From Acidobacteriota bacterium (lineage in GTDB: Bacteria; Acidobacteriota; Terriglobia; Acidiferrales; UBA7541), in NCBI GenBank assembly GCA_003224055.1, contig QHYE01000070.1:1-33179 (forward strand): a DNA stretch of 33,179 nucleotides, given 5' to 3'. The notes under the pieces are model-generated. The model was not told where the DNA came from. It did not search any database and worked only from the letters and a program-made list of their open reading frames with translations. The position numbers were made by a program, and so were the translations under genes. Of this stretch, positions 1 to 33,179 are shown piece after piece. Positions within the stretch are counted from its first letter, which is position 1. Each line of letters opens with the position of its first letter.

Positions 1-102
1 TGCGGAACATTCTCGGCGGGCGCAAGTTAACGGCAGTCCTGCAAACCGCCTGAAACCGTTCCCATCCACCGTCACGCGGCTACCGCGACGGTCCAGCTCC
101 TC

Positions 103-145
103 CAAAAGACAAAAAGCGATGCTCCGGAACCCGGAACATCGCTTT
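103..145 (-). terminator. Rho-independent terminator of the molybdo-oxidoreductase operon
   Basis: A perfect 9-bp stem (113-121 with 137-145) continues, after one mismatch, into a 5-bp inner stem (123-127 with 131-135) closed by a 3-nt loop. Read on the minus strand, the hairpin runs straight into a T-rich tract (TTTTTGTCTTTT, 104-115). It lies about 75 nt after the stop codon of the large-subunit gene that ends at 220, so it most likely ends that minus-strand transcript. No T-tract follows it on the plus strand. The rest of 1-219 shows no gene. Confidence 0.85.
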
Positions 146-219
146 CATCTGCCTATCGCCTCTTGTTTCGTAACAGTCTGTGAAGCCCGGCCTCTACACG
201 GAGAGGGATGGCGGCATCA

Positions 220-2436
220 TCAGGCCAAGTCTTCGGAGCGAATGGGCAAACGACGAATGCGCTTTTTCGTCGCCGCATAGATCGCGTTGCACAGCGCGGG
301 CGCGATGACCGGCAACCCAGGTTCGCCGATTCCTGTGGGTTCTTCCTTGCTCAGGACCACGTGGACTTCCGTTTTCGGAGTCTCGCTCATGCGCGGCATC
401 TGGTAATCGTCAAAATTGGATTGTTCGACGCGGCCACCCTTGATGGTGATGGCGTCGTGCAGCGTTGCCGATAGCCCGTAGATGGCGGCGCTCTCGACCT
501 GCGCACGGACGCCTTCCGGATTGACGGGACGGCCGCAATCCACAGCGTAGACGACGCGCCGGACCTTTACCGCGCCAGCATTCACGCTGGCTTCGACGAC
601 GGCCGCGGTGTAACTCTCGAAGGAATAGTAACCGGCGATGCCGCGAAAAACGCTCTTGGGAAGCGGCTTGGCCCAATCCGCCTTTTCCGCAGCAAGGCGC
701 AGAACAGCTTTAAGGCGGGCTGTGTCGAGCGGCTTGCCTTCTTTCGGGTTGGTGAAGTCCGGGATTTTGCGGTCATCACCGATAAGGCGGAGGCGGAATT
801 CCAGCGGGTCGGCGCCGGCAGCGTTCGCAAGTTCATCCACGAAAGACTCGACGACGAAGCCGCTGGTGGAATGCTCGACGGAGCGCCACCAGGCCCGCGG
901 AACGGAAGACTTCGCGAGGGTGTATTCAATGCGATAGTTTGGGGTCTGATAAGGAATGAACGCCGCGGTGGCAAATTCGGATTTATCCGGAGCTTCTTCT
1001 CCCTTGGGATTCCACATGGCATCGATGGAGGTGGACGTCTGGAAATGCTTCCACGCGGCAAGATTGCCCTTGGCATCGAGCGAGCCGGAGAAATGGTGAT
1101 AGGAGGCAGGCCGATAGAAACCGTGCTGCATATCGTCGTCCCGAGTCCAAACAATCATCACCGGCTTGCCGGAAGCTTTGGCAACCTGTGCCGCTTCCAT
1201 GACGAAGTCCGCTTGATAGCGCCGGCCAAAACCGCCGCCCATGAGCGTGGTGTGCACAATCACTTTCTCAGGAGGAAGTCCTGAAACCTTCGCGATGATT
1301 TCCTGCGCCCACTGGGGCGCCTGAGTGGGAACCCATGCTTCCGCGCCGTCCGGGCGGATGTGCACGGTGCAATTCATCGGCTCCATGGTGGCATGGGCGG
1401 CAAACGGGAATTCGTAGGTAGCTTCGACTTTTTTCGCGGCGCCGGAGAAAGCCGCATCCGCGTCACCATCGTTGCGGACGACTTTGCCGGGCTTGGCGGC
1501 GTTATCCAGAAATTGTTTGCGAAGCGAATCCGTGGATTCCGAGGCGGCGGGACCTTCGTCCCAAGTGATTTGCAGCGCTTTGCGTCCCTGCATGGCGGCC
1601 CAGGAATTATCGGCGAGCACGACAACACCACCGGCTGTGAACGCGCCCGGGCCGACCGGATCGATAGCGATGACGTCCCTGACTCCCGGCACGGCTCTGG
1701 CTTTTGCGGCGTCGAAGGATTTCAGTTTGCCGCCAAATACGGGGCAGCGGGCAATGACGGCGAATTGCATGCCGGGCATGCGCGAATCGATGCCGAACTT
1801 CGCCGCGCCGGTGGCCTTGTCGCGCGCTTCAAAGCGCCGCGTGTCGTGCCCGACGATGGTAAAAGTATCCGAATTCTTGAGCGGGACGGTATTGAAATCG
1901 GGGATAGGCAGCTTGGCCGCATCCTCGACCAGTTCGCCGTAGGTCAGAAAATTCTTGCGCGCGCCGTGGAGCACGCCGCCGTCTTTCGCCACGCACGTAT
2001 TGGGATTTACGTTCCAGCGCGCAGCGGCGGCGGAGACCAGCATTTCACGCGCAGCCGCTCCGGCCCGGCGCATGGGCAGCCAGGAGCCAGCGACGCTGCC
2101 GCTACCGCCCGTGCCGTGGTCATAGATTTTGGGATTGGTCGGCGCTTGCTCGATTTTTACGCTCTTCCAATCGAGATAGAGTTCTTCCGCGAGAATCATC
2201 GGCAAGGCCGTCATGATGCCCTGGCCCATCTCGGACTTGCCGAGAATTAAGGTCACGCGATTGTCGGGTGTGATGCGGACCCAGGCATTGAGCGGATTGG
2301 GCGGTTTCTTTTCCTGCCGCGGGGCTTCTTGCGCATGGGCGCCGGCAGGAAGATAGAAACCGATCACTAGCGCCGTTCCACCCGCGGCGCTTTTCTTCAG
2401 GAAATCACGACGGTTTACAACGGGAGCTGTCGCCAT
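220..2436 (-). CDS. Molybdopterin-binding large subunit, isoquinoline 1-oxidoreductase (IorB)-like, Tat-exported
   Basis: This 738-residue protein belongs to the xanthine dehydrogenase superfamily, in the branch of IorB-like and periplasmic aldehyde dehydrogenase large subunits. Such enzymes hydroxylate N-heterocycles or oxidise aldehydes with a molybdenum-cytosine-dinucleotide cofactor. The start at 2436 gives a twin-arginine leader (NRRDFLKK, residues 8-15) followed by a hydrophobic stretch and an AHA cleavage site near residue 35, so the enzyme is probably folded in the cytoplasm and exported. The cofactor motif GGGFGRR and the catalytic-glutamate motif GIGEPG (Glu705) are present. An open frame continues upstream to 2826, but it runs through the whole small-subunit gene and is rejected. 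The [2Fe-2S] subunit gene lies 47 bp upstream in the same operon. No FAD subunit is seen, as is usual for the Ior branch. The substrate cannot be read from sequence. Confidence 0.9.
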   Translation of the reverse strand: MATAPVVNRRDFLKKSAAGGTALVIGFYLPAGAHAQEAPRQEKKPPNPLNAWVRITPDNRVTLILGKSEMGQGIMTALPMILAEELYLDWKSVKIEQAPTNPKIYDHGTGGSGSVAGSWLPMRRAGAAAREMLVSAAAARWNVNPNTCVAKDGGVLHGARKNFLTYGELVEDAAKLPIPDFNTVPLKNSDTFTIVGHDTRRFEARDKATGAAKFGIDSRMPGMQFAVIARCPVFGGKLKSFDAAKARAVPGVRDVIAIDPVGPGAFTAGGVVVLADNSWAAMQGRKALQITWDEGPAASESTDSLRKQFLDNAAKPGKVVRNDGDADAAFSGAAKKVEATYEFPFAAHATMEPMNCTVHIRPDGAEAWVPTQAPQWAQEIIAKVSGLPPEKVIVHTTLMGGGFGRRYQADFVMEAAQVAKASGKPVMIVWTRDDDMQHGFYRPASYHHFSGSLDAKGNLAAWKHFQTSTSIDAMWNPKGEEAPDKSEFATAAFIPYQTPNYRIEYTLAKSSVPRAWWRSVEHSTSGFVVESFVDELANAAGADPLEFRLRLIGDDRKIPDFTNPKEGKPLDTARLKAVLRLAAEKADWAKPLPKSVFRGIAGYYSFESYTAAVVEASVNAGAVKVRRVVYAVDCGRPVNPEGVRAQVESAAIYGLSATLHDAITIKGGRVEQSNFDDYQMPRMSETPKTEVHVVLSKEEPTGIGEPGLPVIAPALCNAIYAATKKRIRRLPIRSEDLA

Positions 2437-2483
2437 GGAGCACCTCAGAGATTTTTCTTGTGGCCGGAACGGTTTCGAAATAA

Positions 2484-2963
2484 TCAGGCGGCGGACTTGG
2501 CCTTGCCGGCAGGCATGGACGCGGCGCGGTGAATGGCTTTGCGGATGCGCTGGTAAGTGCCGCAGCGGCAGATGTTGCCGCTCATGGCATCGTCGATGTC
2601 GGCGTCGGTGGGCTTGGGTTTCTTGGAAAGGAGAGCTACGGCGGACATGATCTGGCCGGACTGGCAGTAGCCGCACTGCGGAACGTCTTCTTCCATCCAG
2701 GCTAGCTGCACGGGATGGCTGCCGTCGGCGGAAAGTCCTTCGATGGTGGTGACTTTCTTGCCGGCGACGCTGGAAATCGCGGTGATGCAGGAGCGCGTAG
2801 CTTCGCCGTTGATATGCACGGTGCAAGCGCCGCAGAGCGCCATGCCGCAGCCGAATTTCGTGCCGGTCATGTTCAGAGTGTCGCGAAGCACCCAGAGTAG
2901 CGGCATGTCCGGGCTGACTTCGACGGATTGGGGCTTGCCGTTCAGAGTGAAAGTGATGGCCAT
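2484..2963 (-). CDS. [2Fe-2S] small subunit, IorA/CoxS-like
   Basis: This 159-residue iron-sulfur subunit carries electrons from the molybdenum site. The N-terminal plant-type ferredoxin domain has Cys39, Cys44, Cys47 and Cys59. The C-terminal helical domain has the second cluster motif, Cys97-x2-Cys100 and Cys132-x-Cys134 (CGYCQSGQ and CRCGTYQR). It has no leader of its own; in this family the small subunit is thought to be exported in complex with the Tat-bearing large subunit. A strong Shine-Dalgarno (GGAGGG) precedes the start. It sits between two different large-subunit genes, 47 bp before one and 72 bp after the other, and is the only such small subunit in the window. Confidence 0.95.
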
Positions 2964-3035
2964 GGAAACCTCCCTCCAGCAGACGAATATCCTACAACAA
3001 TTCGGGGCATGGATGAAAATCTACAGATTACTCGT

Positions 3036-5279
3036 TCATGGGGCCCGCAAATCAGCGGGCCGAATAGGCAACCGCCGGATGCGTTTGCCCGTTGCCGCGA
3101 AAATGGCATTGCCGAGAGCGGCGGCGATGGGCGGTACGCCGGGCTCGCCGCAACCGCCGGGAGGCTCCGTGCTCGGCAGGATGTGAACATCAATGGCGGC
3201 CGGGGCGTCGCTCAAGCGCAGAACTTCGTAGTCGTGAAAATTGCTCTGTTCGACGCGGCCGCGGTTCACGGTGATGGCGCTTTTGAGCGCGGCAGCGAGC
3301 CCGAAATTAATGGCGCCTTCCATTTGCGCCTGGACGCCGAGGGGATTCACGGCGGTGCCGCAATCGATGGCGCAGGTGACGCGATGGATTCGAATGTTGC
3401 CTGTGGCAGAATCGCAGGAGACTTCGGCGACTTGCGCGACGTAGCTGCCGTAACCAAAATGTGCGGCGATGCCGCGGCCCGCGCTCTTCGGCAGCGGCTT
3501 TCCCCAATTTGATTTTTCGGCGGCGAGCTCGATGACGCGACGACGGCGGCCGATGTCGATTACGCTGTCGCTTCCTGAATTGATTTTTCGCGCGGGGCCC
3601 AGCACCGCGAGCAGGAATTCGACCGGGTCACGGTCGGCGGCGGCGGCAGCTTCGTCAAAAAAACTCGAGATGACAAATTGATTGCCGGAGTTTTCGACCG
3701 AGCGCCAGTAACCCAGAGGCATTCCGGAATCCGCGACGGCAAACTCGAGACGGAGATGGGGGACGCCGAAAGCGGGGAAGCTGGAACCGTCCAATTGCGC
3801 GGCGCCGCGCGGCGAGATGCCGGTGCCATTGTAGAAAATGTCGATGGAGGGCGAGGTGGCGCGATGACGCCAAGCGATTAGATTGTTCTGAGGATCGAGG
3901 CCCGCGTGTAAGCGGTGGTACGCGGCGGGACGATAAAAATCGTGACGAATGTCATCCTCGCGCGTCCAGATGACCTGGACAGGAGCATGAGCATCGCGGG
4001 AGATCAAGGCGGCTTCGACGGCGTAGTCTTGAATGAGGCGCCGGCCGAAGCCTCCACCGATGAACGTGACGTGAACTTTGACGCGCTCGCGGGGAATGCC
4101 CAGAGCTTGAGCGACGGACTCCGCGGCGGCGCCGGGAATCTGTGTGGGCACCCACAGTTCGCATTCGCCATCGCGGACATGAGCGGTGCAATTCGGAGGC
4201 TCCATGGCGGCGTGCGCCAGGAAGGGGACTTCGTAAATCGCTTCGAGCTTTTTTGCCGCGCTGGCGTGGGCCTTCTCGAAGTCGCCATCGCTGCGCAGCA
4301 CGGTGCCCTCAGAGGAGACCAGCTTCACGAATTTTTCGCGCAGGCTGGCGGTGGTTTCCTGCGCGTGCTCGACTTCGTTCCACTCGACTTCAAGCGCTTT
4401 GCGGGCTTGCATCGCGGACCAGGTGGAATCGGCGAGCACGGCGACGCCGGCGCAGGAATAGTTGCGGCTGCCGGGGCCGGACTCGTCGCCGAATTGATGC
4501 GTCAGATGAGCAGGCTTCAATTCGATGACGGCGCGGACGCCGGGCATTTTCCGGACTTTTTCGGCGTTGGAGGTTCGAACGGTGCCGCCGTAGACGGGGC
4601 AGCGCTCAAGGGAGGCGATGAGCATTCCGGGAACGCGCGTGTCAATGCCGAAGCGCGCGGCGCCGTTTATTTTTTGCGCCGTGTCGGTGCGGGGAGTCGG
4701 TTTGCCCACGATTCGAAAATCGGAGGGATTTTTCAGCGGAGGATCGGCGGGAGGTTGAAGTTGTGCCGCGGCGGCGAAAAGTTGCGAGTAGGCAAAGCTT
4801 CGGGACGTGCTGGGATGATGCACGGCACTATTTTCCGCACGACATTCGGAATGAGGGACGTTCCATTCGATGGCGGCGGCGGAGATGAGCATTTCGCGAG
4901 CGGCGGCGCCGGCTTTGCGCAGATTTTCGTAGGAAGTTCGAACGCTAAGGCTGCCGCCGGTCAGCTGATCGCCGTATTTCGGGTCGAGGTCCGCTTGAAC
5001 GACTTGCACGCGGCGCCAATCGCAGCAAAGTTCCTCAGCGACGAGCATGGGGAGAGCGGTGCGAACGCCCTGGCCCACTTCGGACTTGCCGCACCAGATT
5101 TTTGCGCCACCGTCGGACTCGAGTTCCAGCCAGGCGTTGGGCAAAAACGGGGCGGCTGCAGTAGGGTCCGTGTTCGTGGTTTTTCGTGGGCTGCTGGAAA
5201 AACAGAAAGGGAAAAGCAGGCTCGCGCCGGTGGCGGCGGAGGTCTTCAGGAAAGCGCGACGTGTGACGATCGAGGACAA
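3036..5279 (-). CDS. Second molybdopterin-binding large subunit, IorB-like, Tat-exported
   Basis: This protein of about 747 residues is a paralogue of the large subunit at 220-2436. It shares the overall layout, the GGGFGRR cofactor motif and the catalytic-glutamate motif (GCGEPG, Glu712), but is clearly diverged. The N-terminus has a twin-arginine signal, TRRAFLK (residues 6-12), and a hydrophobic stretch ending in FPFCFSS; the cysteine there does not fit a lipobox well. No ATG is available. I chose the TTG at 5279 because GGGGGA lies 7 nt upstream; another TTG at 5294 would add five residues but has no ribosome site. It is 72 bp upstream of the Fe-S subunit gene and about 50 bp downstream of the stop of the three-domain glycosyltransferase gene, so cotranscription with both is possible. 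Confidence 0.88.
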
Positions 5280-5331
5280 ATCCACGTCCCCCAAGGATTC
5301 AGACGCCCGGATTTCCGAGGCGTGAGCAGGC

Positions 5332-8300
5332 TCAATTGCCTTCGGCGGGGGCGGGCCGAGGCGGAGCTTTGGGCGGCGGCGGGGGAATATCCCGCTCGAC
5401 GCCGCGCCAACCGACGGGGCGGCCGCTGACGGCTTCTTTGACAGAGCGAAAAAGTACCACGTACATCAGTTGGCGATAGTAGAAGCGCTGGAGAAGGACG
5501 GGGAAGAGCAGGGTCCAGTCTTCCTTGCGTTCCAGTGCGAAGGCCACCATGCAGGTGAGAATGTCAATGAGCACAAAGCCGACAAAAAAGAAGAGGGATT
5601 TCTCGACGTCAGCCGTGGTCCAGAGCTGCGGGAGGCGCGTGATCCGAATCTGCGCTAGTCCCCAGAGAAGCAGAGAGCCGAAGAACATCAAATCGATGAC
5701 CGGGGAAATCAGAGGCAAAACGAGCTGGAAGATGAAAATGTTGGGAAGCGCGATCCAGCCGAGCGTTCCGTGCTTGGGACGCAGGAGCGTGTCGCCGTGC
5801 TTCCAGAAAGCTTGCAGCGTGCCGAAGGTCCAGCGGAACCGCTGGCGAATGAGCTGGCTGGCAGTATCCGGCGCTTCGGTCCAGGCGATGGCTTCCTCGT
5901 CGTAGCTAATGCGCCAGCCGAGGCGGCGAATGGCGATGGTGAGGTCGGCGTCTTCTGCCACGGTGTCCGCGGTGATGCCGCCGGCGGCTTCGATGGCTTT
6001 TTTGCGCCATGCGCCGAGCGCCCCGGGAACGACCGTGATGCAATTGAGCAGATCGAAGGCACGCTTTTCCATGTTCTGACTGGTGATGTATTCGAGCGCT
6101 TGCCAGCGGGTGAGCCAGCGGGAGCGATTGCCAACCTTTACGTTGCCGGCGACGGCGCCAACGGTGGGATTCGAAAAGTGGCGGACCAGTTTGCTGATGG
6201 CGTCGGATTCGATTTCGGTGTCCGCGTCGATGGTGACGACAATTTCGGTATCCGCCTGGGACATGGCGAGATTCAGAGCCGCGGCTTTTCCACGATTCAC
6301 CTGGTGGATGATGCGCACGCGCGGTTCATGGGAAAAGTTTACGTCGAGGAGTTCACCCGTTTTGTCTGCGGAGCCGTCATCGACGACGATGATGCGCAAG
6401 TCCTTCAGGTCCGAGAGAAGAACCGACGCGACGGTTTGCACGATGACGTTTTCTTCATTGTGCGCGGGAATCAGGACAGTAGCGCTCGGCGGCGGGTCCG
6501 GCATGACGGCATGGTCCGGGAGCAATTTCTCGATGAGAGCGAGCAGACCGATGATTACGGTGCGTCCGCTGACGAGGACGATGCCGAGAATAAAAATGAT
6601 GCCGATGAAGAAACGAGACCATTGAAAGAGTGTGAAAATAAATCCGTCGGCGCGCGCTTCGAAGCGCTCTTCGGGGGCGAGGGCCGGCATCATTTCCGCG
6701 CGTGTTTTTCCGAGCAGATCCGCAACAGAAACGAACTGGTATCCCTGCGCGCGCAACGCGTCGATGATCTGAGGCAGAGCCGCGACGGTCTGCGTGCGAT
6801 CGCCGCCGCCGTCGTGCAGGAGAATGATATTGCCCTTGTTCGCTTGCCTGAGGACGCTGTCGACAATTTCCTTTGCGGGGATGGGCTTGCCGTCGCGCAA
6901 GCTCCAGTCATCCGGATCGATGCGCTGGCCGACGATGAGATAACCCATCTCTTGCGCCATGGGAAGCTGCACGATCTCCTCCGCATATTCCGGCTGGTGA
7001 TCAATGCCGTAGGGCGGGCGGAAAAGGATGGATTTTACACCGAGCGTGCTTTCAATCAGGCGCTCCGTCAGATTCAGCTGCCAACGGATTTCCGTGCGTG
7101 TAATGTCGTCGAACCTTGGATGCGTGAAGGTATGATTTCCAATTTCGTGGCCTTCGGAGTACTCGCGCTTGAGAATATCCGGCTGCTGGTTGGCCATGTT
7201 GCCGATTACAAAGAACACACCAGGTACGTTTTTCTGCTTCAAAATGTCCAAGATCTTCGGCGTCCATTTCGTATCGGGGCCATCGTCAAAGGAAAGAACC
7301 ATTTTTTTATGCGCGGCGCCGATCTGGTCAATGTTATAGGAGAGCGGAATGGCGTCGTACGATTCATCGGTGAATAGATCGCTCTGTGCATCGTATTCGA
7401 AGGAACGTTTACCGTTCTTGGGTGTATCGGTAAAGTGCCAGATGTCGCCTTCGCCTTCGAGGATCAAGTCAGGACCGGGGGGAAGATCCGCCAGTTTTTG
7501 CCGGGCTGCCGCGTCGGCGTGGGTCGCATCCCAGACCGGCCACAAAGAGCTGTCCGAAGAACCGAGCCGCCAGAGTGCAGTACCCTGCACGCCCAATCGC
7601 TCGCTGGCCCGGAGCTGGTTGTAAGCGGTGATGGCGTCCAGCATCCACACCTGGTGCACGTGATTGTGCTCGTCGTAGTACGAATAGTGTGGATTCAGCG
7701 AATCGCTGTCGAATTCGATGTTAGCGTCAGACTCCTCGGCGTGCAGCAAAGCTTCCTGGACGCTGAACTCCTCTGCGGCCTCGTGTTCTTTCTTTGCAGC
7801 GAGGGACCAATCGTAAGCATAGTTCGCAATTCCCACGATGATCTTCTGAGGAGGAACGAGGTCGAATACCTGGCGCAGGTTCTCGACGAACCAGTCCTGG
7901 GAGGCGATAGGGCCGGGAGGAGAGGTCAGCCAGTGCTGGTCGTAGTTCATCAGCACAATGGCGTCACATTGCTTGCCGAAGAACTCGTAGTCGTAGGCAT
8001 CGTCGCGCGCCGGGAGTGCGATCATGAGTTTTAGAGTCTTCGAGTGGAGCGCGGGTGCAAGCGCACCGATGAATTGGCGAAAGTGCGGCTGGCTGGCGTC
8101 AGGAACTTCTTCAAGATCGACAACGATACCTGCCTGGCGGGATTCGACGGCGTATTCGACAATATTCCGGACCAGATTTTGCCGTGAGGCGGGGTTTACC
8201 AACATCTGCGCCATTTCCTTGATGCGCCACTTGGCGCCATCGTAGTTGTTGATGAGGCCCATCATGGGCAGCTCGATGGGCGAATTGAGCGACTTCATCC

Positions 8301-8787
8301 ATTGGTGCAACTTGTCGTCTTTCAGAATGGAGATGGCTTCAGCGGGTGTGGCCTTGACGCTGTTTTGGCCGCGTTCGTAGTCCACGATGGTCAGGGCGCC
8401 GTCGGCGGAGACGGCATGAAGCTGCTCGGGAATCAGCAGGTCGATATCTTTGTAGTGCTTTTTCAGGGAAGCGAGGCTGTTCGCATCCCAGCTCACGAAA
8501 AATGCAGCACGTACCGGGTCGTAGCTTGCGGGGACGTTCCCGATGTTCGCGACGCGGCGCCGACGACCCTCGCGTGTGGGTGCCGGTTTCTTTTTCGACT
8601 TGAAGGCGCGATATAAGGGTTTGGAGTCCGGCAGGAGCCCCGCAGGCAATTCCACGCTGACGGCAATGGTCACGAAGAAATACGCAAGTAGCACCGTCAG
8701 GAGTGCGCCTGTGATTTCCATGACGCGGCGGGTGCGGCGCCAGCGCACACGCTCCGCGTCATAAAAAATTGGGCCGCGTTCCTTCAT
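5332..8787 (-). CDS. Three-domain membrane protein: GH18-like hydrolase, polysaccharide deacetylase (CE4/NodB) and GT2 synthase
   Basis: This 1151-residue protein joins three modules. A membrane segment (about 24-45) anchors the chain. A GH18-like domain (about 85-435) keeps Asp224 and the catalytic Glu226 (VVDLEE), but the two earlier aspartates of the usual DGxDxDxE motif are absent. A NodB deacetylase (about 494-695) has FDDGPD (Asp501, Asp502), HTFTH (His552, His556), RPPYG (590-594) and LLHDG (His658). After a membrane segment (about 726-752) comes a processive GT2 domain (about 768-1000) with DDGS (803-806), DAD (854-856), ED (945-946) and QRFRW (982-986). Further C-terminal membrane helices and a proline-rich tail follow. 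By analogy with PgaB plus PgaC it may make and partly deacetylate a beta-linked N-acetylglucosamine polymer; this is inference. The start has AAGGTGA just upstream. Confidence 0.9.
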   Translation of the reverse strand: MKERGPIFYDAERVRWRRTRRVMEITGALLTVLLAYFFVTIAVSVELPAGLLPDSKPLYRAFKSKKKPAPTREGRRRRVANIGNVPASYDPVRAAFFVSWDANSLASLKKHYKDIDLLIPEQLHAVSADGALTIVDYERGQNSVKATPAEAISILKDDKLHQWMKSLNSPIELPMMGLINNYDGAKWRIKEMAQMLVNPASRQNLVRNIVEYAVESRQAGIVVDLEEVPDASQPHFRQFIGALAPALHSKTLKLMIALPARDDAYDYEFFGKQCDAIVLMNYDQHWLTSPPGPIASQDWFVENLRQVFDLVPPQKIIVGIANYAYDWSLAAKKEHEAAEEFSVQEALLHAEESDANIEFDSDSLNPHYSYYDEHNHVHQVWMLDAITAYNQLRASERLGVQGTALWRLGSSDSSLWPVWDATHADAAARQKLADLPPGPDLILEGEGDIWHFTDTPKNGKRSFEYDAQSDLFTDESYDAIPLSYNIDQIGAAHKKMVLSFDDGPDTKWTPKILDILKQKNVPGVFFVIGNMANQQPDILKREYSEGHEIGNHTFTHPRFDDITRTEIRWQLNLTERLIESTLGVKSILFRPPYGIDHQPEYAEEIVQLPMAQEMGYLIVGQRIDPDDWSLRDGKPIPAKEIVDSVLRQANKGNIILLHDGGGDRTQTVAALPQIIDALRAQGYQFVSVADLLGKTRAEMMPALAPEERFEARADGFIFTLFQWSRFFIGIIFILGIVLVSGRTVIIGLLALIEKLLPDHAVMPDPPPSATVLIPAHNEENVIVQTVASVLLSDLKDLRIIVVDDGSADKTGELLDVNFSHEPRVRIIHQVNRGKAAALNLAMSQADTEIVVTIDADTEIESDAISKLVRHFSNPTVGAVAGNVKVGNRSRWLTRWQALEYITSQNMEKRAFDLLNCITVVPGALGAWRKKAIEAAGGITADTVAEDADLTIAIRRLGWRISYDEEAIAWTEAPDTASQLIRQRFRWTFGTLQAFWKHGDTLLRPKHGTLGWIALPNIFIFQLVLPLISPVIDLMFFGSLLLWGLAQIRITRLPQLWTTADVEKSLFFFVGFVLIDILTCMVAFALERKEDWTLLFPVLLQRFYYRQLMYVVLFRSVKEAVSGRPVGWRGVERDIPPPPPKAPPRPAPAEGN

Positions 8788-8871
8788 GTCACCTTTCCGT
8801 CTTGCGGCACGGCAGGGAACGGGACGTCAGGGTGGGCTGAGTCCGTCTGCTCGATTCCGTCAGCTCTATTG

Positions 8872-8877
8872 TAAGAT
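8872..8877 (+). promoter_or_regulatory. Possible -10 element of the GT39 gene
   Basis: TAAGAT lies exactly 11 nt before the ATG at 8889, so a transcript from it would have almost no leader. The match to TATAAT is only 4 of 6 and no good -35 is seen. The gene also has a GAGG ribosome site (8880-8883), which argues against a leaderless message, so this is weak. Confidence 0.2.
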
Positions 8878-8888
8878 GCGAGGCATTG

Positions 8889-10343
8889 ATGAAGCGAATT
8901 TTCTCGAACACTTTTGTCGCATTGGCCGCCGGCCTTTGCCTGCGGCTGTATTTTGTTCTCCAGTATCCCGCCAACTCCGGCGACACGGTTCTTTACGAGC
9001 AGATCGCCGCAAACTGGCTGAAACATCATGTCTACGCGATGGACGTCGGCGGCGCGGTTACGCCGGTGGATTTGCGGATGCCGGGGTATCCGGCTTTTCT
9101 TGCGATCATCTATGCCCTCACCGGCCGCACGGGGACCGATGCACGCGTGTGGGTGATGTTGGCGCAGATCGCGGTCGATTTGCTCGCCTGCCTGCTGATT
9201 GGCTGGCTTGCGGAGCTTCTGGCGTGCACAGCCGAGGGCGCCACAACAAACAAACACGTGCGAACTTTGGCCTTGTGGCTCGCGGTATTGTGTCCCTTTA
9301 CAGCCAACTATACGGCGGTTCCGCTGACCGAAGTGTTCGCCGCTTTCTGGACGGGACTTGCCTCTTGCGTCCTCGTTCTGGCGTTGCGGCGAGTCAAGCA
9401 GCCTGATTTTCTCCTGAAAAATTCCCACATGCGCCTTCGAAGCAGCGTGGAGTACACGGCGTTGGGAGCAGGGTGGCTGGTTGGCGCCGGAACTTTGTTT
9501 CGCCCAGAAACACCAATCTTGCTAATCGCGGCAGCGCTTGTATTCGGCGGCTTGTTCTTTATTTCCCGGGATATCAAACGCTGGTTATTAGTTAGCCTGG
9601 CGATGGCGCTGGGCTGTTTGTTGATTCTTTCTCCTTGGGCTCTGCGCAATAGGGTGATGCTTGGCGAGGTGCGATTCCTTGCGCCGAAAGATTCGAATCT
9701 GCCAGGGGAACTGGTCCCAAAGGGCTTCATGGCCTGGGAAAAGACCTGGCTCTTCCGCGTTCGCGATTGTTACCTAGTTCCCTGGAGGCTGAACGGAGAG
9801 GCTATTTTCGTGGATGATATCCCGGCGCGAGCGTTTGATTCGCCGGAAGACAAACAACGCGTCGCCGCCATTCTCGAACAATACAACAACGATTTGACGC
9901 TGACGCCGGAGGAGGATGCGGCGTTCGCGCAGCTCGCGCGGGAGCGCAACGCTCGCCATCCATTGCGGACGTATCTCTGGTTGCCGTTGGCGCGAGCAAC
10001 GACGATCTGGTTTACCCCTCGAATCGAACTTTTGCCCATCTCGGGGCATGTTTTTCCGCTCTGGCAAATGCGGGAAGACGACCCCGTGGATCAGGAACTG
10101 ACCAGCCTGTTTTTTGTGCTGAATTTGTTTTATGTGGGGCTGGGTGTATTGGGTGCCGCGCAGCTTTGGCGTTCGAATTCCGTGGCCCGGCCCGCGGTTG
10201 CGTTCCTGGTGCTCTTTATCCTGATTCGTACCGCGTTCCTGACCACGCTGGAAACGCCCGAGCCGCGCTACGTGCTGGTTTGTTTTCCTGCGTTAATCGC
10301 GATGGGTGCGCAGGTGCTTGCGCGCCGTGCTGAGCCGCAGTAG
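8889..10343 (+). CDS. GT39/ArnT-like polytopic membrane glycosyltransferase
   Basis: This 484-residue integral membrane protein resembles the PMT/ArnT superfamily, which moves sugars from polyprenyl-phosphate donors onto acceptors on the outer face of the membrane. Seen in the sequence: a short N-terminal helix; the first-loop pattern GDTVLYEQIAANWL with the acidic residue typical of the catalytic loop; RMPGYPAFLA; then many hydrophobic helices and a soluble stretch around residues 255-370. The ATG at 8889 is preceded by GAGG at 5 nt; a TTG directly before it is the less likely start. It is divergent from the three-domain glycosyltransferase gene across about 100 bp, which could mean joint control of envelope polysaccharide, but this is not shown. 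Acceptor and sugar are unknown. Confidence 0.75.
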   Translation: MKRIFSNTFVALAAGLCLRLYFVLQYPANSGDTVLYEQIAANWLKHHVYAMDVGGAVTPVDLRMPGYPAFLAIIYALTGRTGTDARVWVMLAQIAVDLLACLLIGWLAELLACTAEGATTNKHVRTLALWLAVLCPFTANYTAVPLTEVFAAFWTGLASCVLVLALRRVKQPDFLLKNSHMRLRSSVEYTALGAGWLVGAGTLFRPETPILLIAAALVFGGLFFISRDIKRWLLVSLAMALGCLLILSPWALRNRVMLGEVRFLAPKDSNLPGELVPKGFMAWEKTWLFRVRDCYLVPWRLNGEAIFVDDIPARAFDSPEDKQRVAAILEQYNNDLTLTPEEDAAFAQLARERNARHPLRTYLWLPLARATTIWFTPRIELLPISGHVFPLWQMREDDPVDQELTSLFFVLNLFYVGLGVLGAAQLWRSNSVARPAVAFLVLFILIRTAFLTTLETPEPRYVLVCFPALIAMGAQVLARRAEPQ

Positions 10344-10364
10344 CACAGACTTCAGCCTATGCCT

Positions 10365-11786
10365 CTATTTCTCTTCAAATGGTTCGGGATGAATCGTCAC
10401 GCGAAAGATCTGGGGAAACTTTTCCTTCACGCGGTCTTCCAGCACGGCCGTGACGTCATGGACCTGCGTGATGGGGAGTTGGCTCTTCATCGTGCAGTGG
10501 CATGACACCTGAATATGGTGTTCCACCTGCCGGGCTCGCACGTCGTGGCAATTCACCAACTCGTCGAATTCCGACGGCAGACCGTTGAGAAATTCCTCGA
10601 TGGCGCGCGCGAGCTGCTTCATTTCGCCGAGGCCCGCGTCGGGCGTGGCGATGTGGCGCCCCAGCGGCTCGATGTGAATATTGACCTCAAGCCGGCCGTC
10701 GTGCAGTTCGCGGATTTTTGCTTCCAAATCACTGGCTTGTCGATGGGCGTCACGGAGGCTGAGCTTTTCATCCACCTCCAGGTGGAGTTCGACGAAAAGC
10801 TGTCCGGCTTGTTGCACGGCAGTCAAGTCATGGATGGCGAGGCCCAAGCTTTGAGCAGCGGCGCGAATGGCTTCGAATAGATGTTCGCCCTGTGGCGCGC
10901 GCGGTTCCGCATGGACCATCACGTCTGATGGAACAATTTCGCCGATGCGCTGTTCGATGGCATCGCTCAAGGCATGGACCTGCTCAAGGCTGGCCGTGCG
11001 CGCGACGCTGACCGTAGCGTCAACGAAGTGGCGGTTGCCGGCCCGGCGCACGCGCACGCGGTCCACGTCCAGCACCCCGTCCATGCGAGCAACGGCCTTG
11101 GCGATTTCCTGCTGCAATCCTTCCGGCGCAACATCCAGGAGAGCATCCAAGGTGCGTTTGCCGAGCCGCGCGCCTACCCATAGAATTACGGCGGCTACGG
11201 CCAAAGCCGCGAGGGCATCGGCATAGTTCAGCCACGGCATACGCCAGGTCTCACCAGCCCAAACGAGCCCAATGCCTGCAATGACGATGAGGGTGCTCCA
11301 TACGTCGGTGGAAAAATGTAGCGCATCGGCTTCCAGCGCGTCACTGGAATATTTTTTCGCCACACGCGAAAGCGCCCGGGCCCGCGTGATGTCAATCGAC
11401 AGCGCAAATACAAGCACGAGGATCGCGGTCACGCTGGGCTGGATGTGCACGATGCGGAAGAACAATCGCGCGAGGGCCTCGTAAATGATGTAGAGGGCCG
11501 TGAGCGCCAGCAACCCCGTTTCCACGAAGGCGGAGAAGTTTTCGAACTTCCCATGACCGTAAAGATGGCGTTCATCGGCAGGCTGATCCGCCACACGGAC
11601 CGAGAGAAGAGTAATAATGGCCGCAACCAGGTCCAGCGAGGAGTGTAGCGCTTCAGAAAGGACGCCGAGGCTTCCCGTTCTGAGGACTAGAAACGTTTTG
11701 AGAGAAACCAACACCACGGCGGAGCCCACGCTCAAAAGCGCCGCGCGGCGCTTCTCCCGGCTTTCCTCGATCTGGTGCATCGTCAT
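10365..11786 (-). CDS. Cation diffusion facilitator (CDF) transporter with an extended C-terminus
   Basis: This 473-residue protein is a divalent metal:proton antiporter of the CDF family. Six membrane segments occupy about residues 15-207. Metal-site residues are His48-x3-Asp52 in TM2 and His157-x3-Asp161 in TM5, a set typical of zinc-type members, and the family motif YGHGKFEN (76-83) is present. Usual members are about 300 residues with one cytoplasmic dimerisation domain. Here the tail of about 260 residues appears to hold three related alpha-beta modules, roughly 219-295, 302-374 and 390-470, each ending in a similar strand (VMVHAEP, VNIHIEP, VTIHPEP). The gene is convergent with the GT39 gene, with only 21 bp between them. 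Cobalt, iron or manganese are also possible cargoes. Confidence 0.9.
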   Translation of the reverse strand: MTMHQIEESREKRRAALLSVGSAVVLVSLKTFLVLRTGSLGVLSEALHSSLDLVAAIITLLSVRVADQPADERHLYGHGKFENFSAFVETGLLALTALYIIYEALARLFFRIVHIQPSVTAILVLVFALSIDITRARALSRVAKKYSSDALEADALHFSTDVWSTLIVIAGIGLVWAGETWRMPWLNYADALAALAVAAVILWVGARLGKRTLDALLDVAPEGLQQEIAKAVARMDGVLDVDRVRVRRAGNRHFVDATVSVARTASLEQVHALSDAIEQRIGEIVPSDVMVHAEPRAPQGEHLFEAIRAAAQSLGLAIHDLTAVQQAGQLFVELHLEVDEKLSLRDAHRQASDLEAKIRELHDGRLEVNIHIEPLGRHIATPDAGLGEMKQLARAIEEFLNGLPSEFDELVNCHDVRARQVEHHIQVSCHCTMKSQLPITQVHDVTAVLEDRVKEKFPQIFRVTIHPEPFEEK

Positions 11787-11901
11787 CGGTCCGCCTAGAC
11801 TACCTCAGATTCAGGTTTTTCCGCCGACGCACGAGAGGCACAGTCCTGACGCGTGCGGCAATGAACCGAGGGGAATCAGGTTCCAAGGAATGGCGCCTAG
11901 C

Positions 11902-12486
11902 CTAGCTTTTTCGGGGGATAAAAAGCAGAGCCGCTGAGTTCATGCAGTAACGCAGGCCGGTCGGTGCGGGGCCGTCGGTGAAGACGTGGCCCAGATGAGC
12001 GTCGCAGAGGGTGCATTTTACTTCGGTTCGAAGCACGCCCAGGCTGAAATCCTTTTTCTCGCGCACATTTTCCTTGGCGATAGGTTCCCAGAAACTGGGC
12101 CAGCCTGTGCCGGAGTCAAATTTTGATTTGGACTCGAAGAGAGCATTGTTGCAATCGATGCAGCGATAGAGACCGGGCGCATGCTGATCGTGGAGCGGCC
12201 CGGAGAACGCAAATTCCGTCGCGGCGCGCCGGGTCACTTCATACTGCAGAGGAGTGAGCTGCTTTTTCCACTCGGCTCTCCTCTTGCGCACTTTCGGCAC
12301 GGAGAGTGTTCCCAACGGCGCGCCATCGTCGGCGAACTTCATGATTTTGACCGGACCGGGATCGTCCTCCGCGTCGGAATCACCGGCGAAAGCGGAAAGG
12401 CCGATGCGCTGCACTCCGGCGAGCAGGCCGGCGGCAGCCAAGGTTGCCGTGCCGTAAATGAGACTTCTGCGGGTGAAGTCGTTCAT
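11902..12486 (-). CDS. msrB: Peptide-methionine (R)-S-oxide reductase, exported (MsrB)
   Basis: This 194-residue enzyme reduces methionine-R-sulfoxide in damaged proteins. The MsrB domain spans about 65-192, with structural zinc ligands Cys109/Cys112 and Cys158/Cys161, the GTGWPSF motif, and the catalytic cysteine Cys181 in RYCMNSAAL. The N-terminus has a twin-arginine pattern (TRRSLIYG, residues 5-12) and a hydrophobic stretch, suggesting Tat export to the periplasm, where an outside electron donor would be needed. No second resolving cysteine is obvious in the mature part. It starts 20 bp after the TldE-like gene and probably belongs to that operon, suggesting a shared role in upkeep of exported proteins. 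Confidence 0.92.
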   Translation of the reverse strand: MNDFTRRSLIYGTATLAAAGLLAGVQRIGLSAFAGDSDAEDDPGPVKIMKFADDGAPLGTLSVPKVRKRRAEWKKQLTPLQYEVTRRAATEFAFSGPLHDQHAPGLYRCIDCNNALFESKSKFDSGTGWPSFWEPIAKENVREKKDFSLGVLRTEVKCTLCDAHLGHVFTDGPAPTGLRYCMNSAALLFIPRKS

Positions 12487-12506
12487 CGCGAGCGATCCGT
12501 GAAAAA

Positions 12507-14342
12507 CTATTTCGTTGCTGTCATGGGCGGCGGAGGCATGAGCGGCAGCCGCTTTGCTTCGCCCCGAGCGCCGCGCACTTCCAATTCTTCAAAAAGCAGA
12601 GAGGGCGCAACCATCGAAGCCGGGACGCCGCCTTGGGCCGAGCCAAACGCTCCAAGGGCCGTGCCGGCGAAGCCGGTGATCTGGCTCTGCATATAGTTGT
12701 AAACAAAATTGTCGTTGCCAATCCCGGCAAGGTTGCGCAAGGCACGCGTGTTCAGCCCGATGATGCGCGAACCGCGGATCATGTCTTCCCGGCCGGTGTC
12801 CGGATACACGCGGAAAACAACCAGGGGCAGACGATCGCCGGTGCCGGCGCCGCCGCCGAAGCTCGCCAGCAGTTCAGAGAAATCTTCCTGGTGCAGCAGG
12901 CTCAGCGTGGGATTATCCATCTCGCGAACGATGATGCAATAGTTCAGTTTCTCCGCGCGGCAAGCATCGAGGAATTTTTTCTTCAAGTCAGCGGGAGTCA
13001 GAGTTTCCGTGGATGAGAAAAGCACGTTGCTCATGGTGGGTTTGGCGTCATTGAGGAACGCCGCGCGACCATGGCCGTTGGACTGATCGGAGTCCGGCCC
13101 GGGGCGACGGGACATCAATTCGTTTTTCACAGTACCGTTCTCCACCAGCGTGACTTTTTGCGCGCGAACTCCCTCTTCGTCAACGGCGTATTTGCCCAGT
13201 AGGGCCACGCCCTTGAAATCCTTGGCGCCAGGGTCATCGACCAGAGAGACGCTTGCAGGTAAAACGCGAGAACCGAGGCGTCCGACCCAGTCGCTCTTCC
13301 CGCCCAATCCGCTCAACATCTGTTCCATGACCGGCGTAAAGGAAACCGGCGGACGAGAACCGTTCACCGCGGGGCCGAGAACCTGCGCAAGAAGCGGCGC
13401 GGCGGCGCGCGCTTCGAAAAGAACGGGGCCGGTGTAGTCTTGCGCCGTTGGGGCGGCACGCAGGGCCATCAATTCGCTGCCGGTGACATTCAGTCCCTTT
13501 CGAACAGCGTCAACATTGGGAAGGTCCGCCGGCGTGCGAGCGTAGGTTGCGTAAAAATGATTCAGGGGCACGCCATCGTCGGCGAGCGCATTCAAGCCGG
13601 CTTCGATGGCGGCGTAGGAACGATTCTGGCGGATTTCCGTGCCTTCGCTGGTCATCAAATACTCTGTCGCATAGACCAAATAATAGGTCACCCGCGATTC
13701 GTAGATTTGAGGGAATGCGCGCAACGCCGCGGACGTGTCGCGAGCTTCCTGATCCCAGTTGCGGCTGGTCCAATCCGGAGTGACAAGGGGCTCGATGAGT
13801 TGCACCGGCTCGACTTTCGAAAAATCATCAATGTCGGACTGGCGAGCCAGGCTGCTGAGGTAGGCTTGTTTCCGTGAGTACGTTTCCACCGCTTCCTTGA
13901 AGGCCTGATCGGTGGCGATCCAGAGATCCTGGCGAAGAGAATCGTAATCACGATCGATTCCTACCGAGCCGGTGGGACCGATGAAACCGCGAAAGCCGTC
14001 ATCGCTGACGAAATTCGAACTGTCAAGCTTATAGCTGCCCACGCGGGCTTCCACGTCCATGAAGCGATTCCGCGTGCGTGTGCTGGAGAGGATCGTGCCG
14101 AATTGCGCGACGACCTGACGCACTTCCAGATCGAGCAAGCGATATTCGAGGTAGTACGGGCGGACGGGCTGATCGGTGCCGGGAATTTTCAGCTCGAGGC
14201 GCGACTTGGCCCGGGCCATTTCGTCACGCATGGCCTGGAGAGTGTGGTCATTATCCTGCTGGGCCTGGGCGCGCGTCGGCATTCCGCAACCAACCACGGC
14301 AAGAAGCAAACTTGCGCATGCAATCCTCAGAAAGTGCCTCAC
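12507..14342 (-). CDS. TldE/PmbA-like protein, lipoprotein signal, metal site lost
   Basis: This 611-residue protein is related to TldD/PmbA metallopeptidases. The N-terminus is a lipoprotein signal peptide with lipobox VVGC (Cys19). Next to its TldD-like neighbour it aligns clearly, but the HExxxH zinc motif is replaced: where the neighbour has HEVFGH, this protein has AQVLGP. It is therefore probably the non-catalytic partner, as TldE (PmbA) is in the known TldD/TldE heterodimer. Its ATG overlaps the stop codon of the upstream gene (ATGA, 14339-14342), which implies translational coupling and balanced amounts. Known TldD/E pairs are cytoplasmic; the signal peptide is the odd feature here. 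Confidence 0.85.
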   Translation of the reverse strand: MRHFLRIACASLLLAVVGCGMPTRAQAQQDNDHTLQAMRDEMARAKSRLELKIPGTDQPVRPYYLEYRLLDLEVRQVVAQFGTILSSTRTRNRFMDVEARVGSYKLDSSNFVSDDGFRGFIGPTGSVGIDRDYDSLRQDLWIATDQAFKEAVETYSRKQAYLSSLARQSDIDDFSKVEPVQLIEPLVTPDWTSRNWDQEARDTSAALRAFPQIYESRVTYYLVYATEYLMTSEGTEIRQNRSYAAIEAGLNALADDGVPLNHFYATYARTPADLPNVDAVRKGLNVTGSELMALRAAPTAQDYTGPVLFEARAAAPLLAQVLGPAVNGSRPPVSFTPVMEQMLSGLGGKSDWVGRLGSRVLPASVSLVDDPGAKDFKGVALLGKYAVDEEGVRAQKVTLVENGTVKNELMSRRPGPDSDQSNGHGRAAFLNDAKPTMSNVLFSSTETLTPADLKKKFLDACRAEKLNYCIIVREMDNPTLSLLHQEDFSELLASFGGGAGTGDRLPLVVFRVYPDTGREDMIRGSRIIGLNTRALRNLAGIGNDNFVYNYMQSQITGFAGTALGAFGSAQGGVPASMVAPSLLFEELEVRGARGEAKRLPLMPPPPMTATK

Positions 14343-16090
14343 TGCTGGCCTCCCGCTTTAACGACGTCATGCGCGGGCGGCGGCAGAATGGGCGGCCGGT
14401 CCGTGGAACTTTCTTTTTTCTGCACTTCGAGTTCAGAGGTCAAGATCGCGGGCGAAGCAGCAGAGACCGGTACGGAGCCGGATTCCGCGCCACAGTAACC
14501 GTTAAAGACTTCCGGTGTGTCACCGGTGGCGACGATTTTTGTGAGCGCGGCCAGTGGCGTCCCCACGATGTCTACGCCACGGACCAATTCGTCCGGCCGG
14601 CCGTCAGCAAAAACCTTGTAAACCACGAGCGGCAGCACCTGGAAGGCTTGCGGTTGTCCGCGGCCGGTAAAGGTGAATCCGCCGGCGATATCGTCGATGA
14701 GCAATCCGTAGGACTTGCCCTGCGTTTTGATTAATTCGATCAGCTTCGCGCGCAGCTGCGTGTTCGTGACCGTCTTGTTGCTCTGGACTATCAGATTGCC
14801 TTGACGGGACACCGGCGTTGCGCCGAGCTGGCGGCGGCCGTGGCCGTTCGAACGCGGGAATCCAACGAGCGGAGAGCGCGACATTTCGAAGTTCTTCAAC
14901 ACACCATGCTCGACCAACGAAACGCGCTGCGCCGGAACGCCTTCGTCATCGAATTGGTAGTAGCCCAGCAGATCCTGCCCGCTGAGTTTTTTCATTGTGG
15001 TGTCATCGGTGATGCTCAGGAATTCAGGAAGAATTTGCTCGCCAACCTTTTTTGAGAATGTTTGCCCTTCGGTGACGTCTTTTTGCCGGTGGCCCTCGGC
15101 GCGGTGGCCAAACACTTCATGGAAAAAAACCGCGGCCGCGCGGCCAGTTAATAACGCGGGGCCGACGGTCGGGTCATTGATGGGCGCGGCGACCAAGCCT
15201 TCCAGCTCTTTGCGCATCGTCGTTGCGGCCGCGTAGACCGCATTGTCGTCGGGCGCATCCGTGGGATTTACCCAATCGAAATTGTAGTAGCGGTCGATGT
15301 CCATGCCGTCCGGCGCTTTGCCCTGGATAAAGAGTTCCAGGCGGTAGCGAATCTGCCCGAATTGCAACTGCGTGCCCTCGCTGGTTACTTGATAGGCGCT
15401 TTGGGCTTGCGCAGTGAAAGTGACGATGGAATTGATGATGGCCGTCGAAGCGCGGAAAGATTTCGTGTAGGCGCGCACTTTCTCTTCCCAGGGTTTGCGC
15501 TCCATAGCGATCGAAGCAGGTGCCCCGATGTAAGTATGGGGTTGTTCACGCGAAAAATCGGGCGCGCGGCCTTCCGCTGTTTCTACTTTCACTTCCTTGC
15601 CCGTCTTGATCTTGATCAGCGCCTGAGATGCCACGCGGTATTGCTTGTCGGTTTCGAGCCAGATGGCCCGGCGAAGCACATCGGCGTCATCATCAAGAGG
15701 CACCGCCGTGCCTGGCCCGCCGCTCTGCATCTGGCGCTCACCAACTTTGTGGGAATTATCCAGACCGTAGCTGCCCGTTCGAACGGAAACTTCCAGCCAG
15801 CGGTTGCGGCCTTCGTCGCTGTTCAGCAGCGCTCCATTGGAGCCTGAAACGTTTATGCGCTGAGTGTCCGTCACCGTGTAGCCGATGAAGTAGGCCTGAG
15901 GATCCAGCGTGCCAAGCGTTTTCAAGGAGCGCTCGAGTTCCACCTGCAACGCTGCAAGCAGCGGAGAGCGCTTGGCCTGTGCATCCGGCGGCGCAGCTTT
16001 AGCCATTTGCGCCTTGGCCGGAGCCAAGGTAGCAAGCAGGATCAGGGCGCAGAAGCGCGAAATCAAGCGACTACGATTCGAATTGGTCAA
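14339..16090 (-). CDS. TldD-like zinc metallopeptidase with signal peptide
   Basis: This protein of about 583 residues is the catalytic-type member of the TldD/PmbA family, with the metal motif HEVFGH at 324-329 followed by RAEGHRQKD. In characterised systems TldD/TldE cut unfolded peptides, for example in microcin maturation and CcdA decay. Residues 1-28 form a hydrophobic export signal ending in APAKAQ, so it likely acts outside the cytoplasm. I placed the start at the TTG at 16090 because GAGG lies 6 nt upstream; an earlier TTG at 16108 has no ribosome site. The TldE-like gene follows with a 4-bp overlap, then msrB. The region 16091-16326 upstream shows no gene and probably holds the promoter. 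Confidence 0.87.
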   Translation of the reverse strand: MTNSNRSRLISRFCALILLATLAPAKAQMAKAAPPDAQAKRSPLLAALQVELERSLKTLGTLDPQAYFIGYTVTDTQRINVSGSNGALLNSDEGRNRWLEVSVRTGSYGLDNSHKVGERQMQSGGPGTAVPLDDDADVLRRAIWLETDKQYRVASQALIKIKTGKEVKVETAEGRAPDFSREQPHTYIGAPASIAMERKPWEEKVRAYTKSFRASTAIINSIVTFTAQAQSAYQVTSEGTQLQFGQIRYRLELFIQGKAPDGMDIDRYYNFDWVNPTDAPDDNAVYAAATTMRKELEGLVAAPINDPTVGPALLTGRAAAVFFHEVFGHRAEGHRQKDVTEGQTFSKKVGEQILPEFLSITDDTTMKKLSGQDLLGYYQFDDEGVPAQRVSLVEHGVLKNFEMSRSPLVGFPRSNGHGRRQLGATPVSRQGNLIVQSNKTVTNTQLRAKLIELIKTQGKSYGLLIDDIAGGFTFTGRGQPQAFQVLPLVVYKVFADGRPDELVRGVDIVGTPLAALTKIVATGDTPEVFNGYCGAESGSVPVSAASPAILTSELEVQKKESSTDRPPILPPPAHDVVKAGGQQ

Positions 16091-16326
16091 AGGAAGCCTC
16101 ACTAGCAATTAGACGGGACCGCGAAACATTCAGTGTACGCCACCGGACAGCGGCGCACAAAGCGCGGCAAATTCGGGCGTCGCAGTTCGAACAACACTGA
16201 TTAGACGGCCAGATCGGGTGCGCAGTTGCATCGCACCGTGCCGCGTTTGCCCGAGAGAAGCAGGAGCGCTGGCTGCGAATTGCCGCCAGGCTAGTGAAAG
16301 CGGGGCTTGCCGAGGATCGCCTCGAA

Positions 16327-17142
16327 TTACGGGCACAGTCCCGTTTCCGGATTTGGCTTGCAGCCGCGTTGCGTAGAGTTCCCGCCGCGCGACAACCCGA
16401 CACCCAATCCAACCCCGACTGCTCCCGCGACAATTCCGACGGTCCCCAGCACGCCGAGATGCCCCGCCCCTGCGGCTCCGGCTGCTCCCGAGGGTGCTCC
16501 GACATTCGTATCATTGGTTGTTGCGACCAGCAGGTCGAGAGCGGCCTGCGTGGGCGGCGCTGGAGCGGAATTGTCTCCGTTGCGAACGTTGGTCATTTGC
16601 CCGGCCTTGACCAGCACGCAAACACCAGCCAGGTTGCAAACTTTCACCAGACCTTCAAAGACGATCACGTTCATGGCGCCCGCGCTGACATCGTATCCGA
16701 CAAAAAAATCCGTGCCCACCACGCCCGCGACTCCGGCAGGAGTGCGCACTTCGAATTTTCCATCTGGCTTGGCAATTTTTTGGGCTTGGGTGCGGAGCTT
16801 GCCGTAAGTCAGCTCCAACTCCGTCTGCTGTGCGCCTGCGTCATGCTTGACGATTTTCATGGAGGATTCGGAACCCACGTTAAGCACCGAGCCGTCGTCC
16901 AGAGCGATGCGCGCGCGTGCGTTCACCTGGGTGTTGACCAGGTCCTGCCAATTCACGACGGATTTTGGCGAGGCGGTGATGGATTTCGGTCCGCGCGCAA
17001 TGCTTACCGCGGGTATAAGACGAGAGACTTCCCCGGCGCGCTGTCCAGATGTTTGGGGAGATGCCCAAGTGTCCGCCGGGATCGCGATCAGGAGCGAGAG
17101 CAACACGGCCAGACCGAGGGCATAGGGGGACTTTGTCTTCAT
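16327..17142 (-). CDS. Exported FecR-domain protein
   Basis: This 271-residue protein has a signal peptide (1-28, cleavage near WAS), then a FecR-type beta domain (about 60-190) with the segments LDDGSVLNVGSESS and FEVRTPAGVAGVVGTDF typical of the family. The C-terminal third is a proline/alanine linker followed by a strongly glycine-rich hydrophobic stretch (about 222-253) and a short tail with two cysteines. FecR proteins often act as anti-sigma or surface-sensing proteins, but no ECF sigma gene is next to it and the usual N-terminal cytoplasmic part is missing, so this is a stand-alone exported form. A good ribosome site (GGAGAG) precedes the ATG. The SpoIIE-type phosphatase gene lies 129 bp upstream on the same strand. 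Function unknown. Confidence 0.8.
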   Translation of the reverse strand: MKTKSPYALGLAVLLSLLIAIPADTWASPQTSGQRAGEVSRLIPAVSIARGPKSITASPKSVVNWQDLVNTQVNARARIALDDGSVLNVGSESSMKIVKHDAGAQQTELELTYGKLRTQAQKIAKPDGKFEVRTPAGVAGVVGTDFFVGYDVSAGAMNVIVFEGLVKVCNLAGVCVLVKAGQMTNVRNGDNSAPAPPTQAALDLLVATTNDTNVGAPSGAAGAAGAGHLGVLGTVGIVAGAVGVGLGVGLSRGGNSTQRGCKPNPETGLCP

Positions 17143-17174
17143 CGAGGACTCTCCTGAGTGAAATGCCTGTATCT

Positions 17175-17207
17175 ATCGTAGTTACTGGAGACCGCCAGGA
17201 CTGTCAA
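17175..17207 (-). promoter_or_regulatory. Possible promoter of the FecR-domain gene
   Basis: On the minus strand a perfect TTGACA (-35-like, 17202-17207) is followed by TACGAT (17175-17180), a 4-of-6 match to a -10 box. The spacing of 21 nt is longer than the usual 16-18, so the call is tentative. The pair lies 32 nt upstream of the FecR-domain start codon. Confidence 0.3.
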
Positions 17208-17271
17208 TCGTATTCGCGGGACGCTTTGCCTACTCTCTACATGCCCGTGCGGACACGCGCCGCGACATCAC

Positions 17272-18042
17272 CTAGCCGGAGTAGAAAAACAGCGCGGCCG
17301 CCATGTCGTCGTGCTGTTCGCGGCCCCGCGAAAATTCTTCGACCGCGGAAAAGATTTTGCTCAATAGTTCGGCCGGCGAAAGATGGCGCTTGTTGCTGCA
17401 CAGTTCCTGCAAACGCTCGACTCCAAATTGTTCCTCGTTCCGGGCGAACGCGTCGGTGATCCCGTCGGTACAAAAAAGCACGGAATCGCCCGGGCTCAGC
17501 CGCACGGTCAGAGTTTCGTAGCGCGTGTCCGGGAACAATCTCGGGGGAATCCCCGAGAGCTCCAGAGGGCGGCAGCCATCGGCGCAGAGGTGAAAAGGGC
17601 CGGGCATGCCTGCGCTTGCGATACGCAGATCTCTGCTGCGCGGATCAAACACCGCATACTGGATGGCCGCGTGCCGCCGGGGCATGCCGCGCATCAAAAG
17701 GCGCCGGTTGAAAGTGGCAAGAGCCTCGCTCGGGGAAGTGCCGGTCTTATGAACGCCTCGCAGAGTCCCCACGGACAGCGCCGCGTACAGTGCAGCCGGT
17801 AGCCCTTTGCCGGAGACATCACACAGATAAATGCCAAAGGTTCCATCCATCAGCTGGAAATAGTCCAGGAAATCGCCGCCAACGGCAGCGATGGGCTTGA
17901 ATTCGTGGGAAATCGTCACGGGACCGGCGTGAAGCGATTCTGCGGGAAGCATTTCCGCCTGGATAGAACGCGCCTCTTCGAGTTCTTCTGCCCGTAGTTT
18001 TTCAAGGGCATGCAAGTCAAGCGGCAGCGCAAGCGTATTCAT
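17272..18042 (-). CDS. SpoIIE/RsbU-type PP2C serine phosphatase
   Basis: This 256-residue phosphatase removes phosphate from serine or threonine on partner proteins, classically anti-sigma-factor antagonists. A short N-terminal helix (about 10-30, LEEARSIQAEMLP) is the usual linker of RsbU-like proteins. Metal-binding aspartates are visible: GGDFLD (Asp57), CDVSGKG (Asp75), CTDGITD (Asp193) and QHDDMAA (Asp245/246). No sensor domain (PAS, GAF, HAMP or receiver) precedes it, so it may respond through a partner protein. No anti-sigma or antagonist gene is nearby. The next gene downstream encodes a FecR-domain protein, but 129 bp and a possible promoter separate them. Confidence 0.9.
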   Translation of the reverse strand: MNTLALPLDLHALEKLRAEELEEARSIQAEMLPAESLHAGPVTISHEFKPIAAVGGDFLDYFQLMDGTFGIYLCDVSGKGLPAALYAALSVGTLRGVHKTGTSPSEALATFNRRLLMRGMPRRHAAIQYAVFDPRSRDLRIASAGMPGPFHLCADGCRPLELSGIPPRLFPDTRYETLTVRLSPGDSVLFCTDGITDAFARNEEQFGVERLQELCSNKRHLSPAELLSKIFSAVEEFSRGREQHDDMAAALFFYSG

Positions 18043-18207
18043 CCGTCTATCCGAAGAGAAGCCTTACACCGGGAAGGGGATTCGGCGGTAAGGGGAGTTT
18101 AGCAGACGGGTTGATAAAGCGAAGTGGAAAAGAAGGCCGTTGTTTCCCAACGCCCCTTCCCATGCTCTCCTCTTGCGGGAGGCATCAGGCAGGGCCACAA
18201 TTCCCCT

Positions 18208-18597
18208 ATGCGCGCTCTTGTTGGAGTTCTGGTAGCCGCCGCGATCTTCTTCGGGATTTATCATTTTCTCTTGAAGAAGATGCCCACGACGGACGAAGGA
18301 ACGGCGTCGACCCAGGCCATCAGCCTGACCGGTGTGCGCGGCGACCTTCTGCAAATCGCACAAGCGGAGCGCGGCTACATTGCGACGAATGGCCATTGCG
18401 CGGCGCTGGACGAGCTCGTCTCCTCAAATTCCCTGTCCCTGTCCCGCAGCGAGCGCGATGGATATTCCTACTCGGTCGAATGTTCCAGCGGCGATTTCAC
18501 CGCCACCGCGCGGCACGCACCTGCGCCGGCCGGCTCCCCGATCCGCTATCCCAGTTTCGCCATTGACGCAAGCATGCAGGTCCACGAAATCAACTGA
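18208..18597 (+). CDS. Small membrane-anchored protein, pilin-like layout
   Basis: This 129-residue protein has one N-terminal membrane helix (about 4-22) and an exported domain with two cysteines (Cys64, Cys92) that could form a disulfide. The helix, an amphipathic stretch and a small beta-rich C-terminus resemble a minor pilin or pseudopilin, but no prepilin peptidase site (G followed by F/M-T-L-x-E) is seen, so this is only a likeness of layout. The ATG at 18208 is chosen because it sits directly before the helix; an in-frame GTG at 18124 would add 28 residues that look unlike protein. The ribosome site is weak. I do not recognise a family with confidence. Confidence 0.55.
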   Translation: MRALVGVLVAAAIFFGIYHFLLKKMPTTDEGTASTQAISLTGVRGDLLQIAQAERGYIATNGHCAALDELVSSNSLSLSRSERDGYSYSVECSSGDFTATARHAPAPAGSPIRYPSFAIDASMQVHEIN

Positions 18598-18751
18598 CCA
18601 GCAGCGAGCACAGGCTTCCAAGCGGAGCAGGATGGAGAATTCTCCCTAAATTCGGGAACTTTCCCGGCCCGCTTGGCGTACCTATTGATGAAAGCGGTTC
18701 CCACAATAAACGGCGCCTAAATCGGCGCATCAACCTAAGAAGGAGCAGAAC

Positions 18752-19114
18752 ATGGGTGGAGAATTGATTGGACTGGTTGCCGTAATCCTGGGGATGGGGG
18801 TCCCTCTCGGCGCGCTTTACACGTATTACCGCGTGCGCAAGCTTCGCAGCGAAGAGCGGCTGGCGGCGATTGCGCGCGGGGTCGAAATTCCTGTCGAACC
18901 GGAATTGTCCCAGGCGGCGCGATCCCGCAGGTCGGGCATCCTGCTCGTCAGCGGCGCACTCGGCTACATCGCAACCTTTGGACTGATTGCCGGCATCCAG
19001 GCGGATCGTGACATTTGGACGGCAGCGGCCTTCGGTATCATCCCACTCGCGCTTGGAATCGGCTATTTCCTGGATTGGTCGATGATCCGCACCGACGCGC
19101 GTTCGGCGAATTGA
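18752..19114 (+). CDS. Two- to three-TM small membrane protein (DUF6249-like)
   Basis: This 120-residue protein has an N-terminal helix (about 4-27), a short basic cytoplasmic stretch (RVRKLRSEERLAAIARGVEI) and two further hydrophobic segments (about 60-82 and 88-108). The pattern of a helix followed by a region resembling ERLAAIERG is typical of small DUF6249-type membrane proteins often found near ECF sigma genes, though none is present here. A strong ribosome site (AAGGAG) precedes the ATG. The 154 bases before it contain no other gene. Function unknown. Confidence 0.7.
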   Translation: MGGELIGLVAVILGMGVPLGALYTYYRVRKLRSEERLAAIARGVEIPVEPELSQAARSRRSGILLVSGALGYIATFGLIAGIQADRDIWTAAAFGIIPLALGIGYFLDWSMIRTDARSAN

Positions 19115-19181
19115 GCCGCTTCCACCGTGCAAGGGCAGAAGAACGAGCCCGCCTTTCTTGGTTTAATGGGATTCCCGCCGT

Positions 19182-19379
19182 TTAGGGTGTGCGCTTCTGG
19201 TCCACCACGAGGACTCCAGCTTCGGCATGGTTCGTCGCGGGGACGTCGTGGAATGATACGTGGATGTTTTCCCGCTTGGCTTTGCCGTCTTCGATGAGCA
19301 CGGATGTGACGCGTTCAGCGATCTTGCGCTTTTGCTCCGGACTTCGCCCCTCGACCCATGTGATTTGCACGTGCGGCAT
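19182..19379 (-). CDS. 4-oxalocrotonate tautomerase family protein
   Basis: This 65-residue protein matches the small tautomerase family, which uses the N-terminal proline exposed after Met removal as catalytic base. Pro2 (Pro1 of the mature form) and the segment VEGRSPEQK with the conserved arginine (Arg11, mature numbering) are present, and the length fits the 60-65 residue norm. A very strong ribosome site (AGGAGG) precedes the start. Overlapping frames on both strands here are ignored. It has no evident functional partner among its neighbours, so the substrate cannot be guessed. The enzyme should form homohexamers in the cytoplasm. Confidence 0.88.
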   Translation of the reverse strand: MPHVQITWVEGRSPEQKRKIAERVTSVLIEDGKAKRENIHVSFHDVPATNHAEAGVLVVDQKRTP

Positions 19380-19478
19380 AGGTTCCTCCTCGGTTCATTC
19401 TGTTCCAAATGAGTTTTCTCTAAGAACGTAGGGATTCTATCCGCGGTGCTGCTAACCGCAAAGGCCGTCGTGCCACTG

Positions 19479-19487
19479 TGCTAGAAT
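19479..19487 (+). promoter_or_regulatory. Extended -10 element of the zinc-ribbon gene
   Basis: TGC followed by TAGAAT matches an extended -10 promoter (TGnTATAAT, 5 of 6 in the core). It ends 9 nt before the ATG at 19497, and no ribosome site lies between. Transcription starting about 7 nt after the element would give a leader of only a few bases, so the message may be leaderless. No clear -35 is present. Confidence 0.45.
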
Positions 19488-19496
19488 TGCATACCC

Positions 19497-20273
19497 ATGC
19501 ATCCTGCGATTCCACACCTGATCGAGCTCCAACGGGTCGACCACCAGATTGCCACTTTGCGCGCGGAACTGGAGACCTTTCCGAAACGCATCCGCGAGGC
19601 CGACGCCAAGCTGAGCGGCGCGCGCGCGGAACTCGCTGCCGCAAAAGAGACCCATACCCAGGGCGCCACGGAGCGCAAGAAACTTGAATTCGATGTGCAG
19701 CAGTGGAAAGACCGCGCCCGGAAGTACCGCGATCAGAGCGGCGCTGTAAAAACCAACGAATCCTTTAAAGCCCTGCAGCACGAAATCGCTAACGCCGAAG
19801 CTGAAGTAGCCAAAGCCGAAGACCGCCAGCTGGAGGTCATGATGGCCGGCGAAGAGCTCGATCGGCGCGTGAAGCTCGCAGAGTCCAGATTGAAAGAAGC
19901 CGAGCAGGCCGTCGCGGCGGAACGAAAAGAGATTCAGGCGCAAGGGGCAGAGAAGAAGAAACAGCTCGATGCCGTGCTTGCCGAGCGCGAGCGAATCATC
20001 GGTCCCGTGCCGGAAGATTTGCGCGAGCTCTATGTGCGCATCGCCAGGCGCCACAACGGCACGGCCATGGCCGAGGCCCGCGATGGGCAGTGCCGCGGTT
20101 GCGGCATGCGAGTCCTGCCGCATATTCTTCAAGAACTGCGCACCGAGACTAACGAAGAACTCTATCGGTGCGAGAGTTGCGGCCTCATCCTCTACACACT
20201 GGAACCGATTCCCGTGGCAACCCCTGCTGGCGGTTCCGCGAGCGCAGCTTCCGGCGCGTCGACAAATTCCTGA
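19497..20273 (+). CDS. Coiled-coil protein with C-terminal C4 zinc ribbon (zf-RING_7)
   Basis: This 258-residue protein has a long N-terminal coiled coil (about 8-165, rich in Glu, Lys and Ala heptads) and a C-terminal zinc ribbon with Cys199-x2-Cys202 and Cys225-x2-Cys228, the layout of the zf-RING_7 / CT398-like family. The role of the family is unclear; nucleic-acid or secretion-related binding has been suggested. An alanine/serine-rich tail follows residue 240. The stop overlaps the ATG of the RNase HI gene by one base (TGATG), which implies translational coupling; zinc-ribbon and RNase HI genes are often neighbours in bacteria. There is no ribosome site before its ATG, in line with the extended -10 element just upstream. 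Confidence 0.88.
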   Translation: MHPAIPHLIELQRVDHQIATLRAELETFPKRIREADAKLSGARAELAAAKETHTQGATERKKLEFDVQQWKDRARKYRDQSGAVKTNESFKALQHEIANAEAEVAKAEDRQLEVMMAGEELDRRVKLAESRLKEAEQAVAAERKEIQAQGAEKKKQLDAVLAERERIIGPVPEDLRELYVRIARRHNGTAMAEARDGQCRGCGMRVLPHILQELRTETNEELYRCESCGLILYTLEPIPVATPAGGSASAASGASTNS

Positions 20274-20935
20274 TGCCGCGCCGCACACCAACTCCCCGCG
20301 GCAAAGGCCTGTTCGGTGATGCGCCTGCAGAGCCGAAACCCGCTGCCTATCGTGCAAACATCGACGGCGGCTCGCGAGGCAATCCGGGTCCCGCCGCTTA
20401 CGGCGTGGTCATCCGCGATGGCAGTGGCGAACTCGTCGCGAAACTGAAAAAGTATATCGGCCGCATAAGCAACAACGTCGCCGAGTATTACGGGCTCATC
20501 GCGGCGCTCGATTATGCGCAGTCGCACAAGATCCGAGCTCTGCGTATCGAGAGCGATTCCGAACTCCTGGTGAAGCAGATGCGCGGACAGTACAAGGTGA
20601 AGAGCGCGGATTTGCAGCCGCTCTTCGAACGCGCGAAGAAAATGGCGCAGGGATTCGAATCATTCCGAATCGATCACGTTTATCGCGAGCAGAACCGCGA
20701 AGCCGACGCTCTTGCGAACGAAGCGCTGGATGCCGCCGAGGGCGTTGTCCCCAGTATGCCCGGGGCGAAAAAAAGCGAAGCGCCCGCTGCGAAACCCGAA
20801 GCGCCCGGCGCCAAGCCGGAGCCTCGCCGCATCCGCGCGCGCTTTCGCGGCGGAGTTCTTTATCTTCTGGAAGATGTCGAATTGCCGGACGGCATGGTGG
20901 TCGACGTTTCCATTCACCTTCTCCCCAAGTCCTGA
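20273..20935 (+). CDS. RNase HI family protein with extra C-terminal DUF104/AF2212-like domain
   Basis: This 220-residue protein has an RNase H domain at about 24-155 that cuts the RNA strand of RNA-DNA hybrids. All four acidic catalytic residues are visible: Asp31 (NIDGGSRGNPGP), Glu71 (NNVAEYYG), Asp95 (ESDSELL) and Asp145 (QNREADALAN). A linker rich in Pro, Ala and Lys (about 155-185) joins it to a short C-terminal unit (186-216, RIRARFRGGVLYLLEDVEL then PDGMVVDVSI). That unit resembles the small AF2212/DUF104 antitoxin fold, in which a GGVL-type turn and an LPDG turn are typical; this is by eye only. The start overlaps the stop of the zinc-ribbon gene, so an upstream extension of the frame to 20168 is rejected. 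Confidence 0.9.
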   Translation: MPRRTPTPRGKGLFGDAPAEPKPAAYRANIDGGSRGNPGPAAYGVVIRDGSGELVAKLKKYIGRISNNVAEYYGLIAALDYAQSHKIRALRIESDSELLVKQMRGQYKVKSADLQPLFERAKKMAQGFESFRIDHVYREQNREADALANEALDAAEGVVPSMPGAKKSEAPAAKPEAPGAKPEPRRIRARFRGGVLYLLEDVELPDGMVVDVSIHLLPKS

Positions 20936-20953
20936 GCCGGCGTCGTCCTCCGT

Positions 20954-21988
20954 TTATTTCAAAGCGTACGAACGATAGAGAGTGTCGCGCTGGGCCGGGA
21001 TGAAGCCAGCGTCGGAAATAATGCGGCGGAGCTCGGCTTCGTTGGTGCGGTTTTTCACCCCGGCGGCGAAGACAACATTTTCTTCGATGAGGATGCTGCC
21101 GACATCGTCGGCGCCGAACTGCAAACCGACCTGGCAGACTTTAATCCCCGGAGTGAGCCAGCTGGACTGGATGTGGTCGAAGTTGTCGAGATACAGACGG
21201 CTGACGGCAAGCGTCTTCAAATAATCGATGGCGGTGGTTTCCTGGATTTTCTTGCCGAGCGCGGTATTTTCCGCTGCAAACACCCAGGGGATGAAGGCGG
21301 TGAATCCTCCCGTATCCTCCTGAATTCGCCGCAGCCTTTCGAGATGATTCACGCGATGGCGCAGCTCTTCTCCGCAGCCGAACATCATGGTGGCCGTGGT
21401 GCGAAGTCCGAGCGAATGCGCTATGCGATGCATTTCTTCCCAGTCATCGCTGGTGCACTTCAGACGGGCAATCTTTGCGCGGACTTCGTCGTCGAGAATC
21501 TCCGCGCCCCCGCCAGGAATGGATTGCAGCCCGGCATCCATCAGGCGCTGAATGGTCTCGCGAATGCTGATCTCACTCACTTCCGCGATGCACAGGATTT
21601 CCGGCGCCGAAAAGCAGTGCAGATGGACCTGCGGATAGCGTGCCTTCAAAGAGCGCAGTAGATTTTCGTAGTAGCCGATTTGCAAGTCGGGATGCAGTCC
21701 GCCCTGGAGCAGAATTCCGGTGCCGCCGAGCTCCAGCATTTCGTCGATTTTCTTGTAGATCTGTTCGAAGGACAGAATGTAGCCATCCTTGGAGCCGAGC
21801 GGGCTGTAGAACGCACAAAAGGAGCAATACTCGGTGCAGAAGTTTGTGTAATTGATGTTGCGGTCGATCTGGTAGGTCACAACACGCGGGTCGTTTTTCT
21901 TGAGGCGCAACTGGTGCGCGGCCATTCCGATGCCTACGAGGTCATCGGATTCAAGCATCTCCAGGGCTTCTTGTTTGGTCGGTCCCAC
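20954..21988 (-). CDS. mqnC: Cyclic dehypoxanthinyl futalosine synthase (MqnC)
   Basis: This 344-residue radical SAM enzyme cyclises dehypoxanthine futalosine in the futalosine route to menaquinone. The [4Fe-4S] motif is Cys51-x3-Cys55-x2-Cys58 (CTEYCSFC). The segment GGTGILLQGGLHPDL is characteristic of MqnC rather than MqnE. The length fits the family, if on the short side. The start is a GTG at 21988 with AAGGA 6 nt upstream. It lies 59 bp downstream of mqnA on the same strand, so the two early and middle steps of the pathway are cotranscribed. It is convergent with the RNase HI gene, 18 bp away. Confidence 0.93.
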   Translation of the reverse strand: MGPTKQEALEMLESDDLVGIGMAAHQLRLKKNDPRVVTYQIDRNINYTNFCTEYCSFCAFYSPLGSKDGYILSFEQIYKKIDEMLELGGTGILLQGGLHPDLQIGYYENLLRSLKARYPQVHLHCFSAPEILCIAEVSEISIRETIQRLMDAGLQSIPGGGAEILDDEVRAKIARLKCTSDDWEEMHRIAHSLGLRTTATMMFGCGEELRHRVNHLERLRRIQEDTGGFTAFIPWVFAAENTALGKKIQETTAIDYLKTLAVSRLYLDNFDHIQSSWLTPGIKVCQVGLQFGADDVGSILIEENVVFAAGVKNRTNEAELRRIISDAGFIPAQRDTLYRSYALK

Positions 21989-22047
21989 AAGTATTCCTTG
22001 TCTACGTTCGTATTCATTCTAACGGATGCGGTTCGTAACATCGAACC

Positions 22048-22959
22048 TTACGATCTTGCCGTGACGGTTTTCATTTCGACCCATTCGATCGGTTTTGCTA
22101 TTGGAATCAGTCCGAGCCTGGCTGCGTGCTGGTAGTACAAGTCCAATCCGCGGCGATTTTCGGAATCGAGAGAGAAATCGATGTTTCGGCGCAGGTACGT
22201 TTCAATCGCCGGCGCCGGCAATTCTAAATCGATCGAGGCGTCGTGGCTGATTTCCGGGATGCGCGACAAGCCAAAATCGCGAGATGCCAGAAAATCCGCT
22301 GTTAGTTCGGGTGTGGCCATATCACGTTTCACTGCCCAGACAGCCAGCACTGCCGGCAATCCCGTCAGACTCCGCCATTCGCTCACCACATCATAAACGT
22401 AAAGCAGTTCCGAACTGGTGATGCCGAACGCTGCCGCAGGGCAGATAGTTTGTCCTTCTGCACCGGCGCGACTGTCTTTTTCAATTCCAAGCGAAATGCG
22501 CAGAGCAGGGTCGCCGATGAGCAGCACGGCGTCAGCTTGCTCGAGCATTTCTGCCAGATCCGGCGTTGCTTCAAAAAACTCTGGCGCGATCTTCCATTTT
22601 TCGGCGCACAGAATTCGCGTCAGTGCCTGGGTGCTGCGCGAACTTCGGTCCAGCGCGAAGCTCTTCGCCTGTTCGACCGGTTTTTTCGAAACAATGAGCA
22701 GGCTGCGCACCTGTTTCTTCGACGCAATGGCCATATCCGGCAGGATCATCAGATCATCGATGCGCTGATATTCAATCGCCGGGATGATGGCGATATCCGC
22801 GCGGCCGGTGCGCAAATCTTCCGAGCACTGGGACGGGACGGTGAACGACAAGTCGTATTTCCCGTGCAGCGGGCCGTTCGTGAACCCCCAGACGAGCGGG
22901 GCCGTGTTCAGGTATTGAACGATAGAGATGCGAAGTTTGGTCACGGGTCGAGAGATCAT
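22048..22959 (-). CDS. mqnA: Chorismate dehydratase (MqnA)
   Basis: This 303-residue enzyme removes water from chorismate to give 3-[(1-carboxyvinyl)oxy]benzoate, the first step of futalosine-dependent menaquinone synthesis. It has the periplasmic-binding-protein-like fold of the family: ISIVQYLNTAPLVWGF at the N-terminus, the PSQCSEDLRTGRADIAIIP segment, and LLIGDPAL later. I start it at the ATG at 22959; an open frame continues to 23292 but the added 111 residues look like noncoding sequence. An extended -10 element ends 11 nt before this ATG, which supports the choice. mqnC follows 59 bp downstream; mqnB, mqnD and mqnE are not in the window. Confidence 0.92.
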   Translation of the reverse strand: MISRPVTKLRISIVQYLNTAPLVWGFTNGPLHGKYDLSFTVPSQCSEDLRTGRADIAIIPAIEYQRIDDLMILPDMAIASKKQVRSLLIVSKKPVEQAKSFALDRSSRSTQALTRILCAEKWKIAPEFFEATPDLAEMLEQADAVLLIGDPALRISLGIEKDSRAGAEGQTICPAAAFGITSSELLYVYDVVSEWRSLTGLPAVLAVWAVKRDMATPELTADFLASRDFGLSRIPEISHDASIDLELPAPAIETYLRRNIDFSLDSENRRGLDLYYQHAARLGLIPIAKPIEWVEMKTVTARS

Positions 22960-22970
22960 CTGTAAGTTCC

Positions 22971-22979
22971 AGTATAGCA
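22971..22979 (-). promoter_or_regulatory. Extended -10 promoter of mqnA
   Basis: On the minus strand TGC followed by TATACT matches an extended -10 promoter (5 of 6 in the core). It ends 11 nt before the mqnA ATG, with no convincing ribosome site between, so the transcript would start only about 4-5 nt ahead of the start codon. No good -35 is seen, as is common for extended -10 promoters. Confidence 0.5.
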
Positions 22980-23068
22980 AACGCTGTTTTTGCGGGCGGC
23001 AACCTTCTGTGGCGAGGAATCGTTCGATGATTTCGGAAGGTTGAAAAAGCGTGTAAAGGGAGGAAGAC

Positions 23069-23218
23069 ATGGCAAGATGCATCCCAGTGCAGCCGCGCTG
23101 AGGAGGTTGGAGATACATGAGCGATGGGTGGTGTACCGTAACATTATCTACCCCGGGGGTCTCGGATGTGTGGCAGACAAAGGACTTGCGGGGCATTATT
23201 CTTACAGACAGACAGTGA
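23069..23218 (+). other. Two tandem tiny ORFs with good ribosome sites (speculative)
   Basis: A 10-codon frame (23069-23101, MARCIPVQPR) is preceded by GGGAGG. Its stop overlaps GAGGAGG (23100-23106), which could serve the next frame, a 33-codon ORF (23117-23218) starting MSDGWCTVTLSTPGV. The pairing of two Shine-Dalgarno-like sites with tiny frames is suggestive, but no promoter is clear, no gene follows on this strand, and purine-rich runs arise by chance. I do not recognise the peptides. Confidence 0.2.
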
Positions 23219-23263
23219 CGACAGAAGTGGAAATTGCCGAGGTCTTGCTTGGATCGGTGCGGT

Positions 23264-24514
23264 TTAAGCGGGTCCTCTGCGGAGGGCGACAAGTTGCGAT
23301 CCCACGGGAACGCCTTTGGCGACTTTCACGCGAATCACCGCTTCGAACGGTTTCAACTCTCCTGAGTTTGAAACTGAGAGCCGCAAAAGCAACTCTTCCA
23401 AAGAATTTTGCTGGCAGACGTATTCGACGGCAGCTTGTGTGCCGATCGTGGTGGCGCCTGCCAGAATCAGAACCGAATGTGCAGGATTCAATCCTCGCTT
23501 TAGCGCGATGATGGAATAATCTTCTGTCAGGGTTTCGTCTGGCGGAGACGGAAAAAATTCCTTCGGCTCGCCCGATTCCGGATGAAAATTGATGATCTCC
23601 ATGGTGCCCGTGCGCGGCCCGGAAGTGATCTGTTTGAAAGTGAATTCCTGAGTGTTTGGCAACTCCAAGAGCGTTAGATTTTCCGAAGGCGAGCCAATGA
23701 AGATGAGATCGTTGTTCTTGGCGTCATCGAGAGAAAACAAGCTACCGCGCTTGACGCGAATTTGCTGATGAAGTTTTGCGAAAACAGTATCGAGAGCGTG
23801 CACCGCCAGCACTTCGCCGACTCCGGTGTAATGATCCGTGATCACGGCCCCGGAATCCCTGGGACGATTGTAGTAGCGCATGCCAATGTACGGCCGGCCG
23901 ACGAAGGCGGCGTTGCTGAAGATGACCCACGGTTCCTGAGGCCCAGTGAGAAAGCCTTTCCAGAAAACGTGAAAAGCAACCGGCGCATCCGGACTGTCGC
24001 TTGCCACCCGGGCTTCCGCGATTCTGCGGTTCAGGAACCGGTCGGTGGCAACGGCGACGGCGGAGGCCAGAATAACAGAGAGTGCAATGACTGCGACGAT
24101 CCAAGCACGAGAGGTCCGGCCGCTAGCCTCCAAATTGTTCGGGGCCTCGTGAGGGGCATTCGCGTGGTTCCGCCCCGTCCCGCGGGTGCGCTGATGGAAA
24201 GTGAGCGCATAGCTGCCCTTGGGCATTTCCAGCACAAAATGGTCGTCAACCCCCTCGGAGGCATAGTACTCAGCCAATTTTGCACGAAGGCGGCCCGCTT
24301 GCACCCGTACCATCGAATCTAGATGCGGATCGAAGTCTTTCTGGCGTCCGAAGACCTCGGTGGCAATTTGGTACTCCTTCGGAGATACACCTGGATGCTC
24401 AAGGGAGTGGTTCGCCAAGTATTGGAGCAGCTTGCAGAGGGATTCCGAGCCATGGAGGGCACGGCTGCCGAGAAGCTTCTCGAGCTGCGTGAGTTGTTGG
24501 GGCCGATCAGTCAT
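23264..24514 (-). CDS. Membrane-anchored winged-helix transcriptional regulator
   Basis: This 416-residue protein has an N-terminal winged-helix-type domain (about 8-108, with SPKEYQIATEVFGR, the helix VRVQAGRLRAKLAEYY and the wing MPKGSYALTF), one membrane helix (about 138-157) and an outer domain of about 255 residues with no motif I recognise. The layout recalls ToxR/CadC one-component sensors: the outer domain would sense a ligand and the inner domain bind DNA. The ATG at 24514 is preceded by GAGGTGG; upstream residues to 24592 are rejected as untranslated. It is divergent from the TonB receptor gene across 476 bp, so that receptor is its likely target. A -10-like box and direct repeats lie just upstream. 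Confidence 0.82.
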   Translation of the reverse strand: MTDRPQQLTQLEKLLGSRALHGSESLCKLLQYLANHSLEHPGVSPKEYQIATEVFGRQKDFDPHLDSMVRVQAGRLRAKLAEYYASEGVDDHFVLEMPKGSYALTFHQRTRGTGRNHANAPHEAPNNLEASGRTSRAWIVAVIALSVILASAVAVATDRFLNRRIAEARVASDSPDAPVAFHVFWKGFLTGPQEPWVIFSNAAFVGRPYIGMRYYNRPRDSGAVITDHYTGVGEVLAVHALDTVFAKLHQQIRVKRGSLFSLDDAKNNDLIFIGSPSENLTLLELPNTQEFTFKQITSGPRTGTMEIINFHPESGEPKEFFPSPPDETLTEDYSIIALKRGLNPAHSVLILAGATTIGTQAAVEYVCQQNSLEELLLRLSVSNSGELKPFEAVIRVKVAKGVPVGSQLVALRRGPA

Positions 24515-24543
24515 CCGACCACCTCGGGAACCGGCGTGACAGC

Positions 24544-24564
24544 ATTGTAACACCAAGGTAACAC
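24544..24564 (-). promoter_or_regulatory. Direct repeats overlapping a -10 box of the regulator gene
   Basis: GTAACAC occurs at 24547-24553 and again at 24558-24564, 11 bp apart, about one helical turn; a related GTAAC is at 24602-24606. On the minus strand TACAAT (24544-24549) overlaps the first copy and lies 29 nt before the regulator ATG. OmpR/ToxR-type winged helices often bind such direct repeats, so autoregulation is plausible. Confidence 0.35.
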
Positions 24565-24951
24565 ACTTCGCATCTCTTTGTGGGGCGACCACTTATGCCG
24601 CGTAACCGTATCAGACCCAAAGAGACTTTCCTCGTTACTCAAAAAACTGATAGAAGGCATCATAATTATTCGCCGCGCCCTGATTGGGTGCCCGCCCTCT
24701 TATACCCCGAGCTAGGGTAGACAAAGCTGAGGGAACGGAATAGTTCCGGGACGCTGGCGAAGCCGAAATAAAGTTGAGGAGTTTGGGGGCCGTTCGCTAC
24801 GGACAGGTCGGTTTGGCAAGTTGCCGTCTATTCCATAATTTCATTTTGAGAAGCGCTTAGCGAAGTGCTAATTGGTTTAGGCGTGGACGGTAAGTGTTCC
24901 AATAAACCGACAAGATTCGCAAGTTTCTTCTTTTCGTAGCGTGCAGCCGCA

Positions 24952-24957
24952 TACAAT
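24952..24957 (+). promoter_or_regulatory. Possible -10 element of the TonB receptor gene
   Basis: TACAAT matches the -10 consensus at 5 of 6 positions and ends 33 nt before the receptor ATG, leaving room for the GGAGGGG ribosome site. No reasonable -35 lies 16-18 nt upstream, which would fit an activator-dependent promoter. If this is the real promoter, the hairpins further upstream are not part of the message. Confidence 0.3.
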
Positions 24958-24990
24958 TTCGAATACTTTGGGGTTCTCAGGAGGGGTGTA

Positions 24991-27900
24991 ATGAAAAAGC
25001 AAGCGATTGTGGGATCGATACTTGTTCTTTGCCTCGCACTGGGGTTCGGCGCGAGCACATCTCTGGGGCAGGCGATTTACGGGAACCTTATTGGGACCGT
25101 GACGGACCCGCAGGGGAATGCGGTAGCGGGCGCCAAGATCACGGTGACCAATATTTCAAAGGGCAGGACGGATGAGGCCGTGTCGAACGAAAGTGGCGGC
25201 TACTCTGTGACCCACCTGATCCCGGACGCGTACAAAATCCACATTGAGGCGCCCGGATTTAAAGCCTACGATATTACAAGTGTTCGCGTTGACGCGGACA
25301 CGTCTGTCCGCGCCGATGCGGTGCTGCAGGTCGGCGCTGTAACTCAGACGGTGGAAGTTACAGGAGAAATTCCGCAGCTTCAGACTGACAAGACCGACGT
25401 CGCCACGGTCTTTTCGTCACGAACCGTGGAAGACCTTCCCATCTACAATCGCAACTTCACGTCGTTGCAGCTACTCTCCCCTGGCGCGCAGCGGCTCAAC
25501 TGGGGTCACGCCGCCAGCGAAAACCCTCAGGGTTCGCAGCAGATCGAAACGAATGGGCAGCACTTTGCCGGTACAGCATTCGAACTGGATGGCACAGACA
25601 ATCAGGATCCGATCCTTGGGATCATCGTTGTCAATCCGAATCTTGATGCCATCGCCGAAACGAAGATTATTCATCAGGATTACGACGCGGAATTTGGTAA
25701 AGCCATCGGTGCGATTGTGACCACGCAGACCAAATCGGGCACCAACGAGATCCACGGATCAGCGTTCGATTTTCAGCGCTCCAATTCCAATTTCGCCCGT
25801 AATCCATTTACTCAGTCGCCCGCTAAGGGTGGTGTTCCCAGCGGAAACTGGAATCAGTTCGGAGGTACCGTTGGCGGACCTATTAGGAAGAACAAGCTGT
25901 TCGCTTTTGGCGATTATCAGGGTCAGCGCAGCCACGTTGGCGGCACGTCTTCAGACCGCGTACCGACAGCCCTCGAAAGAGGAAGTATCAGCGCCGGGAC
26001 CGGAGCCAACCTTAGCGATTTGAATAAGAACATCTACGATCCCTGCACGCACAAAGTAACGGGGTTTACGGCAGCTTGCAACGTCGCACCCGCGAACAGA
26101 GCTCAGTTCCCAGGCAACGTGATACCGGCAAATCGCTTGTCTCCCCAGGCGCAGGCTCTGTTGGCTCTGATTCCTCTTCCCAACGCTACTCCATCGACGC
26201 CCTTGGGTGACAACTTTTTCAGCTCCGGCAACAACACCCTCGATTCCAATGGCTTCGATGTGCGCTCGGATTTCGTCGCCACGAGCAAAGTCAACGTCTT
26301 CGGGCGTTACAGCTTCCAGCAGTTCAAGCGCTCCGGTCCAGGTCTCTTCGGAGTAGCTCTCGGCGGCCATGCGCTCCCGAGCGATCCCTCCGTCGGCGAC
26401 TTTGCCGGAGACTCGTCGGTCCGCAACCAGAGCATCGCTGCCGGGTTTGACTACACCCTCAGCCCCACCTTGCTGACGGACGTCCGTTTCGGCTACATGC
26501 GCTACCGAGTGAACGTCAGTCCCGGGGGCTCCGGTACCACTCCCGCCACCGCCGCAGGCATACCCAACGTAAACACGGACAGCGTCACCTCGGGTATGCC
26601 GGCGTTCACCATCCAGCAGCCCGGAGCGTCTGAGTTCCTTTTTGGCTACTCCTTGCACGTGAACCAGTGCAACTGCCCCCTCATCGAGCAAGAACATCAG
26701 TATCAGTTCGTGAACAATTGGACGAACATCCGCGGCAAGCACAGTATTAAATTCGGTGCGGACGTCCGCTACGCCTACAACCTGCGCGTGCCCAGCGATT
26801 CTCACCGCGCCGGCCAGTTCGATTTCAACAATGACGCTGCCCAGGGGGCGATAGGTACTACGCCAGATGGCGGGGCTGGCCTGGCTGGATTTTTGCTCGG
26901 TTTGCCCAGCCACTTCGAGCGCTACGTCAGCAAATCTCTCAACGCCTACGAGACGCAGCCTCGGCTGTTTTTCTACGGTCAGGACACCATTCACTGGACG
27001 TCGAAACTAACCGTCAATCTTGGGTTGCGGTGGGAAATCTACAGGCCGGAATCGGCAGCCCGAACAGATGGAGGCGGCTGGGTTGACCTAGCCACAGGCG
27101 AAATGCGCGTTGCGGGCCAGACCGGTGTGGATCTGAGAGGGAACACCAGCACGAGCTTCAAACATTTCGCACCCCGGCTTGGAATTGCCTACCAGGCGAA
27201 TTCCAAGACGGTAGTCCGCGTGGGGTATGGCCGCAGCTTTGATATCGGGGTGTTCGGCTCGATCTTCGGCCATGCAATCACGCAGAACTTGCCGGTACTC
27301 GGCGCCCAGCAATTGAACTCCAACACTGGCGGATTCGTTTTCAATCTCGCGCAGGGTCCGCCGACGTTTGATCCGGCAACCAAGCTCGGCGGCACGCTGG
27401 CCACCAGCAACTGCAATGCGATCACCGACCCGAGCGGTGTCGTCGGTGGTGTGTTTACTCCCGACAAAGCACAGTGCCTCGGCGTCAATGGCCGCCCGCT
27501 TGTACCCGACAACGTCTTCTCTCGCGCGCGCCCCTTCAACAACCGGCTGCCCACTGTGGATCAGTGGAACGTCAGCGTCCAGCGGCAGGTTACTTCCAGC
27601 ATATCCGCCACGCTCGCCTACGTAGGAAACAAGGGCACGCACACCTTTGCGGGCGGTGGTCCGGCCTATAACATCAATGATCCAACTGTCGTTGGCTTCG
27701 CCGCAGGAGTACCGAAGAACAACCGCCGGCCCTTCTACAGCAGGTACAGTTGGACTCAGGGCATTGATTATTTCGGGAACGATGCCGATAATCATTACAA
27801 CTCCCTGCAGGCCACCGTCGAGAAGCGCTTCGCGGGAGGTCTGTCTTTTCAGGGTAGCTACACCTTTCAGCATTCCACGAACTATGATGGAAGCTACTAC

Positions 27901-28539
27901 AACATCGACCGCAGAGTTGCCTTTGGCCCGAATGACGACTATCGGAATCACTTGCTTATCTTTACGCAGGTGTACGATCTCCCGTTTGGCCATGGCAAGC
28001 GGTGGGTAGCCAACTTGGGGCGCGCGGCCGACCTCCTAGTGGGGGGCTGGTCTATCAACAGTGCTACCGTCATTGGTAGCGGCCTGCCGTTCACTCCACA
28101 TCCGGACTCTTGCAGTTCCTCGAGTGACGCGGGGCCTTGCAGGGCCGATATCGTCGGTACCGTGAAGGACGGCACTCGCTCAGGAAACCCAGAGGCTGCG
28201 GGCTACTGGTTCCAGACTACCGGAGGCGTCGCGCTCAATTCTCCGGGAAAAACGGGCGGGCCTTGGGCCCAGCCTGCCGTGGAGACCTTCGGAAACGTCG
28301 GACGCAACAGCTTCCGCGGACCGAAATTCTTCAACACGGACTTCTCTGTGTTCAAGAGCTTTACAGTCACTGAAAGATTTAAGACTCAGTTCCAATTTAA
28401 CGCTTACAACGTCTTCAACCACGTTAACTTTGATCGCCCCAACAGCTGCGTTGATTGCAGCAGCGCCGGCAACATCACGGGCCTGGCCTTCGGGTCGACC
28501 ATGCGCAGGTTGCAATTCGGTTTGAAGCTCACCTTCTAA
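24991..28539 (+). CDS. Oar-type TonB-dependent receptor with carboxypeptidase-regulatory-like domain
   Basis: This 1182-residue outer-membrane protein has a signal peptide (1-27, ending TSLGQ), a carboxypeptidase-regulatory-like beta-sandwich (about 30-115, starting GNLIGTVTDPQGNAVAGA), a plug domain (about 118-235, with VEVTGE, VEDLPIYNRNFTSLQLLSPG and LDGTDNQDP) and a long beta-barrel ending in a phenylalanine (LQFGLKLTF), as outer-membrane barrels do. Such receptors bring in large ligands with energy from TonB; in Acidobacteriota many copies are linked to polysaccharide use. GGAGGGG precedes the ATG. Divergent regulator upstream, TPR and GH32 genes downstream, and a clear terminator at its end. 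The ligand is not readable, though a fructan or its oligomers fit the context. Confidence 0.93.
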   Translation: MKKQAIVGSILVLCLALGFGASTSLGQAIYGNLIGTVTDPQGNAVAGAKITVTNISKGRTDEAVSNESGGYSVTHLIPDAYKIHIEAPGFKAYDITSVRVDADTSVRADAVLQVGAVTQTVEVTGEIPQLQTDKTDVATVFSSRTVEDLPIYNRNFTSLQLLSPGAQRLNWGHAASENPQGSQQIETNGQHFAGTAFELDGTDNQDPILGIIVVNPNLDAIAETKIIHQDYDAEFGKAIGAIVTTQTKSGTNEIHGSAFDFQRSNSNFARNPFTQSPAKGGVPSGNWNQFGGTVGGPIRKNKLFAFGDYQGQRSHVGGTSSDRVPTALERGSISAGTGANLSDLNKNIYDPCTHKVTGFTAACNVAPANRAQFPGNVIPANRLSPQAQALLALIPLPNATPSTPLGDNFFSSGNNTLDSNGFDVRSDFVATSKVNVFGRYSFQQFKRSGPGLFGVALGGHALPSDPSVGDFAGDSSVRNQSIAAGFDYTLSPTLLTDVRFGYMRYRVNVSPGGSGTTPATAAGIPNVNTDSVTSGMPAFTIQQPGASEFLFGYSLHVNQCNCPLIEQEHQYQFVNNWTNIRGKHSIKFGADVRYAYNLRVPSDSHRAGQFDFNNDAAQGAIGTTPDGGAGLAGFLLGLPSHFERYVSKSLNAYETQPRLFFYGQDTIHWTSKLTVNLGLRWEIYRPESAARTDGGGWVDLATGEMRVAGQTGVDLRGNTSTSFKHFAPRLGIAYQANSKTVVRVGYGRSFDIGVFGSIFGHAITQNLPVLGAQQLNSNTGGFVFNLAQGPPTFDPATKLGGTLATSNCNAITDPSGVVGGVFTPDKAQCLGVNGRPLVPDNVFSRARPFNNRLPTVDQWNVSVQRQVTSSISATLAYVGNKGTHTFAGGGPAYNINDPTVVGFAAGVPKNNRRPFYSRYSWTQGIDYFGNDADNHYNSLQATVEKRFAGGLSFQGSYTFQHSTNYDGSYYNIDRRVAFGPNDDYRNHLLIFTQVYDLPFGHGKRWVANLGRAADLLVGGWSINSATVIGSGLPFTPHPDSCSSSSDAGPCRADIVGTVKDGTRSGNPEAAGYWFQTTGGVALNSPGKTGGPWAQPAVETFGNVGRNSFRGPKFFNTDFSVFKSFTVTERFKTQFQFNAYNVFNHVNFDRPNSCVDCSSAGNITGLAFGSTMRRLQFGLKLTF

Positions 28540-28566
28540 CTAGGACAAGGACACCCTACCACCCCG

Positions 28567-28597
28567 ACGGGGAGCCCTTACGGGCTCCCCGTTTTTT
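28567..28597 (+). terminator. Rho-independent terminator of the TonB receptor gene
   Basis: An 11-bp perfect stem (28567-28577 with 28582-28592), mostly G+C, with a TTAC loop, runs into six T residues (28592-28597). It begins 28 nt after the receptor stop, so most receptor transcripts should end here. The TPR and GH32 genes therefore need read-through or their own promoter. Confidence 0.92.
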
Positions 28598-28644
28598 ATG
28601 CTCTAATCGCGTCGTAGCGCATATCCGGTATCCGGGGAATTCGA

Positions 28645-29718
28645 ATGCCCTTCTTTCACTTTCGTACTGCACTCCTCGTGGCAGGATTGCTGGCGGCCAA
28701 GCTGAACCTGGACGCGCAGTCGCCGCCGGCCCAAGGGGGCACAAACCAAGACTCAGCGAAACAAAATGCTCCGGCTATGCCGCCGGACGCCAGTCTCGGG
28801 CAAGCGACTCTCCTCATCCAGCAAGGGAAGCACGATGCGGCACTGACGCTTCTCGAGAGCATCGCTGCTGCCGACCCGGCGCGACGCGGAGTGGCGCGGC
28901 AAATTGGCATCGTCTATTACAGAAAGAGCGATTTCCTGAAGGCGGCGACCAGCTTCAAGAAGGCGCTGGAGGAAGAGCCGGGCGATAACGAAGCTATACA
29001 GTTGCTGGGATTATCTTATTACCTGGCGGGGCGGCCGACGGAAGCGATCACGCCGCTGGAAAAGGTCCAGACGTGGTATCCGAGCGCGAATGTGGATGCC
29101 GCGTATATTTTGGGTCTCTGCTACCTGCAAACAAAGGACTACCCCAATGCGCGCAAGGCCTTCGCGAAGATGTTTGGCGTACCGCCGGACTCCGCCGCCA
29201 GCTACCTCTTCACGGCGCGCATGCTGCTGCGGCAGGATTTTGCGCCCGTGGCCGAGGAATACGCGAAAAAGGCTGTGGAGCTCGATTCGAAACTTCCGCG
29301 CGCACATATGTTGCTCGGGGAGCTCTACCTCTATAAGTCACGCGTGCCGGAGGCCATTGAACAGTTACAGAAAGAACTGGAGCTGAATCCAGGAGAGGCC
29401 GCCGTCTACTACAAGCTGGCGGACGGCTATAGCCGTTTGCAGAAATACGAAGAGGCGGAAAAGCTGTTGCAAAGGTCCATCTGGCTCGATGCTACATCCA
29501 CGGGGCCTTACATCTTGATGGGGAAGATCCTGCAGAAAAAAGGCGAGACCGCGCTCGCTGTGCGTGCTTTGCAGCGCGCCCTGGCCATGGACCCTAACAA
29601 CCCTATTCCTCACCACTTGCTTGGACAGGCTTACCGGGAATTGGGCCACACGGAGGACGCAGAGCGCGAACTGAAGCTCGCGGAACAGTTGCAAGTTCAG
29701 CAGAACGCGAAACCCTGA
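28645..29718 (+). CDS. Exported tetratricopeptide-repeat protein
   Basis: This 357-residue protein has a signal peptide (about 1-25, ending LDAQ), a Gln/Pro-rich stretch, and then tandem TPR units from about 47 to the C-terminus. Clear repeat-like segments include YRKSDFLKAATSFKKALEEE, YLAGRPTEAITPLEKV, YKSRVPEAIEQLQKELELNP, LQKYEEAEKLLQRSIWLD and KGETALAVRALQRALAMDP. TPR arrays bind partner proteins; a periplasmic location is expected. GGGGAA lies just before the ATG. It follows the receptor terminator by 47 bp and precedes the GH32 gene by 17 bp, so it is probably cotranscribed with GH32. Its partner is unknown. Confidence 0.87.
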   Translation: MPFFHFRTALLVAGLLAAKLNLDAQSPPAQGGTNQDSAKQNAPAMPPDASLGQATLLIQQGKHDAALTLLESIAAADPARRGVARQIGIVYYRKSDFLKAATSFKKALEEEPGDNEAIQLLGLSYYLAGRPTEAITPLEKVQTWYPSANVDAAYILGLCYLQTKDYPNARKAFAKMFGVPPDSAASYLFTARMLLRQDFAPVAEEYAKKAVELDSKLPRAHMLLGELYLYKSRVPEAIEQLQKELELNPGEAAVYYKLADGYSRLQKYEEAEKLLQRSIWLDATSTGPYILMGKILQKKGETALAVRALQRALAMDPNNPIPHHLLGQAYRELGHTEDAERELKLAEQLQVQQNAKP

Positions 29719-29735
29719 GCGGAGTATTTCACCGG

Positions 29736-31283
29736 ATGAGTAAATCGTGGAAGCCTTCCTTGCTTGTGCTGCTGGCTGCTGTCCTTCTATCAACTACGAG
29801 GCTGTCGTTGGCGCAAAGCAGCTACGACGAACCGTGGCGGCCACAATTTCATTTTACCCCGGCCAAGAACTTCATGAACGATCCCAACGGGCTCGTCTAT
29901 TACAAAGGCGAATACCATCTCTTCTACCAGCACAACCCGCAGGGAAATGTGTGGGGACACATGAGCTGGGGCCACGCGGTCAGCACGGACATGGTGCACT
30001 GGCGCCATCTGCCGCTGGCGATCGCGGAAGAAGAAGGGAAATTCATGATTTATTCGGGCAGCGCCGTGGTGGACTGGAGGAACTCGAGCGGATTATGTGA
30101 AGGGCGTGACAAAGAAGACCGCTCTTGCCTGATCGCCATCTACACTGCGGCTGGGAAGGACCTGCAAACGCAGCATCTTGCTTACAGCAACGATCGCGGG
30201 CGCACGTGGACGAATTATCTGGGTAACCCGATCGTGGATCTGAAGGAGCCGGATTTTCGGGATCCCAAGATTTTTTGGTATGCGCCCGAAAAGAAATGGG
30301 TGATGGTGGCGGTGCTGGCCGACGAAAGAAAACTGATGATTTTTGATTCGCCAAACTTGAAGGACTGGAAGCTGCTCAGTTCTTTTGGGCCAGCGGGCGA
30401 CAGCGCCGGGCAGTGGGAATGTCCTGATCTGTTCGAACTTCCTGTGGAGGGAACGAAAGAAAAGAAATGGGTCTTGATCGTGAACCGCAATCCGGGAGCT
30501 CCGGCCGGCGGGACCGGCACAAAGTATTTCGTCGGGTGGTTTGACGGATTGCAATTCAAGAATGAGAAGCCGGCGTCACAGGAGCTGTGGGCCGATTATG
30601 GAAAAGATTTTTATGCCACGAATACTTTCGCTGACCTGCGAGCGGGCGACGGCAGGAAAATATGGATGGGCTGGATCAGCAACTGGCAGTATGCAAACGT
30701 CGAACCAACCGTTCAGTGGCGCGGCGCACAATCCATCCCGCGCACGCTTGGGCTGAGACGCTTCCCTGACGGAATTCGGCTGATTCAGCAGCCGGTGCGT
30801 GAAATGAAGACGCTGCGCGGGAAGGAGTTTCATCTCGAAAATGTCTCCGTGGCAGAAGCCAATCGGCGGATCAAGGAGGCCGGAATTCCCGGAGACACGG
30901 TTGAAATTCAGGCGGAATTAATGCCAGAAAATTCAGATGAGATGGGATTCCGGGTGCGCAAAGGTGGCGCGCAAGAAACACTCGTGGGGATATCGCGAAG
31001 GCAAAAGAGCGTGTTCATTGACCGCAACAAGGCGGGTGAATTGTCCTACAGCAAGGAAGCGGGAGGCCGGCATTCGGGGCAGGTTCAGCAGGCTTCCCGC
31101 GTGAAATTGCAGATTTTCGTGGATCGCTCAAGTGTGGAAATTTTTGCAAACGATGGCGAAGTAACGCTGACGGATCGAATTTATCCACTGGAGCATTCGG
31201 TGGGCATTGAAGTTTATTCGCTGAATGGAAATGGGAAGATCAAATCGCTTTCCATCTGGAAGCTTGATTCTATGTGGAAATAA
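29736..31283 (+). CDS. Secreted GH32 beta-fructosidase (levanase/inulinase/invertase type)
   Basis: This 515-residue enzyme removes fructose from fructans or sucrose-type sugars. A signal peptide (1-26, ending SLAQ) sends it out of the cytoplasm. The five-bladed propeller domain carries the three key acidic residues: Asp49 as nucleophile (FMNDPNG), Asp176 as transition-state stabiliser (FRDPKIF) and Glu228 as acid/base (WECPDLF). A C-terminal beta-sandwich (about 360-515) includes the usual IFVDRSSVEIFANDG. The length fits exo-acting levanases and inulinases, but the exact substrate cannot be told from sequence. It lies 17 bp after the TPR gene, with a PfkB fructokinase downstream. Confidence 0.95.
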   Translation: MSKSWKPSLLVLLAAVLLSTTRLSLAQSSYDEPWRPQFHFTPAKNFMNDPNGLVYYKGEYHLFYQHNPQGNVWGHMSWGHAVSTDMVHWRHLPLAIAEEEGKFMIYSGSAVVDWRNSSGLCEGRDKEDRSCLIAIYTAAGKDLQTQHLAYSNDRGRTWTNYLGNPIVDLKEPDFRDPKIFWYAPEKKWVMVAVLADERKLMIFDSPNLKDWKLLSSFGPAGDSAGQWECPDLFELPVEGTKEKKWVLIVNRNPGAPAGGTGTKYFVGWFDGLQFKNEKPASQELWADYGKDFYATNTFADLRAGDGRKIWMGWISNWQYANVEPTVQWRGAQSIPRTLGLRRFPDGIRLIQQPVREMKTLRGKEFHLENVSVAEANRRIKEAGIPGDTVEIQAELMPENSDEMGFRVRKGGAQETLVGISRRQKSVFIDRNKAGELSYSKEAGGRHSGQVQQASRVKLQIFVDRSSVEIFANDGEVTLTDRIYPLEHSVGIEVYSLNGNGKIKSLSIWKLDSMWK

Positions 31284-31356
31284 GCCACCATGAATCCTCT
31301 CTACTGAATTCGGTGTTTCCGATTCCGCGGCGAGCGTATGATTGCGCAGGTTTAAT

Positions 31357-31362
31357 TAAGAT
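31357..31362 (+). promoter_or_regulatory. Possible -10 element of the fructokinase gene
   Basis: TAAGAT lies 11 nt before the ATG at 31374, the same arrangement as near mqnA and the GT39 gene. The match is 4 of 6, no -35 is seen, and no strong ribosome site lies between, so a near-leaderless message is possible but weakly supported. Confidence 0.25.
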
Positions 31363-31373
31363 CGGTGCGAAAC

Positions 31374-32276
31374 ATGAATAGCCGCATCGTCATCGGACTT
31401 GGCGAACTTCTGTGGGACATGTTTCCCCTCGGCAAGAAGCTCGGCGGCGCTCCCGCAAATTTTGCCTACATCTCGAGCCTCCTGGGGGACAAGGGAGTTG
31501 TTGCCAGCCGCGTAGGTCAGGATGACCTTGGCCAGCAAGCCATTTCGTGCGTGAAGGCGCTGGGCGGGGAAACGGGCGAAATCCAGACGGACCCAATCCA
31601 TCCCACGGGGACCGTCGAAGTTTCGATAGATAAAGACGGGCAGGCGAAATTCGAGATCAAGAAATCAGTCGCATGGGATTTTCTGGAGTGGACCGCGGAA
31701 TGGAACGCGCTGGCGAAACGCTGTGACGCGGTATGCTTTGGTTCTCTTGCACAGCGATCTCCGCAGTCCCGCGAAACGATCCAGTCCTTTCTTCAGGCGG
31801 CGTTCAAGTCCGCAGTGTGCGTCTTTGACGTGAACCTGCGCCAGGGCTATCAAACGGCGGAATTGTTGTCCGCCTCAATGCGAATTGCGCACGTCGTGAA
31901 GCTGAATCATGAAGAGCTGCCCGTTGTGACAAAACTGTGCGGATTCGAGAGCCCGGACGAAAAATCAGCCGCGAAATGGCTGCAGGAGAAGTTTGGCCTC
32001 CGTCTCGTGTGCGTCACCCGAGGCGCCCGCGGCAGCCTGATGATCGGCGAGAACGAGGCAATAGAGTATCCCGGCTTTGCAGTGAAGGTCGCCGACACGG
32101 TTGGAGCCGGAGACGCATTTACGGCTGCTTTGGTCCATCATTTCTTGCGGGGCGCGTCGCTGGCAGAGATGAGCGAAGCCGCGAACCAATGGGGCTCCTG
32201 GGTGGCTAGCCAGGTGGGGGCCATGCCCGTTCCCGACGCAGCTCGATTGGAGAAGTTGCGGGCCGCCGGCAGATAA
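31374..32276 (+). CDS. PfkB-family carbohydrate kinase, probable fructokinase
   Basis: This 300-residue cytoplasmic kinase uses ATP to phosphorylate a sugar. The first PfkB signature region holds LGGAPANFA (23-31) and the second is DTVGAGDAF (241-249) with catalytic base Asp247. The opening GLGELLWDMFP and GGAPANFA pattern fit fructokinases better than ribokinases. I use the ATG at 31374; a GTG three codons earlier is possible. It follows the GH32 gene by 90 bp on the same strand, so fructose released by GH32 and taken up would be its natural substrate. It is convergent with the trehalase gene, 11 bp away. Confidence 0.9.
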   Translation: MNSRIVIGLGELLWDMFPLGKKLGGAPANFAYISSLLGDKGVVASRVGQDDLGQQAISCVKALGGETGEIQTDPIHPTGTVEVSIDKDGQAKFEIKKSVAWDFLEWTAEWNALAKRCDAVCFGSLAQRSPQSRETIQSFLQAAFKSAVCVFDVNLRQGYQTAELLSASMRIAHVVKLNHEELPVVTKLCGFESPDEKSAAKWLQEKFGLRLVCVTRGARGSLMIGENEAIEYPGFAVKVADTVGAGDAFTAALVHHFLRGASLAEMSEAANQWGSWVASQVGAMPVPDAARLEKLRAAGR

Positions 32277-32287
32277 ACTGCCAACTT

Positions 32288-33179
32288 CTAGTGCGCTGCA
32301 GAGGCGCTACTTCCCTGTTCCCTGGCGAGCTTCTGCACGAGATCCACGGGCAGATCATGCAGCAGCTCCAGGAACGCACCGTTCGTCCAGCCAAAACCCA
32401 CGATGTTCATGTGGTAGCCGGCGGTCACCTGGGTTTCGGACGAGCGCGTGACCGCGTTGTATTTTTCTCGAATGGTTCCGTCACGCCGGAAATTCTCCGC
32501 CACCGTGGAGAGAAACTTGTAGGAGACACGGTCGGCTTCCTTGTTGAATCCGTATTTTCGCAAACCTTCGTCGGCAATGAGCTGATTGGGGGCCCAGGCA
32601 TACGGGAAGTCCCATTGACCGCCGCTCTCGCGCGGGCTCATGACCAGACCGCCGGGCTGCTCAAATGTGGCAAGATGCTCGACGAGCGCCTGCGCCTGCT
32701 CCGGTGTTGCGAGGCCGGCCCATAGTGGAAAAAACGTAGTCACGTAGTCGTAGGACGATTGCGCCTGTTGAACGAAGTCATAGTCCACGAAAAGACCGCG
32801 CTGGCTGTTCCACAGATATTTTTGGATGTTTGCTTTTCGCTCTTCCGCGCGCTTCTTCCATTGTTCCGCATCTTCTTTGCGGCCAAGAATGCTGCTGATC
32901 TGTTCCAGATCTCTTTCAGACTTATAGAGCAGGCTGTTGAGGCAGACTGCGGCAAAGTGATGCGTCCCCGCTCCGTAAGGGCCGAAGCGGAAGGAGATGT
33001 CATAGCCCGACTCGCGCATGGAGCGGTCGCCTTTGTAGAAATCGGAGCTCAGCGCGAGGTCTGCGGCGACAGTGCATTCCGGTTTGGCCATGGTTCGCAC
33101 GAGATCGCACACTTGCAGAGAGTAGGTTGAGCCCACCGTGAGCGGAGAAGTTTGCCCAGGAGCTTTTCTTACGAGGAGG
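32288..33179 (-). CDS. Alpha,alpha-trehalase family GH37 (C-terminal part, runs off the window)
   Basis: This is the C-terminal 296 residues of a larger protein; the frame stays open to the right edge, so the start lies beyond 33179. The trehalase signature QWDFPYAWAPNQ is present, along with ESGYDISFRF (with the aspartate expected as catalytic acid), LNSLLYKSERDL, and the late REKYNAV (with a glutamate expected as base) and GFGWTNGAFLELL. GH37 trehalases are about 500-560 residues, so roughly half is visible. The usual glycine-rich loop near the C-terminus (GGGGEY) is replaced by SSETQVTAGYH, a difference from classical TreA that may point to a different substrate. It is convergent with the fructokinase gene. 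Export cannot be judged without the N-terminus. Confidence 0.88.
   Translation of the reverse strand, partial: LLVRKAPGQTSPLTVGSTYSLQVCDLVRTMAKPECTVAADLALSSDFYKGDRSMRESGYDISFRFGPYGAGTHHFAAVCLNSLLYKSERDLEQISSILGRKEDAEQWKKRAEERKANIQKYLWNSQRGLFVDYDFVQQAQSSYDYVTTFFPLWAGLATPEQAQALVEHLATFEQPGGLVMSPRESGGQWDFPYAWAPNQLIADEGLRKYGFNKEADRVSYKFLSTVAENFRRDGTIREKYNAVTRSSETQVTAGYHMNIVGFGWTNGAFLELLHDLPVDLVQKLAREQGSSASAAH

Follow-up and report, generated by a model that had tools for sequence, protein, structure and literature searches.

The question raised by this locus is what a short C-terminal tail resembling an antitoxin domain does on a ribonuclease HI of an Acidobacteriota bacterium, and how it came there. 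The window, that is, the whole stretch of DNA that was analysed, is 33,179 nucleotides long. The features on which the argument depends are the following:

19497..20273, + strand, CT398-type coiled-coil / C4 zinc-ribbon gene, upstream operon neighbour (Pfam)
20271..20275, + strand, TGATG stop/start overlap of the zinc-ribbon gene and the RNase HI gene
20273..20935, + strand, RNase HI gene with a C-terminal AF2212-like domain, 220 aa (translation, Pfam, orthologues)
20309..20314, + strand, short 'LF' motif (L13 F14) N-terminal of the RNase H domain, conserved in the class
20357..20725, + strand, RNase H type 1 domain, residues 29-151 (Pfam, fold match, alignment)
20726..20827, + strand, flexible Ala/Pro/Lys-rich linker, variable in length and sequence among relatives, its middle with low pLDDT
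20828..20932, + strand, AF2212-like (DUF104, PF01954) domain, residues 186-214, and the last six residues

The sequence-only reading of this DNA had placed at 20273-20935 a complete RNase H joined to its tail by a Pro/Ala/Lys linker and coupled through TGATG to an upstream coiled-coil zinc-ribbon protein, and this layout was borne out throughout. The frame runs from ATG 20273 to the stop codon at 20933-20935 and encodes 220 aa. Pfam found a complete RNase H domain (RVT_3, residues 29-151, E 1.1e-27; RNase_H, residues 30-151, E 1.2e-7), which is followed by a low-complexity, Ala/Pro/Lys-rich linker at approximately residues 152-184. The TGA of the upstream gene (20271-20273) overlaps the ATG of the RNase HI gene (20273-20275), and the upstream protein matched CT398_CC with 61.1 bits (cut-off 27) and the C4 zinc ribbon slightly below the cut-off (27.1 versus 29.1 bits).

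The 'LF' motif was found in tailed and tailless proteins alike: in 32/32 proteins of genus g1, 17/18 of the other f1 proteins, 25/28 of family f4 and 1/4 of f2/f3, and in none of six RNases HI from outside the class. In locus L094 it reads QTSLF, which resembles a sliding-clamp motif.

The acidic residues D31, E71, D95 and D145, which we take to be the catalytic D-E-D-D of type 1 RNase H, were invariant in all 37 aligned proteins. The protein is a type 1 RNase H (RNase HI), and its activity is predicted. The best fold match of the RNase H domain was 4E19, the Halobacterium RNase H1 (E 1.6e-16); 3HST (Rv2228c) was its top sequence match and came second in the fold search. An AlphaFold2 model of the full protein, built from the 37 aligned sequences, had pLDDT values of 95-98 at residues 31-150. 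Because this model contained four helices (67-84, 97-103, 115-125 and 138-156) and none between residues 103 and 115, and because the best fold match was 4E19, the RNase H domain appears to be without the basic 'handle' of E. coli RNase HI. In the available text of Kochiwa 2007 (PMC1950709), Halobacterium RNase H1 stands among the RNases HI without the basic protrusion, and a proposal is related that in B. halodurans a fused hybrid-binding domain (HBD) offsets the missing handle.

Two known two-domain types were considered and rejected. The best NCBIfam match, NF005567 (bifunctional RNase H/acid phosphatase, RNase HI-CobC), reached 142 bits against a cut-off of 326 and ended at profile position 156 of 378. 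Membership in the HBD type was also rejected: at E<=10, Pfam gave only RVT_3, RNase_H and AF2212-like for this protein.

No RNase HI other than the 220-aa protein was found in the genome: it holds the sole RVT_3 place above the cut-off and the sole PF00075 place found in an assembly that is 95.6% complete; one RNase HII was found beside it. Nine class genomes without this protein were examined, and a strong PF00075 (RnhA-type) match was present in five of them (G034, G056, G057, G281 and G383), while PF00075 was not found at E<=0.001 in the other four (G018 and G053-G055).

The resemblance of the tail to AF2212/DUF104, for which the sequence-only reading had named a profile search as a test, proved significant. 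AF2212-like (PF01954) matched residues 186-214 with 24.8 bits, above the gathering score of 21.6 (E 2.9e-5), and the isolated 36-residue tail gave 26.5 bits (E 8.9e-6). When a profile of 40 tails was searched against all PDB sequences, AF2212 itself (2NWT) was found with E 1.9e-8, and the next match, aerolysin, had E 0.29. In profile-profile comparison (hhalign), the 40 tails matched 18 free-standing DUF104 proteins of the phylum at 98%, and 16 tails from the order of the window alone matched them at 98.5%. All 27 members of the full-length alignment (A1) matched PF01954 at E<=1 (best 7e-13), as did 32 of the 40 isolated tails; the eight that were missed are taken to be the eight f4 rows, on the basis of the equal number. 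Finally, an HMM built from free-standing antitoxins only scored all 51 order tails (32 from genus g1, 15 from the rest of f1 and four from f2) above the best of 1,780 shuffled C-termini, and it did the same for 11/13 tails of other class families, f4 apart. A chance resemblance to DUF104 was rejected on the basis of these shuffles. The tail is thus confirmed, at the level of sequence comparison, as an AF2212-like/DUF104 domain. The match spans profile positions 4-32 of 59, which is the N-terminal half of the model only, and the full-length 59-position domain is absent from the tail; many free-standing PF01954 matches in the phylum likewise end near position 34.

The predicted structure of the tail was also studied. 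The sequence-only reading had named an unstructured tail as a refuting outcome, and the models instead predict an ordered one: in the full-protein AlphaFold2 model the pLDDT of the tail was 81-92 by blocks of ten, with 51-57 in the middle of the linker, and the tail modelled alone had a mean pLDDT of 85.3 (blocks 80-92, pTM 0.48). The modelled tail forms a hairpin followed by an unpaired stretch where the third strand would be, which suits a dimeric barrel; PDB entry 2NWT contains two chains of AF2212. A Foldseek search of the tail against the PDB returned two matches, the top one being 2NWT (probability 0.75, TMq 0.65, E only 1.3), and VIA-align of the tail with 2NWT gave Z 2.9 and rmsd 3.0 over 38 aligned residues, which is too short for significance. 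The fold comparison is consistent with the sequence result and insufficient on its own.

The surroundings of free-standing DUF104 genes bear on the origin of the tail. Among 20 free-standing loci, the ten cleanest next frames were tested, and a PIN or PemK/MazF gene adjoined in nine (seven PIN, two PemK/MazF; the remaining frame had no Pfam match at E<=0.01). By this context, the free-standing relatives are antitoxins, in agreement with the available text of PMC2701414, where COG2880/DUF104/AF2212 is predicted to be a PIN-linked antitoxin of the AbrB superfamily. The idea that the fused domain was taken from a toxin-antitoxin pair, raised in the sequence-only reading, fits this gene context. 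Free-standing DUF104 proteins run approximately 30-80 residues beyond the shared domain, and the fused copies stop there; this C-terminal extension of the antitoxins is presumably their toxin-binding part. At tailed loci, 0-4 residues follow the domain envelope, except at L067 (15 residues), and among 20 further class loci up to eight residues follow the aligned part of the tail.

Loci L111, 582-926(-), and L114, 1233-1538(+), are those at which free-standing DUF104 is followed by PemK/MazF instead of PIN, so DUF104 adjoins two toxin families in this phylum. At L109, 767-1105(-) (G383, f5), a free-standing AF2212-like domain is accompanied by a second domain, DUF5678; the frame after it is not PIN-like by eye, and it may be a variant outside the usual toxin pairs.

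The charge of the fused and free-standing domains was compared. Over the eight residues before the invariant Gly, the mean charge was +3.0 in f1 (29 sequences), 0.0 in f2 (3), +0.88 in f4 (8) and -1.67 in the free-standing antitoxins (18); the p value for this first strand (beta-1), 1.8e-9, was computed as if related sequences were independent and should not be taken as a real probability. Whole-tail charge was rejected as a sign of nucleic-acid binding, the 28-residue core of fused and free domains giving p 0.79. Because the first strand is more basic in f1 but the charge over 28 residues is equal, charge in the fused tails is redistributed, not raised, as judged from the aligned residues.

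The genome searches for relatives covered one phylum. In the order of the window, the 220-aa protein matched 83/95 genomes at E<=1e-10. A survey of RNases HI for the same tail had been suggested from the sequence alone, and it found the tail (by the tail HMM) in 51/55 order genomes read, the window's own included; these genomes (loci L032-L081 and L122-L126) were not a random sample, since 30 were best matches, 20 were picked for spread and five for an early end of the match. The four exceptions were L079, which stops shortly past the RNase H domain, and L075, L122 and L123 of genus g12, which carry a MaoC-like domain. In a draw of 297 genomes from the phylum, 104 matched the full-length profile (A1), namely the window's own, 30 of family f4 and 73 from outside the class. 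In none of the 73 did the match reach the tail, the furthest extending no further than profile position 194 of 219, and in six of these frames that were read the tail was absent. Of 29 f4 loci read, 21 were tailed and seven tailless, the tails being sought with a profile (A3) that already contained eight of them; L136, where the match extends to profile position 211, was left out of the tailed count. From the class, 299 genomes were drawn, of which 203 matched at E<=1e-8, and 20 further class loci among the matches listed were read: nine had tails scoring at least 12 (f86, f88, f89 and f4), five f87 tails scored 1.6-8.5 with the tail HMM, L144 was tail-like by eye only and five were tailless, two of these having an acyl-CoA dehydrogenase in that position. 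The class families in which the AF2212 tail was found thus number at least six (f1, f2, f4, f86, f88 and f89), and the tailed architecture is stable in the order and in other class families.

Of the 297 phylum genomes, 35 contained PF01954 at E<=0.05, and only in the window's own did its place coincide with the RNase HI match. A pattern scan of genome contigs gave 28 tailed loci out of 30 (L002-L029), L030 and L031 being tailless; its patterns were derived from the window protein, one of them inside the tail, and so favoured near relatives. A tblastn search of plasmids returned 20 records, all with query coverage below 80%; the best five of the 20 end by residue 142 and are thus uninformative on a tail.

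The tails of family f4 are diverged. Their consensus, from eight sequences, is MLRGFVRDGVVHLLGG..LPDG.FVKII. PF01954 was found in 0/30 f4 genomes at E<=0.05, and of HMMs built without f4, one from the order only placed 1/23 f4 tails above the best shuffle and the antitoxin HMM placed 0/23. In profile-profile comparison, the f4 tails matched the order tails at 94% and the antitoxins at 85%. That they are the same domain is probable on the strength of this comparison together with their position and length.

The selection acting on the tail was estimated from 83 pairs of 28 sequences: pooled dN/dS was 0.07 for the RNase H domain, 0.17 for the tail and 0.30 for the linker, values to be read as a ranking only, because synonymous sites are near saturation and the pairs are not independent. 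A tree built from 87 RNase H domains requires a minimum of seven changes of the tail label, five of them forced by starred branches, and hence the tail is not indispensable. The tree is built on 127 columns, with long branches and no trusted root, so that gain and loss are indistinguishable in it; the natural reading is one early gain followed by several losses, given the uncertain root.

Other domains were seen at the C-terminus of RNase HI. In three g12 genomes (L075, 1926-2942(-), L122 and L123) a MaoC-like dehydratase domain, identified by Pfam on L075 and by similarity on L122 and L123, replaces the tail, and their genus-mate L074 is tailed. At L153, 2288-3940(+), and L154, both of genus g192, RNase HI is fused to a complete acyl-CoA dehydrogenase (Pfam on L153, by eye on L154); a genus-mate, G434, has a similar 554-aa frame. 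Outside the class, at L096, 1863-2696(-), it is fused to a 4'-phosphopantetheinyl-transferase (AcpS-like, PF01648). These are three partners from acyl metabolism, and the occurrence of unrelated enzyme domains at the same place indicates that the C-terminus of RNase HI tolerates fusions.

Such tolerance is what would be expected if the tail were a near-neutral fusion kept by drift, folding and contributing little to RNase HI. This is the strongest rival to a functional reading, and we consider it unlikely. It would accord with the repeated changes of the tail label, with the seven tailless loci among the 29 of f4 and with the three other kinds of domain at the same place, and there is a precedent: according to the available text of PMC7466739, genetic drift is the most probable cause of the fixation of the mycobacterial RNase HI-CobC fusion. 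However, each of the other fusions was seen in just one genus or one genome, whereas the AF2212-like tail has been retained for long, in at least six families, with conserved length and pattern and the pooled dN/dS of 0.17.

The genome context was examined for a partner of the tail. At 50/50 order loci (L032-L081) and at 18 of the 20 further class loci, the zinc-ribbon gene precedes RNase HI in the same orientation. It is also upstream of tailless RNases HI (L079, L095, L096, L098, L099 and L158-L160), including, closely upstream, four from outside the class (L095, L096, L098 and L099), and from these the operon pair of zinc-ribbon protein and RNase HI looks older than the tail and independent of it. 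At none of the 16 f4 loci tested, 11 of them tailed, was it found beside RNase HI (tblastn, E<=0.01, within a few kb). The zinc-ribbon protein, which the sequence-only reading had offered as a possible partner, was therefore rejected as the reason for the tail, since neighbour and tail each occur without the other.

AbrB-superfamily domains are dimerisation modules, and the tail could for this reason be a docking site, for example through an AbrB-like heterodimer, for the zinc-ribbon protein, SSB, the replisome or RNA polymerase. The constant zinc-ribbon neighbour in the order would suit such docking, but that neighbour and the tail occur separately in both directions, and a search for PF01954 found no second such domain in the genome with which to pair; docking is accordingly judged improbable. 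The f4 loci bear equally on the suggestion that the tail is a DNA-binding autoregulator through which RNase HI represses its own operon as antitoxins do theirs. Since most of the f4 loci tested are still tailed although the zinc-ribbon gene is no longer upstream, this suggestion is given very little weight.

Neither a toxin gene nor a consistent partner gene accompanies the fused copy. It is flanked by the zinc-ribbon gene and by an MqnC-type gene, and no other DUF104 (PF01954) place was found in the genome at E<=10. Together with the missing C-terminal extension of the antitoxins, these findings give no support to the proposal, also made from the sequence alone, that the tail targets RNase H to a partner nuclease. 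They likewise leave scarcely any room for a tail that is still an antitoxin and neutralises a PIN or MazF toxin in trans: the genome does hold seven PIN-domain places, and free-standing relatives do adjoin PIN (7/10) or PemK/MazF (2/10), but the fused domain ends too soon (L067 excepted), and the downstream neighbour is the MqnC-type gene on the other strand.

That downstream gene, 20954-21988(-), encodes a radical SAM protein with a CofH/MqnC C-terminal region and is followed by 22048-23292(-), VitK2_biosynth; the two look like the futalosine menaquinone route. A match to the 20954-21988 gene was opposite in strand to RNase HI at 45/50 of the order loci L032-L081. Also on the minus strand are a SpoIIE-type phosphatase gene (17272-18042) and a 442-aa ORF without a Pfam match at E<=1e-4 (23264-24592).

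Considering these findings, we favour, with middling confidence, a reading in which the tail is an AbrB-like module acquired by capture that forms dimers and anchors an RNase HI without a handle to nucleic acid. From the distribution, the gene context and the models we infer a single capture, dimerisation, nucleic-acid binding and a benefit to catalysis, as follows. The domain would most likely have been captured once, early in the class, from a PIN- or MazF-type toxin-antitoxin pair and would have lost its toxin-neutralising extension, so that the N-terminal half of an AF2212/DUF104 antitoxin remains. On its flexible linker the tail would dimerise and thereby join two catalytic domains, and its basic strand would contact nucleic acid, holding RNase HI on RNA-DNA hybrids or on nearby DNA. 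Its role would then parallel that of the unrelated hybrid-binding domain of other RNases H and offset the missing handle. The basic first strand is not uniform, being less basic in f4 (+0.88) and without net charge in f2 (0.0). The more pointed version, that at an early stage of the class, probably Terriglobia, the only RNase HI took the barrel half of an antitoxin and became a bivalent, DNA-tethered enzyme in which the lack of the handle was made good, is put forward tentatively. If it is true, this would be a third independent grip of RNase HI on the hybrid, after the handle and the HBD, and an antitoxin domain would have turned into a part of an enzyme of replication and R-loop housekeeping. 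Orthologues with the tail, without it and with another domain in its place occur alongside one another, and a tail that binds nucleic acid or dimerises would therefore also offer a clean natural experiment on what RNase HI requires in addition to its catalytic domain.

No report of an RNase HI with a DUF104/AF2212 domain was found in the literature searched, most subscription papers lying outside it. The upstream gene belongs with the CT398, MSMEG_4306 and HP0958 zinc-ribbon proteins, as far as the available text of PMC5947703 describes them, and this likeness concerns the operon neighbour only. The RNases HI with an HBD or dsRHbd, such as that of B. halodurans (PMC1950709), similarly combine a small accessory domain with, here apparently, a handle-less RNase HI, and the same text, in the part available, reports a C-terminal dsRHbd for the enzymes of Gloeobacter, Bdellovibrio and Myxococcus; the accessory domain differs, Pfam giving no HBD-type family for the protein described here. 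Rv2228c and MSMEG_4305 (NF005567, PDB 3HST) share a close RNase H domain and a second domain attached through a variable linker, but their C-terminal domain is a CobC-type enzyme, whereas here it is an AbrB-like domain of 35 residues. The AF2212-like/DUF104/COG2880 antitoxins have the same short beta domain as the tail, as indicated by Pfam, the profile match to 2NWT, hhalign and Foldseek. In contrast to them, the domain described here matches the model only in its first half (positions 4-32 of 59), is fused to the C-terminus of RNase HI, has a basic first strand and has no toxin gene adjacent. Most known antitoxin domains belong to gene pairs that are mobile and short-lived, whereas this one has been kept durably in a housekeeping enzyme across a large part of a class of soil Acidobacteria.
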